A DNA stretch of 64,000 bases from a bacterium (GTDB lineage Bacteria > Zhuqueibacterota > Zhuqueibacteria > Residuimicrobiales > Krinioviventaceae): NCBI GenBank assembly GCA_029561455.1, contig JAKQIY010000006.1:1-64000 (forward strand). The letters are read 5' to 3'. Below, piece after piece: positions 1 through 64,000 of the stretch (positions within the stretch are counted from its first letter, which is position 1; each line of letters opens with the position of its first letter). The notes beneath the pieces were generated by a model that had not been told where the DNA came from, made no database searches, and saw only the letters and a program-made list of their open reading frames with translations. Both the position numbers and the translations under genes were made by a program.

Positions 1-1036
1 CCTGATACTAAAAAACTGCTTACTTATGAATAAAATTGGCTTTTTATATTGAAATTTAATAAATCAGAGACTTGTTTAGCCTTGTTTATAATTAAAATAA
101 CTATTGACATTTATATACCAGTGCATCGCCTTTATGCGATGCTTTGGGCTGAAGGTCCGAATATTATCTGAAATAAGAAAACTTGCCAGTTATTACATAT
201 AAACCAAACAACAGGCAACTAGTTGTTTTTATTCAAGCAACAAAGCATTTCGTGGTCGCCTGCGGCGACCACAGTCCATAAAGGGCCTGTACTCCAATTT
301 CAGCTTAATACAGGTAACGTACAAGTACTAAAAAGTTAGTGTTTTAAAAGCCTTTTCACACAGTCTCGGGGTGCGTAGCACATCATCTATGGAGTTTTGA
401 CCATAAACGGACTTACAGCCGATACCTGGGGGAGCGGTTTTCCGGTAAACTCCATCATTGCCACGATCTTTAGATAGTGGGACAAAATAAAGCAAAAACA
501 AGGCTTTAGCCTAAATATGTATTTGACTAAAGTCACATTTTTTAAAATAACCAAACCACGTCATAAATGACGTGGCAATGAAAGCGGGTTGTTGGTAGTC
601 CCGGCTTTAGCCGGGACAAATCTGCTTAAAGGCGGGTCTACATACAACAAGCCCGGTCATCGGGTAGTCCCGTTGCTTCACCTTTCGGGACGTATCGAGA
701 AGACTTGGCGTTTCTTCTCAGACTCAACCTCGTACCAAGTTACTCCCGCCTGTGCGGAAGCGCTCAGTCTCCGACTGAAAATTGTAAAATATTACAATAA
801 TTTGAATAAAAAAATGGTGGGTTAGAAACCCACCTTACCGGCTAACATATTGAAAAACAAGATTTCTCGCTTCGCTCGAAATGACAAAATAGTTTTAAGT
901 TTTAATAATCCTTCTTAAATTGGGGCTTTTGATACAGCCCCACGAGACGGGAGCCAGGAGCTTGGGACGAGTTGCAAAGGTTTTCCCCTCCATCTTTATA
1001 CTCACAATAAAAGTCATTCCCCAAACCCGGTTAAAC
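1..1036. repeat. Hairpin-rich intergenic region without a supportable gene
   Basis: No convincing gene was found; the short open frames here lack ribosome binding sites and recognisable protein features. The stretch is dotted with short perfect inverted repeats of unrelated sequence: GCATCGC arms at 123-129/136-142, GTGGTCGCC at 252-260/264-272, CCACGTCAT at 556-564/567-575, GTCCCGGCT at 598-606/609-617 and GGTGGGTT at 816-823/827-834. A copy of the GAAATGAC-type dispersed repeat lies near 863-890 (see also 11523-11610 and 54106-54150). Similar hairpins recur around 50-57 kb, so this looks like the same class of accessory intergenic DNA. Confidence 0.6.
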
Positions 1037-1075
1037 AAAAAAATTCCGGGCGGTAATATTGCGCGCCCGGAATTT
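1037..1075 (-). terminator. Rho-independent terminator of the PspC/LiaF-like operon
   Basis: A perfect 12-bp stem (1041-1052 with 1064-1075) with an 11-nt loop is followed on the minus strand by a T-rich run. It lies 27 bp beyond the stop codon of the LiaF-like gene, so it probably ends that two-gene transcript. Confidence 0.85.
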
Positions 1076-1101
1076 ATCATGTGCAATTGAATTTTTGGAT
1101 T

Positions 1102-1638
1102 TTACTGCTCCTGTTGTCTGCTCTTTTCAGATATATGTCGCTGTTTGGACAAGGAACTGGTAATAATACCGATGCCGATCAACACCAGGATCAACGGCCA
1201 CAGGTTTTTTATCACCCGCATGGTGATCCAGGCCAAGTCCAGTGATTCCAGGAAAAAAACCAGGCCCAGAAATGTAAATATCCCGCCGGGAATCAACACC
1301 CCCCAGTCGCGCGGGTTGAACAGGAACATAACAATAAAGCCAATGCCGAACGCCAGCATAAAGACCGGCCAGGTATCGCCAAACCAAAAATAGTCGAAAA
1401 CATCATAATTCTGCAACAAATAAAAAACGCCGAGGATACCAAAAAATCCTCCCCAGAACGAATTGCCTTTTTTGCCGGTAAAAGCGCTGAAAAATGATAG
1501 CACACTCAGGGCGATAAACAAAAACGGCAACGCTTCATCCCAGCCAAAATTGATCACATCCAGTTTGTTTAACAGTAAAATGATACCGATGATAATAAAT
1601 AGCACACCGGTGGCGATGGAGGAAAACCGGCTACGCAT
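1102..1638 (-). CDS. LiaF/DUF5668-like multi-pass membrane protein
   Basis: This is a small integral membrane protein of about 178 residues. It has roughly six hydrophobic segments arranged as repeated short hairpins (for example GVLFIIIGIILLLNKL and LWPLILVLIGIGIITSS), the pattern of the LiaI/LiaF-like transmembrane region often found beside PspC proteins. The start is placed at the ATG at 1638 because GGAGG lies just upstream; a longer frame to 1683 has no such site. It overlaps the end of the PspC gene by 8 bp, so the two are probably translationally coupled. A role in envelope-stress sensing is inferred from family and neighbour; no soluble LiaF domain is visible. The C terminus is short and charged (SKQRHISEKSRQQEQ). 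Confidence 0.75.
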   Translation of the reverse strand: MRSRFSSIATGVLFIIIGIILLLNKLDVINFGWDEALPFLFIALSVLSFFSAFTGKKGNSFWGGFFGILGVFYLLQNYDVFDYFWFGDTWPVFMLAFGIGFIVMFLFNPRDWGVLIPGGIFTFLGLVFFLESLDLAWITMRVIKNLWPLILVLIGIGIITSSLSKQRHISEKSRQQEQ

Positions 1639-2368
1639 TTTGCACCTCCGTTGTATTTTGATTGTTCTGTTTATCATTAACACTATCCGCCTTGTTTATC
1701 GGCGCATAAATCGGTTCTTCAGGAGCCAGTATGATCAAGGCGATATAAATTCCAATTCCTAAAACGATATGAGTTAAAAAGGTCATGATAATAAAAGCGA
1801 TGCGAATAATATTAACATCAACATGCCAGTAATGAGCCAACCCACCGCACACGCCGGAGATCATCCGGGTTGATCTGCTGCGATACAACCTGGTTTTGCT
1901 CGGTTCGTCCTGCGCACCGGCAGCGGACGATTGTTTATCCTTTTGCATGGTATAATAAATATACCAGCCGCCAAAAGCGACAAGGATGAGCGGCCAAAAG
2001 GTGTGCCAGTGGAACGGCCAGAATCCATACCAGCGCCAGTGAAACGGCCAGATAAAATTAAATATATTGTTAAACAAAAACATTACGCCGATAAAAACAA
2101 TGGCAATGCCGATAAACACCCCAAAATTGTTACTATTTTTCGGTTCAGAGGGTGCAAGCCCGATATGCTCCGGATTTAAAGGCACAAATACCAGGCAGGC
2201 GATATATGCTAAAATCCCGATCCCGTTAAACAGAACCGCCAACGACCACACAACCCGAACCAGGGTAGGATCGATACGTAAATACTCGGCAACGCCGCCG
2301 CATACCCCGCCAATCATTTTTTGCACACCGGAACGATATAGTTTTTTAACAGTTGTCGAGTCGGTCAT
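1631..2368 (-). CDS. Double PspC-domain membrane protein
   Basis: This 245-residue membrane protein has two PspC-like domains, one at each end. The first begins around residue 9 (KLYRSGVQKMIGGVCGGVAE) and the second around residue 160 (RLYRSRSTRMISGVCGGLAH). Each is followed by a hydrophobic segment ending in a P-x-x-P-like turn (FVPLNPE, LAPEEP). Between them are two or three further membrane segments rich in Trp and Phe. PspC proteins act in phage-shock/envelope-stress responses at the inner membrane. The start has GAGGTG upstream. It is the first gene of a two-gene unit with the LiaF-like protein. No pspA or pspF homologue is present nearby, so the regulatory circuit, if any, lies elsewhere. 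Confidence 0.88.
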   Translation of the reverse strand: MTDSTTVKKLYRSGVQKMIGGVCGGVAEYLRIDPTLVRVVWSLAVLFNGIGILAYIACLVFVPLNPEHIGLAPSEPKNSNNFGVFIGIAIVFIGVMFLFNNIFNFIWPFHWRWYGFWPFHWHTFWPLILVAFGGWYIYYTMQKDKQSSAAGAQDEPSKTRLYRSRSTRMISGVCGGLAHYWHVDVNIIRIAFIIMTFLTHIVLGIGIYIALIILAPEEPIYAPINKADSVNDKQNNQNTTEVQNA

Positions 2369-2496
2369 GGTACACCTCGTCTGATTTAGTTAAATAGTAA
2401 CCTGCTCTGTTACAAATACGCAATTCGCCGGAAATTTGTTTCAACCGATCCCTGTTATACCACGATCCAAATATTCAGCTTAAAACGACATGCGGA

Positions 2497-3234
2497 TTAA
2501 TCAAGCTGTTCCGCTTTACCGGTCATGGGCACAAACCGCACGCCGATAAGGTCCTGGCTGGCAATAGTTCCATCCGGTCTTTTAGTGATCAGGATCAGTT
2601 TTTGCAAAGAATCGCCAATAGGCAGGATCATCCGACCGCCAACTTTTAACTGCTGCACCAGGGGGTCGGGTATTTCAACGGGCGCGGCGGTGAGAATGAT
2701 AGCGTCAAATGGTGCGGTCTCAGGCCAGCCGCTATAGCCGTCGCCGCAGCGGCCATGAAAATTTGTATACCCCAGTTCGGCAAGGGTTTGCTGCGCCCGT
2801 AAACAGAGCGGTTCGACAATTTCAATTGAATAGACTTCTTTGACCAGTTCGCATAAAATTGCCGCCTGGTAGCCGGAGCCGGTGCCAATCTCTAAAACCC
2901 GCTCCTCCCCTTTCAGTTCCAGAGCTTCCGTCATAAAAGCTACTATATAGGGCTGGGATATAGTCTGCCCGTAGCCAATCGGCAAGGGATTATCTTCGTA
3001 GGCATTATACATATATTTAGCCGGCACAAATTTATGACGCGGCACCTTGAGCATAGCCTGGAGCACCCTTTTATCGCGTACATGCCTGGATTTGATCTGG
3101 TATTCCACCATATCGGTGCGGCTAGCGATCAAGCTCTCATCAGCAACGCCGCCCGGTTGTGGCTGTTTTTCCTTGTCAGACATACAAAAGCTCCCCAGGA
3201 TACCGACAAACACGATCAGGATGATTGGTTTCAT
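2497..3234 (-). CDS. pcm: Exported protein-L-isoaspartate O-methyltransferase
   Basis: This protein (245 residues) transfers a methyl group from S-adenosylmethionine to isoaspartyl residues in aged proteins, the first step of their repair. The family core is clear: VLEIGTGSGYQAAIL is the SAM-binding motif I, GYGQTISQPYIVA is the typical substrate-loop region, and DAIILTAAPVEIP is the downstream motif. Unlike cytoplasmic Pcm it begins with a hydrophobic segment (MKPIILIVFVGILGSF) followed by Cys and a charged linker, so it is probably exported or membrane-anchored. The start is well supported by AAGGAG about 11 nt upstream. The internal ATG where soluble homologues usually begin (near residue 42) has no ribosome binding site. 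Confidence 0.9.
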   Translation of the reverse strand: MKPIILIVFVGILGSFCMSDKEKQPQPGGVADESLIASRTDMVEYQIKSRHVRDKRVLQAMLKVPRHKFVPAKYMYNAYEDNPLPIGYGQTISQPYIVAFMTEALELKGEERVLEIGTGSGYQAAILCELVKEVYSIEIVEPLCLRAQQTLAELGYTNFHGRCGDGYSGWPETAPFDAIILTAAPVEIPDPLVQQLKVGGRMILPIGDSLQKLILITKRPDGTIASQDLIGVRFVPMTGKAEQLD

Positions 3235-3319
3235 ATAAAAAACACTCCTTGATAATCAGTATGGTGTTCATTATAATGTCCTGAATTTCAATTTTTTAGA
3301 GCAATCTATAGCATGGCGC

Positions 3320-3793
3320 TCAGGTAGTTGGGAACCTGGCATGGGTATTCAGCCATTGATCGTTCATGCGGCGTAACCGTTTACTGAGAATACCGGCCAT
3401 ATTGGTCAGTAATTTGTTCGCCAGTTCGGGGTTCCGGGAGAAAAGCTGCTTTAAATCATTATAAACAAAAAAGAGCACCCGAACATTGCTTTTGCATCGC
3501 GCCGTTGCGGAACGGACGGTCTTTTCCACAAACGCCATTTCACCGAAAATTTGTCCCTTTTTTACGGTAACAATGAGTTTAGGCACCGGAATAATGGTTG
3601 ACATGATACGTCGTTCAATACAAACCTTGCCTTCCATCAGTAAATAAAACTTGTCGCCCTCTTCATTCTCTGAAAAAACTAACTCGTCTTTATAAAAGTG
3701 CTGCTCCCGGGCGATTTCTGCCAGATCGTGTAAATCATTCTGAGTCAGATCCTTTGCCAGGATTGAATTCGCCAGTTCGTCGTAAATGCTCAT
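3320..3793 (-). CDS. Cyclic nucleotide-binding domain protein
   Basis: This stand-alone cNMP-binding (CAP_ED-type) domain of 157 residues has the expected landmarks: EEGDKFYLLMEGKV in the beta-roll, and FGEMAFVEKTVRSATA as the phosphate-binding cassette with Glu and Arg in the usual places. No DNA-binding helix-turn-helix follows, so it is probably a cAMP/cGMP-sensing or scaffolding module rather than a Crp-type regulator. The C-terminal helix (ILSKRLRRMNDQW) is basic. It sits alone between the methyltransferase and the NUDIX gene on the same strand. Its partner is unknown. Confidence 0.8.
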   Translation of the reverse strand: MSIYDELANSILAKDLTQNDLHDLAEIAREQHFYKDELVFSENEEGDKFYLLMEGKVCIERRIMSTIIPVPKLIVTVKKGQIFGEMAFVEKTVRSATARCKSNVRVLFFVYNDLKQLFSRNPELANKLLTNMAGILSKRLRRMNDQWLNTHARFPTT

Positions 3794-3917
3794 TAACAGC
3801 TAATCCCTGTAAGGTTTGTTATAAAAATAAAAATAAACACTATATATTCCGCTTAAATACGTATAACCCGGTCGTGTGCGTACCGATAAAACAATATATT
3901 TCAGAAATTACTAAAAA

Positions 3918-4412
3918 TCAATACCTGTTTATGTATTTTTCCAAAACCCGTTTATGACTTGTAAAAGCAATTTTCCCCGGCAGATCATCAACCGGGAAAA
4001 ATCCGGCTTCTTCAGCGTCATCGCCGGCCTGCAGGGTTCCACCGGTTTGCTCGGCTTTATAAACAACCAGCACAATGTTGGACTTGTGATCCTCGCAAGT
4101 TCCTGCAACATCCAGCAATTGTTTTATACGCACAGTGAGGCCGGTTTCTTCGGCAGTTTCGCGTACGGCCGCTTCTTCCGGGGTTTCGTTATGTTCAACA
4201 AAACCGGCCGGCAGGCTCCACTCACCTGCGTGTGGGGCAAACTTTCTTTTAACCAGCAGCACCTGCTGATCCCGCATAACTACCACAGCAGCAGCCGGTA
4301 AAGGATTTTGATAATGCACATAACCGCACTGGTCGCAAACCATTCGGTTGCGGCCATCCTGGAATTTCTTTATTAAAAGCTGCCCGCAGTGGGGGCAATA
4401 TTTATAGTGCAA
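3918..4412 (-). CDS. NUDIX hydrolase with N-terminal zinc ribbon (NudC-like)
   Basis: This enzyme is predicted to hydrolyse a nucleoside diphosphate linked to another moiety. It begins with a four-Cys zinc ribbon (CPHCG, then CDQCG). The complete NUDIX box follows: a Gly, then Glu, then REtaEEtGL within GFVEHNETPEEAAVRETAEE. It is about 165 residues, shorter than NudC, and resembles the ribbon-NUDIX proteins annotated as ADP-ribose or NADH pyrophosphatase-like. Substrate cannot be told. Start choice: a TTG at 4412 has GGAGG 4 nt upstream. A second in-frame TTG at 4427 overlaps the amidase stop codon by 4 bp but lacks a ribosome binding site. Either way it is coupled to the amidase gene upstream. 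Confidence 0.85.
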   Translation of the reverse strand: MHYKYCPHCGQLLIKKFQDGRNRMVCDQCGYVHYQNPLPAAAVVVMRDQQVLLVKRKFAPHAGEWSLPAGFVEHNETPEEAAVRETAEETGLTVRIKQLLDVAGTCEDHKSNIVLVVYKAEQTGGTLQAGDDAEEAGFFPVDDLPGKIAFTSHKRVLEKYINRY

Positions 4413-4423
4413 AAAACCTCCGT

Positions 4424-6247
4424 TCAATCACGATCATGGTTAAGATACTCTTCAAGGGCGTCGATAATGGCAGCGGCGCAGCGGCGCGGGTATTTTTTGG
4501 ACATTATCAACATTTCTTCATCAGGGTGCATCATAAACGCCGGTTCCACCAGAATGGCCGGCATTGGCGTGGGCCGGCACATCGCCAGGTTATCATAAAA
4601 CAAGCCGAAATCCGGCAACTTGAATTCCTGCAACAGTTTCTTTTGCACCAGTCGCGCCAGTTCATAGCTTTGCGGATGAAAATAATAGGTACTGGTTCCC
4701 CTGCTTTTAAACGGATTTACGCCATCGGGGATCGCATTATGATGCAAGCTGATGAGGAAATCCGGATTAAGCGCCTCCACCAGGCGTTTGCGTCCTGCCA
4801 GGGATATGCCATCCTGTTCATGGGTGTAAAAGACAAAAGCGCCTTTTTTCCGTAATTGTTCACCCAGCTCTCTGGCCAAAACCAAATTGGCGTCTTTTTC
4901 CAGAGTACCGGTCGGGCCGACCGCGCCTTTGTCCGGAGTATGACCCGGATCGAGTACGATAAATAGATTTTTCAAATGCGAAGCGAACCAGCCGGATTTA
5001 CCGGGCGCTTTTTTAATATCCAGTTCAAAATGTTTCTGTTCATTAAAACGGGCCTGGTATCCCCATTGCCGCTTTTGCTGTAAATGGATAGTTAACACAT
5101 ATACTTCGGGCGACTCTTGATTCCAGACAATTTCCCTAATGAGCGGATCACCGCTATCATACCTGATCCAGTCCGTATCTGAAACCACTCCATAAAACCA
5201 CACCCGCATGGTTTGAGTGGTAATATCTTGCTCCACCCGGAACGGTACTTGAACGCCGGTATAAACGCTCACGCGTGTAAAACGCGAAAATGCGCGGGTA
5301 CGAACTGCGGAGACAATGACCTGCGGGGGTTCAGTTCCTGCCGGTAACTGCCGGACACTGGCGGATTGCACCCAGGCTTCTTCGGTTGGCGATAGCCGCG
5401 CCCGTAAATACTCGCCTTTTTGTCCGGTTATCCATAACCTGGTGCCGCGCGGCAGAAAATAATAATAACCGGTATTCCTGGCGGTACGCAGCACGGTTTC
5501 TTCCGGTGTTAGTTCCACCAGGTTGGGAACACGCGCGTCGATCATGTCGACGCTTCCCGGCGCTGTAGAAGTAACAATCTCGTCATTCCTGCCCAGTTGC
5601 ATTATGATCCGGGCATTGCGACAGCTATCGCCAGTTTGCAGCACATAACTGCCGGTATACAAACCGCCGGTTTTATCGGTTAGCGGCGGCCAGGCTTTGC
5701 CAAATACAATTTCACCATAGTAAAGGTCAGATTCCGGGGGCGTTTCACTCATCGGAATCGGCTCTTTTATTCCTTCCACAAAACAAACAGCGGTACAGCC
5801 GGGCGTACCCCGGAAAGCAACCCGCAGCAGATCGCCGGGCAACAGCCGGTATGTGATATTGGGGCGTTCCGAACCGGCGACAATTTGCAGACTGTCGTCC
5901 GGTGGGGTTGTTGCCGGCGGTGGAATAAAAACGTGGCGCAGAGTTAGCGCCGTATCCTGTTCACTTACTACGCGACATTCAAATGTAAAATTACCGGGGT
6001 CTATCGGCAGCCAGGCAAGGAAAGCGCCATTCCGGTAAACCGGCACGGCATGACCGTTAATGCTCAGGGCGGCGTCGGCGGGAGATACCTGACCGAAAAC
6101 AAACGTGGAATCACGGGACGCTGCATTAAGGGTATCGCCCTCTTTGGGGTACACAACATTTATTTTTACAGCGCCAGCAAAAGTATCAATAGAGACCAGC
6201 AGCGCCGTGATACAAACATATTTAAAAATTTTGTTCATTCTCATCAC
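4424..6247 (-). CDS. N-acetylmuramoyl-L-alanine amidase (Amidase_3), exported
   Basis: This 607-residue periplasmic cell-wall hydrolase is predicted to cleave the bond between N-acetylmuramic acid and L-alanine in peptidoglycan. It has an N-terminal signal peptide (about residues 1-25). A long beta-rich region of some 400 residues follows, likely Ig/SH3-like (one part reads GTRLWITGQKGEYLRARL) and AMIN-like. The catalytic domain is at the C terminus. Visible zinc ligands are His436 in DPGHT, Glu450 in GTLEKDAN and His502 in SLHHNA; VEPAFM supplies the catalytic Glu. The length exceeds most AmiC-type enzymes because of the N-terminal region. No strong Shine-Dalgarno precedes any of the three clustered ATGs, so the exact start is uncertain by up to three codons. 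Confidence 0.9.
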   Translation of the reverse strand: MMRMNKIFKYVCITALLVSIDTFAGAVKINVVYPKEGDTLNAASRDSTFVFGQVSPADAALSINGHAVPVYRNGAFLAWLPIDPGNFTFECRVVSEQDTALTLRHVFIPPPATTPPDDSLQIVAGSERPNITYRLLPGDLLRVAFRGTPGCTAVCFVEGIKEPIPMSETPPESDLYYGEIVFGKAWPPLTDKTGGLYTGSYVLQTGDSCRNARIIMQLGRNDEIVTSTAPGSVDMIDARVPNLVELTPEETVLRTARNTGYYYFLPRGTRLWITGQKGEYLRARLSPTEEAWVQSASVRQLPAGTEPPQVIVSAVRTRAFSRFTRVSVYTGVQVPFRVEQDITTQTMRVWFYGVVSDTDWIRYDSGDPLIREIVWNQESPEVYVLTIHLQQKRQWGYQARFNEQKHFELDIKKAPGKSGWFASHLKNLFIVLDPGHTPDKGAVGPTGTLEKDANLVLARELGEQLRKKGAFVFYTHEQDGISLAGRKRLVEALNPDFLISLHHNAIPDGVNPFKSRGTSTYYFHPQSYELARLVQKKLLQEFKLPDFGLFYDNLAMCRPTPMPAILVEPAFMMHPDEEMLIMSKKYPRRCAAAIIDALEEYLNHDRD

Positions 6248-6299
6248 ATAAATATAACTCTTTATTTCAGAATAAACAAAATTTTTACATCATGGTCAA

Positions 6300-7019
6300 C
6301 TAATTTTTTACCCTGGCAATAAAAATATCCTCCAGGGTCGCACCGTTGCCATAATGCTGATACAGGTTAGTTATGCTGTCATCGGCGACTAGTCGGCCCT
6401 TGTTAATCATAACCACACGGGAACATAATTTCTCCACAGTTTCAAGGATATGCGAGGAAAATACAATTGTAGTTCCCTGACCGTGCAATTTGACCAGCAG
6501 TTTTTTCAGGGAAAAGATAATTTCCGGATCGAGTCCGCCGGTAGGTTCGTCAAGCAGCAACAACAGCGGTTCGGCAAGGAGGGCGGCGGCAATTGCGATC
6601 TTTTTCTTCATGCCGTGCGAATAATCGGCAATCAGTTCTGCAGCTTTATCCTGCAGGGCAAATTCTTGCATCAAGTCTGCGATTCTGTCTCCGAGATTTT
6701 TTCCATTCATGCCGCGCATTCGCCCGGTAAACTGCAGGTATTCGTAACCGGTTAAATAATCGTATAGAACCGGCGGTTCGGGAGAATATCCGGTCAATTG
6801 CCGGGTTTCAACCGGTTTTTCCCAAATATTCATTCCATTAATAGCTATCGCGCCGGATTCCGGTCGAACCAGTCCCATCAGCGCTTTCAGCAGGGTCGTC
6901 TTACCGGCGCCATTCGGGCCGATCAGGCCGATAAATTCACCCTTGTCGATATGCAAACTCAGATCATCAAGGGCGCGCACGGTATCATAATCTTTACACA
7001 GATTTTTTATATCAATCAT
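6300..7019 (-). CDS. ABC transporter ATP-binding protein
   Basis: This is the 239-residue ATPase subunit of an ABC exporter-type system. Walker A is GPNGAGKT, the signature region is YSHGMKKKIAIAAALLA, Walker B is LLLLLDEPTGGLD, and a switch His lies in FSSHI. The overall pattern matches the CcmA/drug-and-peptide export group that pairs with an ABC-2-like permease. The start is set at the ATG at 7019, which has GGAG upstream; it overlaps the stop of the permease gene by 8 bp, so the two subunits are coupled. The substrate is not evident. Confidence 0.92.
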   Translation of the reverse strand: MIDIKNLCKDYDTVRALDDLSLHIDKGEFIGLIGPNGAGKTTLLKALMGLVRPESGAIAINGMNIWEKPVETRQLTGYSPEPPVLYDYLTGYEYLQFTGRMRGMNGKNLGDRIADLMQEFALQDKAAELIADYSHGMKKKIAIAAALLAEPLLLLLDEPTGGLDPEIIFSLKKLLVKLHGQGTTIVFSSHILETVEKLCSRVVMINKGRLVADDSITNLYQHYGNGATLEDIFIARVKN

Positions 7020-8409
7020 TGATGATCTCCACATTATTTATGCGTTTTAAAACCAAAAAAATCGCGCCGTAACCGAACAGTAAAAAACCAATGGTAATGA
7101 GCGGTGAGAGCAGCACCGTAAAAAAAGCCACGGCCAGGATTAAATACAAATTATACCATAAAACCGCGTACCGGGGATAAGGATAGGAATACAAGGCAAA
7201 ATTAGTCTGCATAAAGATAAGTGTAAAAGCAATAAACAATATTGCCGTGATGCTTTCATAAAGCGCCAATTCTGTAAAACCGAATTTGAGTATAAAGATT
7301 ATTGTTCCTGCAATGACCAGCCACACCACCGGTAAAAATGCCTGCCAGAACTTGGCCCACCAATAGGTAACAGGTTTTATCGGCAGGGAACGAATAATAG
7401 CTAAACTTTCCGCACGCTGGTCGACAAAACGAAAAGCGGCATTGGCAAGTATCCAGGCGGCGGCGATGTTGATTGATAAAAACCACTGGATGCCGTCATG
7501 AGCTTGAGAGGATTTGGCAATACCAATGACCAGTATAATCAGCAGGGCAAGAAAGATCATTATAAAAGATTTGTAATTACGGAAAGTAAAAGTGCAATCC
7601 TTAACAACCAGGGCAACCAGACGGCGGGGAGTCGGCAAAGTGAAGATCTGTAATAATAACTTGCTGGTCAGGAGTCTGGCTTTGGCCTGTTGCGGCGCTA
7701 AACGTTCCGGGCATTTTGCCACGGTTGCGGTTAAAATACGCAAACCTGTATAAACGGCAATAATGGTCAACGTCGGCAACACCAGGGCATACAGCCATTG
7801 CCAGTTTATTGTTTGAATGTGCCCGGCCAGGATCACAGTAAATAACAATACCGCGGCCATGACAACGACAATAAACAGATCGGTTAACTTGTGCGGCAAC
7901 CTGAGAACGATAAATAACAACAAGCCCGTAAACACTGCAAAGAAATACCATCCCGTAAGAGCAAAGGCCAACAATACAAAACTGCCGGGCGTTAGCGCGG
8001 CATAGCGTGCAAACAGAAAATATAATGCCAGCCATAGCGGATAAAAGAGCGCCAGGGGTAAAACCAGATCGAGGAGCCGCTCGCTGGCTAATATCTTTCC
8101 GGGAACAGGCAAAGCCAGTAAAATATCATTTGCCCTGGTGCGCAGCCGCTTGCCGGCCATAGTAAAAGCAGTTACCGGCAGAAAAAGTATAAAAAAGCGG
8201 CAAAACAGCACAAACTTTTGCCACACTTCCACCTGGCCTTTGATTTTTAACGTCCAACTGAATTCACGATTCCAGGCAAACAAGCAATAAAACAACAGAA
8301 AACCAAAGAACAATACGATCTCGATACGGGTCACCAGGTCGAGACGTTTTAATACATAATTTTTCACAACCCTGGTATAACGCCATAAAAAAGTTAATAA
8401 ACAATTCAT
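7012..8409 (-). CDS. ABC transporter permease, large multi-pass membrane protein
   Basis: This very hydrophobic protein of about 465 residues has some ten membrane segments. It lies directly upstream of and overlaps an ABC ATPase gene, so it is read as the partner permease. An early segment is IEIVLFFGFLLFYCLFAW and the last ones are ILAVAFFTVLLSPLITIGF and FLLFGYGAIFLVL. A soluble patch around residues 230-270 (KCPERLAPQQAKARL) separates two halves, as in putative ABC-2 exporters of unknown substrate. The start is uncertain: the ATG at 8409 is chosen, but a longer frame opens at 8478, and neither has a clear ribosome binding site. Confidence 0.78.
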   Translation of the reverse strand: MNCLLTFLWRYTRVVKNYVLKRLDLVTRIEIVLFFGFLLFYCLFAWNREFSWTLKIKGQVEVWQKFVLFCRFFILFLPVTAFTMAGKRLRTRANDILLALPVPGKILASERLLDLVLPLALFYPLWLALYFLFARYAALTPGSFVLLAFALTGWYFFAVFTGLLLFIVLRLPHKLTDLFIVVVMAAVLLFTVILAGHIQTINWQWLYALVLPTLTIIAVYTGLRILTATVAKCPERLAPQQAKARLLTSKLLLQIFTLPTPRRLVALVVKDCTFTFRNYKSFIMIFLALLIILVIGIAKSSQAHDGIQWFLSINIAAAWILANAAFRFVDQRAESLAIIRSLPIKPVTYWWAKFWQAFLPVVWLVIAGTIIFILKFGFTELALYESITAILFIAFTLIFMQTNFALYSYPYPRYAVLWYNLYLILAVAFFTVLLSPLITIGFLLFGYGAIFLVLKRINNVEIIND

Positions 8410-8698
8410 CGAGGATAACCTACACACTAGTGATACGGTAAGGGAACCGGTAATAACCGGATTCAGGTTTTTTAACATTCAGGCGCGTTTATTGTTCCAT
8501 TTATTTATAATTCTCATTATCTTTACGGTACAGAATAAAATAATGTTCCACAAAAATGTGCGGCTGGTGGTGAACAATAAACCTGCTGATGCTCGCTGCT
8601 TGGATATAAATTGCTCCTGAATTGTTAAATGAAAAATAAATAACAGAGATGCTCTATTTGATAAGATGATAAAATTCAAACAAACAATACGAGGAAAT

Positions 8699-9370
8699 AT
8701 GATAAAAAAAGGCCTGATCACTCTATTGCTGTTAACGCCAATCCTGCTAGAGTGCGCAGCGCACACAAATTTACAGCCTGTGGGTAAAAACAGAATGACC
8801 GCTCATGGCAGCATTGGCGGCCCGATTGTAAAAGCATTTGGAACACGTCTTCCCGTCCCGTATGCTACAACCGGCTGTAATTACGGCATAACGGATAACC
8901 TTGATCTCAACGGTTCGCTGCATTTACTGCCCCTGGCCTACGGCTTGTTCGGCGGCGAGTACGGCGCCACCTGGTACCCCCTGTTAAATAGCGGGCTGGT
9001 TCCAACTGTCGGCATCCAGGGTCGGCTGCTTACACTGATTAGCCTCAAAAGCGGTATTGACGACCGTTTTCGAATCTATCCCGTTCTGACCGGTTCCGCA
9101 GCCTGGCAGTGCGGCGCCGGCCTGGCTTATACCGGCCTGGATACAACAATGCCTCTCACACGCGCCGACTATGATGCAGATGCGGAAAAGTTTATCTTTT
9201 CCCCTTTTATCGGTTATAAATGGAAACTGGGACGGCAAACCTGGTTATATACGGAACTGAAATGGAACGGCGCGAATATTCAAACCGAACAATTGGCGGT
9301 TGAGTATCTGCCGGTTTCCAAACACGGCGCTGTCACTACTTTGTTTTCCATCGAAAGGAGTTTCAAATGA
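8699..9370 (+). CDS. Uncharacterised exported protein, possible outer-membrane beta-barrel
   Basis: I do not recognise a named family. The 223-residue product starts with a hydrophobic signal (MIKKGLITLLLLTPILLEC). It continues as alternating beta-strand-like sequence with many Gly, Tyr and Trp (YATTGCNYGITDNLDLNGSL; FIGYKWKLGRQTWLYTELKW), typical of small outer-membrane barrels. The Cys near the signal end is preceded by Glu, which is a poor lipobox. The start has GAGGA upstream, and a longer frame to 8666 is not needed. It overlaps the following hydrolase gene by 4 bp (ATGA), so the pair is co-translated. Confidence 0.7.
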   Translation: MIKKGLITLLLLTPILLECAAHTNLQPVGKNRMTAHGSIGGPIVKAFGTRLPVPYATTGCNYGITDNLDLNGSLHLLPLAYGLFGGEYGATWYPLLNSGLVPTVGIQGRLLTLISLKSGIDDRFRIYPVLTGSAAWQCGAGLAYTGLDTTMPLTRADYDADAEKFIFSPFIGYKWKLGRQTWLYTELKWNGANIQTEQLAVEYLPVSKHGAVTTLFSIERSFK

Positions 9371-10197
9371 AAAAAATACTCCTCCCGGCGCTTCTTTTTG
9401 TACTTGCCATGCTTTCCGCCTGCAACGTGGACAGCTTTTTATTCAATGAGAAAAAGATCAGCAGCTATTCCCTGCCTGGCAACACCATCCCGGAGGAAAA
9501 CATTCGCCAGGTAACGTTCAACAGTGAAGGCAATAAATTGTATGGTTATTGGGTGTCTGCCGTGGACAGTTTGAGGGGCCTGACTATTCTCTACTGTCAC
9601 GGTAATAAACACAACATTGATAATTACTGGGACCGGGTGATGTTTTTGTATGATCTGGGCGTCAATATTTTTATTTTTGACTATCGCGGTTTTGGGCTCT
9701 CCGAAGGCGCCGCATCCGAACAGGGCCTCTATCGCGACGGCGACGCAGCGTTACATTATGTTCTGGAAGAGATGAAAGTACCTGCCGACTCCCTGTGCCT
9801 GTATGGCTATTCCTTGGGCAATGTCGTGTCGATTTACCTGGCGGCAACCCGGATCAATCCGCTGGCATTGATCGCCGAAGCACCATTTGCGTCCGCCAAC
9901 TCTCTCACCCAGTCCGGCGTGGGGCTCGATTTACCGGCCGGTTGGCTGACAAAAGGCGATTTTGATAATGCGGAAAAAATCCGTTATATTCATACCCCCC
10001 TGCTGTTGCTACACGGCGCGAATGATGACTTTGTCCGCTATCGTGATAATGGCCGGGTGGTCTATCAAAACGCCCCGCAGCCCAAAGCAATGTATTTGAT
10101 CGAAGGCGCCAACCACACTGATATTCCACAGATAATGGGACTTCTAAAATACCGGCAGGTTCTGCAGGAATGGATTGACAATTGTTTAAACAGGTAA
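9367..10197 (+). CDS. Lipoprotein alpha/beta-hydrolase
   Basis: This 276-residue serine hydrolase of the alpha/beta fold is anchored as a lipoprotein (signal ending LSAC). The probable triad is visible: Ser in GYSLG, Asp in the DDFVRY region, and His in GANHTD. The oxyanion segment is YCHGNKHN. The cap is minimal, as in the BEM46/ABHD13-like group of hydrolases with unknown substrates. It is translationally coupled to the upstream exported protein through an ATGA overlap, which suggests a shared envelope role. Confidence 0.88.
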   Translation: MKKILLPALLFVLAMLSACNVDSFLFNEKKISSYSLPGNTIPEENIRQVTFNSEGNKLYGYWVSAVDSLRGLTILYCHGNKHNIDNYWDRVMFLYDLGVNIFIFDYRGFGLSEGAASEQGLYRDGDAALHYVLEEMKVPADSLCLYGYSLGNVVSIYLAATRINPLALIAEAPFASANSLTQSGVGLDLPAGWLTKGDFDNAEKIRYIHTPLLLLHGANDDFVRYRDNGRVVYQNAPQPKAMYLIEGANHTDIPQIMGLLKYRQVLQEWIDNCLNR

Positions 10198-10284
10198 AAA
10201 AGCTGCTTGACAAAAGCATCGAAAACAGTTAATTTCAGGTTGAGCAAATTAGTCGGATTATTTAAATAAACAGGAGAAACCAGT

Positions 10285-11490
10285 ATGTTACGCTTTTCCG
10301 CAAGCGCCGCCTCGATGCGCTCGTCCGCAATTCGTGAATTAATGAGCCTGGCTACCCGGCCGGATATGATCTCTTTTGCCGGCGGTATGCCGGGAAACAA
10401 CCTCTTTCCGGTCGCCGAAATGGATGAGATATACAACAAGCTCTCTCTTGAAGTAAAACGTATTGGTTTTCAATATGGGCCAACGACCGGTTACCCACCG
10501 CTGCTGGAAGCGCTGCAGGACTATTTACGACAAAAAGGAATGCCGGTCGATTCCAATAATCTGATCATCACTACCGGGTCTCTGCAGGCGATAAATATCG
10601 TTGCCAAAGTTTTTATTGACCCGAATGATCGTGTGATCCTTGAAAATCCCGCTTTTATCGGCGCGATCTCGGCTTTTAAATCGTACCAGGCCGCGCTCGA
10701 TCCGATTCCTATCGATGATGACGGCATCATCCTTACCGAATTGCAAGCTGCATTGCAGAAAAAGAAACCCAAAGCCAAGTTATTATACATTACCCCCTAT
10801 TTCCATAACCCGGCAGGAATTTTATATAACGCGCAAAGAAAAACGGATTTACTGGAATTACTGAAAAAAGAAGACATTGTGTTGCTTGAAGACGATGCTT
10901 ATGGAGAACTCTATTTCAATGCCGCGGACAAAGAGCTGACCCGGCCAATGAAAACCATGAACAGCGGCGCTTTACCCATTTGTTACACATCCTCTTTCTC
11001 CAAGTATATCGGACCAGGACTGCGGTTAGGCTGGCTGCTGGCGCCCCCGGAAATAGCGGAAAAATGCGAACTGGCCAAACAATCTTTCGACGCCTGCTCC
11101 TCCACCTTTACCCAGGTGCTGGCGCACGAATTTCTGGTGCAAAACAAAATGCAGGCCTATCTCGAAAAAATGCGCGTTATATATGCCCGCCGCGCCCACA
11201 CCATGCTTAATGCCCTGCAAGAAAATATGCCTGAAGGCTTAACCTGGACCAAACCGCGCGGCGGTTTCTATATCTGGGTTAGTTTGCCCGATAAAATGGA
11301 TTCCACAGAAATTCTAAAAAAATCTATAGCCAACGGCGCTGTATTCGTTATCGGCAGCACCTTTGACCCGCTGGGCGTTAAAAACGATTGTCTGCGGCTG
11401 GCCTTTTCGCACACCCCGGAAGAGCAAATTGAAAAAGGGATCAAGATAATTGCCGAGGCGCTAAAACAGCAAATGGTAAAGAAAAAATAG
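10285..11490 (+). CDS. PLP-dependent class I/II aminotransferase (2-aminoadipate transaminase-like)
   Basis: This cytoplasmic fold-type I aminotransferase of 401 residues has the PLP-binding Lys at residue 240 in SFSKYIGPGLRLGW. Other landmarks are the N-terminal ISFAGGMPGNNLFP, YGPTTGYPPL, the LENPAFIGA region, and ITPYFHNPAG in the cofactor pocket. This pattern belongs to the LysN/ARO8/MocR-like subgroup, which acts on 2-aminoadipate, aromatic or branched-chain amino acids. Substrate cannot be settled from sequence. AGGAG lies upstream of the ATG. No amino-acid biosynthesis genes flank it. Confidence 0.9.
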   Translation: MLRFSASAASMRSSAIRELMSLATRPDMISFAGGMPGNNLFPVAEMDEIYNKLSLEVKRIGFQYGPTTGYPPLLEALQDYLRQKGMPVDSNNLIITTGSLQAINIVAKVFIDPNDRVILENPAFIGAISAFKSYQAALDPIPIDDDGIILTELQAALQKKKPKAKLLYITPYFHNPAGILYNAQRKTDLLELLKKEDIVLLEDDAYGELYFNAADKELTRPMKTMNSGALPICYTSSFSKYIGPGLRLGWLLAPPEIAEKCELAKQSFDACSSTFTQVLAHEFLVQNKMQAYLEKMRVIYARRAHTMLNALQENMPEGLTWTKPRGGFYIWVSLPDKMDSTEILKKSIANGAVFVIGSTFDPLGVKNDCLRLAFSHTPEEQIEKGIKIIAEALKQQMVKKK

Positions 11491-11793
11491 AATAACCTGG
11501 TAAAGGTACATACTATATACTTGTCATTTCGAGTGAAACGAGAAATCTTATTTTACAATATGTAAATATAGAGTCCTTGTCGCTTCGCTCCTCGGCATGA
11601 CAGACATGAGACTGTTGAAATAAATTAAAATAATTGTAAAACGAGTTTTCTCTGCATTCGCGGTATTCAGCTACTATTAACAAAGTGAAACCGTAGAGTT
11701 TGCAGAGAAGAAAAAAAAACGATAGTTATGAAATATTTAATATCTGTATTAAGCAGGTTAATATTGTTGTTTTAAAGGGGAAATTCTTAATCT
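11491..11793. repeat. Intergenic spacer with a dispersed GAAATGA-type repeat
   Basis: No gene is seen in these 303 bp. At 11523-11610 lies a repeat reading TCATTTCGAGTGAAACGAG and later CGCTTCGCTCCTCGGCATGA. Related copies occur near 863-890 (opposite orientation) and 54106-54150. The remainder is AT-rich and probably carries the rlmH promoter. Confidence 0.5.
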
Positions 11794-12261
11794 ATGAAAA
11801 TACGTATCATCACGGTGGGTAAACCGGAAAATAAAAATTACCAGGAGCTATGCGCCATGTATATGCAACGCCTGGCTCATTACAGTCCGGTTACGTTAGA
11901 GTATGTTAAAGCAGAAAAAATTGCCGGTCAGCCCGAAACGCTGATTATGCAAAACGAAGCGGAACGACTGCTAAAAAAAATAGCGCCACAAGATTTTATC
12001 ATTGCCCTGGATAAAAATGGCGACGGATATTCATCGGAAGAATTTGCCCGGTTCTTTGAACAAAAAATGCTGCACGGCATTAAAGCCATTACCTTTCTCA
12101 TCGGTGGCCCGCTAGGCCTGGCCCCTGAGGCGCTGAAAAAAGCTGATATGCAGCTCTCTCTTTCAGCAATGACTTTTGCCCACGAATTGGCGCTTACACT
12201 AGTGCTGGAACAGCTTTATCGCGCCTTGACAATAATCCGCGGGGAAAAATATCATAAATAA
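11794..12261 (+). CDS. rlmH: 23S rRNA (pseudouridine-1915-N3)-methyltransferase RlmH
   Basis: This 155-residue SPOUT-class methyltransferase modifies pseudouridine 1915 in helix 69 of 23S rRNA, using S-adenosylmethionine. The full family length is present, with its hallmark C-terminal knot motifs FLIGGPLGL and HELALTLVLEQLYRA ending in RGEKYHK. The N terminus MKIRIITVGKPENK is also typical. GGGG-rich sequence upstream supports the ATG. It is a single gene convergent with khpA. Confidence 0.97.
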   Translation: MKIRIITVGKPENKNYQELCAMYMQRLAHYSPVTLEYVKAEKIAGQPETLIMQNEAERLLKKIAPQDFIIALDKNGDGYSSEEFARFFEQKMLHGIKAITFLIGGPLGLAPEALKKADMQLSLSAMTFAHELALTLVLEQLYRALTIIRGEKYHK

Positions 12262-12265
12262 AAAA

Positions 12266-12294
12266 AACCATCATGCCAGCAGACTATGATGGTT
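12266..12294 (-). terminator. Terminator between rlmH and khpA
   Basis: A 9-bp perfect stem (12266-12274 with 12286-12294) and an 11-nt loop are followed on the minus strand by a run of T residues. It can end khpA transcription and may also act weakly for rlmH, which stops 4 bp before it. Confidence 0.7.
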
Positions 12295-12354
12295 AATAAT
12301 ATAAAATGATTTAAAATAGTTCTCTTGCAATTTCAAGAGGTTTATTTAAGAACG

Positions 12355-12585
12355 CTATTCCAAAATTTCCAGAGTTGCATGTTTTCCAGCTTTACGAGCA
12401 ACTGCGCTTAAAATGACGCGTATAGCATGGGCGGTGCGGCCGTTTTTGCCGATTACTTTACCCATATCCGGTTGATCAACTCGTAACTCATAAACAACAG
12501 TCGTTTCTCCAAACACTTCTGTTACTTTTACTTTGTCGGGATTGTCAACGAGATGTTTTACAATGTGTTCAACGAATTCCTTCAT
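12355..12585 (-). CDS. khpA: KH-domain RNA-binding protein KhpA
   Basis: This protein of about 76 residues is a single KH domain with the GxxG loop in [13 protein letters not shown], matching KhpA (formerly YlqC), a small RNA-binding partner of KhpB/EloR. The start is placed at the ATG at 12585, with AAGGGG upstream; the frame extends to 12618 without support. KhpA genes usually sit beside rpsP and rimM; here the gene stands alone between rlmH and the groESL control region. Confidence 0.9.
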
Positions 12586-12891
12586 AACCAAAAGCCCCTT
12601 CTGGTTGATAAAAATCATTACCGTTCTAGTTTATTAGCTGTCCTTTAGTTATTGCGCAAACAAGCCCTGTTTCAATACTGCCGGTAACCTCCTTCTGGTA
12701 AATGATGAAAATCGCGTATCTTTCTTATCTACTATACTTTATGAATATATTTATAACCATCTTAAATGTCAAGTAAAAAGTGAATGGATTTCATTTTTTT
12801 ATTATACTTGCGCAAAAAAAATATTGAAAATTCAAATATATCTTTTTAACAATGTATTTATAAAAAAAATTCAATCCGTAGAAATTTTTTC

Positions 12892-12919
12892 TTGCTTTTT
12901 ACTGTTAATTTGTTAAATT
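12892..12919 (+). promoter_or_regulatory. Possible groESL promoter
   Basis: TTGCTT at 12892-12897 and TAAATT at 12914-12919 are separated by 16 bp, just ahead of the CIRCE element. The -10 match is weak, so this is tentative. The rest of the 12619-12891 spacer is AT-rich and shows no gene. Confidence 0.4.
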
Positions 12920-12925
12920 GTATTA

Positions 12926-12952
12926 TTAGCACTCACTGTAAGAGAGTGCTAA
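12926..12952 (+). promoter_or_regulatory. CIRCE operator (HrcA binding site)
   Basis: A perfect TTAGCACTC - 9 nt - GAGTGCTAA inverted repeat lies 37 bp before groES. This is the established heat-shock operator bound by the repressor HrcA, so groESL is predicted to be released from repression when HrcA loses GroEL-assisted folding. hrcA itself is not in the window. Confidence 0.97.
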
Positions 12953-12989
12953 TAATCAAGAATAAATAATCAAGTAAGGAGGAACATCT

Positions 12990-13274
12990 ATGAATATTAA
13001 ACCATTGGCAGACAGAGTTGTTGTCAAACCGGTTGAAGAAAAAGAAGTAAAACAGGGAAGCATTATCATTCCCGATACGGCAAAAGAAAAACCGCAACAG
13101 GGCACTATTATCGCAATCGGCGCCGGTAAAATTGCTGAAAACGGCTCCAAAATCGCTATGGAAGTGAAAGTTGGCGATAAGATTTTATATGGCAAATACT
13201 CCGGCACTGAAGTGACTGTTGATGGTGAAGAGTATTTAATTATGCGCGAAAGCGACATATTTGCAGTGATCTAA
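12990..13274 (+). CDS. groES: Co-chaperonin GroES
   Basis: This 94-residue ring-forming lid of the GroEL folding chamber shows the family start ([14 protein letters not shown]), the mobile loop ([20 protein letters not shown]) and the end ([13 protein letters not shown]). A strong Shine-Dalgarno (AAGGAGG) precedes the ATG. It is the first gene of the CIRCE-controlled groES-groEL operon and is cytoplasmic. Confidence 0.98.
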
Positions 13275-13315
13275 TATTGTACTAATTTTATCAAGACTTG
13301 AATGGAGGATATTGA

Positions 13316-14947
<1,632 letters not shown>

Positions 14948-14966
14948 TAGATACCTTTTATATAAC

Positions 14967-14997
14967 AAAAAAGCCTGTGTCATGCACAGGCTTTTTT
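14967..14997. terminator. Bidirectional terminator between groEL and the M6 protease gene
   Basis: A perfect 13-bp stem (14967-14979 with 14985-14997) with a 5-nt loop is flanked by A and T runs on both sides. It can therefore end transcription from groEL on the plus strand and from the convergent metalloprotease gene on the minus strand. Confidence 0.93.
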
Positions 14998-15051
14998 GTT
15001 TTCAAGTTATCTTAATTGTTAAAAATGGGGATTATTATATTCTGCAAACAT

Positions 15052-17796
15052 TTATCTTATCAGCATCATCTTTTTGAGTGCCGTTTCTCTGTTGGCTTCT
15101 ATTTTATAGAAATAGATTCCAGAAGCTACATTTCGACCCTGAGTATCGGTTCCGTCCCAAACCACGGTGTGTTCTCCGGCAGCTTGTTTGCCCTGGAAAG
15201 GTTGCGCGATCTTTTCACCGAGCATATTATACACTGTAATTGTAACCTGCATTTCTTTGCCCAGGGTGAACGGAATGGTCGTGACCGGGTTAAACGGATT
15301 GGGATAATTCTGTCCGCAAATGAACTTTGCGGGAGTCTTGACATCGCCACCCGGTTTGTGATCAACCGGGGTTGGTTCCGAAGGCACTTCGATCAGGGCA
15401 GTCATATTTTCACCTGATGCGGAAATTGCCAAAACTCCAAAACCGCTAGGCGAGCCGTCCGCCCATTGTAATTGGGCATGGGCAGGATTGGCGTCGCTGG
15501 AAACCAGGTTGTAACCGGTTACCGGATCGGCGCCGTCCCACAAGGCCTGATAATCGTTAAACGGCGGGCCGTATACCGGGCGGATCATGCGAATAGCACG
15601 TCGTCCCCAGTCCGCCGGATTAATTGATGCCCAATTAGCGGCATCGACGCCAGCCGGGGCCGGCAGATTTCCATAAACCGCGGGATCTTCCATAATATGC
15701 CACACCGCCAGGCCGCTATCGCGAATCTGGCTGTCATAACCACCGACGCCACTCGGCTGCCGGTTTTCAATAATATAATATTCGCTGTTGCCATGCGCCG
15801 GGTCATGCAGAATATAGGCAACATGTGAATTTTCAACAGCATTAATCGGTATATAACCGCTATGCAGTACATTGGCCGGTTGTATCCAGCCAAGACGGAT
15901 TTTGTTAAAGGGATCTATATGGTTATCGGCATATCCCTGATCCATCATAGAATATCCCCCTGCCGCGTATGGCTGAAAGAAAGTAAAGTACATATCCGGT
16001 AAATTCAGTAATAAATGGCTTAATTCATGGACGCACACACCCAGGTTAAGCGGCGAACCAATATAAGCTTCGGCTATCCAGGTTATTGTTACATTATCCA
16101 CAACCAACGGCTGCTCGGTGGGATATTGCCTGCCAACTGCAATACGATTGGTGCCGAATGGCGAATTCTGAGGAATGACAATAAGAATTCCCAGTTCCTG
16201 GGGAGAAAGATTACCATCGCCATCAGTATCATAATCGGCAAAATGAAAATCGGGATTGGCTTTGCGAATAGCTTCAGCCCACTTTTCAACATGCCCGGAA
16301 ATCCAGCCGTCGCCATTAGCATCAGTCGGATCTTCAGCGGCCCAGTAATGATCCGGCGGTTTATCGGCATCGTACCATCCTTTAATGCCGACATCTTTGA
16401 TGAAAAACCGGTTATTGGAATTGACCAAAAAATAATCACGCACACTTGGATAATTGCCGAAAATTAGATTTTGCACATCATTAATAGCCGGAGCAAGGTG
16501 ATCGGGCCGGTGTGGATCCCAACAGATCACCAGCAGGGGTATTTCTCCGCTCACCGGTTTCACATCATGGAACGCATCAGTCATATCCGGACAGGGAGGC
16601 TGAATTATAGCTACGGTCATAGTACGGTCGCCCATAGAAGCGGTGCCGCCGCCGTCAACATCCCACTGTATTTCTATGTTATGCGCACCGGCAGAAACAT
16701 TCTTTTGCACGAACTGAAATCCCAGTGTGCCAATAAAACCGGTATTGGTAAATACAACATCAGATGGCAGTGCTTTTACTCCGTCAATTGCGGCATTTAA
16801 AAACATGCGATAACCGGGATCTGTATAAGCTTCGCCGGTAAAACCGATAGCCAGTGTAGCATTGGCAGGAACGGGAATGGAAACGCTCATATTGGGAATG
16901 GTAGTGGTAAAGGAAGAGGTCGTCGTTACCTGCGGACCGCTGGGAGCATTTAAAGCATAAAACCCACCCATACCATCGCCTATGGTCATGGGATCGGAAT
17001 AGGCAACTGTTACAGTACGGTCGCCCATATAAGCTGTACCGCCGCTATCCACCATCCATTGGGTTTGCATGGTGTGGGCGCCGGCGCTTAAATTTTTTGC
17101 CAGGAATGAAAAAGAGTATACACCGGTAAATGGACCGACCGCAAAAACCACGTTGGATGGATTGGATACAACACCATCCACCAGAACTTGAATAAACATA
17201 CGTTTATAATCACTGGTTTCCGCCTCGCCGCATACTGTAATAACCACATCGCCATCCGCGGGCAAGTTTAAACCGGGACACAAATTATCTATATCCGTAT
17301 AAGAGGAACTGGAAGTCGAAATATCCGGGCCGCTGGGGGCAGCAACGGTATTTACCAGGGTCGGCGCGGTGGTTACCGTTAAGGTACGGTCGCCGATATT
17401 GGCTTCCCCCCCGCTATCAACTAGAAATTGAACTTTAACCTGGTGTAAACCTCCATCAGCATTTGCTTTAAAGGTAAAGCTCCGACTTGTCATCGCATAT
17501 TTGGTATTAAAAACAACATTGCCCGGGCTTGCCGGTTCTCCATCTACTAAAATCTGGATGAACATGCGTTTATCATTGGTAACATAACTTTCCAACGATA
17601 CGGTGATACTGATGTGTGATGGAAAATATTGAAAAAAATACAATGATAAATCCTGGACATCAGTCCAGTTACTGCTGGTAGTAGTAACCCAGGGTCCACT
17701 AGGGGCAGCTTTGACATAAATATACCCTTCACCCCGGGCCGGGGCGACCAGGGAAAATATCATAACTGCAAATAATAGTACTAAAAGTTTGTTCAT
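15052..17796 (-). CDS. Secreted M6-family metalloprotease with triple N-terminal repeat and sorting domain
   Basis: This 914-residue exported protease has a signal peptide (residues 1-22) and then three tandem beta-rich repeats of about 115 residues (roughly 28-140, 145-268, 278-395). Each opens with APSGP and closes with GDRT. A zinc-protease domain of the M6/immune-inhibitor-A type follows, with HELSH at residues 590-594 and NLPD after it, where the family usually has GLPD. An EF-hand-like DTDGDGNLSPQE lies before the active site. The last 85 residues are a type IX-like sorting domain with QNYPNPFNPVTTI and ASGIYFYK. GGAG is upstream of the ATG. It is convergent with groEL. Predicted role: extracellular protein degradation. 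Confidence 0.88.
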   Translation of the reverse strand: MNKLLVLLFAVMIFSLVAPARGEGYIYVKAAPSGPWVTTTSSNWTDVQDLSLYFFQYFPSHISITVSLESYVTNDKRMFIQILVDGEPASPGNVVFNTKYAMTSRSFTFKANADGGLHQVKVQFLVDSGGEANIGDRTLTVTTAPTLVNTVAAPSGPDISTSSSSYTDIDNLCPGLNLPADGDVVITVCGEAETSDYKRMFIQVLVDGVVSNPSNVVFAVGPFTGVYSFSFLAKNLSAGAHTMQTQWMVDSGGTAYMGDRTVTVAYSDPMTIGDGMGGFYALNAPSGPQVTTTSSFTTTIPNMSVSIPVPANATLAIGFTGEAYTDPGYRMFLNAAIDGVKALPSDVVFTNTGFIGTLGFQFVQKNVSAGAHNIEIQWDVDGGGTASMGDRTMTVAIIQPPCPDMTDAFHDVKPVSGEIPLLVICWDPHRPDHLAPAINDVQNLIFGNYPSVRDYFLVNSNNRFFIKDVGIKGWYDADKPPDHYWAAEDPTDANGDGWISGHVEKWAEAIRKANPDFHFADYDTDGDGNLSPQELGILIVIPQNSPFGTNRIAVGRQYPTEQPLVVDNVTITWIAEAYIGSPLNLGVCVHELSHLLLNLPDMYFTFFQPYAAGGYSMMDQGYADNHIDPFNKIRLGWIQPANVLHSGYIPINAVENSHVAYILHDPAHGNSEYYIIENRQPSGVGGYDSQIRDSGLAVWHIMEDPAVYGNLPAPAGVDAANWASINPADWGRRAIRMIRPVYGPPFNDYQALWDGADPVTGYNLVSSDANPAHAQLQWADGSPSGFGVLAISASGENMTALIEVPSEPTPVDHKPGGDVKTPAKFICGQNYPNPFNPVTTIPFTLGKEMQVTITVYNMLGEKIAQPFQGKQAAGEHTVVWDGTDTQGRNVASGIYFYKIEANRETALKKMMLIR

Positions 17797-18339
17797 GATT
17801 TTCTCCTTTCACTTGAATTATAATTCTGAACGTAACTTGATAAACAAAAGAATAAAAAAGCTGTTAAAGAATCATAACAAATATATCCGTTGCTGTGACT
17901 TGATAAATCAAATCACAATATTTTTTTTGTTACCGGGAATTTTAGATACGAAAGGAAACTAGAGAGGTTGAAGAATAATGAAACTGTCGTAAGAATGAGT
18001 TAGTGTTAGAGTATGATAATTCGTATCAGTGATTAGATTCAAAAAATCAAACTGCTGCCAATATAAAGAGAACAATAACATGGAAATTCTTTAGTAAAAG
18101 GAATAACTATAAAACAAAAGAAATAATAATCCAATTCCATCTGAAATAAAAAATACTTTGGTAATTCAATACAGGAAGGAACTAGCTGAAAGTGGAGATG
18201 ACCGGTGGGATCATTCCGGTTAGCATTGACTATTCATAAATCAGAATAGCTTTTTGCATTACTTGGAATTATTGTATGGCGGACTCTGACTTGAGCTAAT
18301 TTGGAAAATGCTTTCTATACCCCCTTTAGAAATTCTTAG
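17797..18339. other. AT-rich spacer, no gene seen
   Basis: The 543 bp between the protease and lactonase-like genes are AT-rich, with no ribosome binding site or recognisable reading frame and no clear terminator. The minus-strand promoter of the protease gene should lie in its left part. Confidence 0.5.
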
Positions 18340-19551
18340 CTAACGGAGTAACAGCATTTTAAGCGTTCGGTTACCGTTCGTGCTCGTTAACAGGCAATAA
18401 TACACACCGCTGGCGACAGGAACGCCATTGACATCACGGGCGTTCCAAACCAGGCTGTGAGCGCCCTGAGCAAAGTTCTTGCTGTCCCAGGAGCGCACAA
18501 CTTTACCCTGGATATTGACGATTTGTACGCCAATCTGTTCCGGCTTGTTCAGGGTAAAAGTAATAGTAGTAACCGGATTAAAAGGATTAGGGAAATTGCC
18601 AAACAGTTCCAGCGCATCCGGCAATTCGGTTTTTGTAGGTTTGTTAATGCCGGTTTGCACGCCGGTGGCGTTTAATGTTATGCTGTATACGCTGGTCCCG
18701 GAAGTAATATATAGTGTATTCCTGGCCGAATCGCCCCAGGCAACGTTGGTGGTTTGTTCCGGCACGGCTATTTTATCAAGTAAAACGCCGTCCGGTTGAT
18801 AGATCCATACCCCGCCGGGGCCGGTCGAGTATAAATTGCCGTTGCTGTCCATTTCCATACCATCCGCCGAGCCGCCGCCGGTCATTGTGGCGAACAACTT
18901 TTTATTGGCCAGGGTAAAATCCGGTTGAATATCCCAAACATAAATTTTCCGCGCCTGGGAATCATTAACATACAGTTTGGTTTCATCCGGGGAAAAGGCA
19001 ATGCCGTTAGGCCGGGACAAGCTGTTATCCAACAGGATCAATTCGCCATCAGGCGTCAGGCGGAAAATTCCATAGAAACCCAATTCCTCCTGACTGCTGT
19101 TGATGCCATAAGGTGGGTCGGTGAACCAGATCGAGCCATCCGATTTTACCGTTAAATCATTTGGGCTATTCAGTCGTTTGGAATCGTAATGCGTTGCCAA
19201 AGGGGTCTCTGTGCCGTCATCCTCAAGCCGGGCTATTTGTCGCTTGCCATGTTGAGCCATCAGTACCCGGCCCTGCAGATCGGCTGCAAGTCCATTAGAG
19301 TTGCCCGAGGGTGTATAAAAAATCCCCTTACCATCGACCGGCGACCATTTATAAATTGTATTGCCGTTTATGTCACTAAATATAAGATAGCCGGGTTCCC
19401 GCCATAAAGGCCCTTCCACAAACTGGTAGCCGCCGGCAATTTTGTCTACTTCCGCGCCATCCGGCACCGGGGACTGCGCCGGCGCAGTTGACAATATACC
19501 AAAACACAAAATAAAAGCAATAGCACAGATCAAAAACAGACACTTGTTCAT
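18340..19551 (-). CDS. Secreted SMP-30/gluconolactonase-like protein with sorting domain
   Basis: This exported six-bladed beta-propeller of the SMP-30/gluconolactonase/LRE group is 403 residues long. The likely metal ligands are recognisable: Glu in FVEGPLW, Asn in LNSPNDL, and Asp in LYVNDS. Such enzymes open sugar lactones; substrate is not determinable here. A signal peptide precedes the propeller. The C terminus is a type IX-like sorting domain (LFGNFPNPFNPVTTI, ending in KMLLLR), so the protein is probably moved to the cell surface or medium. GGAG lies before the ATG. It is followed by a DUF362 gene on the same strand, upstream in the transcription sense. Confidence 0.87.
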   Translation of the reverse strand: MNKCLFLICAIAFILCFGILSTAPAQSPVPDGAEVDKIAGGYQFVEGPLWREPGYLIFSDINGNTIYKWSPVDGKGIFYTPSGNSNGLAADLQGRVLMAQHGKRQIARLEDDGTETPLATHYDSKRLNSPNDLTVKSDGSIWFTDPPYGINSSQEELGFYGIFRLTPDGELILLDNSLSRPNGIAFSPDETKLYVNDSQARKIYVWDIQPDFTLANKKLFATMTGGGSADGMEMDSNGNLYSTGPGGVWIYQPDGVLLDKIAVPEQTTNVAWGDSARNTLYITSGTSVYSITLNATGVQTGINKPTKTELPDALELFGNFPNPFNPVTTITFTLNKPEQIGVQIVNIQGKVVRSWDSKNFAQGAHSLVWNARDVNGVPVASGVYYCLLTSTNGNRTLKMLLLR

Positions 19552-19657
19552 TTCATCTCCAATAAAAAATCAGGTAAACATAGCCAACACCCGGTTTATG
19601 CCTAGTAACAACCGGATAAAAAAGTAAAACAGTGTATTGCTACGATTGCGGTGTATA

Positions 19658-20800
19658 TTAAATACCGGCGCCGACGACCTCGATCATATCCAGATCATAA
19701 TTGCCCATGCCCAGTTCATTCGCCAGCTTGAGATAATTAATACTGGTTGTAAAGGGATTGGTCAAATCCGCGGCCATCGGATTATAACCGATTAATTTAG
19801 TTGAAACAGAGTCCACAGCCACCGGGTCTTTACCGGCCAGTAAACGGTTAAAGTTTTTGGGAGTTAATCCACCGCGGTTCCAGGGGCCCTCGCTGCCGAG
19901 TACGGTTTTCACCGCGTCATTGATCACCAGGTTGATCGGCGTAGCGTTATTAAGATCGATTACGACACGACAGAGGTTACTATCCGGGTTGCCATCGTAC
20001 TTGTTATGATGATTATGAATTGCTGCCCGGTTTGAGGCGCCATTGTTATACAAGCCGCATGGTACCGGCAGGGTGCCAACCAGATTCTTCATGCCATGTG
20101 TTACCCCGGCGCCCAGGTGCAGTTTGGCCTTGGGCAGCGAGATAAAACAATCCAGATCGTTCAAAACACCATTCTGGGTTAGCGATGAATATATCAACTT
20201 TTTATTGCCGACTGAACGTGATGCATACCCGGCGTAAGGGGCTTTGCCATTCAAATCCACAAAAGTTGCGCCGACATGATTAATTACATCGGTATAACCA
20301 AAATCATCCAGTGAATCCTGGTCATAGATCGCTTCCAGCACATATATCGTGCCGGCGCCCGCGTCCTTCATCAGTTCGCAAACTGCTTGCAGAACTACAG
20401 GGTTGGTCCAGTATGTTTCACCCACCGGTAACCCGGATGAGCGCTCATAGGAAGATGCGCTGCCGGCTCCGCCGGTAAGGTTGATTTTAATACCGACCGT
20501 ATCGCCGCTTTTTACCAGATCACCTACCCCGCCAATCTGTTCCAGCATGGTTTGAATAGAACTTTTCACCTTGGAAAGGTCATAACTTGTTAGATTGGCT
20601 GTAGATACTTTGGAAGAGCCTTCAGGATATACTTTGGGGGTAGTCTTTTTGGGCTCAGTCGGGCAGTCTTTACCGCAGGCGCCTGCTAACAATCCGGCAG
20701 TTGCCAAACCTGCCGAGGTTAAAAACTGCCGCCGCGTAAAATGGGTGTAACAATTTAATTCACGTTTTTCCTGCTCATGCACATCATTTGGATTTTTCAT
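19658..20800 (-). CDS. DUF362 domain protein, Tat-exported lipoprotein
   Basis: This 380-residue protein carries a twin-arginine signal (TRRQFLTSAGLATAGLLAG) ending in a lipobox Cys, so it is probably exported folded and lipid-anchored. The body matches DUF362: GDTVGIKINLTG, then ISLPKAKLHLGAGVTHGMKN, and a C-terminal GKDPVAVDSVSTKLIGY. DUF362 proteins have no settled activity; some are fused to ferredoxin domains, but no Cys-rich Fe-S motif is visible here apart from CGKDC at the linker. AAGGTGAG precedes the ATG. Confidence 0.85.
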   Translation of the reverse strand: MKNPNDVHEQEKRELNCYTHFTRRQFLTSAGLATAGLLAGACGKDCPTEPKKTTPKVYPEGSSKVSTANLTSYDLSKVKSSIQTMLEQIGGVGDLVKSGDTVGIKINLTGGAGSASSYERSSGLPVGETYWTNPVVLQAVCELMKDAGAGTIYVLEAIYDQDSLDDFGYTDVINHVGATFVDLNGKAPYAGYASRSVGNKKLIYSSLTQNGVLNDLDCFISLPKAKLHLGAGVTHGMKNLVGTLPVPCGLYNNGASNRAAIHNHHNKYDGNPDSNLCRVVIDLNNATPINLVINDAVKTVLGSEGPWNRGGLTPKNFNRLLAGKDPVAVDSVSTKLIGYNPMAADLTNPFTTSINYLKLANELGMGNYDLDMIEVVGAGI

Positions 20801-20850
20801 AATATCTCACCTTTTATTTGACATTTCTTTTACTCTGTCTGAAATAAACA

Positions 20851-22191
20851 TTATTTTGCCAGAATCACCTTCCAGGTGGCGCTAAAACCCGCCGAGGTTA
20901 AGGTTACAAAATAAATTCCGGATTGCGCCGGCAGGCCGCTGTCGGTTCTGCCATCCCAGGTCATGCTGTAATGACCGGGTGAAAACAATCCATCAATCAA
21001 TGATCTTATTTTTTGTCCGGTAATATTACATATAGTTATATTTGCTTTACCGGCAGCGGGTAAATTAAATGCAATGGTTGTGGACATGTTAAATGGATTA
21101 GGATAGCTGTTAATACTAACCGCTGCCGGGGTTTGCAGCGGCGTTTCCGCAACTGCCGCGCCTTCCGCCAGGTACCGGGATACCCCGGCGTTAGTGCAGA
21201 ACCACACGGCGCCATTGGCGGTTACAACAATATCAAACACTTCATTTCCGGCCAGCCCATTGGCAGTTGTAAAGGTTTGCCAGGAAGCGCCATCGAACCG
21301 GGATACGCCGGCTTTGGTGCCGAACCACATATTGCCTTGTTTATCACGGGCAATGGCTTGCACAAAATTATGCGCCAGTCCTTTACCGGTTGTCCAGGTT
21401 GTCCAGTCGCGTTTGGTATTATTGCCGGTATGCATACACACGCCATGATCGGTGCCGAACCATTGTCGGCCATCGGCTTCAATTAGTATTGAATACACGC
21501 TGTCCGATACCAGCTTGTCGCCTTCCGGGTCTTCCAGGCCGCTCCAGGTCCAGTCAATTGTTGAAGCGGAAGTGATGCCATCGACAGGATCCATTTTTAA
21601 ACGCGAAACGCCGGTCCCTTCCGTGCCCAGGTAGACCATGCTATCGGGACCGGCGGCCAAGGATTTGATCATATTGGTGTCCAGCCACCAGTTTTGTACC
21701 GTATAGACACCCCAAACACTACCGGTAAAGCTGTTGGCGCCCTGGTCGGTGCCGAACCAGCGGATATGACCGGGATCGACGGCAAGGGCATTGACGGTGT
21801 TGGAAACCAGTGAACCGTTATTTGTTCGGTATGGGGTTGAAAAAACAATGTTATCGCTTGCGGAAATATCCAGCATGGAAATGCCGTTCATGGTTGCCAC
21901 CCACAATTGCTTGCCGGTTGGAGAATTTTGATAGACCAGATCGTTGATCGCATTAGCAGCCAGTAACGAATTAGTCGAAGCGGTTGTAAAGGTCCGCCAG
22001 GTGGAACCGTCATATAATGCCAGCCCATTGTTGGTGCCGAACCAGAGCCTGCCATAACCATCAATACAAATCGCTTTAACAGTATTATCCGGCAGGCCGC
22101 TGTTTTGCGCGGTAAAGGTAGTCCATTCCGCAGCCAATACAGGAACAGATAATATATAAAACATTAAAAGATAACGCCATAATTTTGTCAT
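20851..22191 (-). CDS. Secreted two-component-regulator-propeller protein with sorting domain
   Basis: This 446-residue exported protein has a signal peptide and about seven Reg_prop-type propeller repeats (for example GYGRLWFGTNNGLALYDG, GNMWFGTKAGVSRFDG, GAVWFCTNAGVSRYL). A type IX-like C-terminal sorting domain follows (INSYPNPFNMSTTIAFNLP, ending TWKVILAK). In hybrid two-component systems such propellers sense carbohydrates, but no kinase part is present; here it is a free secreted propeller of unknown ligand. GGAGG lies before the ATG. A related, larger protein lies at 50403-52622. Confidence 0.85.
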   Translation of the reverse strand: MTKLWRYLLMFYILSVPVLAAEWTTFTAQNSGLPDNTVKAICIDGYGRLWFGTNNGLALYDGSTWRTFTTASTNSLLAANAINDLVYQNSPTGKQLWVATMNGISMLDISASDNIVFSTPYRTNNGSLVSNTVNALAVDPGHIRWFGTDQGANSFTGSVWGVYTVQNWWLDTNMIKSLAAGPDSMVYLGTEGTGVSRLKMDPVDGITSASTIDWTWSGLEDPEGDKLVSDSVYSILIEADGRQWFGTDHGVCMHTGNNTKRDWTTWTTGKGLAHNFVQAIARDKQGNMWFGTKAGVSRFDGASWQTFTTANGLAGNEVFDIVVTANGAVWFCTNAGVSRYLAEGAAVAETPLQTPAAVSINSYPNPFNMSTTIAFNLPAAGKANITICNITGQKIRSLIDGLFSPGHYSMTWDGRTDSGLPAQSGIYFVTLTSAGFSATWKVILAK

Positions 22192-22659
22192 TCAATAACC
22201 TCCGCCAACCATGCCGATGCGTACAGGAAAAAGATCATTTTAAAAAACCTTTAGTCGTCCAAAAAATCAAACATTCATGATAAACCAAATAGTAAATTTT
22301 CTATAATTCAATCCACTCTGTTGTTATAATCAGTGAGGTTCAAGTCGCTACCGGTAAAAACATAAGATATATTACAATAAACAGTTAAAGATTATAACAT
22401 TTACCGAACTTAAATAACAAATTTTTTCTTTCAAATCAAATAATTATTTTACGAAACGATTGCCAGCTTGTAAATTACGCCATACAAGTTATACAGGAAT
22501 TGAAAAGAGGAGAATTCCGGCAATTACAACAGAAGATAAATTCATATATAACAGAATATTAACATTTATACTTTATGTGGTATAAAGTACTTGTTTTTTA
22601 AAAAATTACCATTCAAAAATTTTACAATTATTTACAATTGCCCGCCCGGATAAAATAAA
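22192..22659. other. AT-rich spacer, no gene seen
   Basis: No gene or recognisable RNA is visible. It separates the propeller-protein gene from the terminator of the GH3 gene and should contain the propeller gene's minus-strand promoter. Confidence 0.5.
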
Positions 22660-22696
22660 AAAAGCGGTCTACCCGGTTATGAGTAGTACCGCTTTT
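22660..22696 (-). terminator. Terminator of the GH3 gene
   Basis: A 9-bp stem (22660-22668 with 22688-22696) extended by an inner CTAC/GTAG pairing is followed on the minus strand by seven or more T residues. It lies about 70 bp beyond the GH3 stop codon. Confidence 0.85.
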
Positions 22697-22766
22697 AATC
22701 TTGATACATGTTTCTTACAAATTCATATTAATATCAGATTTTGCCGATCATGCAAATCCGTCACTC

Positions 22767-25043
22767 TTAATCAACAATTGCAAAATCGGTCATTACGCCT
22801 TCAGCCGAATTGCCGCCGATCCACACATGGAAATCACCCGGTTCGGCGGTAAATTTCATATTAATATCATAAAAAGCCAGATCATCTGTGCTCAAATCAA
22901 AGGACACTGTTTTACTTTCACCGGGCTGTAATGCCACACGGGTAAAGCCTTTTAATTCTTTGACCGGCCGGGTAACGCTGCCGAACAAATCCTGCACATA
23001 TAATTGTACAACCTCTTCGCCCGGAACCTGGCCGGTATTTTTAACCTCGGCGGTTACAGTCAACTTGCCGCCCATTTTAATTTGCGGAGCCGATACCTGG
23101 ATATTGCTGTATTCAAAACGGGTATATGACAAACCGTAACCAAATGGGTATTCAGGGGTGAAATCCACGTCCAGGTATTTGGAAGTAAAGCCGCGCGGAT
23201 CGAGCGGGGTTCCCAACGGAATACCCAGTTCACTGGCAGACGGCGGACGACCGGTATTCTTGTGCGCATAATAGATCGGCGCCTGGCCGACTGTACGTGG
23301 GAAGGTAACCGGCAGTTTGCCGGAAGGATTGGCTACACCAAACACCACATCGGCAATAGCCGGGCCGCCCATTGTGCCGGGGTGCCAGGCATATAAAATA
23401 GCTTGTACCTTGTCTGCTACTGTTCTAAAGGTCAACGGACGACCGGCCATAATAATTGCGGCTATCGGTTTACCGGTAGCGGCCAGGGCAGCGACCAGTT
23501 CTTCCTGGGCGCCGGGCAAATTCAAAAAGGCGCGGCTATGCGCTTCACCGGAGAGTATCTGTTCCTCGCCGATGAATAACAACACAACATCGGATTGCCG
23601 GGCCGCCTGAACGGCTTTAGCAAATCCGGCTGTTTCGGTCGTGCGGCTAGTGGTAAGACCGGGAGCATATTGAACATTTGACTCGCCAATCATTTCTCTG
23701 ATCGCTTTTAATGGCGTTACACTATTGGCGGCGTTACCGTCCAAAACCCAGGTGCCCATCTGATCCAAAGGCGCATCCGCCAGCGGCCCTATGATTGCCA
23801 CCCGTTTGCCTTTGGTAACAGGCAGCAGGTCATTTTTATTTTGCAATAATACCATACTTTGCACAGCAATATCTTTTGCCGCAGCCAGGTGTTCCGGAGC
23901 AAGTATAACGGACGGTTTGGAGGTATCGGTGATGGGGTTATCAAACAAACCGGCGCGAAATTTAATACGCAAAATGTTTTTTACCGCTTCATCAACCAGC
24001 TTTTCAGATACGGCGCCGGACTTGATCAGTTCTTCCAGTTTATTGAGATAGCTCTGGCTGACCATCTCCATATCCACACCGGCTTTAAGGGATTTCAAAG
24101 CGACCTCGGCTTCATCTTTACAATAGCCGTGTGCAATCATTTCGGTCATAGAGGTCCAGTCGCTGACGACAAAGCCGTCAAACTTCCATTCGTTGCGCAG
24201 CACCTGGCGTAAAGTAAATTCATTACCGGAGGCCGGCACGCCGTTAATATCGTTAAAAGCGCTCATCAAAGTTGCCACACCGGTTTTTACTGCCGCATGG
24301 AACGAAGGCAGGTACACATCGCGTAACTGGCGTTCGGGAATCAAAGTGGTATTATAATCCCTGCCCCCTTCGGCAGCGCCATAACCGACATAGTGTTTGG
24401 CGCAGGCGGCAATACTGGACGGATCGGCTAAATTATCACCCTGAAAACCGCGCACCATAGCTGCTCCCAGAACGCTGGTCAGATATGGATCTTCGCCACA
24501 GGATTCGGCAATACGTCCCCAGCGAGGATCGCGGGCAATATCGATCATGGGCGCAAAAGTCCATTTCACGCCTTCCGATGAAGCTTCAATAGCGGCAACC
24601 CTGGCGCCTTTTTCAACCAGTTCCGGGTTCCATGAAGCAGCCTGGCCTAGGGGAATTGGTATTATAGTTTTGTAACCATGGATCACATCACGGCCAAAGA
24701 TCAGTGGAATGCCCAGCCGGCTTTCCTTTGTGGCAATACGCTGGATTTCATTTTTTATCTCCACATTACCGGCATTTAAAAATGAACCGATCTGACCTTT
24801 ACGGATCGCTTCTTTGGTGGCATCATTCAGTTCATCGCCCAGATGTTGCTGCATCATCTGACCAATCTTTTCCTGCAGGGTCATTTTCGTTAACAGGGCA
24901 TTAACTTTTTTTTCAATTTCCGGGTCTTTTGCTGTAGTAGTTGTTTTTGTTGTCATACAATTCATTGTCCATACTATTGCGATCAACATTATTCCGGTAA
25001 CCAGTAACAGCCGGAACGATTTGATGGAGGTTTTAATTTTCAT
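22767..25043 (-). CDS. bglX: Glycoside hydrolase family 3 beta-glucosidase, exported
   Basis: This 758-residue GH3 enzyme is predicted to release terminal beta-linked glucose or xylose from oligosaccharides in the periplasm. The N-terminal membrane segment (residues 10-28) is followed by Cys, but the lipobox is poor. Domains in order: the (beta/alpha)8 domain with RDPRWGRIAESCGEDPYL, KHYVGYGAAEGGRDYN and nucleophile Asp295 in VVSDW; the alpha/beta sandwich domain with VLLFIGEEQILSGEAHSR; and a C-terminal fibronectin III-like domain (EVKNTGQVPGEEVVQLY). The length fits BglX. GGGAG precedes the ATG. It lies next to a Tat-exported oxidoreductase, consistent with carbohydrate processing. Confidence 0.93.
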   Translation of the reverse strand: MKIKTSIKSFRLLLVTGIMLIAIVWTMNCMTTKTTTTAKDPEIEKKVNALLTKMTLQEKIGQMMQQHLGDELNDATKEAIRKGQIGSFLNAGNVEIKNEIQRIATKESRLGIPLIFGRDVIHGYKTIIPIPLGQAASWNPELVEKGARVAAIEASSEGVKWTFAPMIDIARDPRWGRIAESCGEDPYLTSVLGAAMVRGFQGDNLADPSSIAACAKHYVGYGAAEGGRDYNTTLIPERQLRDVYLPSFHAAVKTGVATLMSAFNDINGVPASGNEFTLRQVLRNEWKFDGFVVSDWTSMTEMIAHGYCKDEAEVALKSLKAGVDMEMVSQSYLNKLEELIKSGAVSEKLVDEAVKNILRIKFRAGLFDNPITDTSKPSVILAPEHLAAAKDIAVQSMVLLQNKNDLLPVTKGKRVAIIGPLADAPLDQMGTWVLDGNAANSVTPLKAIREMIGESNVQYAPGLTTSRTTETAGFAKAVQAARQSDVVLLFIGEEQILSGEAHSRAFLNLPGAQEELVAALAATGKPIAAIIMAGRPLTFRTVADKVQAILYAWHPGTMGGPAIADVVFGVANPSGKLPVTFPRTVGQAPIYYAHKNTGRPPSASELGIPLGTPLDPRGFTSKYLDVDFTPEYPFGYGLSYTRFEYSNIQVSAPQIKMGGKLTVTAEVKNTGQVPGEEVVQLYVQDLFGSVTRPVKELKGFTRVALQPGESKTVSFDLSTDDLAFYDINMKFTAEPGDFHVWIGGNSAEGVMTDFAIVD

Positions 25044-25270
25044 TCTTAAACTCCCGCTTTCTGTGAATTATTGGGTTAATTAGACGGCTACCTGTTATTG
25101 TCGGGAAGACATTTTAAAACTTGGCGTTTTATTCCGGTAAAATTGACGATAACAAATTAGCCGATCGAAAAATATTTATTGCATATACTTATAATAGTAT
25201 ATGAATATACAAAAAAATCTGCAACAGGTAAAGTAATTTAAACGGTTAATACGCAGGAAACCCCAAACAA

Positions 25271-25295
25271 GCGGGACGGCTCTGATCCGTCCCGC
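25271..25295 (-). terminator. GC-rich hairpin after the oxidoreductase gene
   Basis: A perfect 9-bp GCGGGACGG stem (25271-25279 with 25287-25295) with a 7-nt loop lies 15 bp beyond the stop codon of the minus-strand oxidoreductase gene. The following T run is short (TTGTTTGG), so termination is likely but less certain than elsewhere. Confidence 0.65.
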
Positions 25296-25309
25296 ATTGG
25301 AAAAAGAAA

Positions 25310-26665
25310 TCAAACCTTATCCGGCACCACATACGGGTAACGGTAATTACGCGTCAGGTATCCATCGGCTTGATCATCATTGACAAATTTTTCACTGTGT
25401 GAATCGAATTGCAGTTCCCGGCCAAGACGATTGGAAATATTTGCCAGGTGACACATGGCTGTGGACAAATGCCCTTCCTGTACATCGGCATTCAGTTTAA
25501 AGCTGTCGTTAGCGCGTACTGCATCAATAAAATTGATAAAATGCGCGGAACTGCCGGCGCCGGCCAGGTTCATCGGGTCGGCTTCCGCACCGGCGCCATC
25601 ATATTTTGGCCCGGGTTCGTTGTTGCGGCCCATAAAAGTAGCCCACTTATCGCCATCCAGGCGCATCCAGCCTTTGGAACCATAGAACAGGTTGCCGATC
25701 AGGATGCCGTCCTCACTGTTGGTGTAGATACCGCGTACTTCAAACTGAACTATACGACCGTCTTCATATTCAAATGTAGCTAACTGGGTATTGGGGGTTT
25801 CCTGGTCGGAATCAAATACAAAATAATCGCCAACGCATTTGATCTTTTTTGGCAGTTCATTAATATTCATGCCCCAGCGCGCTAGATCCATCTGGTGCGG
25901 ACCCTGGTTGCCGAGATCGGTGCAGCCATAATCCCAGAACCAGTGCCAGTTATAATGAAACCGGTTGGGATTAAAGGGGCGATATGGCGCCGGGCCCAGC
26001 CACAGATCATAATGCACACCGGCCGGAATGGGACTGTTGACCATGTGGCCTATCGTATCACGGGGTTTGAAGCACAATCCTTTGGCCATATACACTTCGC
26101 CCAAGCCGCCGGAATGTAGAAATTCCATGGCTTTGCGTACGCCATAAATGCTGCGGTTTTGCATACCACATTGCACAATGCGTCCATAGCGGCGCGCGGC
26201 TTCCACCATTTTGCGGCCTTCCCAAATATTGTGGGATAGCGGTTTTTCAGCATAAACATGCTTTCCCGCCTGACATGCCCAAATCGCCTGTAGCGCATGC
26301 CAGTGGTCGGGACTGGCGGTAGAGATGGCATCAAGATTTTTATCTTCCAAAACTTTACGCAGATCAACTTCGGTTTTCGGCTTTTTTCCCTGCAATTTTT
26401 CCGCATCGGCAACGCCTTTGGAAAAAAGATTTTCATCGGGGTCGACAAGATATGTTATTTCCACATTGGGAATCTTGCACCATTCCTCAATGTGCGTTGC
26501 ACCGCGGCTGCGGATACCCACCACTGCGATATTGATCCTATCGTTAGCGCCCAGTACCCGCGATGGGATGGTACTGAATGCCGCGGTCGCGGCTGCCACT
26601 CCTGCTGCGGTTTTGGCGCCGGTGGACATGAAATCGCGGCGGGTTACCTTTTTTTCTTCCGCCAT
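25310..26665 (-). CDS. Tat-exported Gfo/Idh/MocA-family oxidoreductase
   Basis: This NAD(P)-dependent sugar dehydrogenase-like protein is about 451 residues. It begins with a twin-arginine signal (VTRRDFMSTGAKTAAG), then the Rossmann fold (INIAVVGIRSRGATHIEEW), the family motif AEKPLSHNIWEGRKMV carrying the conserved EKP Lys, and a C-terminal Gfo/Idh/MocA beta-sheet domain. Tat export fits a protein folded around its cofactor before transport, as in Zymomonas Gfo. Substrate is unknown. The start is set at the ATG at 26665, preceded by AGGAGG; the frame runs on to 26710 without a ribosome binding site. GH3 lies downstream on the same strand. Confidence 0.9.
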   Translation of the reverse strand: MAEEKKVTRRDFMSTGAKTAAGVAAATAAFSTIPSRVLGANDRINIAVVGIRSRGATHIEEWCKIPNVEITYLVDPDENLFSKGVADAEKLQGKKPKTEVDLRKVLEDKNLDAISTASPDHWHALQAIWACQAGKHVYAEKPLSHNIWEGRKMVEAARRYGRIVQCGMQNRSIYGVRKAMEFLHSGGLGEVYMAKGLCFKPRDTIGHMVNSPIPAGVHYDLWLGPAPYRPFNPNRFHYNWHWFWDYGCTDLGNQGPHQMDLARWGMNINELPKKIKCVGDYFVFDSDQETPNTQLATFEYEDGRIVQFEVRGIYTNSEDGILIGNLFYGSKGWMRLDGDKWATFMGRNNEPGPKYDGAGAEADPMNLAGAGSSAHFINFIDAVRANDSFKLNADVQEGHLSTAMCHLANISNRLGRELQFDSHSEKFVNDDQADGYLTRNYRYPYVVPDKV

Positions 26666-26849
26666 AATTGCCTCCTGTTTATTGTTCACAAATACACCTG
26701 AATTAATCATTAAATGATCTCGTTTTGAACCGGTTCGGCAAAGTAAAACAATTTTTTCATATAGTCAATACTTAATATTCATGCTATTAGCAGAATAATC
26801 ATTTAAAAATCATAATTACTGAAAAAAAATTCAATTGAATTGAGAGGAT

Positions 26850-26877
26850 TTGACAATTCAAACCCACTTTATATGTG
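26850..26877 (+). promoter_or_regulatory. Possible promoter of the leader/hairpin transcript
   Basis: TTGACA at 26850-26855 is followed 16 bp later by TATGTG at 26872-26877. A TATAAT also occurs at 26887-26892 but lacks a matching -35. One of these could start the transcript that carries the 17-codon ORF and hairpins. Confidence 0.4.
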
Positions 26878-26926
26878 TAATTGATTTATAATATGTGCTA
26901 TTTACAGATAAAGGGGGAGGTGTTTT

Positions 26927-26980
26927 GTGGGAAATGCCTTATTACAGGGGGTAGTGTTAGTGTTACCTTCCTGCACATGA
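26927..26980 (+). CDS. Putative 17-codon leader peptide or small hydrophobic peptide
   Basis: A GTG-initiated frame encodes MGNALLQGVVLVLPSCT and stops at TGA. The Shine-Dalgarno is exceptionally strong: AAGGGGGAGG ends 6 nt before the GTG. The product is rich in Leu and Val. Its stop codon lies inside the left arm of a perfect terminator-like hairpin at 26976-27012, the arrangement expected of a transcription-attenuation leader. No branched-chain amino acid gene follows; the next gene starts 720 bp downstream. It could instead be a small membrane-active peptide. Coding status rests on ribosome binding site and context only. Confidence 0.45.
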   Translation: MGNALLQGVVLVLPSCT

Positions 26981-27012
26981 CGGGCATATACTCTGCCCGT
27001 CATGATTTTTCT
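26976..27012 (+). terminator. Terminator-like hairpin overlapping the small ORF stop codon
   Basis: A perfect 11-bp stem (26976-26986 with 26994-27004) with a 7-nt loop is followed by ATTTTTCTT on the plus strand. It is the first of four consecutive hairpins. Confidence 0.75.
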
Positions 27013-27153
27013 TCAATACTTAAGGGGGGGAGGTGAACATTCACCTCAAGTATTGAAAAAAATGAACAGGAAAAAAATGCAGTTGTGAGAATAACGAAAA
27101 TTTATTCTCAAAGCCGCAAAAGACTGGCCGGGGCCTGCCAGTCTTTTTTTTTT
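27012..27153 (+). ncRNA. Three further tandem hairpins ending in a strong terminator (candidate structured RNA)
   Basis: The second hairpin pairs 27012-27021 with 27048-27057 and contains an inner 6-bp AGGTGA/TCACCT stem (27031-27036 with 27041-27046); the segment 27024-27030 is a run of seven G. The third pairs 27086-27094 with 27102-27110. The fourth pairs 27118-27128 with 27137-27147 and is followed by an unbroken T run to 27153. Four perfect hairpins within 175 bp, all with the polarity of the plus strand, suggest a short structured transcript. No known riboswitch or small-RNA family was recognised. Confidence 0.5.
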
Positions 27154-27293
27154 ATCAATTCCCCTTCCTGCTCTTGATCCCGTTTTAAAATTGCCAGTCT
27201 ATTATCATTTAAAACTCTGCTGATTTAACGGGTAAAAAAACCGCAAAATCTTAAAATTCATTTTATCCTATCTCCTATTTATTCAAGCAGGTA

Positions 27294-27325
27294 CGCAAAA
27301 TTTGCACACCTACGCAAATTTTGCG
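27294..27325 (+). promoter_or_regulatory. 12-bp inverted repeat, candidate activator site
   Basis: CGCAAAATTTGC at 27294-27305 is repeated as its exact reverse complement GCAAATTTTGCG at 27314-27325, with an 8-nt spacer. Each arm is itself nearly palindromic. It lies 80-111 bp upstream of a sigma54-type element, the usual place for an enhancer-binding protein. Confidence 0.55.
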
Positions 27326-27403
27326 CTTGATTTGTAATACATACCTACTTCCAGCCACATTGTAATTTGTTGATAATTAAGAAAATAAACCAGCAAAAAA
27401 TTC

Positions 27404-27419
27404 TGGTATACCCTTTGCA
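27404..27419 (+). promoter_or_regulatory. Sigma54-type -24/-12 promoter element
   Basis: TGGTATACCCTTTGCA matches the sigma54 pattern, with GG at 27405-27406 and GC at 27417-27418 separated by exactly 10 nt and TTGCA complete. It would start transcription near 27430, giving a leader of about 270 nt for the repeat protein at 27702. Confidence 0.5.
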
Positions 27420-27701
27420 TTTATCTTTTACCGAGATTGTTCATTAATCTTTACAATTCTATAAAAAATCCTGCATGAAATTCTAAAATAAAAGCTGCTA
27501 TTATGCTAAAGCAATCCTACATGGGAAAAAATCGCGATCCGGCAATAGTATAATCCGCCTGCTCAAGGCCAGGGATACTGATTGTTCTCCGCGAGCAAGC
27601 AAAAGACAATATGTTAATTACAAAATAAAGAATATTAAAGAAAGTTCATTTGTTTATTGTATATTAAGAGTAAATTATTATCTTGATGCCAGGAGTAATC
27701 T

Positions 27702-30700
27702 ATGCGTAAAGTATTTATCATTACAATAGCAGTGTTATTATTGTGCGTTTGGTCATTAACTGCAACAGCATCGACTTTTCCCCGCCAGTTAATGAATCAA
27801 CAACCAGGGCAAATGTACCAGGTACAAAAGAACTTACACCGTATACATACAGATTCTGCTCATCAACTGTCCCCTCTAACACACTCCCCTGCTTTTACCG
27901 GCAAAGATACGGAATTTGGGGGAATCAGTGGCATAATATATGGTTTGTCCGACAAGGATTATCTTTTTGCCTGGGTTGAAGCCTGGACAGAAAAAACCGA
28001 TCCGGGCAACGCCGATAGCATTAATTATTCTTATTACAGCAGTAGTGTTGATTCAAATGGATTTTATGAAATAGCTGGAATTACCCCGGGCTATTATTAC
28101 GTGGCGGCTTTTGCTGAGGGTTATGAATATAGCTACTATGATAATACTACCGATCAAAGCCAGGCCAAGCTTGTTGAAGTATTTACAGAACAGATTACAG
28201 AAAATATCAACATTACTTTACACAAGTATATGCCCGGAAACGGCGTAATGACCGGAGTTGTCTCCAGCCTGAAAGACGGCGCCCCGGTAGCGAATGCCTA
28301 TATTTCAGCGTATTCGCCAAGTCAACCCTGGTGCAATAGCGCCATTTCCAATGAAGCGGGTGAATATACTATCACCGGTTTGCATAGCAATAATTATATT
28401 GTGCAAGTTTGGGCGGATGGTTATCTGGAACAATATTATGATCAGAAATCCAACTGGCTCGATGCCGATTCCGTGTATGTTGCAGATTCGACAACGGTGA
28501 GCGGGATTAATTTTACACTTACTAAAGCCGGTTCTATTTGCGGTACTGTATCTGATGAAGAGGGTAAACCCATTGCCGGCGCTTTCTTATATGCCCACTA
28601 TTATGGAGATTCAACATGGAATGACTGGACTAGATCAGATTTCTTCGGTAATGGGTATTCCGATGAAAATGGTAATTATATAATAAACAACCTTCCCACC
28701 GGACAATACGCTGTTCATGTGGAAGTTTGGTCGGAATGGACCTGGGCGGAAGAATGGTATGATAATAAAACTAAAACGGAATTCGCCGACCCGGTAACCG
28801 TTGTTGAGGGAATTGCAACAACCGGTATCAATTTTGTACTCCCCTTTTACAAGCCGGATGGAGTAATATTCGGCCATTTATCGGACGCCGATGGTCAACC
28901 GATCGCCGATGCCTGGATTACCGCTCAACCGGTCGATTACGCAAATCCAGCCTATGGGTATACAACATCTGATAAAGACGGAAATTATAATATCCCCTCG
29001 CTGCCGGATGGTTTCTATTACGTTTCTGCCGGAGCGCAAAGCGGCTGGCAATATATTAACCGTTGGTGGCCCGATTCCGAAACATTTGACGGCGCACAAG
29101 CAGTTGAAGTCAATGGGAATGTAGAGCCGGTTTCTATAGACTTTACATTACCGCTTGTTATTGGTACGGCATCAATCTCCGGGCATGTTCAGGGAATAAA
29201 CGGACGTCCTCTGCATGGCGCCAGCATCAGTATTGGGCCAGCGAATTCTACCGATCCTTCAATCCAGGCGATTTCTACGGTCTGGGCGTGGGCTTCAACA
29301 GACAGTAATGGTAACTATTCGGTGGGCCGCTTGCCGGAAGGTAATTATATTGCCCAGGCTAACTATTGGGAAAATGGAAGTTTTGGACAACAATGGTGGG
29401 ATCACCAGGAACAACAGGAAACCGCAACCGTTATTACCCTGGCAAAAAATCAAAACAAAACCGATATAGATTTTTCACTTAATGTTAAACCAATTTATGG
29501 TTCAATTACCGGCGTGATTATCGATTCACTAACAGGATTGCCGGTTGAACGCGCTTTTATTGAAATTGCAACTGTGTATGATGAGAGTTGGAGTAATATT
29601 GGTTATAACTATTGGAATAACATGTCGGCAATTACTGATAAAAATGGCGCCTTTAGTATTGATTGGCTGTATGAAGGCAATTACCTGGTTTCAGTTTATG
29701 CAAACGGCGCTTTTGAATATTATAATAATGCCCCGGTCGTGGATTTAGCTACTCCTGTACCGGTTACCGGCGGAGAAAAGACTGAAATTCAGTGTGCATT
29801 AACACAACGCCGCGATGGTGATGGAGAAATTACCGGCCGGGTCGTTTCGGAGGGAGATAAATATCCTTTTGATATTGCCATAGTAACTGCCAAACCGGTT
29901 GTTTCCATACAACAATGGCCGCAATCGGAACTGTTTTATACAGCCGTAACCGATTCACTGGGCTACTTTACTCTTGCAGGCCTACCCACCGGAACAGGAT
30001 TCTATATTTATGCCTTTGCCAATTGGGGTGTGGGTGAATATTATAATAATGTCTATGATCCTGCCCAGGCTACACTGGTAACAACAAATGGCGTATCCCC
30101 GACTTTACTCGAAGATATTGAACTGCCGATGTACCGCTGGTACGATTGGGATATGGAAAACGGCGGCGCATTAACGCCGGGAAACGCCCAGGTAGTTGGA
30201 ACGGTAAGCGATGCTTCCGGCAATGCCATAATTGGCGGCCGTATTTTAGTGTTTAATGAAGCGTCACAAGCGATAGCATCAGTACAAACACGATTGGGTG
30301 GCGCTTATGAGATTGGCGGTTTGGCTCCTGGCAAGTACATACTGCAAGCCTCCCATCCGGGTTATAATTCGGCATTCAACGGCAATGTCGCAACTGCAGG
30401 CCAGGCGCAGATGATCGTTCTGGGAAATGGCACTTTACAGGTCGATTTCATCCTGTCATCAGCCACCGGCATTAAACCGAAAGATCCCGCAGCATTGCCG
30501 GATAAATTAACTTTGCTGGGCAATTACCCCAACCCGTTCAATCCCGAAACCAGGATCGTATTTGCCCTGCCGAAAAGGCAGCATATTCAATTAAGCATTT
30601 ATAATCTGGCCGGAGAATTGGTTACAACGCTGATTTCCGCCGCTTATGAACCGGGCGAACACCAAATTGTATGGAACGGTCGCGATGCCGCGGGTAGAGC

Positions 30701-30779
30701 AGTGAGCAGTGGTGTTTATATGTATCAGCTTGAAAGTGAAAATACCCGGTTAAACGGCAAGATGGTTTTGATGAAATAA
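27702..30779 (+). CDS. Large secreted protein of carboxypeptidase-regulatory-like repeats with sorting domain
   Basis: This 1025-residue exported protein has a signal peptide (residues 1-24) and about nine tandem beta-sandwich repeats of the carboxypeptidase-regulatory/Cna-B type. These are recognisable from phrases such as GEYTITGLHSNNYIVQVWA, GNYIINNLPTGQYAVHVEVW and GAYEIGGLAPGKYILQASH. The C terminus is a type IX-like sorting domain (LLGNYPNPFNPETRIVFALP, VSSGVYMYQL). Trp and Tyr are abundant (EYYNN, QYYDQ motifs), as in carbohydrate-binding surfaces. Function is unknown; a stalk-like surface adhesin is plausible. AGGAG lies 7 nt before the ATG. The upstream region holds a sigma54-like element, and a strong terminator follows. 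Confidence 0.87.
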   Translation: MRKVFIITIAVLLLCVWSLTATASTFPRQLMNQQPGQMYQVQKNLHRIHTDSAHQLSPLTHSPAFTGKDTEFGGISGIIYGLSDKDYLFAWVEAWTEKTDPGNADSINYSYYSSSVDSNGFYEIAGITPGYYYVAAFAEGYEYSYYDNTTDQSQAKLVEVFTEQITENINITLHKYMPGNGVMTGVVSSLKDGAPVANAYISAYSPSQPWCNSAISNEAGEYTITGLHSNNYIVQVWADGYLEQYYDQKSNWLDADSVYVADSTTVSGINFTLTKAGSICGTVSDEEGKPIAGAFLYAHYYGDSTWNDWTRSDFFGNGYSDENGNYIINNLPTGQYAVHVEVWSEWTWAEEWYDNKTKTEFADPVTVVEGIATTGINFVLPFYKPDGVIFGHLSDADGQPIADAWITAQPVDYANPAYGYTTSDKDGNYNIPSLPDGFYYVSAGAQSGWQYINRWWPDSETFDGAQAVEVNGNVEPVSIDFTLPLVIGTASISGHVQGINGRPLHGASISIGPANSTDPSIQAISTVWAWASTDSNGNYSVGRLPEGNYIAQANYWENGSFGQQWWDHQEQQETATVITLAKNQNKTDIDFSLNVKPIYGSITGVIIDSLTGLPVERAFIEIATVYDESWSNIGYNYWNNMSAITDKNGAFSIDWLYEGNYLVSVYANGAFEYYNNAPVVDLATPVPVTGGEKTEIQCALTQRRDGDGEITGRVVSEGDKYPFDIAIVTAKPVVSIQQWPQSELFYTAVTDSLGYFTLAGLPTGTGFYIYAFANWGVGEYYNNVYDPAQATLVTTNGVSPTLLEDIELPMYRWYDWDMENGGALTPGNAQVVGTVSDASGNAIIGGRILVFNEASQAIASVQTRLGGAYEIGGLAPGKYILQASHPGYNSAFNGNVATAGQAQMIVLGNGTLQVDFILSSATGIKPKDPAALPDKLTLLGNYPNPFNPETRIVFALPKRQHIQLSIYNLAGELVTTLISAAYEPGEHQIVWNGRDAAGRAVSSGVYMYQLESENTRLNGKMVLMK

Positions 30780-30800
30780 AAAGAACTCTTTATTGATCTT

Positions 30801-30833
30801 AAAAAAGGCGAATCAAAATGATTCGCCTTTTTT
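30801..30833. terminator. Strong terminator after the repeat-protein gene
   Basis: A perfect 15-bp stem (30801-30815 with 30819-30833) with a 3-nt loop and A/T runs at both sides lies 22 bp beyond the stop codon. Confidence 0.95.
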
Positions 30834-30974
30834 ATTTCTATTATACTTATTTGTATGTTTTTATAAAATTTATCTTGCATAATTCCCTCAAAATAATTTA
30901 ATTATAATATTTATAACCAGTATAAAACGTATCCAAAGAAACGTCTTTAAATTAATTATATTAAAGGCAAGAAA

Positions 30975-31736
30975 ATGGAACTTTTTTTCCGTTACATCGC
31001 TAAATTATTAAAATTAAATACAAAAGCAGTTTTTCATTATCGCATTGTTTCAAGAATAATGTTTTATTTTATTATCCTATTCATATCCTGTTCCAAAGAA
31101 GATGATAATCCGGTTACGCCCAAGCCTGAAGACAAAATAACAGTAACCGATATTGACGGTAATCTCTACTCGGCGGTTACCATCGGCAGCCAGGTGTGGA
31201 CGACCTGTAATTTAAAAGTAACTCATTACCGCAACGGCGACCCCATACCGAATGTTACTGAAGATATGGTATGGCATAATCTCCACTCCGGCGCATACTG
31301 TAATTATAATAATGATCCTACATATTCCTCTACTTATGGCCGCTTTTATAACTGGTTTGCCGTAACGGACAGCCGTGGACTGGCTCCGCAGGGCTGGCAT
31401 GTACCAACCGATGAGGAATGGCAAACACTGATCACTTTTTTGGGTGGTTCAGAAGATGGCGGCGGTTATTTGAAACAAACCGGAACTGCCTTGTGGGCGG
31501 CGCCCAATACCGGCGCCGGCAACGAGTTCGGTTTTAACGCGCTGCCGGCCGGGTACCGCACTTTTCAAACAGGTAAAACCATACAAATGGGCTACCTGGC
31601 AATCTTTTGGTCCGCAACGATCGCCGAATGGGACTATTATGCCTGGCAATACGGGATAACGCACAGCCAGTCCACCATCAATCGCAATTATGGCGATACG
31701 TCCGCCGGGTATTCGGTGCGTTGTGTGCGCGACTGA
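30975..31736 (+). CDS. FISUMP-domain lipoprotein
   Basis: This 253-residue exported protein has a lipobox-like FISC near residue 39 after a hydrophobic stretch. The body is a complete Fibrobacter succinogenes major-paralogous (FISUMP) domain: VTIGSQVWTTCNLKVTHYRNG, GRFYNWFAVTD, LAPQGWHVPTDEEWQTL, FGFNALPAGYRT, FWSATIAEW and YSVRCVRD. These domains are common in Fibrobacteres, Bacteroidetes and relatives; their role is unknown, possibly surface attachment or polysaccharide contact. The 28 residues before the hydrophobic segment make an unusually long n-region. The later ATG at 31059 would shorten it but has no ribosome binding site, whereas AAGG precedes 30975. Confidence 0.85.
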   Translation: MELFFRYIAKLLKLNTKAVFHYRIVSRIMFYFIILFISCSKEDDNPVTPKPEDKITVTDIDGNLYSAVTIGSQVWTTCNLKVTHYRNGDPIPNVTEDMVWHNLHSGAYCNYNNDPTYSSTYGRFYNWFAVTDSRGLAPQGWHVPTDEEWQTLITFLGGSEDGGGYLKQTGTALWAAPNTGAGNEFGFNALPAGYRTFQTGKTIQMGYLAIFWSATIAEWDYYAWQYGITHSQSTINRNYGDTSAGYSVRCVRD

Positions 31737-31944
31737 GCATTGTTAATAATTATATCAGGTTTAACACCATACCGTTCCTTTATATAGTAAATTTGCAGCG
31801 ACCGGCTATCTTTAGTTTTTAATATATAGTTACATTTTATTGTTCCTGCACGGGTTCACAAGTTTATATTCATATTTATTAGTATTTAATCGTCAGGGAA
31901 AAAGAGTAAACTCTTTCCATCATTTTTATCGTAAAAGGACAGGT

Positions 31945-32820
31945 ATGAATAACAAATTCCGTCTCTTTTTTTTACTGCTCATATTTTTCATAGCCCTGCG
32001 CTGTACCCACGACCCGGTGCTTATCGATCCGGACACTCTCGGCTTCTATTACCTGAAAGGAAATATTTCGCCAAATGAGCCGAATTGCCGGGTGGTCATC
32101 GGTCATGCGCTGCCGGAACGCATGCCGGAGGACTTGCACAACGTCGCCATGATCTGCAGCGGCGGCGGAAAGAGCGTTGCTTTGACGGAACAGGATTTTT
32201 GCGTTTACCAGGACAAGCCCACGCCGCTGCAGGTTATTCCCGGTCAGCGTTACGATATTTCCGCGAAAACTACAGACGGGGTTACCTTGCATGCCCACAC
32301 GTATGTCCCCGGTGAATTCAAACTGCTCAAAGCCAATTTACGGGATACTCTGGAATATATTATTGCCGGTTATGAGATCGAATATTATCCTTTTTTCATA
32401 ATACAAGAATACAAATTACCTGTTATTGAATGGATGCCAAGTAACCACGCTTTTGTATATAAAATCGATATGGATAAATCTGAAGCACTTTATTCATTCA
32501 CCCAATCTTCTCATTTACCCTTGCTTAAGAACTGGGGAAATGAATATATTTTAAATCCTGAGATCAGGGAATGGGTGCAAAATTGTCAAGTTCAGATTAC
32601 TGCATACGATTCGACCAGGCAGCCCAGCACTGTAAACTCTACATATAATGTTAATAATCAGAATGAATTTATAGAAAAATATATCAGGGAATGGGGATAT
32701 ACACCCGGCGTTAACAAGGACAATATCAAGGGCGGTAATGGCTATTTCTCTTCCTGCTATACTATTACCGATACTCTTGTCATTCATTTTAAAAAGGAGA
32801 TTGCGCCGAATGAAGAATAA
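31945..32820 (+). CDS. DUF4249-like exported protein, partner of the TonB receptor
   Basis: This product of about 291 residues has an N-terminal signal (MNNKFRLFFLLLIFFIAL) and a Cys at residue 20. The beta-rich body (YYLKGNISPNEPNCRVVIGH, TPLQVIPGQRYDISAKTTDG) resembles DUF4249 proteins. In Bacteroidetes-type genomes these are regularly encoded next to TonB-dependent receptors, as here, and are thought to act as surface-exposed receptor partners. The residue before the Cys is Arg, so the lipobox is poor. AAGGACAGG precedes the chosen ATG; the frame continues upstream to 31840 without support. Its end overlaps the receptor start by 11 bp. Family assignment is moderate. Confidence 0.65.
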   Translation: MNNKFRLFFLLLIFFIALRCTHDPVLIDPDTLGFYYLKGNISPNEPNCRVVIGHALPERMPEDLHNVAMICSGGGKSVALTEQDFCVYQDKPTPLQVIPGQRYDISAKTTDGVTLHAHTYVPGEFKLLKANLRDTLEYIIAGYEIEYYPFFIIQEYKLPVIEWMPSNHAFVYKIDMDKSEALYSFTQSSHLPLLKNWGNEYILNPEIREWVQNCQVQITAYDSTRQPSTVNSTYNVNNQNEFIEKYIREWGYTPGVNKDNIKGGNGYFSSCYTITDTLVIHFKKEIAPNEE

Positions 32821-35239
32821 TACTGTTGCAATCATGTTGATAGCGTTGTTATTGACAGGCGCAGTCTCCGCAGACCCGTTAGTACAGGGCGTATTGCAGG
32901 ATCTGGCCACGCGCCACACCCTGGCCGACGCCAATGTCTTTTTCACCCGCAGTGGCGCCGGCACGACTTCGGATTCGCGCGGCCGGTTTTCATTACCGGC
33001 TTCCCCCCTGTCGCCGGATACCCTGGTCATCAGCTACATGGGTTATGCAACACTACATATACCGAATAGTGATTTAAAAGCGGGCATCAATTATTTCGAA
33101 CTGACCCGCACAGTACTCATTCTTAATGAACTGCGTGTCGAATCCGAACGCTATGCCGAAGAAACTATAGCCTTGTCCCTGGAACCCGGCGCGCAGCGCA
33201 TGAACCTGCAGGATATTCGCACCGTGCCCTGGACTTTGCAACCGGATATAAACAACGCCTTGCAGTTCCTGCCAGGTGTTATTACCATGAACGAACTGAC
33301 CAACGAACTGAATGTGCGCGGTGGCAATCCCGACCAAAACCTGGTGCTGCTGGAAGGCATACCGGTATATTACCCGTTTCACTTGTTCGGCCTGGCCAGC
33401 GCCTTTAATACGGACATGGTGGGTGAAGCGCATTTCTCCCCCGGCGGCTTTTCCGCCCGTTATGGCAACCGGCTTAGTTCGGTGCTGGATATTAAAGCCC
33501 ATTCGCCGCAAAAACCGCTGGAAGTCAGCGCCAACCTGTCCCTGCTCAGCGCAGACCTCACCACCAGCGGCCGGGTCGGTAACAAGTTGGAATGGATTTT
33601 TTCCGGACGGCAAAGTTACGCGGACAAGGTTTTTGCCAACCTCGGCGATGGTGTACCCTATACCTATCACGACCTGTTCGCCAAAATCGCCTGGACGCCC
33701 CACCCTAAACAAACCCTCTCGCTGATGGGCTTTTATTTCAAAGACCGCTACACCAAAACCGACCGGAATCCACACTTGTTAATTCCCGATCCGGAACAGC
33801 CGGCGATAGATCCAGTCAAGTACTATTCCGGCAGCAGGTCAAATTTCTATTGGCTCAATGCCCTGGCCGGCGTCAAATGGGATTTTCGCTGCGCTAACCT
33901 GCTGGCTTTTAGCGCCCAGGTCTATTCCAGCATGGCGGGAACTATTTTTGAAAGTAAAGGCTTTCTGGAATTACCAAAAAATTACCCGGAACAGTATGAG
34001 CCGCAAATTCAACATCTAAAAAATGACTTTAACAGTGATCCCATGGCAATAAGCAATGATTTAACGGATCACTCCCTGCAAACCCGGATGGATTGGCAAA
34101 TGTCCCCGGCCTGGAAACTAACCACCGGAACCCAGTTGTCGCACTTTCGTCCCGATTACGGCTGGGATTACAGGCAATTTCTCCCTACTCCCCTGTTCGA
34201 GTACCAGGATCAGGTTGGTGTGTTTTTTGATAAAGCGCCAAGTGTCTTTGATTATCGTAAACCGGTGCACATGAGCAGCGGCTATGCCGAAACACTTTGG
34301 CAGCCACAAATACCATTGACTCTGCGCGCCGGAATCCGTTTAACTAACTGGCAGGGTAATCACAAGGTTTACGCGGAACCGCGCTTGAATGCCCGGTATA
34401 TGCTGAATGACCGTTGGGCCGTAACCGGCGCCTGGGGCTATTATACCCAGGGCCTGGCGACCGCCCTGGAAGACGGCCTGGTAGGCTTTCTGCGCCTGTA
34501 TTTCCCGTTGAGCGATTCCCTGCGGCCGGAATCGGCGCAGCACTATATCGCCAGTCTGGATTATGAATCCGGCGATACCCGCTTTTCCTGCACCACCAGC
34601 TACAAACGCTACCGCAACCTGGTGCGCTCGGTGGGATCGGGACCGGATTTCATCCAGTTACCCGGCACAGCCTTGGGACTGGAATTATTCCTGAAAACCA
34701 GCCTGTGGGGCTGGAAAAACTGGTACGCGGTTACCCTCAGCCGCACTTTTCGTACTATTAACGGGGTGAAAACCGATACCAACTGGGATCAGCGCTACCG
34801 GCTGGATGCATATTTATCCCGCCCCATCGGCAAGGGTTGGAAAATTGCCGGTTCGTTTGTGCTGTACAGCGGCGTGCCCTATTATGCGGAGCAGTATCTT
34901 TCCGCCACCCGCAGCCTGCATTCCGGGGAAATCAATGCCGGTTATCCCCAGGATCAATTTGATACATTTTATATGAATGTTCCGCCGGGGAGAATCCGCA
35001 ATCCCTGGTATCATCGTCTGGATGTGAGTGTGGAAAAGGAATTCCATTACGATAACTGGTTGCTGGGATTTTATTTCAGCGTTCGCAATCTTTATGCGCG
35101 CCGGAACGTGTTGTTTTATGAGGAATATGGTTCGGTGGCCTGCGATACCCGCAACGGCAGATTTGTCGATTTTTACATAAAACACCCATACGAATCGCTG
35201 CCGCCAATCCCGACGATTGGTCTGCGGATAGTGTTTTAA
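32810..35239 (+). CDS. TonB-dependent outer-membrane receptor with N-terminal carboxypeptidase-like domain
   Basis: This 809-residue outer-membrane importer has a signal peptide (residues 1-20), a CarboxypepD_reg-like domain (VQGVLQDLATRHTLADANVF, residues 23-105), then the plug (DINNALQFLPGVITMNELTN, LNVRGGNPDQNLVLLEGIPV) and a 22-strand-type barrel ending in the aromatic IGLRIVF. This is the class energised by TonB for uptake of large ligands, though smaller than SusC. The start at 32810 has AAGGAG upstream; the frame opens earlier at 32738. It is coupled to the DUF4249-like gene. The ligand is unknown; no TonB or siderophore genes are near. Confidence 0.92.
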   Translation: MKNNTVAIMLIALLLTGAVSADPLVQGVLQDLATRHTLADANVFFTRSGAGTTSDSRGRFSLPASPLSPDTLVISYMGYATLHIPNSDLKAGINYFELTRTVLILNELRVESERYAEETIALSLEPGAQRMNLQDIRTVPWTLQPDINNALQFLPGVITMNELTNELNVRGGNPDQNLVLLEGIPVYYPFHLFGLASAFNTDMVGEAHFSPGGFSARYGNRLSSVLDIKAHSPQKPLEVSANLSLLSADLTTSGRVGNKLEWIFSGRQSYADKVFANLGDGVPYTYHDLFAKIAWTPHPKQTLSLMGFYFKDRYTKTDRNPHLLIPDPEQPAIDPVKYYSGSRSNFYWLNALAGVKWDFRCANLLAFSAQVYSSMAGTIFESKGFLELPKNYPEQYEPQIQHLKNDFNSDPMAISNDLTDHSLQTRMDWQMSPAWKLTTGTQLSHFRPDYGWDYRQFLPTPLFEYQDQVGVFFDKAPSVFDYRKPVHMSSGYAETLWQPQIPLTLRAGIRLTNWQGNHKVYAEPRLNARYMLNDRWAVTGAWGYYTQGLATALEDGLVGFLRLYFPLSDSLRPESAQHYIASLDYESGDTRFSCTTSYKRYRNLVRSVGSGPDFIQLPGTALGLELFLKTSLWGWKNWYAVTLSRTFRTINGVKTDTNWDQRYRLDAYLSRPIGKGWKIAGSFVLYSGVPYYAEQYLSATRSLHSGEINAGYPQDQFDTFYMNVPPGRIRNPWYHRLDVSVEKEFHYDNWLLGFYFSVRNLYARRNVLFYEEYGSVACDTRNGRFVDFYIKHPYESLPPIPTIGLRIVF

Positions 35240-35501
35240 ATTAACCGGTCTTGCATTTAAAAAACGGTTTAATTTATCATAACGCACCAGGATATTTCTT
35301 GAACCGGCCTGGTGAATGATTTATCTACGAGCAGTTGCTTTTTCCCCTCAATAATTGAATAAAGATCATAATGTAACCAATGTAGCTCTTACTTAAAAAC
35401 TATTGCACTTGTTACTTGAACTTGTATATAATTAAATTGTTATAAAAACAGAAAATGCTTAATTTATAAATCATTGCCAGGATCAAACCCAAAGACAAGT
35501 A

Positions 35502-36416
35502 TTGAGGTGTACAATAAAAACTTATCATGTTTACCAGGTCGATTCATTTACCACCGAAAAATTTAAAGGCAATCCCGCCGGGGTGGTAAGCAATGCCGAC
35601 GGCCTTTCAGAATCACAAATGCAGTCGCTGGCCCGGGAATTGAATAATTCCGAAACCGCGTTTATCCTGTCCCCCACCGCGGCAGACCACCAGGTGTGGG
35701 TACGCTTTTTTACTCCTTATACCGAAGTACCGTCCTGCGGCCATGCCACCGTTGCCGCCCATTATATTCGCGCCCGGGAAATGGCTTTGCCTTCTTGTAC
35801 GGTTGTTCAAAAAATCGGCGCCGGAATTTTACCGGTACAAATTATCAAAGAACAGGACGATTATCGTATTATTATGACCCAGGGTAAAATTGAATTCAGC
35901 GACCCGCTGCCAAAAGACATCTGTGCTCAAATTATGGCTGCCCTGGGCCTAACGCCCGCCGATATGGAGACACGCTGCCCGGTGCAGATCGTCTCCACCG
36001 GCCATTCCAAAGTCATGATCGGCATTAACGGCAGGGAAAAACTCAATGTCCTGTCGCCGGATATGACACGTTTGACAGTACTGAGCAAACTGGTGCATTG
36101 TAACGGCTATTATGTCTTTACCCTGGACTCGCCTTTTGCCGGTATTCTTGCCTGTGGACGTATGTTCGCCCCGGCCATCGGCATAAATGAAGACCCTGTA
36201 ACCGGTAATGCCAATGGGCCGCTGGGCGCATACCTGGTAAAACACCGCATCGTACCTGTAACGGGCAATTTATTTTCGTTCCAGGGTTTTCAGGGTGAAG
36301 CAATCGGCCGGCCGGGTATTGTCGAGGTTTCGGTAACACTTGAGCAGGGCGAGCCGTTTATTGTAACAGTTGGCGGCAGGGCGGTACAGATTTTTCATAC
36401 CACAATAGAAATTTAA
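35502..36416 (+). CDS. PhzF-family isomerase-like protein (YddE type)
   Basis: This protein of about 300 residues has the two-fold diaminopimelate-epimerase-like fold of the PhzF family. It matches the YddE branch: YQVDSFTTEKFKGNPAGVV, LARELNNSETAFIL with the catalytic-type Glu, RFFTPYTEVPSCGHATVAAH, and GINEDPVTGNANGPLGAYLV near the end. Physiological substrate is unknown for YddE-type members. The start is unusual: the only standard in-frame codon is TTG at 35502, with no ribosome binding site before it. A GAGGTG at 35504-35509 instead sits 4 nt before an ATA (35514) that coincides with where homologues begin. The true start may be that ATA. It stands alone. Confidence 0.88.
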   Translation: MRCTIKTYHVYQVDSFTTEKFKGNPAGVVSNADGLSESQMQSLARELNNSETAFILSPTAADHQVWVRFFTPYTEVPSCGHATVAAHYIRAREMALPSCTVVQKIGAGILPVQIIKEQDDYRIIMTQGKIEFSDPLPKDICAQIMAALGLTPADMETRCPVQIVSTGHSKVMIGINGREKLNVLSPDMTRLTVLSKLVHCNGYYVFTLDSPFAGILACGRMFAPAIGINEDPVTGNANGPLGAYLVKHRIVPVTGNLFSFQGFQGEAIGRPGIVEVSVTLEQGEPFIVTVGGRAVQIFHTTIEI

Positions 36417-37079
36417 TAATATAATTATTTTGGCTCTGGTTTTCAGTAGGTAATTATATCAATTGTCCTGTTGTTTCAAAAGTTAAAAAGATTACATACA
36501 ACGGTATACATTTTCCCTCTGCGCCCACAGCGTTCTCTGCGGTTTCATTATTTTTATTTTACCGCAGAGGACACCAAGATCGCGGAGAAAATTATTCAAG
36601 CATTTGTAATAATAGCATTTATTGATAGGGGTTCATTCTTAACATTTTTTATTCTATTAATTCGTTTTTATAGATGGCAAGCAATATTTTCTTCAAACAC
36701 AAGTTTAATGAAATAAATGTTATCCAAGGAAAAGTTGTATTTTCCAGGTCTTTATAACTGATACCACAAAATTCTTGTTTTTAAAATAGTGGGTGAATTA
36801 CCCACAAGAAACAATATAGTGCCATTATGATTAATTTGAATCAATAAAATGTTGTATTGAAATTGACCATGGTAACAAAAAGTATAACAATCGTGTTATT
36901 AAACAAATTAGAAAACTACCCACTTGACAATAGTGAGTCACAATTATTTTTCGAAACCTGTATTTTTTTGTTTATAAATTGCTTTGATAGTTGTATTTTA
37001 TAAATATCAAAGGATAATTTTTTTCTTCAGTTAAACGTTTTACTATTAACCGGTATTAACTACTAGTCAAGGAGCAGGT
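36417..37079. repeat. AT-rich spacer with a CGCAGAG hairpin repeat
   Basis: No gene is supported. At 36535-36569 a perfect CTCTGCGGT/ACCGCAGAG inverted repeat with a 17-nt loop belongs to a widespread intergenic repeat type; a reading frame across it is a known kind of false ORF. A smaller GTGGGT/ACCCAC hairpin is at 36789-36805. The right part probably carries the GH31 gene promoter. Confidence 0.5.
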
Positions 37080-39917
37080 ATGATGAAACATGTGTTATTG
37101 GTATTACTAGCCGTCATTCTCGTGTGCAACTGCGGGCAAGGCTATGAAAAAAAGGCGGACGGTATTGTATTAAAATTACAACCCGCCAAAGAAACCGACG
37201 CCCGGTCGCTAAGAATTCAATTTTGCGCGGATAACATTGTCCATGTCATCGCCGCGCCGGGTGATAATTTTTCAACCCGCCCCAGCCTGATCGTCGAAAA
37301 CCAGGACTGGGAACCGGTTCGCTGGAAGCTGGCGCAAACCGACAGCCAGTTAGTGCTTGCCACAGCCAAATTGCAGGTGCGCGTATCGCCTGCTACCGGG
37401 GAGATCGCCTTCCTGGACGCAAACGGCAACCCTGTTCTCAACGAATTACCGGGCGGCGGCAAATCTTTTACCGCTGCTGAAGAGATGGGTGAAAAAACCT
37501 TTCACGCCCGGCAGCTATTCTCCTCTCCCGCCGATGAAGCCTTTTACGGACTTGGCGCGCATCAAAACGGTATTATGAATTATAAAGGACACAATGTCGA
37601 TTTGTGGCAATATAATGTTGTCGATATCGTACCCTTCCTGGTCTCCAGCAAAAACTATGGAATTTTATGGGACAACAACTCCCGCACCAAATTCGGCGAT
37701 ATCCGCGATTACGAACCGCTTACATCGCTGATATTATATGACGCTCAAGGCGAAAAAGGCGGTCTGACCGCGGAATATTGCAATAACCGCACTTTTGCCA
37801 ACCCAGTTGTTACCGCACGGGAAACGTTCATCGACTATAACTTTTTGGAAGACATGACTTCTTTCCCGTCGGAATTTAAAATGGCCAACGGCAGCGTCCG
37901 TTGGTCCGGTTCAGTTGAATCCGCAGAATCCGGTCTGCACCTGTTCCGGGTATACAGTTCCGGCTATGGCAAAGTGTGGCTGAATAACGAACTGGTCGTA
38001 GACAAATGGCGGCAGGGTTGGCTGCCCTGGACCAATATCCTGCCTCTGAATATGGAAGCCGGTAAACGCTACCCGATCAAGATCGAATGGATCCCCGATT
38101 CGGGCCAGGCTTATATGGGCCTGCGCTGGTTGAGTCCCGCCAAAGAAGATTTCCAAAACCGGTTGTCCCTGTATTCTTATGTAGCCGATCAAATTGACTA
38201 TTATTATATCTATGGCGACAATGCCGAACAGGTCATTCAGGGCTATCGCACCATAACCGGCCAGGCGCCGGTGATGCCGAAATGGGCGATGGGTTTCTGG
38301 CAGTGCCGCCAGCGCTATCAAACCCAGGAACAATTGCTCGATGTGGTTAAAGGCTATCGTAACCGGGAAATACCGCTGGATAACATAGTACAGGACTGGT
38401 TCTACTGGCCGGAAACCAAATGGGGCGACCATGATTTTGATAAGGACCGTTTCCCCGATCCCGACGGCATGGTAAAAGAGCTTCATAATAAACTGCATAC
38501 CAACATTATGATCTCCGTATGGCCCAAATTCTATGTCGGCACCGAGCATTACAAACAGTTTGAAGAAAAAGGCTGGTTGTATATGCGCAATGTCGAAAAA
38601 CAGGAACGCGACTGGGTCGGCCCGGGTTATCATTCTACTTTTTACGATCCGTACAGCACCGGCGCGCGTGAATTGTTCTGGAAACAGATCGATAACAAAC
38701 TGTTTAGCAAAAATTTCGACGCCTGGTGGCTGGATGCAACCGAGCCGGATATCCATTCCAATTTATCCGATGAAGAACGCATGCTGCGCAACGGCCCGAC
38801 GGCGCTTGGTACCTTTGCCCGCTATGCAAACAGTTATTCGTTGATGAACGCCAAAGGTATTTATGAAGGCCAACGCAAGACCCGCCCGGATCAACGGGTA
38901 TTCATCCTTACCCGGTCAGCTTATGCCGGTCAGCAACGGTATGCGGCGGCCACCTGGAGCGGCGATATTGCCGCCCGTTGGTACGACCTGAAAATACAAA
39001 TTCCCGCCGGTTTGAACATGGGTCTATCCGGAATTCCCTGGTGGACGACCGATATTGGCGGTTTTGCTACGGAAACCCGCTATATAAATCAAGACCCCGC
39101 TCATTTGGAAGAATGGCGCGAACTGAACACCCGTTGGTTCCAGTTTGGCGCATTCTGTCCTTTGTTCCGGTCGCATGGCGAGTTCCCCTTCCGGGAAATT
39201 TACAATATTGCCCCGGAAAACCACCCGGCATACCAGGCTATGGTAAACTATGATAAACTGCGTTATCGCCTGATGCCGTATATTTATTCACTGGCAGGAC
39301 ACGTTACTTTTAAAGGTTCCACAATCATGCGGGCGCTGGTAATGGATTTCAACGCCGATCCGCAGGTCCGTAATATTGCCGATCAGTACATGTTCGGGCC
39401 GTCTATACTCGTGAACCCGGTCACAGAATTCAAAGCCAGACAGCGATCCGTTTACCTGCCGGCTACCACCGGGTGGTATGATTTCAAAACCGGTACGTAT
39501 CTGCCAGGCGGTCAAACGATCATTGCGGATGCGCCTTATAGCGACATGCCCCTGTACATTAAAGAAGGTTCGATCCTGCCCTTTGGCCCGGACATTCAAT
39601 ACAGCACTGAAAAACCGGCCGACCCCATTCTGCTTTATGTGTACACCGGTCAGGACGCCGAATTTGATATTTATGAAGATGAGAATATCAATTACAATTA
39701 CGAAAAAGGCGCTTTCTCGATCATTCCCATAACCTGGGATGAACAAGAAAAAACATTGACGATCCATGACCGCCAGGGCTCTTTCCCGGGAATGTTGACA
39801 GAACGCACATTCCAGGTGGTGTGGGTCAGCAAGGACAAGACGCAAAAACTTGATTTTGCCGCGTCCCCGGATCAGGTTATCAAATATTCCGGCGCTGCCC
39901 AGTCCGTAAAAATGTAA
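37080..39917 (+). CDS. GH31 alpha-xylosidase-like enzyme with PA14 insert, exported
   Basis: This 945-residue glycoside hydrolase family 31 enzyme is predicted to remove alpha-linked xylose (or glucose) from oligosaccharides such as those of xyloglucan. It has an N-terminal signal, a GH31 N-terminal beta domain, and an inserted PA14 domain (about residues 227-355, FRVYSSGYGKVWLNNELVV). A (beta/alpha)8 barrel follows, with nucleophile Asp552 in WWLDATEPD and acid/base Asp629 in WSGDIAARW, and then C-terminal beta domains. The PA14 insert is the arrangement known from xyloglucan-active GH31 enzymes. Length fits. GGAG precedes the ATG, and a second ATG follows immediately. It stands alone between an AT-rich spacer and a terminator. 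Confidence 0.92.
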   Translation: MMKHVLLVLLAVILVCNCGQGYEKKADGIVLKLQPAKETDARSLRIQFCADNIVHVIAAPGDNFSTRPSLIVENQDWEPVRWKLAQTDSQLVLATAKLQVRVSPATGEIAFLDANGNPVLNELPGGGKSFTAAEEMGEKTFHARQLFSSPADEAFYGLGAHQNGIMNYKGHNVDLWQYNVVDIVPFLVSSKNYGILWDNNSRTKFGDIRDYEPLTSLILYDAQGEKGGLTAEYCNNRTFANPVVTARETFIDYNFLEDMTSFPSEFKMANGSVRWSGSVESAESGLHLFRVYSSGYGKVWLNNELVVDKWRQGWLPWTNILPLNMEAGKRYPIKIEWIPDSGQAYMGLRWLSPAKEDFQNRLSLYSYVADQIDYYYIYGDNAEQVIQGYRTITGQAPVMPKWAMGFWQCRQRYQTQEQLLDVVKGYRNREIPLDNIVQDWFYWPETKWGDHDFDKDRFPDPDGMVKELHNKLHTNIMISVWPKFYVGTEHYKQFEEKGWLYMRNVEKQERDWVGPGYHSTFYDPYSTGARELFWKQIDNKLFSKNFDAWWLDATEPDIHSNLSDEERMLRNGPTALGTFARYANSYSLMNAKGIYEGQRKTRPDQRVFILTRSAYAGQQRYAAATWSGDIAARWYDLKIQIPAGLNMGLSGIPWWTTDIGGFATETRYINQDPAHLEEWRELNTRWFQFGAFCPLFRSHGEFPFREIYNIAPENHPAYQAMVNYDKLRYRLMPYIYSLAGHVTFKGSTIMRALVMDFNADPQVRNIADQYMFGPSILVNPVTEFKARQRSVYLPATTGWYDFKTGTYLPGGQTIIADAPYSDMPLYIKEGSILPFGPDIQYSTEKPADPILLYVYTGQDAEFDIYEDENINYNYEKGAFSIIPITWDEQEKTLTIHDRQGSFPGMLTERTFQVVWVSKDKTQKLDFAASPDQVIKYSGAAQSVKM

Positions 39918-39967
39918 TAACCGTAAAGTTCTTTTCCCGCAGGTGTTTGCACCCAGCGGGTAAAATG

Positions 39968-40016
39968 AAAAACCGGATGTGATCGTCCTTTATAGACATC
40001 ACACCCGGTTTTTTTA
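39968..40016. terminator. Bidirectional terminator after the GH31 gene
   Basis: A long stem pairs AAAAACCGG plus TGTGAT at 39968-39983 with ATCACA plus CCGGTTTTT at 39998-40013, with one bulge and a 14-nt loop. T runs follow on both strands, so it can serve the GH31 gene and the convergent lipoprotein gene. Confidence 0.9.
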
Positions 40017-40039
40017 TGTTGCTATAGAACTAAAAAATA

Positions 40040-40681
40040 CTATTTCAATTCACGGTTACCAATTTTAGCGCTGATCAGAGTGCTTCTGCCTGAAGGCAGG
40101 ATATAACTCACCGGGCCGATGCCCCGCGCATACCAGATATAGCTGGTACCGGCCATATAGGGTTTTTCGACATCCTCGGTGTAACTGATGGTCATCCGCA
40201 TTTTAACGCAATCGGGAAACAGTCCGCACGGGAGTTCCACAGTTTCAATGGATTCCACTTCATATTCAACCGTGATCGGAACGGTTTCGGTGGTCGAATC
40301 GAGCCGGGTTTCCACACTCTCGATCACTTTTTTATCGCCCAAACGGTCGGATAACGGCGACGATGGCAATGGCGGATTAAAGCGGATTTCCGGAATAAAA
40401 ACGGACTGGGGTGTAAAGCTGGTCCAGTATAATCTTCCATCGATGCGGCTGTGACGTTCTTCCCAGATCGGTATGCCCAGCGAATCAAAATAAACCACAT
40501 GATAATCGATCTTGTCATTTGTCCGGGTTTCTTCGGTTACCTGCATTTTTGCCATTTCACCCGCATATTTCCAGGTATTGTTAACCTTCATTGGAAAATA
40601 ATCCGGCATATTGGTATTTTCAGAACAGGAAAACACCAGGGTTAAAAGAAATAATATTGCTGCTAAATATACACTTTTCAT
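40040..40681 (-). CDS. Uncharacterised lipoprotein
   Basis: This product of about 213 residues has a lipoprotein signal (MKSVYLAAILFLLTLVFSC). I do not recognise a named family, but the opening phrase DYFPMKVNNTWKYAGEM is a theme seen in many exported proteins of this group (compare PDYYPLHIGDKWIYEH in the protein at 52645). The rest is beta-rich, with two Cys around residue 162 (LPCGLFPDCVKMRM). The start at 40681 is chosen; an in-frame TTG at 40693 also exists. It is convergent with the GH31 gene and shares its terminator. Confidence 0.7.
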   Translation of the reverse strand: MKSVYLAAILFLLTLVFSCSENTNMPDYFPMKVNNTWKYAGEMAKMQVTEETRTNDKIDYHVVYFDSLGIPIWEERHSRIDGRLYWTSFTPQSVFIPEIRFNPPLPSSPLSDRLGDKKVIESVETRLDSTTETVPITVEYEVESIETVELPCGLFPDCVKMRMTISYTEDVEKPYMAGTSYIWYARGIGPVSYILPSGRSTLISAKIGNRELK

Positions 40682-40871
40682 AAATCCACACAAAGGGTTA
40701 TACGGTATAATAAATTACTTTTTGATGTTAATTTACATATTTTTCGGTGCAATTCAAAAATGATTATTCCCCTCGCAGAAATTTCAGGTAATTGACGACT
40801 TTATATATCATTGCTTCTTTTTAATATACCGACGCAGAAACAGACGGATCGTTTTAATAACCAGTTCCCGC

Positions 40872-41300
40872 TCATTTTTGATTCCCTTCCAGCGCCTTTT
40901 TCAGGGCATTCCACGATAACAACGCGCATTTCACCCGCGTGGGATAATCACAAACGCCCTGGAATGCAGCCAGTTCATCCATATTTTCAGTATCCACATC
41001 ACCTTCGCCCTTGACCATTTTGGTAAATTGCTCGAACAGCTGTTTTGCCTCCTGCAGGCTTTTTCCCTTGATCTGTTCGGTCATTACCGATGCCGAAGCC
41101 TGGCTGATAGCGCAGCCGTGTCCTTCGAATGCTACTTCGGTAACAATATTATCTTTTACTTTCAAAGACAAAACAATTTCATCACCACAAAATGGATTCT
41201 TGCCGTTAATGATCACATCGGCGTTGGTAACTGCGCCATGATTGCGGGGATGTTTGTAATGTTCGAGTATGATCTCCTGGTATAAATTATCTAGTTCCAT
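40872..41300 (-). CDS. sufU: SUF iron-sulfur scaffold/sulfur-transfer protein SufU
   Basis: This 142-residue zinc-containing partner of SufS accepts persulfide sulfur from the desulfurase. The three conserved Cys contexts are intact: NPFCGDEI, GHGCAISQAS and VKCALLSWNALK, with the conserved Asp in CGDE. The start overlaps the sufS end by 10 bp, and it is the last gene of the SUF operon. Cytoplasmic. Confidence 0.95.
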   Translation of the reverse strand: MELDNLYQEIILEHYKHPRNHGAVTNADVIINGKNPFCGDEIVLSLKVKDNIVTEVAFEGHGCAISQASASVMTEQIKGKSLQEAKQLFEQFTKMVKGEGDVDTENMDELAAFQGVCDYPTRVKCALLSWNALKKALEGNQK

Positions 41301-42550
41301 TTGCTGAAATACTCCCTGGCGTTTTCAAGGTTATGAATAAATTCATCAATTTCCGATTTGGTGTTATAAAGATAAAAGCTGGCTCGCGCTGTGGCAGGAA
41401 CGCGCAGTCGTTTCATGATCAGTTTGGCGCAGTGATGACCGGAACGAATGGCGATGTTACGGCTGTCCAGAAAGGTTGCCAGATCATGGGGATGGATCGC
41501 TCCAAGTGAAAAAGAGATCACCGGGCCGCGGTTATGCATAGGGCCATAAATACGCAGATCTTTAATACCCTGCATTCCAGCCAGGGCATAATCGGTCAGA
41601 TCGCGATCATGCCGGTGAATGTTCCCGATACCAATTTTATTGATAAAGTCGATAGCCGCGCCCAGGCCGATTGCGCCGGGCAGGTTTTGCGTGCCGGCTT
41701 CAAATTTCCAGGGAATGTCGTTCCAGGTGGAATGAGTATAATCCACATCGCTGATCATCGACCCGCCGAAAAACACCGGTTCCATTTTCTCCAAAATTTC
41801 CCGCCGGGCATAAAGGGCGCCGCTGCCCATCGGTCCCAATACTTTATGACCGGAAAACACATAAAAATCCGCATCCAGTTCAACAACATTGACCGGTATA
41901 TGTGGAACACTCTGCGCGCCGTCTACCAAAACCAATGCGCCGGTTGCATGAGCCGCTTTAATGATCGCCGCCAAATCCGGGATGGTTCCCAAAACATTCG
42001 ACATGTGGGTAACGGTTATCAGCCGGGTTTTGGGCGAAAGCAGATCGTAAAATTGCGGCATATTCAACATACCCGTTTCATCAAAACCGACAAATTTTAA
42101 AACTGCGCCGGTTTTCTGCGCCGCCATTTGCCAGGGGATTAGATTGCTGTGGTGTTCCATTTCGGTAATAATGATCTCGTCGCCGGCTTTAAGATTATGC
42201 AATCCCCAGCCATAAGCGGCAAAATTAACAGCTTCGGTCGCGCCGCGCACAAACACAATTTCCTCCGGCGAAGCCGCGCCGATAAAGTCCGCCACTTTGG
42301 CGCGCGCTCGTTCATATTCATCGGTCGCTCTTTCCGCAATTTTATAAGCGCCGCGGTGACTGTTGGCGTTATACAGAACATTAAATTCCTGCCAGGCATC
42401 CAACACCTGCTGCGGGCGCTGCGCGGTGGCCGCGCTATCCAGGTAGATCAGGCCGCGATTTTGCGGCTGCTGAAAAAACGGGAACTGCTCACGCACATTG
42501 TCAATAGTTATTCTGTTTTTACTTTTCAAAATTGTCTCTGCGCCACTCAT
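41291..42550 (-). CDS. sufS: Cysteine desulfurase SufS
   Basis: This 419-residue PLP enzyme removes sulfur from L-cysteine for Fe-S cluster assembly. The PLP Lys is at residue 236 in FSGHKVLGPMG and the active-site Cys at residue 374 in SGHHCAKL, the group II arrangement. Other landmarks: IYLDSAATAQRPQQV, FVRGATEAVNFAAY, ITEMEHHSNLIPWQ and VDGAQSVPH. It is embedded in the SUF operon between the Rieske protein and sufU. Confidence 0.97.
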   Translation of the reverse strand: MSGAETILKSKNRITIDNVREQFPFFQQPQNRGLIYLDSAATAQRPQQVLDAWQEFNVLYNANSHRGAYKIAERATDEYERARAKVADFIGAASPEEIVFVRGATEAVNFAAYGWGLHNLKAGDEIIITEMEHHSNLIPWQMAAQKTGAVLKFVGFDETGMLNMPQFYDLLSPKTRLITVTHMSNVLGTIPDLAAIIKAAHATGALVLVDGAQSVPHIPVNVVELDADFYVFSGHKVLGPMGSGALYARREILEKMEPVFFGGSMISDVDYTHSTWNDIPWKFEAGTQNLPGAIGLGAAIDFINKIGIGNIHRHDRDLTDYALAGMQGIKDLRIYGPMHNRGPVISFSLGAIHPHDLATFLDSRNIAIRSGHHCAKLIMKRLRVPATARASFYLYNTKSEIDEFIHNLENAREYFSKWN

Positions 42551-42552
42551 TA

Positions 42553-42876
42553 TTAATCCGCTTTCATATTGATTTCGATAATACCATTGACAACCCGTAC
42601 CGGCCAGGTTTTTACATTTTCGTATGCCGGCAACGCTAAAGCCTCGCCGGTTTTAATATTATATTGCGCGCCATGATACGAACAAACCAGGCGGTGTTCA
42701 TCAAGCCAGCCGTCGGACAAGGGGAATTCTTCGTGTGTACAGCGATCGTGTAAAGCAAAAACCTCGTCGCCCTGACGTACCAGAAGCACCGGCGCTCCGT
42801 TTACCTCGATACGGCGCATTGATCCGGGTTCCAGGCTGGATAATTCGATTGTCGGTACATATTCACTCATTCTCAT
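42553..42876 (-). CDS. Rieske-type [2Fe-2S] ferredoxin in the SUF operon
   Basis: This small soluble protein of 107 residues is a single Rieske domain. The cluster ligands are visible as CTH (HDRCTHEEFPL) and CSYH (LVCSYHGAQYN), separated by 16 residues. It resembles ferredoxin subunits of ring-hydroxylating dioxygenases, but no oxygenase is nearby. Similar Rieske proteins sit within SUF operons of other bacteria, suggesting electron supply or cluster handling. It is 2 bp upstream of sufS in the transcription sense. The ATG at 42876 or the one two codons later could be the start. Confidence 0.93.
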   Translation of the reverse strand: MRMSEYVPTIELSSLEPGSMRRIEVNGAPVLLVRQGDEVFALHDRCTHEEFPLSDGWLDEHRLVCSYHGAQYNIKTGEALALPAYENVKTWPVRVVNGIIEINMKAD

Positions 42877-42886
42877 ATTCCATATT

Positions 42887-43207
42887 TCACATCATCCCTA
42901 ATACAAGCTTGGCATCTTCGGACATTTTATCCGCATCCCAGGGCGGATCCCAAACGATCTTGACTCTTACCTGTTCAACGCCTTCCACAAAGCGCACCGC
43001 ATTCCGCACTTCGCCGGGCAGAGACTCGGCGACCGGGCACATTGGCGAAGTGAGCGTCATGGTAATTTCTGCATTTCCCTCATCATCAAGGTCAATGCCA
43101 TACACGAGGCCAAGATCATAAATATTTACCGGGATTTCCGGGTCGTAAATATCCTTTAATACGTCAATGATATCGTCAATTACAAATTGTTTTTCCTGTT
43201 TAGTCAC
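42887..43207 (-). CDS. sufT: SufT/MIP18-family (DUF59) Fe-S assembly protein
   Basis: This 106-residue DUF59 protein is of the SufT/YitW type and is thought to help mature Fe-S proteins. Hallmarks are YDPEIPVNIYDLGLVYGI at residues 21-38, MTLTSPMCPVAESLP with the conserved Cys, and VKIVWDPPWDADKMSEDAK near the end. The start is GTG, with GAGGG upstream. It lies in the SUF operon between sufD and the Rieske gene. Confidence 0.93.
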   Translation of the reverse strand: MTKQEKQFVIDDIIDVLKDIYDPEIPVNIYDLGLVYGIDLDDEGNAEITMTLTSPMCPVAESLPGEVRNAVRFVEGVEQVRVKIVWDPPWDADKMSEDAKLVLGMM

Positions 43208-43221
43208 ATCGACCCTCTAAT

Positions 43222-44553
43222 TTAATATTTTATATGGCCATTTTCAAGCCTGGCAAGCACCATGCTGTCGATCCGGTTGTGAATTTCTTCATTTCTGATT
43301 GTGCGGAGAATTTCACCGGCAAAGGCGTGGATCATCATTTCTTTGGCCAACTTTTCATTGATGCCGCGCGAGCGCAGATAAAAGACCCCGTTTTCATCGA
43401 TCTGGCCGACCGTGCCGCCATGTGTACAACGGACATCATCGGCAAAGATTTCCAGTTGCGGTTTGGTATCGACCATAGCGCTATCGGAAAGCAGCAGGTT
43501 TTTGTTACTTTGAATCGCATCGGTTTTTTGCGCTTCCGGACGCACATGGATTTTGCCGCTGAATACAGCCCTGGCGTTGCCATCGAGTATGCCGTGATAG
43601 ACCTGGCGGCTGCTGCAATGCGGCCGGGCATGGTCAATGAGCGTATGATTATCAACCAGGCGGCTGCCGCCGGCCAGGTATAATCCGTTCAAATTACTGC
43701 CGCACCCCTCTCCTGCCAGCACATTGATCACATCGTTTCGGACAATCGCGCCGCCAAAAGAGTAGGAATGTAAATTGACGGTACTGCTGCGCTGCTGATG
43801 TACAAACAACGCCGCTATATGATATGCCTGCAGGCTTTCCTGCTGAATTTTATAGTGTTCCACAACCGCATTTTCACCGGCAATGACCTCGGTAACGGGA
43901 TTGGTTAAGTATTTGTCGGCGTCAGCTCCGGCATAACTTTCCAGTACGGTAACTGCCGAATTGGCGCCGGTCACGACCAGGTTGCGCGGATGAGAGACCA
44001 GGGTATTTCCTGCGGCGCTGGTTAAATATAATAAATGTATTGGCTCTTTTAAAATCACATTATCCGGGACATATATAAAAGCGCCGTCATGCAAAAAGGC
44101 GGTATTCAAGGCGGTAAATTCCCGATCAATATAATTTGCATAACGGGTAATGTACCTTTGCACAAGTTCAGGCATTTTTTGCAAAGCATCGGCGAGACCC
44201 GATATATACACCCCGGACGGTGAACGTGTTGCAGATAATTCCGGAATATACTGGCCGTTCAAAAACACCAGGCGGCTATGCTGCGGATCGTTCAGAAAGA
44301 ACGGCTTGAACAGCGGTTCGGTTACCTTTACGGGCGCGACGGTCGCCGGTTTGAACCCGGTATTATTAAGAGAAGAAACGTCGGTGAATCGCCATTCTTC
44401 CTTGCGTATAGATGGAAATCCCATCCGGGTGAAATGCTGCATTGCCTCCCGGCGAATTTTATGCAACGGCGAATGTGATTGGCCATTCAGGCGCTTTTCC
44501 AAATCGGCAAAATTCACCTCGTACCAGAATTTATCGGTTATCGGTTGATTCAT
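43222..44553 (-). CDS. sufD: Fe-S cluster assembly protein SufD
   Basis: This 443-residue right-handed beta-helix subunit of the SufBCD scaffold complex matches the family from GFPSIRKEEWRFTDVSSL through the helix repeats to the C-terminal SRGINEKLAKEMMIHAFAGE. The conserved DVRCTHGGTVGQIDE segment carries the interface Cys and His. AGGAGG precedes the ATG. It follows sufC in the operon. Confidence 0.95.
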   Translation of the reverse strand: MNQPITDKFWYEVNFADLEKRLNGQSHSPLHKIRREAMQHFTRMGFPSIRKEEWRFTDVSSLNNTGFKPATVAPVKVTEPLFKPFFLNDPQHSRLVFLNGQYIPELSATRSPSGVYISGLADALQKMPELVQRYITRYANYIDREFTALNTAFLHDGAFIYVPDNVILKEPIHLLYLTSAAGNTLVSHPRNLVVTGANSAVTVLESYAGADADKYLTNPVTEVIAGENAVVEHYKIQQESLQAYHIAALFVHQQRSSTVNLHSYSFGGAIVRNDVINVLAGEGCGSNLNGLYLAGGSRLVDNHTLIDHARPHCSSRQVYHGILDGNARAVFSGKIHVRPEAQKTDAIQSNKNLLLSDSAMVDTKPQLEIFADDVRCTHGGTVGQIDENGVFYLRSRGINEKLAKEMMIHAFAGEILRTIRNEEIHNRIDSMVLARLENGHIKY

Positions 44554-44565
44554 ACCCGTATCCTC

Positions 44566-45333
44566 CTACTCCTTGACCGATTCATAAGGGACATCTTCTT
44601 TTAGCCAGTCATAGCCCTGTTTTTCCAGTTCCAGGGCCAGGTTCTTGTCGCCGGATTTGACAATTTTGCCTTTATACAGTACATGCACATAATCGGGGAC
44701 AATATAATCCAACAGCCGCTGGTAATGGGTTACCAGGATGACGGCATTTTTTTCATTTTTCAGGCTGTTCACACCCTGGGCAACAATTTTCAGGGCGTCG
44801 ATATCCAGACCGGAATCGGTTTCGTCCAACACGGCCAGTTGCGGTTCGAGCACCGCCATTTGTAATATTTCATTACGTTTTTTCTCACCGCCGGAAAAGC
44901 CTTCATTAACGGCGCGTTTCAAAAAGCTCTCGTCCATTTGCACCAGTTTCATTCTATCGCGGATTAATTTTAGAAATTCCATAGCGCTGACCGGTTTTTT
45001 GCCTTCGTATTCCCGTTTTTCATTCAGGGCGGTGCGTAAAAAATAACTGGTATTCACACCGGGAATTTCCACAGGGTATTGGAATGCCAGGAACACGCCT
45101 TCACGGGCGCGGTCTTCGGGAGATAATTCAAGCAGGTCTTTACCATTATACTCAACACTGCCTTTAGTCACTTCATATTCCTTGCGGCCGGCCAAAACCT
45201 GCGCCAGGGTGCTTTTGCCGGAACCGTTCGGCCCCATTATGGCATGAATTTCTCCGGCTTGAACTTGCAGATCGAGTCCTTTTAATATTTCTTTACCTTC
45301 AACGGATGCATGTAAATTTTTTATCGTTAACAT
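44566..45333 (-). CDS. sufC: Fe-S cluster assembly ATPase SufC
   Basis: This 255-residue ABC-type ATPase powers the SufBCD scaffold. Walker A is GPNGSGKST, the signature is FSGGEKKRNE, Walker B is LAVLDETDSGLD and the switch His is in VTHYQRL. The start at 45333 is preferred, because the TTG at 45345 forms part of the Shine-Dalgarno (TTGGAG) for it. It lies between sufB and sufD in the operon. Confidence 0.97.
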   Translation of the reverse strand: MLTIKNLHASVEGKEILKGLDLQVQAGEIHAIMGPNGSGKSTLAQVLAGRKEYEVTKGSVEYNGKDLLELSPEDRAREGVFLAFQYPVEIPGVNTSYFLRTALNEKREYEGKKPVSAMEFLKLIRDRMKLVQMDESFLKRAVNEGFSGGEKKRNEILQMAVLEPQLAVLDETDSGLDIDALKIVAQGVNSLKNEKNAVILVTHYQRLLDYIVPDYVHVLYKGKIVKSGDKNLALELEKQGYDWLKEDVPYESVKE

Positions 45334-45350
45334 GTTATTCTCCAATTTTA

Positions 45351-46799
45351 TTAACCTACACTACCTTCAAGACTGACACCCAGCAGCTTTTGCGCTTCAA
45401 CCGCGAACTCCATCGGCAATTCGGCAAAAACTTCTTTACAAAAACCATTCACGATCATGGAAACCGCATCCTCGGTGGAAATTCCACGCTGGTTACAGTA
45501 AAAGATCTGATCCTCGCCGATCCGCGACGTAGTAGCTTCGTGTTCCACCTGCGCCGTGCTGTTTTTAACTTCAATATATGGAAACGTATGCGCGCCGCAT
45601 TTATCGCCGATAAGCAGCGAATCGCACTGCGAATAATTACGTGCATTTGTAGCGCTTTTCAGCACCTTTACCTGGCCGCGATAACTATTTTGTCCGAACC
45701 CGGTGGAGATACCTTTGGATACGATTGTGCTTTTGGTATTTTTACCAATATGGATCATTTTCGTGCCGGTATCCGCCTGCTGACGATTGGCGGTTACAGC
45801 CACAGAGTAAAACTCGCCGACCGAGTTATCGCCCTGTAAAATACAGCCGGGGTACTTCCAGGTGATGGCCGAACCGGTTTCCACCTGCGTCCAGGATATT
45901 TTGGAATTAACGCCTTTACACCAGCCGCGTTTGGTAACGAAATTATAAATACCGCCTTTGCCGTCTTTATCGCCGGGATACCAGTTTTGCACCGTAGAAT
46001 ATTTTATCTGCGCATTATCCAGCGCGATCAGTTCCACTACAGCAGCGTGCAACTGGTTTTCATCGCGCATTGGCGCGGTACAGCCTTCCAGGTAACTCAC
46101 ATAACTGCCCTCCTCGGCGACTATTAAGGTGCGTTCGAACTGGCCGGTATTGGCGGCGTTGATGCGAAAATAGGTGGAAAGCTCCATGGGGCAGCGTACG
46201 CCTTTGGGAATATAGGCAAACGAACCGTCGCTGAACACCGCCGAATTGAGCGCTGCAAAATAGTTATCGTTATAGGGCACCACCGAGCCGAGGTATTTCT
46301 TAACCAGGTCGGGATGATTTTGCACCGCTTCGGAAAACGAACAGAATATAATACCCAGTTCGGCGAGTTTTTCCTTGAATGTGGTCGCCACCGAAACGCT
46401 GTCCAGTACCGCATCGACCGCCACGCCGGCGAGCTTTTCCTGTTCCGCCAGCGGAATACCCAATTTGTTGTACATATCCAGAATCGCCGGATCAACATCG
46501 CTCAACTTCTTTGGGCCGTCGTTCTTACTTTTGGGCGCGGAATAATAGACAATATCCTGATAGTCGATCTTTTCATATTTCACATTAGCCCAGTTCGGCT
46601 CGGTCATGGTTTGCCAGTGCCGGAATGCCTTTAATCGCCATTCCAGCAGGAATTCAGGTTCGCGTTTTTTGGCCGAGATCAGGCGGATCACCTCTTCATT
46701 CAGGCCGCGCGGCGCCGCTTCGCTTTCAATATCCGAAACAAAGCCGTATTTATATTCCCGGTTGGCATATTCCTGTAAAAAATCATTATCGGACGCCAT
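45351..46799 (-). CDS. sufB: Fe-S cluster assembly protein SufB
   Basis: This 482-residue core scaffold subunit is where the nascent cluster is built. Typical stretches are [20 protein letters not shown] near the N terminus, [16 protein letters not shown]-like [17 protein letters not shown], and the C-terminal [20 protein letters not shown] with [26 protein letters not shown] precedes the ATG. It is 6 bp downstream of the Rrf2 regulator gene. Confidence 0.97.
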
Positions 46800-46805
46800 T
46801 ATAGT

Positions 46806-47210
46806 TTACTCCTTGAAAAAATCCGCTAACGTCATAGTTTGTAACTGGTCAATAATACCATTTTGCAGCGGCGTAAAGCGGTGACGCAGAGTGCAATGCT
46901 CCTTGCGCACACAGCAATCATTATTTTGATAACAATCGGTAATATGGATAGGGCCTTCAATGGCTTCCAACACTTTTGCCAGGGAAACCTCGCTCGCCGG
47001 CTGTCGTAATGCATATCCCCCCTGCGCGCCCTGCACGGACTCGATAATTTTATTGCGGGTGAGAGATTGCATAATTTTGGCCAGCAGGGTTTGCGAAACA
47101 TTATAAAATTCCGCAATTTCACGCACCGTAGCTACGTTCCTTTCGGCATTATGTTGCATGTATTGCAATGCCAGTAATCCATATTCGGTTTTTTTACTTA
47201 GTTTGAACAT
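46806..47210 (-). CDS. Rrf2-family Fe-S-sensing regulator of the SUF operon
   Basis: This 134-residue winged-helix regulator opens with the Rrf2 signature KLSKKTEYGLLALQYM. It has a recognition helix region (VSQTLLAKIMQSLTRNKII), the wing GAQGGYAL, and a cluster-binding loop with Cys93, Cys99, Cys100 and Cys106. By analogy with IscR/SufR it should bind a [2Fe-2S] or [4Fe-4S] cluster and repress the operon when clusters are plentiful. It is the promoter-proximal SUF gene, with an IscR-like palindrome 18 bp upstream of its start. Confidence 0.93.
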   Translation of the reverse strand: MFKLSKKTEYGLLALQYMQHNAERNVATVREIAEFYNVSQTLLAKIMQSLTRNKIIESVQGAQGGYALRQPASEVSLAKVLEAIEGPIHITDCYQNNDCCVRKEHCTLRHRFTPLQNGIIDQLQTMTLADFFKE

Positions 47211-47227
47211 TCTTGCTTCTCAAATAG

Positions 47228-47240
47228 GACTATTTTAGTC
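47228..47240 (-). promoter_or_regulatory. Candidate Rrf2/IscR-type operator of the SUF operon
   Basis: GACTATTTTAGTC is a palindrome (GACTA, TTT, TAGTC) flanked by AT-rich sequence. It matches the core of the type 1 IscR site (GACT, five-base AT-rich centre, AGTC). It lies directly ahead of the Rrf2 gene, so autoregulation is likely. Confidence 0.7.
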
Positions 47241-47340
47241 TTGTTTAAGGAATATAACATACGAATAATTTTTGTTATTCCAAAAGAAAAAATTTTTTTT
47301 ATATGAATTGCTGTGGTGCAAATAGCCCCTTAAACAGTAG

Positions 47341-47430
47341 TGGACGGTATGGACAGAGGGGACAAATTGCAGCCTGTTTTAGCCTGCTCCACAAATATCA
47401 TACTGTCCATGTTGTCCATAATGTCCATTA
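47341..47430. repeat. GGAC/GTCC-rich inverted stretch
   Basis: The left part (near 47341-47364) carries GGAC-type repeats (GTGGACGGTATGGACAG), and the right part (47398-47430) carries GTCC repeats (CTGTCCATGTTGTCCATAAT). The two halves are partly complementary. The stretch lies between the SUF promoter and the ThuA terminator and holds no gene. Confidence 0.5.
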
Positions 47431-47489
47431 GCAAGCAGCAGTGTAATTCATAGTTAATCATTAATGCTTTTATTTATAGCATTCGCACT

Positions 47490-47518
47490 AAAACAAAAAA
47501 CCCCGGCAATACCGGGGT
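47490..47518 (-). terminator. Terminator of the ThuA-domain gene
   Basis: ACCCCGG/CCGGGGT (47500-47506 with 47512-47518) with a 5-nt loop is followed by six T residues on the minus strand, 10 bp beyond the stop codon. Confidence 0.9.
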
Positions 47519-47528
47519 CTAATAAATC

Positions 47529-48326
47529 CTAATAAACATTACGCACTAGTTTTTCTTTTTCGCCATACTTGCTTTCCGCCGCCCACAGAATACCGCGCTG
47601 CATTATCGTCAGCGCTTCCGGGACCTGGAAATCGCTGGCGACATGGCCGAGTGAAGTATAAAAAACACGTCCCTTACCGTAATATCGTTTCCATGCCACC
47701 GGCATTACACAGCCTTCAATCCACGGAGCGTGCTCGCCGGTAAATGTTGTAGTTGCCAGCACTTTATTGGAGGGATCGACATGCATGTAATATTGTTCCG
47801 AGTGCATTTTAAAATCCTTCAAGCCCTTGGTTACCGGGTCTTTGTGATCGGTGATCTGCACCGAGTAATCGATAACGCCGCCGGGATGTGCTACCCACTG
47901 GCCGCCGCTCATGAACTGGTATTCGGTATTGTTGCGGAACGAATCGCACAAACCGCCATGCCAGCCGGCAATGCCCATGCCGCCCTTGATGGCTTCCAAT
48001 AATCCCCTTTCCTGCGGATTGCTGATCTGACCCATAGTCCAGATTTGCACGACCAGGTCCAGCGACTCCATCAGCGCCTTGTCAGTATAGGAATCCAGCT
48101 TGTCCGAAACCGTTACGTCCCAGCCCAGGCCCTGCATCCAGGGGACGAATATATCTCGGCATTGCTGCGGCTCATGGCCATCCCATCCACCCCATACAAA
48201 CAATACTTTACGCGGGGCGACTTTTGGCGTTTCCTGCGCGAACAGAACACCGGCGCCCAATGCTGCGCCCAGTCCGGCAATGGCGGATCTTTCCACAAAT
48301 TCTCTCCTGCTCAACTCATTTTTCAT
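47529..48326 (-). CDS. Tat-exported ThuA-domain protein
   Basis: This product of about 265 residues has a Tat signal ([21 protein letters not shown]). A ThuA-like (class I glutamine amidotransferase-fold) domain follows: [47 protein letters not shown], and the late [21 protein letters not shown]. ThuA domains occur in trehalose or other sugar utilisation, but no catalytic role is proven; secreted versions accompany Gfo/Idh oxidoreductases, one of which lies at 25.3 kb. The start at 48326 has GAGGTG upstream. Single-gene unit with its own terminator. Confidence 0.88.
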
Positions 48327-48491
48327 AACCACCTCGTCAGCAAAATTTATGTAAGTTAATTAATCCATGGTTTCCCGTTCAATTATATCAAATAATTACA
48401 ATATATTCAAGTAAAAGATTGTCATTATCATTGGAAAAAAGTATATTTATTCCTGAAAAAAATTTACTTATTCTGGTAAAGGAGTAGATCC

Positions 48492-49703
48492 ATGCAAGCA
48501 GTTATGATGGTCGCCGGCAAGAGCACCCGTACTTATCCATTGACCCTGACCCGGCCCAAGCCGATTCTGCCGTTTATGAACCAACCCCTCATCATCCATA
48601 GCCTGGAACAGATGACCGGTTTGTTTGATGAAGTGATATTGATCGTCGGTTACCGGCAAGAGATGATTAAAGACCTGCTGGGCGATAAATATAAGGACAT
48701 TAAATTGATCTACCAGGAACAAAAGGAACAAAAAGGCACCGGCCACGCTATTTTACAGGCCAAACCGCACATTAAAGGCAAGTTTGTAGCTATGAACGGC
48801 GACGACCTGTTTGCCCGCCAGGACCTGGAAAAGCTGGTCAAACTGGAATACGGCGCGTTGGTGAAACGGGTGGATAACCCCAATATCTATGGCGTATACC
48901 ATATCGATGATAATAATAAAGTTCTGAACCTGGTGGAAAAGCCCAAAGAGTATATCGGCGACCTGGTGAATATCGGCTGCTATGTGTTCAAGGCGGAATT
49001 TATGGAGGAACTGGAAAAGACGCCGCCCAGCATTCGCAACGAGATCGAAGTAACCTCGGCAATATTGAGTGTCGCCAAACGGCAGGATTTCTTTGTTATT
49101 CCGATCGACGGCTTTTGGCTGCCGACCGGTTATGCCTGGGACTTGCTGAAACACCAGGAGTATTTTATGCCGGATATGAAAGGCTCGGATATCAAAGGCA
49201 CAGTGGAACCCGGCGCGACCCTGCATGGCTCTGTCCGGGTTGGAAAAAATTCGCTCATCAAGTCCGGCGCTTATATCGAGGGCCCGGTGATCATTGGCGA
49301 AAACTGCATAATCGGCCCGAATTGCTATATCCGCGCCTGCACCTCAATTGGCGATAACTGCCGGGTCGGTAACGGCGTAGAGATCAAGAATTCCATTATT
49401 ATGCACAACAGCGTGGTTTCGCACCTGTGCTATATCGGCGATTCGGTGATCGGCACGAACTGCAATATCGGCGGCGGCACGATTACCGCCAACAAGCGTC
49501 ACGATAATGGCGGGGTGAAATCTATGATCAAGGACAAGCTGGTGGACAGCGGACGAACCAAGTTTGGCGCAATTATTTCGGATGATTGTCAGACGGGAAT
49601 CAATACCTCAATATACCCCGGCCGCAAGCTGTGGCCCGGCATGGTTACCCGTCCCGGCCAGGTGGTGAATAAAGATATTGCGCCAGAGGATGTGAGTTGG
49701 TAA
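48492..49703 (+). CDS. Sugar-1-phosphate nucleotidyltransferase with left-handed beta-helix (GlmU-like)
   Basis: This 403-residue cytoplasmic enzyme is predicted to make a nucleotide sugar from NTP and a sugar 1-phosphate, and its second domain may acetylate an amino sugar. The N-terminal domain has AGKSTRTYPLTLTRPKPILP, where the usual second Gly of GxGTR is Ser, plus GTGHAILQA and VAMNGDDLF. From about residue 236 hexapeptide repeats form a left-handed beta helix (VRVGKNSLIKSGAYIEGPVI, CNIGGGTITANKRHDNGG). The layout resembles archaeal-type bifunctional GlmU-like proteins. AAGGAG precedes the ATG. No cell-envelope sugar genes adjoin it. Confidence 0.88.
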   Translation: MQAVMMVAGKSTRTYPLTLTRPKPILPFMNQPLIIHSLEQMTGLFDEVILIVGYRQEMIKDLLGDKYKDIKLIYQEQKEQKGTGHAILQAKPHIKGKFVAMNGDDLFARQDLEKLVKLEYGALVKRVDNPNIYGVYHIDDNNKVLNLVEKPKEYIGDLVNIGCYVFKAEFMEELEKTPPSIRNEIEVTSAILSVAKRQDFFVIPIDGFWLPTGYAWDLLKHQEYFMPDMKGSDIKGTVEPGATLHGSVRVGKNSLIKSGAYIEGPVIIGENCIIGPNCYIRACTSIGDNCRVGNGVEIKNSIIMHNSVVSHLCYIGDSVIGTNCNIGGGTITANKRHDNGGVKSMIKDKLVDSGRTKFGAIISDDCQTGINTSIYPGRKLWPGMVTRPGQVVNKDIAPEDVSW

Positions 49704-50402
49704 GGGATTTACAGCAAGTTCGAATCCTTGCAGAGACTGCGAGGGCCGTTTATGCTTTTCAATTCGGTTTTAATAATCCGGTCATCGAGTAGGGCCGCCG
49801 GGATATTAAGAAAGGTTACAAGTTTATTCAGCAAACAATCCTTCCTTACAAAATAGTACTGCGGCCCGTATCGAGATGACTTTACTATAAACGTAAACGG
49901 GGAGGTCATTCTTGCTCGACCTGGGGATATTCCCCAGGTCGCACGTTAAAACGGGACATGCTGTCCCGCTTATTATTACCACCAAATAGGAAATTATTAT
50001 TCGCCACGGTTTGACACGGATCGAACACGGATAAAAGCCCGACTGCGCAGGATATTAGTCCAGCATTTACGACATTTATTAAGCGGTGCATAAAGGCACC
50101 GCACTCCGGTCAATGGCAAATCCGGAGAGCTGCCCCTTTATGGGCAGCTCTTGCCCGAATGGTCACCCTACCCAAAAATTTTCATCTGTGTTTATCTGAG
50201 TAATCTGCGGATAAACTTATCTGTTTATATATCAAGAGTCTTTGCCGAAAAATTTTAACGATATTATGATTTTTTCTTGACTATAACACAAAACATGTTT
50301 ATAATTAATCACGGGCGAAACTGCAAAATTAAATAAAACCGCTATATTCTGAAATGGGGCGGAAATTTGATTTATTTCTTAAATATATCAGGGAGAAGAA
50401 TC
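49704..50402. repeat. Repeat-rich intergenic region, first copy of the double-hairpin repeat
   Basis: No gene is supported. 49917-49941 is a perfect hairpin with arms CGACCTGGGGA and loop TAT. It is followed by CGGGACA/TGTCCCG at 49952-49968 and then about 90 bp ending near 50057 that recur at 54985-55124. Further hairpins follow: CTCCGG/CCGGAG around 50103-50127, and GAGCTGCCC/GGGCAGCTC around 50126-50150, ending in ACCCTACCC. The last 200 bp are AT-rich and probably hold the promoter of the propeller-protein gene. Confidence 0.65.
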
Positions 50403-52622
50403 ATGCTAAAAAGTAAAGATGTATTTTTACTCGTTACATTCATGTTTTATATTTTCTCTTTGCCGGTTAGCAGTCAAACCTGGGAAACAATAACATGCAA
50501 AAATAATGTGCAGGATCTGTGCTGCGTGGGTGATTATTGCTGGGTGGCCACTATCGGCGGCGTGGTCAAGGTGAATATTAATGATTTTTCATATAAGGAA
50601 TTTGAACGTGAAGAAGGCTTGACAAGCAACAATATAATGGCTGTAACTGTGGATACTAGTAATAATATCTGGATTGGTACTTATCAAAACGGGATTACTC
50701 TATTAAATGGGACAATCCCTGTATATTATGAAGTAAATTCTAATAATTTATCATATCCTAATATAATCAATTGTATTTTTACTGACCAAGATAACAAGAT
50801 TTGGGTAGGAACACGTGGAGGAACTTTTATTTTTGATGGTCAAAACACATATTTTTATGATAAAAAAAATTCAAATATAATAAGTAATATTGTTTATGCA
50901 ATTAAATCTGATATTAATAAGAATGTATGGTGTGCCACTGATTGGGGTTTATCAGTATTTGATGGCCTTAACTGGCAATCTTTTACTATTAATAATAGTG
51001 ATTTACAGTGGAAACAAATTTATGATTTGGATTTCGAGAAGAATAATAAATTATGGTTGGCTGCAAACGGAGGAGGCGTTTATAGCTATGAAAACAATGA
51101 ATTTATAAATTATAATTCAAGTAATAGCGGTCTTTTGGACAATTTTATTCTTTCTGCATTTGTTGACAGTAAAAATAATAAATGGTTTGGTTCCTTATAT
51201 GGGCGTGTATATTGCTATAATGATACAACATGGTGCATTTATGATTCGACAAACAGTGCTTTGCCTTTTGATTCTACTTTTACAGAAAGAACCTCAAGTA
51301 ATCCCTTAGCGTCAATAAATATCATTACCGAAGACAAGAATGGTCACTTGTGGTGCGGTACAGGATGGGGACTATACCTGTTTGATGGCGCGCAATGGCG
51401 ACAAATTAAAATATCCTCTTATTTGCAATCAAGTTATATAACCGGTATTGCGTTAGACAAGGATGACAATGCCTGGCTGTCTACCGGTTATGGCGTAACA
51501 GTATCAAAAGCAGATACTATTCTGAATTTTAATACTACCAATAGCTCTTTGGAATTTGATGTTGTACATGATATTGCTATAGACAGTTCCGGCCGGGTAT
51601 GGGTATCGAAACCTAATAAAGGGATTGCGGTTTACGAAAATAACACCTGGACTTTTTTCGATAAAAGTAACAGTACTCTGCCGGATATCAATATATCAAC
51701 AATTACCGCTGAGGATTCGGACCGGGTATGGTTCGGTACATTAAGCAAAGGATTAATCGAATATAATGGTCATGAATTTGTATTGAATGATGGACCGAAT
51801 CGGATTCTCAATTCTACAGATATTGAAGCGATTGGCATCGATGCCGGAAAAAACAAATGGATTGGTACATCGGACGCATATATGGGATCAGGACGCGGCC
51901 TGGTTCGATATGATGATAGTAGTTGGGAATTCTTTAATACTGCCAACAGTAATATCGCCTCAAATAATGTTGAAGCTATTACTATAGAAGATAACGGTAC
52001 GATTTGGGCAGGAACAACCCGGGGGGTTTGCCGTTATGATGGACAAACATGGACAACTTTTACTACATCAAATAGCGGTTTGCTTGATAATTATGTAACG
52101 ATTATTGCAATTGACAAACGAGGCCGTAAATGGTTTTATTCATACGATCAGGGCATTTCGGTGTTTGATGGTGTGGATTGGCTTTGTTATACTTCGGGGA
52201 ACAGTCCTTTGGCAAGTAAATATGTAAGCGATATTAAAGTAAATAAAAAGGGCGAAATTTTAATAGGTACATCGGAGGGTCTGTCTATATTCAGGGATAC
52301 GGAAACAGGGGTTCAGCAACATACAAAAACCCAAATCCCAGCTTTAACAGTTTTATCGCAAAACTACCCCAACCCCTTCAACTCGGACACCGAAATAAAA
52401 TACACATTGCAGCAAAAAGCCAATGTTAAGGTGCAGATATTCAACCTGCAGGGACAACTGGTGCGCACGCTGGCTTCCGGTTATCACCAGTCCGGAGAAT
52501 ATAGCGCGCGCTGGAACGGCTGCGATGACGCCTGCGCGCCGCTTTCTTCAGGCATATATTTTTACCGGCTGACGATAGATGGGCAAGCTGCCGCGACAAA
52601 ACGGCTGGTGATGGTTAAATGA
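50403..52622 (+). CDS. Large secreted regulator-propeller protein with sorting domain
   Basis: This exported protein of about 739 residues has a signal peptide (residues 1-24) and about 14 Reg_prop-like repeats covering two seven-bladed propellers (for example NNIWIGTYQNGITLLNG, NKIWVGTRGGTFIFDG, GTIWAGTTRGVCRYDGQTW). A type IX-like sorting domain follows (SQNYPNPFNSDTEIKY, ending KRLVMVK). The propeller part is strikingly AT-rich and the last 90 codons are GC-richer, as if the sorting domain came from elsewhere. Its final 82 nt are identical to the end of the next gene. The start at 50403 has GGGAGA upstream. Ligand unknown. Confidence 0.85.
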   Translation: MLKSKDVFLLVTFMFYIFSLPVSSQTWETITCKNNVQDLCCVGDYCWVATIGGVVKVNINDFSYKEFEREEGLTSNNIMAVTVDTSNNIWIGTYQNGITLLNGTIPVYYEVNSNNLSYPNIINCIFTDQDNKIWVGTRGGTFIFDGQNTYFYDKKNSNIISNIVYAIKSDINKNVWCATDWGLSVFDGLNWQSFTINNSDLQWKQIYDLDFEKNNKLWLAANGGGVYSYENNEFINYNSSNSGLLDNFILSAFVDSKNNKWFGSLYGRVYCYNDTTWCIYDSTNSALPFDSTFTERTSSNPLASINIITEDKNGHLWCGTGWGLYLFDGAQWRQIKISSYLQSSYITGIALDKDDNAWLSTGYGVTVSKADTILNFNTTNSSLEFDVVHDIAIDSSGRVWVSKPNKGIAVYENNTWTFFDKSNSTLPDINISTITAEDSDRVWFGTLSKGLIEYNGHEFVLNDGPNRILNSTDIEAIGIDAGKNKWIGTSDAYMGSGRGLVRYDDSSWEFFNTANSNIASNNVEAITIEDNGTIWAGTTRGVCRYDGQTWTTFTTSNSGLLDNYVTIIAIDKRGRKWFYSYDQGISVFDGVDWLCYTSGNSPLASKYVSDIKVNKKGEILIGTSEGLSIFRDTETGVQQHTKTQIPALTVLSQNYPNPFNSDTEIKYTLQQKANVKVQIFNLQGQLVRTLASGYHQSGEYSARWNGCDDACAPLSSGIYFYRLTIDGQAAATKRLVMVK

Positions 52623-52644
52623 TATACTCTTTAAGGGAGATATT

Positions 52645-53571
52645 GTGATAAAAAAAATTTTTATCATTCTCATCTTGGTATATTCAATATCTTTTAGCAA
52701 GCCTGAAAAACCGGATTATTATCCTTTACATATTGGTGACAAATGGATTTATGAACATACTGAATTGCCCCCAAATGTGACAACAAGGTTTAACACTATT
52801 GAAATCATTGATACTACCACAATAAATTATAAATTATACTTTTTATGTCAGGAACAAATTGGTAGTTTTTGGGGGTATGATCCATATGGATATGGGTATT
52901 TTCATAAAGACTCATTAAACCAGTTATGGTTTGTGAATTATTATACTAAAAAAGAAAGAAAATCTATTGATTTTAATAGAACACCTGGATTAGTAAGTAC
53001 ATACTTTGATTCAGTTAATAATATGACCACAAAAAATGCTTTATTAGATACAAATGACCTTCAAATTACACCTGCGGGTATATTTTATGATTGCTATCAT
53101 TTTTGGAGTGAAACGGTAGAAATATATACAGATTATCATAGTTGGTATGCACCCAATATTGGTTTTGTACATTCTCTCGCCGAAGGTGAGGAACTTGTTT
53201 TATATGGCGCCTGCATTAATGGAGTAGTCTATGGAGATACAAACATTAGTGTCCCATCTCAAATAATGCAGAGCGGAATACAACAAGTAAATGATTTTAC
53301 ACTCGATCAAAACTACCCCAACCCCTTTAACTCGGACACTGAAATACGATATACCCTGCAACAAAAAGGCAATGTTCAATTAATAATTTACAACCTGCAG
53401 GGACAACCGGTGCGCACCCTGGTAACCGGTTATTGCCAGTCCGGAGAATATACCACGCGCTGGAACGGCTGTGATGACACTGGCGCGCCGCTTTCTTCAG
53501 GCATATATTTTTACCGGCTGACGATAGATGGGCAAGCTGCCGCGACAAAACGGCTGGTGATGGTGAAATGA
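52645..53571 (+). CDS. Secreted protein of unknown function with sorting domain
   Basis: This 308-residue exported protein has a GTG start with AAGGGAG upstream and a short signal (IKKIFIILILVYSISFS). An unrecognised N-terminal domain begins PDYYPLHIGDKWIYEH, a theme shared with the lipoprotein at 40040-40681. The last 85 residues are a type IX-like sorting domain almost identical to that of the preceding gene (NYPNPFNSDTEI to KRLVMVK). It is 22 bp downstream of that gene, so the two form an operon. AT-rich passenger, GC-richer tail. Confidence 0.78.
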   Translation: MIKKIFIILILVYSISFSKPEKPDYYPLHIGDKWIYEHTELPPNVTTRFNTIEIIDTTTINYKLYFLCQEQIGSFWGYDPYGYGYFHKDSLNQLWFVNYYTKKERKSIDFNRTPGLVSTYFDSVNNMTTKNALLDTNDLQITPAGIFYDCYHFWSETVEIYTDYHSWYAPNIGFVHSLAEGEELVLYGACINGVVYGDTNISVPSQIMQSGIQQVNDFTLDQNYPNPFNSDTEIRYTLQQKGNVQLIIYNLQGQPVRTLVTGYCQSGEYTTRWNGCDDTGAPLSSGIYFYRLTIDGQAAATKRLVMVK

Positions 53572-54196
53572 TAAAATTTTGATATGATGGGATTCTAACC
53601 CACCTCAATGGGTACAAAATTATTGAAAATGATGGAACCAGGTCTATTATTCCAAAGGGCAACCACGAGGGTTGCCCCTACACAATAATCATCTGCGTAA
53701 ATCAGCGGCATCAATCAAACGGGCGAAGCATCTTTGTCTGGTTTATCTTACAATTTTTAATCCGTCTGGAACAGATGCTTCTCCCCTACAAAAATCTCAT
53801 CTGCGTAAATCTGCGCAATCTGTGGATTATTTCTAATAACCACACCTGCTCGACCTGGGTCGAAGATCCGCCTCTGGAGGAGATGTTCCCCGGTCGTATA
53901 ATAAAACGGGACATGCTGTCCCGCTTGTTATAACAAACATAATGGGAAATTATTTGCCACGGATTGACACGGATCGAACACGAATAAAAGTGCTACGCAT
54001 CTGGCAGTCAAAACTTTCAAAAAACGATTTATACATCATAATCCAATTAATAAAAAATAACCTGTCAAATTTCAGGTGCGTAGTACTTGGATTTCCTTGC
54101 CCACCCGACATGTCATTCCGGGGAGCCGAACGACGAGGAATCTTACTATTTCTGCCCAAGCGAAGCACTCTGACCGGAAATTGTTGGTTATGTCGC
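53572..54196. repeat. Repeat-rich spacer with several hairpin families
   Basis: No gene is supported. Visible elements: GGGCAACC/GGTTGCCC hairpin near 53656-53681, followed by CCTAC; a GGGCGAAGCAT...ATGCTTCTCCC element at 53721-53790 with a second copy at 56501-56579; an interrupted copy of the double-hairpin repeat at 53849-54000 (CGACCTGG, then CCCCGGTCG 32 nt later, then CGGGACA/TGTCCCG); and a GAAATGA-type repeat near 54106-54150. Confidence 0.6.
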
Positions 54197-54439
54197 TTAT
54201 GCCGCCGATAGTTTCCGCACGCTTAAAATTTCATTTTTCTGCAACGGTTCAATATCCGATTCTGAAACGGTTACGATAGAAATAGTATCTCCCAATGCAT
54301 TAAAAGCTTCCAGAGTATAACCGTCTTTTCCAGTCGCAACAGGATGATAATCGATAATTGTTGCAATATCCCCTTTTTTAAGTCTCTTTTCAGGGAAATC
54401 ATTTAACAAAACAATTTCTGCAAATAATTTGTATTTCAT
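54197..54439 (-). CDS. DUF4926 domain protein
   Basis: This 80-residue soluble protein matches DUF4926 (FAEIVLLNDFPEKRLKKGDI, GYTLEAFNALGDTISIVTV, ESDIEPLQ), a small SH3-like beta-barrel family of unknown role. It follows the DUF6883 gene with only a 1-bp gap, and AAGGAA precedes the ATG. Small pairs of this kind are often found in accessory DNA; a toxin-immunity or toxin-antitoxin-like link is inference only. Confidence 0.75.
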   Translation of the reverse strand: MKYKLFAEIVLLNDFPEKRLKKGDIATIIDYHPVATGKDGYTLEAFNALGDTISIVTVSESDIEPLQKNEILSVRKLSAA

Positions 54440-54440
54440 A

Positions 54441-54770
54441 CTAGTATTCCTTTTTAGGGTACAGGGTAATAAACTTGGTAATCGATGTTTCTTTTTCCTG
54501 CATCCAAATCGTGCAAACTGTCAATTTTTTACCATTGGGACCCGACAAAACGCCATCTATCTCGAATACATTACCATAATCATTTTGTTCTATTAACAGG
54601 GCATCCTGAATCAATATTTGCTCCCGCAAATCTTTTTCAAGAGTCTTGTAATTATCAAATGAATATCCTGCCCGGGCTAACCATTGTGACTTGTCATTTC
54701 TTTTTTTACTGACTAACAGGTAATTAGTCAGTTTTTCCCGGGTAATTAATGTGTCATTTGGTAAAAGCAT
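54441..54770 (-). CDS. DUF6883-like protein, partner of DUF4926
   Basis: This 109-residue soluble protein resembles DUF6883: a start like LPNDTLITREKLTNYLL, a central YSFDNYKTLEKDLREQIL and a C-terminal beta hairpin (LTVCTIWMQEKETSITKFIT). DUF6883 domains commonly precede a DUF4926 gene, as here. Function is not established. The pair lies in repeat-rich accessory DNA and is AT-rich. Family assignment is moderate. Confidence 0.65.
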   Translation of the reverse strand: MLLPNDTLITREKLTNYLLVSKKRNDKSQWLARAGYSFDNYKTLEKDLREQILIQDALLIEQNDYGNVFEIDGVLSGPNGKKLTVCTIWMQEKETSITKFITLYPKKEY

Positions 54771-55130
54771 ACTCTATCATTCTGTTTTACATAAATTAAA
54801 GTATTATATTGATAAATATCAAGATATTTTTTAATTATACTACACATTTCTTTTCAACGAGGATATGAGCGCACAAGGGGGAAAATTGGGCTAAAGCCCG
54901 ACGTGCCTGGCAGTCAAGATTTTAACCTCACGCAAGTCTCCGGTCTGACGTGTAAGAAATCAGCCTTCGGCTTAAAATTGAGTTACTCGACCTGGAGATA
55001 TTCCCCAGGTCGCATATTAAAACGGGACATGCTGTCCCGCTTATTATAGCTAACATAATGGGTAATTATTCGCCAGGGATTGATACGGATCGAACACTAA
55101 TAAAAGCCGGATTGCGCAGGACATGTATTT
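54771..55130. repeat. Spacer with a near-complete double-hairpin repeat
   Basis: 54985-55124 repeats the element seen at 49911-50057: arms CGACCTGGAGA/TCCCCAGGTCG, then CGGGACA/TGTCCCG, then a tail with GATACGGATCGAACACTAAT and GCGCAGGACATG. The left part, 54890-54960, holds fragments such as GGGCTAAAGCCCG, also palindromic. No gene seen. Confidence 0.65.
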
Positions 55131-56168
55131 TCAATTCAACAAGAGACCAAAGGACAAATGTAATGTATTTAATTTTTCTTTAAAGTATAAATTATCTAAA
55201 CAATAAATATCATTATAGCTTTTCGTATACCTGATCTCTAAAAAGTAATCATCATATTGAATACCTAATCCATAATCTATTGCCAAGCCCCAATTACCTA
55301 AAAGATCGAAAAAATCTCTTTCATAAATCTCCTGATAATCATACCCGATATTCAAGGGCGCCGTTAAATCGTCCTTTACAAATTTAACATAGTCCAGGTT
55401 CTCAACATTCGATTTTTCAACATCAACATATTGAATGGCAGGTGCCATTGATATATGTGTACTCAATTTTGAGCTGATTTGCTGTTTGTATTTACAAAGC
55501 AGCGCCACATTAAAGTTATTTAATTGAATATCCAAATTAGAGTTGGAAATAAAATTCCCCTCGGAAGAGAGGATTTTTTTATTTAACATTCGGGCTTTAC
55601 TAATGTATTGGCTAAATTCATAACCGTAATGAAATCCTTTAAATACAGGCCATTCATGACTGTTGATCAAGGTAAGCCCGTTTTTTTCACTCGGCAATTG
55701 TTTTCCCTGAAATAAAAGCACATTGGTACCCACCCGGAATGAAAAACCCCTCCAAAAATTTAAATATTTTGAAGACCGATCAATAATTGTATAATCAGCA
55801 TATTTTTCAAACAACTCTTTTTTAACACGTTTGATTTCATAACGCAAATGCAAACCATAAATCAGAGTCGGCACAGACCACATTCCCATGTATATACCGA
55901 CATTAAAAGGATCGTGATGCGGTAATAAATAATAACCGATTCTATTCCCCACAGCGCCGCCAATAATAATTCCGCCGGTTACTTCAAATCCTTTTTGGAT
56001 TGGCAGGTAAACCAGACTTTGTTGTATTAAGGAATCAGTTATGACAATAGTTTCTTTGGGGGGAATTAAATTTTCATCTAGAGATTCAGCGGTGCGACTA
56101 TTAATAAAACTCAATAAAAAAAAGAAAAAAATAAATGCCCTTCGACGGAAAACATTAAATAAATTCAT
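55131..56168 (-). CDS. Uncharacterised exported protein, likely outer-membrane beta-barrel
   Basis: I do not recognise a family. The product of about 345 residues has an N-terminal signal (RRRAFIFFFFLLSFINS). A Gly-rich hydrophobic segment follows (VTGGIIIGGAVGNRIGYYLL), then YMGMWSVPTLIYGLHLRYEI. The C-terminal two-thirds have alternating aromatic strands ending in LHLSFGLLLN, as expected for an outer-membrane barrel. It is AT-rich and flanked by repeats, consistent with accessory DNA. The start at 56168 is uncertain; a GTG at 56177 is in frame. Confidence 0.6.
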   Translation of the reverse strand: MNLFNVFRRRAFIFFFFLLSFINSRTAESLDENLIPPKETIVITDSLIQQSLVYLPIQKGFEVTGGIIIGGAVGNRIGYYLLPHHDPFNVGIYMGMWSVPTLIYGLHLRYEIKRVKKELFEKYADYTIIDRSSKYLNFWRGFSFRVGTNVLLFQGKQLPSEKNGLTLINSHEWPVFKGFHYGYEFSQYISKARMLNKKILSSEGNFISNSNLDIQLNNFNVALLCKYKQQISSKLSTHISMAPAIQYVDVEKSNVENLDYVKFVKDDLTAPLNIGYDYQEIYERDFFDLLGNWGLAIDYGLGIQYDDYFLEIRYTKSYNDIYCLDNLYFKEKLNTLHLSFGLLLN

Positions 56169-56723
56169 TTCACTCACCCACCATTAAGAAATTCAATCAC
56201 TGTGCTTGATTAAGAATATTAATATTATCGAACCGCCTTAAACCCATTACAGTCAAATATGAAATTTAATTTAAGAAAAGCAAGAAAAAAATTACATTTT
56301 CTGATATTTATTATTTCCCAGAAAAAAATTTGGAATCAGCCTTGCTCGACCTGGGGATGTTCCCCAGGTCGTACAATAAAGCCGGATATATATCCGGTTG
56401 TTTGTAATTGGAAAAGAAATATTAATTTTGTGAAGGGGCGATTCAATAACCACCCATTCATTTAATGATCATTTGAAAAAATTTATATTATTGACCAAAT
56501 GGGCGAAGCATGTTTTTCTGGAAATATTACAATTTATAATGCGACTGGATCAGATGCTTCGCCCCTACCGGGTAAAATAAATTACCAGGATTGGGGCTTT
56601 ATAATTTTTTTGCTTTATCATGCACATTTGTTTTTGGGCGACCCACCGGGTCGCCCTACCGAAAATTTCTTTTGCGAAAATCAGCGTTGTCTGTGCATAA
56701 AATAAAATGCAAAACTATGAAAA
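56169..56723. repeat. Repeat-rich spacer with a variant double hairpin
   Basis: 56347-56371 repeats the CGACCTGGGGA/TCCCCAGGTCG hairpin (loop TGT). The hairpin after it (56381-56399, GCCGGATA/TATCCGGT) has a different stem sequence but sits at the same place as CGGGACA/TGTCCCG in the other copies. 56501-56579 is the second GGGCGAAGCAT...ATGCTTCGCCC element, and 56636-56661 is a GGGCGACC/GGTCGCCC hairpin followed by CCTACC. No gene seen. Confidence 0.6.
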
Positions 56724-57617
56724 TTATTTTTCACCCTGCGGTATTAGCAGCAGTTTGTCATCGCCCAATAGCTGCGCGACAAGGTTCTGTACCGCGGCTT
56801 CCCATTTCAGCGGTTCACCGGTCAGGTCGGTACGTCGATCCTGGTTGATAACGTGGGCTATTTCTTCATCGCTAATCAAATCGCGGATATCCACAAGCGA
56901 TTTAAGAAAGCCGGTCTTTTTGGCAATAATGCCTTCGGCGCCGCAGCGCACTATCTTGCCGTTTTTATCCAGCAGCGCGCCGGTTACCTGCAGCACATCC
57001 GCCGGCGCGTCCAGATCGGACAGCCATTTGGAGGGTTCGCTATTGCCGGTGCCAAGCTGCAATTCCTTGCTGCCCAGCAGGTTCTTCATACGCATAAAGT
57101 ACTCGCCAAAGCCCACGGTGATATACAGAAAATAATCCACATTTTCTTTGGCGGCACGGGCCAGCAGGCTGTCCTTCCAGGCTTTGGAGGGCGCCAGGCG
57201 GTACAACACCATTTGCGTCTTGTCCTCTTCATTGCCTGAAGAGGTTCGCGTTGTCGGCGAATTAAAGGCATCTACATTGCCCATATAAACATCCGGGGCT
57301 TTTTCAGGATCAAGATCAATAAAAGTTAACGGTTTGAGACCGGCTATTTTGCCGGCATAAGCGTCGATCCCGTCCAGTAATGGTTCCAGGGCGGCTTTGC
57401 GCTCGTCTTCAAAAAATGCTTTATACAGCCGGACATCGAATTCTGCCGGCAGCAATCCTACCTGGCCGGTGATGGCGACTTTTTTCCCATCATAATAGGG
57501 CGCTTTGTTCATCACTTTGGTGCTGCTGGAACGCATACCACTAAAAATCCCTGCACAACTGGTTATTAAAGCCAGGCTCAGGATCAATGCCACAGTTAAC
57601 CATTTGTTATTCTTCAT
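56724..57617 (-). CDS. Uncharacterised lipoprotein
   Basis: This lipoprotein of about 297 residues (signal LILSLALITSC) is of no recognised family. Visible segments are GKKVAITGQVGLLPAEFDVR near residue 43, a Ser/Asn-rich linker (TRTSSGNEEDK), and YFLYITVGFGEYFMRMKNLL. The C-terminal half mentions Cys once (VRCGAEGIIAKKTGFL). It could be a CsgG-like or peptidoglycan-associated factor, but no motif proves it. GGGAGAAG precedes the ATG at 57617; the frame extends upstream to 57647 without support. Confidence 0.7.
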   Translation of the reverse strand: MKNNKWLTVALILSLALITSCAGIFSGMRSSSTKVMNKAPYYDGKKVAITGQVGLLPAEFDVRLYKAFFEDERKAALEPLLDGIDAYAGKIAGLKPLTFIDLDPEKAPDVYMGNVDAFNSPTTRTSSGNEEDKTQMVLYRLAPSKAWKDSLLARAAKENVDYFLYITVGFGEYFMRMKNLLGSKELQLGTGNSEPSKWLSDLDAPADVLQVTGALLDKNGKIVRCGAEGIIAKKTGFLKSLVDIRDLISDEEIAHVINQDRRTDLTGEPLKWEAAVQNLVAQLLGDDKLLLIPQGEK

Positions 57618-57838
57618 CGCTTCTCCCAAGTTCACTGATTTACACACCCGGTTTTACGACAAGTGACTCGACTGATTATTATTTACGCCGGGGAATGGTA
57701 TAAAACTAAAAAAAAGTCCCGGCAAAGTCAATTGAAAACTGCAAAATTTAATAATTTTTTGTGAGATAAATCAAATTCATACGGCGGCCGACACGTATAT
57801 TAATAAGTCACTAATAACCAAACCACAGAGGATTTATT

Positions 57839-58495
57839 ATGAAAACCAGAATACTCTTAATTACCACACTTGTTTCTTTATTTTCATTACAAATAATCCT
57901 GGCGCATGAACAACATGGGTTATGGCGTTCCACCCGCATAAATGTGAATGCCGGCCTGGGCGACAATGCGGAATCGCATGCCACTATTATTAATGACGAT
58001 CTGGTCAATACCAGCTTTAGCGGCAGCGGCGTGCATGGCGCCCTGGGAATAGGCAAGCATATCGACAGCGGTTTGTGGGGTGATTTTAGCCTGGAAACCC
58101 GTGGCATGAATGGTGAAGCTCAAGTTTCATTTAGTGATGACGTTTCCACTCATGCCGTGGCTTTGATGCCGATCATGGTGGGATTAAGGTATTATCTCTT
58201 TCAGGATATAGATACCGGCTTTCAGCCCTTTTTTCATATTGCGGCCGGCCCGGTCATTGGCGCGGAATCAACAAATAAAGTGGGTACGACCATCAGTCAT
58301 GAAGCACATTCCGAAACAACGATGGGTTGGAAATATGGCGGCGGTGTGGATTTTATGCTGACCAACTGGCTGGCTCTTGAAATGGCCGGCAGTTATCTGG
58401 ATATGCAGGATTTTAAAACGCCCCTCAATGGCGCTACCAATTTTAACGGCTGGAGTGTTTCCTTTGGCGTGTGCCTGTTTCTTGGCGCACAATAA
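57839..58495 (+). CDS. Small outer-membrane beta-barrel protein
   Basis: This 218-residue exported protein has a signal peptide (residues 1-22). An 8-strand-type barrel pattern follows: INVNAGLGDNAESHATII, LGIGKHIDSGLWGDFSLETR, LMPIMVGLRYYLF, PFFHIAAGPVIGAEST, GWKYGGGVDFMLTNWLALEM, and a C-terminal WSVSFGVCLFLGAQ. It resembles opacity/OmpA-membrane-domain-like proteins; it has no OmpA C-terminal domain. GAGGA precedes the ATG. It ends only 4 bp from the convergent LOG-like gene, with no terminator between. Confidence 0.8.
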   Translation: MKTRILLITTLVSLFSLQIILAHEQHGLWRSTRINVNAGLGDNAESHATIINDDLVNTSFSGSGVHGALGIGKHIDSGLWGDFSLETRGMNGEAQVSFSDDVSTHAVALMPIMVGLRYYLFQDIDTGFQPFFHIAAGPVIGAESTNKVGTTISHEAHSETTMGWKYGGGVDFMLTNWLALEMAGSYLDMQDFKTPLNGATNFNGWSVSFGVCLFLGAQ

Positions 58496-58499
58496 CCGG

Positions 58500-59006
58500 T
58501 TAGGCTCTGCGGCTGATGATCTCGCGGATATGCTCTATACATTCCGCCGGAGTAGCTGTGTGCATCAGCAGACCGTTTTCTTCATACTCCGGGAAATAGC
58601 TTCCCGGAGTGAATTGTAACAATATAACCGGTTTGGCGTTTTTCAAGGCCAGGGCAATTTCCGAAATGGTGCCGGCCGAACCCGGCAGGGCAACGACGAC
58701 ATCGCTGCTGAGCACATTGATCAGGTTGCGGGCATCGGCCATGTTGGTAACGACAGGGATATCGATAAAAGGATTAGCCTCGTATTTGGTATTACCCGGC
58801 AGAATGCCCAGCGTCAGTCCACCTTTACTTTTTGCGCCTTCGGCGGAAGCGCGCATTACACCGGCGTCGCGGCCGCCATTCAGCAAAATCCAGCCATTAG
58901 CGGCAATCAATGCGCCCAGTTCAAACGCGGACTTGATAATGTCCTGCGTTACCCTGGCCCCACCCATGACGCCGATTACCGGGCGGCGTTTGGTTTTATA
59001 ATCCAA
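58500..59006 (-). CDS. LOG-like Rossmann-fold protein (TIGR00725 type)
   Basis: This 168-residue soluble protein has the lysine-decarboxylase-like/LOG fold: VIGVMGGARVTQDI at the start, LLNGGRDAGVMRASAEGAKS, and VALPGSAGTISEIALALKN, where family members carry the PGxxGTxxE motif. The PGGxGT first Gly pair is reduced to PGSAGT. LOG enzymes release cytokinin-type bases from nucleotides, but this short branch has no proven activity. The start is TTG, with GGGAGAG upstream. It follows rlmN by 1 bp on the same strand. Confidence 0.88.
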   Translation of the reverse strand: MDYKTKRRPVIGVMGGARVTQDIIKSAFELGALIAANGWILLNGGRDAGVMRASAEGAKSKGGLTLGILPGNTKYEANPFIDIPVVTNMADARNLINVLSSDVVVALPGSAGTISEIALALKNAKPVILLQFTPGSYFPEYEENGLLMHTATPAECIEHIREIISRRA

Positions 59007-59007
59007 A

Positions 59008-60063
59008 TCACTCTCTCCCTGTTATTTGGTTATCAGCCGGGACCTGCCCGGCCAGTTGTCCACATGCTGCGTCAATATCATCGCCTTTGCTCCAGCGCAC
59101 CGAAACCGGTCCACTCGCCAGGGGTAACAACCATTTGACAAATTGATCGACCTTGTCCGCATCCGGGCGGTTGAAACCGGCTATGCAAGTATTGTAAGGG
59201 ATAATATTCAACTTGCAGGGTATTTTACCAAGCAGTTTTCTCAATTCGTGGGCGTGCTTTTGACTGTCATTCAATCCGGCAAATAAAACATATTCAAAGG
59301 TAACCAGTTGTTTAGCGCCGGCAGCATAGTAGGTGATCGCTTTAAACAGGTCTTGCAGATGCCACTTTTTCGCAACCGGCATCATACCCAGACGTTGCTC
59401 CTGAAAGGGGGAATTGAGGGAAATTGCTAATTTGAATTTATGCTGTTCATCGGTAAAGCGGTATATATTATCCACCACCCCGGCAGTGGAAATGACAATA
59501 TGCCGGGCGCCGACGGCAATACCGTCCGAATGGTTGATGAGCTGCGCAGCTTTGATCACATTATCATAATTATTAAACGGCTCGCCCATCCCCATAAAAA
59601 CAATATTGGTCAGTTTAATACCCAGGTCGCGTTCCACAAATAAAACCTGGTCGACAATTTCACCAACTGTGAGGTTGCGTTTAAAACCGATTTTGGCGGT
59701 AGCGCAAAAGGCGCAGTTCAGGGCGCAGCCGACCTGCGATGAAATGCACAAGGTACGCCGGTCTTCATCCGGGATAAACACGCTTTCAATATGATGGCCA
59801 TCCATCAGGCGGAACAGGTACTTGGCCGTTGCGGTTGCGGCGGAGGTCTTTTTTTGCTGCAATTCTACATGCCCAAGAACGGCCATCTCCTGCAAACGCT
59901 GCCGGAAAGTTTTGGCGATATTGGTCATGGCATCGAAAGAGCGGGCTTTTTTCTCATAGATCCAGCTAAATAACTGACGGCCGCGGTATTTTTTTTCACC
60001 GGCGCTTTCAGCAAACGCTTCCAGTTCTTCCAGCGTTAGTCCGGTGAGGTTGGTAAAACTCAT
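59008..60063 (-). CDS. rlmN: Radical-SAM 23S rRNA/tRNA adenine methyltransferase RlmN
   Basis: This 351-residue enzyme methylates C2 of adenosine 2503 in 23S rRNA (and A37 of some tRNAs). The radical-SAM cysteines are Cys113, Cys117 and Cys120 in CALNCAFCATAKIGF. The resolving Cys is at residue 334 in DAACGQLAG, consistent with RlmN's dual-Cys mechanism. Other landmarks: FMGMGEPFNNYDNVIKA and ISTAGVV. AGGA precedes the ATG. It is translated together with the LOG-like gene. Confidence 0.97.
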   Translation of the reverse strand: MSFTNLTGLTLEELEAFAESAGEKKYRGRQLFSWIYEKKARSFDAMTNIAKTFRQRLQEMAVLGHVELQQKKTSAATATAKYLFRLMDGHHIESVFIPDEDRRTLCISSQVGCALNCAFCATAKIGFKRNLTVGEIVDQVLFVERDLGIKLTNIVFMGMGEPFNNYDNVIKAAQLINHSDGIAVGARHIVISTAGVVDNIYRFTDEQHKFKLAISLNSPFQEQRLGMMPVAKKWHLQDLFKAITYYAAGAKQLVTFEYVLFAGLNDSQKHAHELRKLLGKIPCKLNIIPYNTCIAGFNRPDADKVDQFVKWLLPLASGPVSVRWSKGDDIDAACGQLAGQVPADNQITGRE

Positions 60064-60445
60064 TATTAATATCCTGATTTCTTTTTAAATCATGTCTTCT
60101 ATTTTAAAGGGTCGTTCAATAAATTCATTCACTTGAAACATAAGGGAATGTATAGCACACCTTTCTGCAAATTCCATAAAAATAAAGTGATAATCCAATG
60201 TATAGATTGAAAACTTATAGCCAACAATTTTCGTAGGTGTACTACACATTCCCATTCTATACCTTTTGATACAGCTCCGGGAAAAGCGTAAGATATTGTC
60301 CGCATTGTCCAGGTAGTTCACAACTTTTGCGGAAACCGGAATTATAAAAAGGGAAAATATTATCACTCTATAAATGTAACAATTTAATATTCCTCCATCA
60401 AGCAAAACAATACGTCTTTTGCAGGCACAGCGGTATTTTCCTGTA
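60064..60445. other. Spacer between rlmN and the MoxR operon, no supportable gene
   Basis: An open frame at 60085-60405 (minus) has no ribosome binding site and no recognisable features and is not called. The right end holds a promoter for moxR (next entry). Confidence 0.5.
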
Positions 60446-60474
60446 TTGACTTTAGGATAAAAAATCCCTATTTT
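60446..60474 (+). promoter_or_regulatory. Probable sigma70-type promoter of the MoxR operon
   Basis: TTGACT at 60446-60451 and TATTTT at 60469-60474 are separated by 17 bp. They lie 79 bp before the ATG of the MoxR gene. Confidence 0.5.
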
Positions 60475-60552
60475 TTACGGAACTAACAGTAAATGAAAAA
60501 GTTACAGTACCATATATTAGTATTTTCAACGACCAGCGCATCCGGAGGTTAC

Positions 60553-61563
60553 ATGAGCGCCAGCACCATAAACAAAAGTGATGATAGAGAAATTGTCAAA
60601 CAGTTAAAAAAATCGCATGACGACCTGGTGAATGAAATCGGCAAGGTGATCATTGGTCAGCGTCAAATTATTGATGAACTGCTGATCTCGCTGCTCTCCA
60701 GGGGCCATTGTTTACTGGTCGGCGTGCCGGGACTGGCCAAAACCCTGCTTATCAGCACCCTGGCCCGGGTTTTGAATCTTAAATTCAGCAGGATCCAGTT
60801 CACCCCGGACCTGATGCCTTCGGATATTACCGGCACCGAAGTGCTCGAGGAAGACCAAAGTACCGGCCGCAAGTCTTTTAAATATATACAAGGCCCGGTT
60901 TTTGCCAATATCGTGCTGGCGGACGAAATCAACCGTACTCCCCCCAAAACCCAGTCCGCCCTGTTACAGGCCATGCAGGAACACGAAGTATCTGCAGCAG
61001 GAGTTACCTATAAACTGGACGAGCCTTTTTTTGTGTTGGCAACCCAGAACCCGATCGAGCAGGAAGGCACCTATCCCCTGCCCGAAGCCCAGTTGGATCG
61101 TTTCATGTTCAATCTATGGGTAGATTACCCGACTCATGCGGAAGAAGAACAGATCGTGCATTCCACCACCAGCGCTTATAGCGCCGATCTGAAAACAATA
61201 CTCAATGCACAAGATATCATGGAATTGCAGGAACTGATCCGGCGGGTGCCGGTGGCGGACAATGTCGTCAGCTATGCTGTGAAACTGGCGCGGCTCACCC
61301 GACCGGGCAACGAGGAAGCGCCCAAATTCATCAAAGAGTGGATCAACTGGGGCGCCGGGCCGCGCGCTTCGCAATATATGGTGCTGGGCGCCAAAACCCG
61401 CGCCGTTCTGGACGGTCGGCCCACCCCGGCTATTGAAGATGTGCAGGCGGTCGCCAAATCGGTGCTTCGCCACCGGCTGGTGTGTAATTTTAATGCCGAA
61501 GCCGAAGGCGTCAGCGCCGCCGACGTGGTTGAAAAATTACTGCAAGAACTGGGTAAAAAATAA
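60553..61563 (+). CDS. MoxR-family AAA+ ATPase
   Basis: This 336-residue cytoplasmic chaperone-like ATPase has Walker A GVPGLAKT, Walker B IVLADEINR with the family-typical PPKTQSALLQAMQE, and the sensor region ATQNPIEQEGTYPLPEAQLD. It is followed by a DUF58 gene, the standard partner, which suggests assembly or activation of a membrane or metal-containing complex. GGAGGT precedes the ATG at 60553; an earlier ATG at 60493 is not needed. Confidence 0.95.
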   Translation: MSASTINKSDDREIVKQLKKSHDDLVNEIGKVIIGQRQIIDELLISLLSRGHCLLVGVPGLAKTLLISTLARVLNLKFSRIQFTPDLMPSDITGTEVLEEDQSTGRKSFKYIQGPVFANIVLADEINRTPPKTQSALLQAMQEHEVSAAGVTYKLDEPFFVLATQNPIEQEGTYPLPEAQLDRFMFNLWVDYPTHAEEEQIVHSTTSAYSADLKTILNAQDIMELQELIRRVPVADNVVSYAVKLARLTRPGNEEAPKFIKEWINWGAGPRASQYMVLGAKTRAVLDGRPTPAIEDVQAVAKSVLRHRLVCNFNAEAEGVSAADVVEKLLQELGKK

Positions 61564-61644
61564 TTCGCGCCGCAAGTGTTTGGTTTTTGTTGATATATTT
61601 ACAAATTATTCAAGATGTACCGGCCAGAGACCGGAACCGGAAAA

Positions 61645-62553
61645 ATGATACAACAAAATATTGACCTGAAAAAATTTCTCAACCCCGAAGCGGTATCCAA
61701 ACTCGCCAATCTGAACCTGGTGGCGCGGCTGGTTGTGGAAGGGTTTATCACCGGTTTGCACCGCAGTCCCTATCATGGCTTTAGTGTGGAATTCGCTGAA
61801 TACCGCCAGTATATGCCGGGTGATGACATTCGTCATATCGACTGGAAAGTATATGGCAAAACCGACCGCTTTTATGTAAAACAATTTGAGGAAGAAACCA
61901 ATTTAAAAGCCTATATCTTGCTGGATACTTCGGCTTCCATGTCTTATACTTCCCATTCTATATCAAAATTCCAGTATGCCACCTACCTGTCCGCCGCGAT
62001 GAGCTATCTTATGTTGAAGCAGCGGGACTCGGTGGGGCTGGTAACCTTTGATAAAAAGATCCGCAAATATCTGCCGCCGCGTTCGGTAAACACTTATTTG
62101 CCGGTCATTTTGCAGCAATTACATAAAACCCGCACCGGCACGCAAACCAATATATCCGCAACCTTTCACCAGATGGCGGAGCGGATCAAACGGCGCGGCC
62201 TGATCATTATCTTGTCAGATTTAATGGACGATCCCGATAAAGTGATCTCCGGCCTGAAGCATTTTCGCCACAACAAGCATGAAGTCGTGGTATTTCATAT
62301 TCTCGATCCACTGGAACGCACCTTTAATTTCGGGCAGGATGCAACCTTTATCGACCTGGAAACCAACGAAAAAATGGCCACTCAACCCTGGCACATTCGT
62401 GCGGAATATCGCAAGCTGCTGGCAAAATTTATTGAAACATATAAAAATCAATGTCTGGCCAACCGTATTGATTATGTTTTGATGGACACACAAGAGAACT
62501 TTGACCGGGCTTTGATGCAATACCTGGTAAAGAGAAAACGAATTGGCGGGTAA
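61645..62553 (+). CDS. DUF58 domain protein, partner of MoxR
   Basis: This soluble protein of about 302 residues has the DUF58/von Willebrand A-like core: GFSVEFAEYRQYMPGDDIRH, IDWKVYGKTDRFYVKQFEEE, and a metal-site-like LLDTSASMSY (DxSxS). DUF58 proteins regularly follow MoxR ATPases and may bridge them to membrane targets; no membrane segment is present here. A start at 61645 is chosen (GGAAAA upstream); the frame begins at 61615. Confidence 0.92.
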   Translation: MIQQNIDLKKFLNPEAVSKLANLNLVARLVVEGFITGLHRSPYHGFSVEFAEYRQYMPGDDIRHIDWKVYGKTDRFYVKQFEEETNLKAYILLDTSASMSYTSHSISKFQYATYLSAAMSYLMLKQRDSVGLVTFDKKIRKYLPPRSVNTYLPVILQQLHKTRTGTQTNISATFHQMAERIKRRGLIIILSDLMDDPDKVISGLKHFRHNKHEVVVFHILDPLERTFNFGQDATFIDLETNEKMATQPWHIRAEYRKLLAKFIETYKNQCLANRIDYVLMDTQENFDRALMQYLVKRKRIGG

Positions 62554-62588
62554 CATAAAACCGGTAATTACGGCGGGGTGCAATTAAA

Positions 62589-64000
62589 ATGAATCCATAT
62601 TTTTTATGGCTGGGAATACTTGCCGTTATATTTGTGGTCTTTTTTATCGGCAGGTGGCGCAAGGCAAGGAAACAATCCAGGTTCCAGGCGCGCTTGTTTA
62701 TCCTGTTTTTCCTGTTTGTGCTGGCGCCGACTATTCTGCTTTTAACAATTGCCGGTTCGCTTTTTACCAAGAGCAGCCGGCTGCTCAATCCCCCGGAAAT
62801 TGAACAAGCGCTGTCGCAATCCCTGGATATTTTACGCCTGCACTTTGAACAAAAGGCGGAATCATTTATTAAAGAATACCCGGATTTCAAACAGCTCAAC
62901 CGGCATATTCTTGAGAAAAACGAACTGGATTATGCCGGGATTTTGCACATACAGAGCGGTCAAGTGGTCATGGAACAATTCCAAAGCATTAATCCGGCGA
63001 TTAGCCGGCCGCTCGGCGATCTTGCCCCCGCCAGTTTTGAAATGTTGAAAAACGACGGCTTTGCGGCCCAGAATGTTACCAGTCAGGGCCGGTACTATTA
63101 TGAATATTACCGGTTACAGCCGGACTCGATGATAATCCTGGCCGCTTTTGCCATAACCCAATCGCAACTGCAAACCCGGCAGGACATATCACGGGTTTTA
63201 AAGAATTACACGTCGCTCAGTTTGTTTCGCGAGACCATACTTGAAAAAAAACTGATCTGGGTTTTTGCTATCATCTTGCTGATTTTGCTGGCGTTGATTT
63301 CCTTTCAACTGGCAAATATTATTTCCAAAGGGATTGGCGGGCCGATCAAACAATTAAGTGACGGGATGCGGCGAATTGGAGCCGGCGACCTGGCTCACCG
63401 TCTGCACTTTAAAGCGGATGATGAGATCGGTTACCTGGTCGAATCCTTTAACCGCATGGCGGAAGAACTGCTGGTCAGTCGTGAAAGCCTGAAACGGGCG
63501 GAACGCGCAGCCGCCTGGCGCGATGTGGCAAGACAAATTTCCCATGAACTGAAAAACCCTCTTACCCCTATCGAATTATCCCTGTACCGGCTTAAAACCA
63601 GTATGGGTGATACCATCGCCAATAATGAAGACCTGGCCGAATCACTGCGAATAATAGAAGAAGAAATTGCCTCCATGCGGCGGCTGGCCGGCGAGTTTTC
63701 GGAATTTGCCCGCATGCCGCAATTACAGTTACAGGAAGAAGATATAATTTCTATCATCAGCGATTCCGCCAGGCTGTATGGCGATCACCCCATTCATCTG
63801 AATCTGCCCGACGCCTTGCCTGCCAGGCAGCTCGACCGCGAACAGATGCGCCGGGTGTTCAATAATCTGCTCAAAAATGCTATCGAAGCCTCTGCGCCGA
63901 CAGCGCCGGTAACTATAAATGCCGAGGTACAAAATCAGAAAATCCTTATCCGCATCAGCGATAGCGGTTGCGGCATGGATGAAAACGAACTGGCGCGGGT
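62589..64000 (+). CDS. NtrY-like sensor histidine kinase, 3' end outside the window
   Basis: The frame stays open to the window edge (470 codons visible), so the gene is partial. Two N-terminal membrane segments (about residues 4-20 and 36-56) are followed by a periplasmic sensor region of some 160 residues. A third membrane segment (LIWVFAIILLILLALISF) leads into a HAMP domain (LANIISKGIGGPIKQLSDGM). The phosphoacceptor His319 lies in the H-box ISHELKNPLTPIELS, the form typical of NtrY. The ATPase N-box region (VFNNLLKNAIEAS) and the G1 start (ISDSGCGMDE) follow. NtrY kinases usually signal to a sigma54-linked response regulator, expected just beyond the edge. GGGG sequence lies 9 nt before the ATG. 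Confidence 0.9.
   Translation, partial: MNPYFLWLGILAVIFVVFFIGRWRKARKQSRFQARLFILFFLFVLAPTILLLTIAGSLFTKSSRLLNPPEIEQALSQSLDILRLHFEQKAESFIKEYPDFKQLNRHILEKNELDYAGILHIQSGQVVMEQFQSINPAISRPLGDLAPASFEMLKNDGFAAQNVTSQGRYYYEYYRLQPDSMIILAAFAITQSQLQTRQDISRVLKNYTSLSLFRETILEKKLIWVFAIILLILLALISFQLANIISKGIGGPIKQLSDGMRRIGAGDLAHRLHFKADDEIGYLVESFNRMAEELLVSRESLKRAERAAAWRDVARQISHELKNPLTPIELSLYRLKTSMGDTIANNEDLAESLRIIEEEIASMRRLAGEFSEFARMPQLQLQEEDIISIISDSARLYGDHPIHLNLPDALPARQLDREQMRRVFNNLLKNAIEASAPTAPVTINAEVQNQKILIRISDSGCGMDENELAR

Follow-up and report, generated by a model that had tools for sequence, protein, structure and literature searches.

The structured intergenic locus at 26880-27153 of the window (the whole 64,000-nt stretch of DNA analyzed here, from G000, the genome of an uncultured KSB1-type bacterium) probably encodes a free-standing small RNA of about 270 nt that belongs to the regulon of a stress-type, ECF-like sigma factor, was relocated in this genome and acts in trans through runs of G. 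The evidence comprises the sequence itself, its predicted fold, compensatory changes in a homologue from the sole other genome of the genus, a shared promoter motif, and the adjacency of such RNAs to the sigma gene in relatives. Features of the locus, all on the forward strand, are as follows.

26841-26873, +, promoter motif TGAGAG-N18-CACTTTATA, the sole match in the window, putatively read by the ECF-like sigma factor
26880-27153, +, candidate small RNA gene, with the 5' end placed from the promoter and the 3' end from the terminator T-run
26913-26917, +, G-run 1 (GGGGG), with its equivalent in the sister genome at L012 1206-1210
26927-26937, +, GTGGGAAATGC, outside the hairpins, the longest block identical with the sister genome in the alignment
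26927-26980, +, 17-codon GTG micro-ORF, judged not to be a gene; the sister-genome frame stops after 4 codons
26947-26951, +, G-run 2 (GGGGG), with a G-run in the sister genome also
26976-27010, +, hairpin 1 and its T-run, conserved and terminator-like in a terminator scan, with 2 pairs changed on both sides in the sister genome
about 27005-27063, +, hairpin 2, with an outer A/U-rich stem, a G7 bulge at 27024-27030 and an inner stem
27078-27118, +, hairpin 3, variable between genomes, with a 9-bp perfect core
27118-27153, +, hairpin 4, an intrinsic terminator with an 11-bp stem (27118-27147), GGGG in the loop and a T10 tail

Layout and fold of the locus

Direct reading of the sequence placed the Shine-Dalgarno-like sequence, the 17-codon GTG ORF and the four hairpins where the initial annotation had put them: AAAGGGGGAGG ends at 26920 and is followed by the spacer TGTTTT and the GTG at 26927, and the micro-ORF, whose product would be MGNALLQGVVLVLPSCT, ends in a TGA (26978-26980) within hairpin 1. 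The description of all four hairpins as perfect held for hairpins 1 and 4, which are perfect 11-bp stems (hairpin 1 spans 26976-27004 and is followed by ATTTTTC), but is slightly overstated for hairpin 3, which is perfect only in its 9-bp core and has imperfect flanks. Hairpin 2, which does contain the reported nested stem and run of seven G, has a stem in two parts, with a single bulged C, an asymmetric 8-nt bulge bearing GGGGGGG, and an inner 7-bp stem. The long T run noted behind the last hairpin is a T10 at 27144-27153, and together with hairpin 4 it forms a good intrinsic terminator. Hairpin 1 with its T-run is terminator-like in both genomes of the genus, and the T-run serves at the same time as hairpin 2's 5' arm; this arrangement suggests that hairpin 1, as an early stop, could yield short and long forms of the RNA. 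The same intergenic region also holds a perfect 12-bp inverted repeat, CGCAAAATTTGC...GCAAATTTTGCG (27294-27325), possibly an operator.

The structure of the locus is well above chance. The minimum free energy of 26890-27160 was -97 kcal/mol, compared with -65 ± 4.6 kcal/mol in 200 dinucleotide shuffles (z about -7), none of which was as low, and three runs of five or more G were observed where 0.16 were expected from base composition. In the RNA, hairpins present G-runs of 4-7 nt as loops, bulges or single-stranded segments, although in the predicted folds the G-runs are partly paired in the sister-genome RNA and run 2 is partly paired in the window RNA. No C-run is present in the window RNA except for one CCC, which lies in a stem. 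An intramolecular G-quadruplex was unsupported, as the gquad option left the predicted fold unchanged, a result that applies to forms other than long-loop or intermolecular ones. Searches of Rfam 15 returned no covariance-model match at the gathering score for the window RNA or for the G-run RNAs of two relatives described below (L119 of G005 and L122 of G004), and only sub-threshold noise for L009 and L012, in agreement with the earlier remark that no described family with this layout was known.

The sister-genome homologue and the leader and peptide readings

The sister genome (G001) is the candidate division KSB1 MAG JAFGSB010000161.1. A DNA search of 99 related genomes yielded one true relative of the window RNA, locus L012 in G001; the remaining matches in relatives included many A-rich chance matches, and all were rejected on reading. 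A covariance model built from the window alone also recovered the homologue (53.9 bits, E 7.2e-11, per genome). In the two-genome alignment 6 of 34 pairs are changed on both sides, and 97% of cells are paired, compared with 40-47% when the partner is slid by 1-3 columns; the inner stem of hairpin 2 has three compensatory pairs. This covariation extends over hairpin 1 as well as the two parts of hairpin 2, but is modest, as it comes from two sequences in an alignment fitted to the structure. Also kept in G001 are the G-runs (G5, G5, G6 and G6), the block GTGGGAAATGC, hairpin 1 with the T-run behind it, and a terminator-like end, which there carries GGGGGG in its loop. The designation of the locus as a structured RNA in the initial annotation is supported by this homologue and its compensatory changes.

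Homology of the RNA at the sequence level rests on these two genomes, G000 and G001, and covariance searches of 147 genomes, of the family and of the order gave no match beyond the genus. The pattern GGGG-N-TGGGAAATGC was found outside the genus at a frequency attributed to chance, since its matches were single and control patterns were similarly frequent. In scans of viral contigs, the three-part pattern had no match and the hairpin-2 pattern had six, all unrelated.

The genes around the RNA differ between the two genomes. In the window its neighbors are a Gfo/Idh/MocA oxidoreductase gene and, downstream, the gene of a carboxypeptidase-regulatory-like secreted protein, so that, as first noted, no biosynthetic gene follows; no clear orthologue of this downstream gene was found in G001. 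(A search of G001 with window 27702-30779 returned more than 150 stretches, which mostly match the downstream protein in its C-terminal sorting domain, and points to a large set of secreted proteins.) In G001 the RNA lies between the sigma-like gene and pfkA, its own terminator-like hairpin ending 450 bp before pfkA, and no such RNA precedes the pfkA orthologue of G000 (on C68, 81% identity). The different flanking genes and the absence of the RNA before the G000 pfkA argue against a gene-specific leader and towards a free-standing RNA.

These observations bear on the initial proposal of a transcription attenuator or leader peptide for the downstream gene. The Shine-Dalgarno-like sequence and the short ORF overlapping a terminator-like hairpin are what such a leader would show, but the G001 frame aligned to the micro-ORF reads GTG GGA AAT GCG TAG and stops after four codons. 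Neither a conserved leader ORF with control codons nor a conserved biosynthetic or transport gene directly downstream was found, and with its own terminator and an unconserved context, the RNA is already at odds with an attenuator, which we regard as hardly tenable. The same four-codon frame leaves little room for the suggested branched-chain sensing or type I toxin peptide, since no short hydrophobic peptide is conserved in G001, and both the attenuator and the toxin readings were rejected on conservation.

A small peptide gene with a structured mRNA could also use another frame, and one that starts at GTG26920 in the window and at ATG1212 in G001 begins MF-GKC in both genomes (MFCGKC... and MFGGKC...). 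The likeness is however limited to the first six codons (five of six residues), after which the frames diverge to lengths of 38 and 16; the G-run lies just 1-2 nt ahead of the start, and no equivalent frame was noticed on a non-systematic look at the RNAs of G004 and G005. A peptide gene, whether toxin-like or in this frame, is very unlikely. Equally little credence is given to non-functional palindromes left by a mobile element or repeat: the several inverted repeats of the intergenic region and the different location of the RNA in the sister genome would fit such a remnant, but the RNA is present as one copy per genome in both G000 and G001, carries compensatory changes and shares a promoter.

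Promoter motif, sigma-like gene and G-run RNAs in relatives

A search of the window's own genome returned a 39-nt match (E 0.003) to the region directly upstream of the RNA at C68:43886-43924, which overlaps the stop codon of a gene for a 217-aa sigma-like protein and lies upstream of an operon encoding a TPR-CHAT protein. Aligned upstream regions gave the consensus TGARAG, exactly 18 nt, CWCTNNWTW. The window contains one match where 0.01 were expected, and in 1.27 Mb of G000 (22%) there are exactly two with the 18-nt spacing, one before the RNA and one after the sigma-like gene, compared with 0 or 1 for each other spacing from 14 to 22. Across the 560 kb examined, the motif precedes the RNA in both G000 and G001 and the G-run RNAs in G004 and G005, overlaps the stop codon of the sigma-like gene in G000 and G009, and has one further match (L104), with no match to the reversed pattern; the motif was derived from the loci that it describes, and the G009 match alone is independent. 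A near match in G013, TTGAGAG-N18-CTCTAATATAG (L117, about 7067-7173, divergent from the sigma homologue), precedes a short terminator-like hairpin without G-runs. The loci concerned, in addition to those of the window, are as follows.

C68:43241-43891 (G000), ECF-sigma-like gene, 217 aa
L122 about 6160-6042 (G004), -, G-run RNA
L119 about 6537-6628 (G005), +, G-run RNA

Assignment of the 217-aa protein to the ECF sigma factors is tentative and drawn from sequence comparison. The gene is single-copy in both G000 and G001, and its G001 orthologue (49% identity) adjoins the RNA. Six of 13 aligned homologues match TIGR02937 (sigma70-ECF), the best at 7.9e-5, which is below the curated cut-off, as is the 217-aa protein itself (0.12). 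PDB profile matches were weak, and several of these were ECF sigma factors (E 0.1-0.3); a structure predicted from one truncated sequence had a mean pLDDT of 55 and gave no usable match.

In G000 and G005 the sigma-like gene is followed by genes for three proteins of about 130, 370 and 1100 aa, the last being a TPR-CHAT protein (CHAT E 4.5e-60 and 2e-58, respectively, with TPRs), and ORFs of similar size and order stand behind it in G008 and G024. The G000 operon (L100 3242-9221, corresponding to C68:43241-49220) is a look-alike of the sigma/TPR-CHAT arrangement of CASP, with the CRISPR part not evident. Between the genes of the ~370-aa and TPR-CHAT proteins lies one for a small membrane protein that contains eleven consecutive prolines, and hence C-rich codons (L100 about 5545-5732). 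Near the sigma homologue of G024, a cluster of CCCCTTTGAAGGGGG-like repeats (L124 4870-4945) looks like an interspersed repeat and not like the RNA.

Upstream of the sigma homologue in G004 and G005, the opposite strand carries, directly behind the promoter motif, a short RNA-like stretch that has a terminator and three or four runs of 5-7 G; two clear hairpins of the G004 stretch hold these G-runs in their loops. The similar divergent stretch of G003, from which the motif is absent, is probably also a G-run RNA. By reading, in all three (G003-G005) the 3' strand of the first stem is immediately preceded by a G-run. No such RNA was found upstream of the sigma homologue in G006 or G008. The covariance model does not detect the G003-G005 RNAs, and we infer their kinship with the window RNA from where they lie, from the promoter and from the G-runs. 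Beyond the G005 RNA lie genes for a GIY-YIG protein, a 240-aa protein and a STAS protein, look-alikes of which were seen by eye in G001 and G004, and the position of the RNA thus appears conserved among these three genomes. An RNA is accordingly found at or near the sigma locus in G001, G004, G005 and probably G003, and away from it in G000. That the G000 RNA lies apart from the sigma locus yet has kept the promoter is the best evidence that the promoter matters.

Proposed action and comparison with known systems

On the favored reading, the RNA would be transcribed from the promoter at 26841-26873 by the ECF-like sigma factor whose gene lies at C68:43241-43891, elsewhere in the genome, the transcript would end at the intrinsic terminator (27118-27153), and its G-runs would base-pair in trans with C-rich stretches of target RNAs, the gene having been relocated from the sigma locus in G000; for the window RNA we infer that it is transcribed, that this depends on the sigma factor and that it acts by pairing. 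Within the sigma operon no conserved C-rich target was found, as C5 runs are present in two (G000 and G005) of the four genomes that have both RNA and operon and absent from the other two (G003 and G004).

The same sigma-driven RNA might instead be bound by a protein, either a CsrA-type regulator through GGA within the G-runs or a G-tract binder, or occupy ribosomes by mimicking a Shine-Dalgarno sequence; this is considered rather unlikely. CsrA is encoded in the genome, and the window RNA is, like CsrB, RsmY and RsmZ, a free-standing RNA of several hairpins with purine-rich unpaired motifs. Its motif is however G5-7 in place of the many ANGGA that those RNAs carry in hairpin loops: ANGGA is absent from both the window and the G001 RNA, and their four and three GGA, respectively, are too few by comparison with CsrB and RsmZ. 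As for ribosomes, the G-runs of the window include GGAGGTG, a good anti-Shine-Dalgarno match, but the G001 RNA has not kept its GGAGG core.

In its layout, the putative sigma-regulon sRNA resembles GsrN of Caulobacter, an ECF-driven sRNA whose homologues mostly lie close to the ECF sigma locus, which has been relocated in C. crescentus, and whose C-rich loop meets G-rich leaders (PMC5869019). The likeness to GsrN and the EcfG-regulated sRNAs of Alphaproteobacteria lies in the putative ECF-sigma promoter, the position of the gene beside or close to the sigma locus in most species with relocation in one, and the predicted exposure of a homopolymer-like seed. The window RNA comes from another phylum, however, with no sequence relation claimed; it has G-runs and no C-rich 5' loop, and the sigma gene is tied to a TPR-CHAT operon and not to PhyR/NepR. 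Hairpins exposing homopolymer-like seeds are likewise shared with sX13 of Xanthomonas and the S. aureus and H. pylori sRNAs cited with it, whose C-rich loops act on G-rich sites near translation starts (PMC3771888), but with opposite polarity, as the G-runs of the window would need C-rich partners. The RNA appears to be a new, lineage-specific counterpart of the regulatory RNAs that sigma factors drive in model bacteria, with an earlier description beyond the open-licence literature being possible.

In CASP, an RNA-activated TPR-CHAT protease (Csx29) cleaves the inhibitor (Csx30) of an ECF sigma factor (CASP-sigma), and matches to the sigma promoter are found in the system's own locus (PMC10028731). 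The loci described here similarly encode an ECF-type sigma factor with a TPR-CHAT protein and further function-unassigned proteins, with matches to the putative sigma promoter in their own locus, but no CRISPR part was noticed near them by reading (as opposed to systematic search), and a link between RNA and protease is hypothetical. It is quite improbable, though conceivable, that the RNA is part of a CRISPR-free sigma/TPR-CHAT stress or defense circuit and feeds back on the TPR-CHAT protein or a sigma inhibitor; the sigma factor would make the RNA, which would bind the protein or the operon mRNA, and the RNA would then control sigma release as in CASP, without a CRISPR effector.

Such a sigma-regulon sRNA would connect a structured RNA with a named regulator, and with a sigma/TPR-CHAT operon, in a phylum that is uncultured and has no transcriptome. 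Where the familiar seed loops are C-rich, this RNA has their mirror image, G-runs, and the question arises of what a G-run sRNA pairs with.
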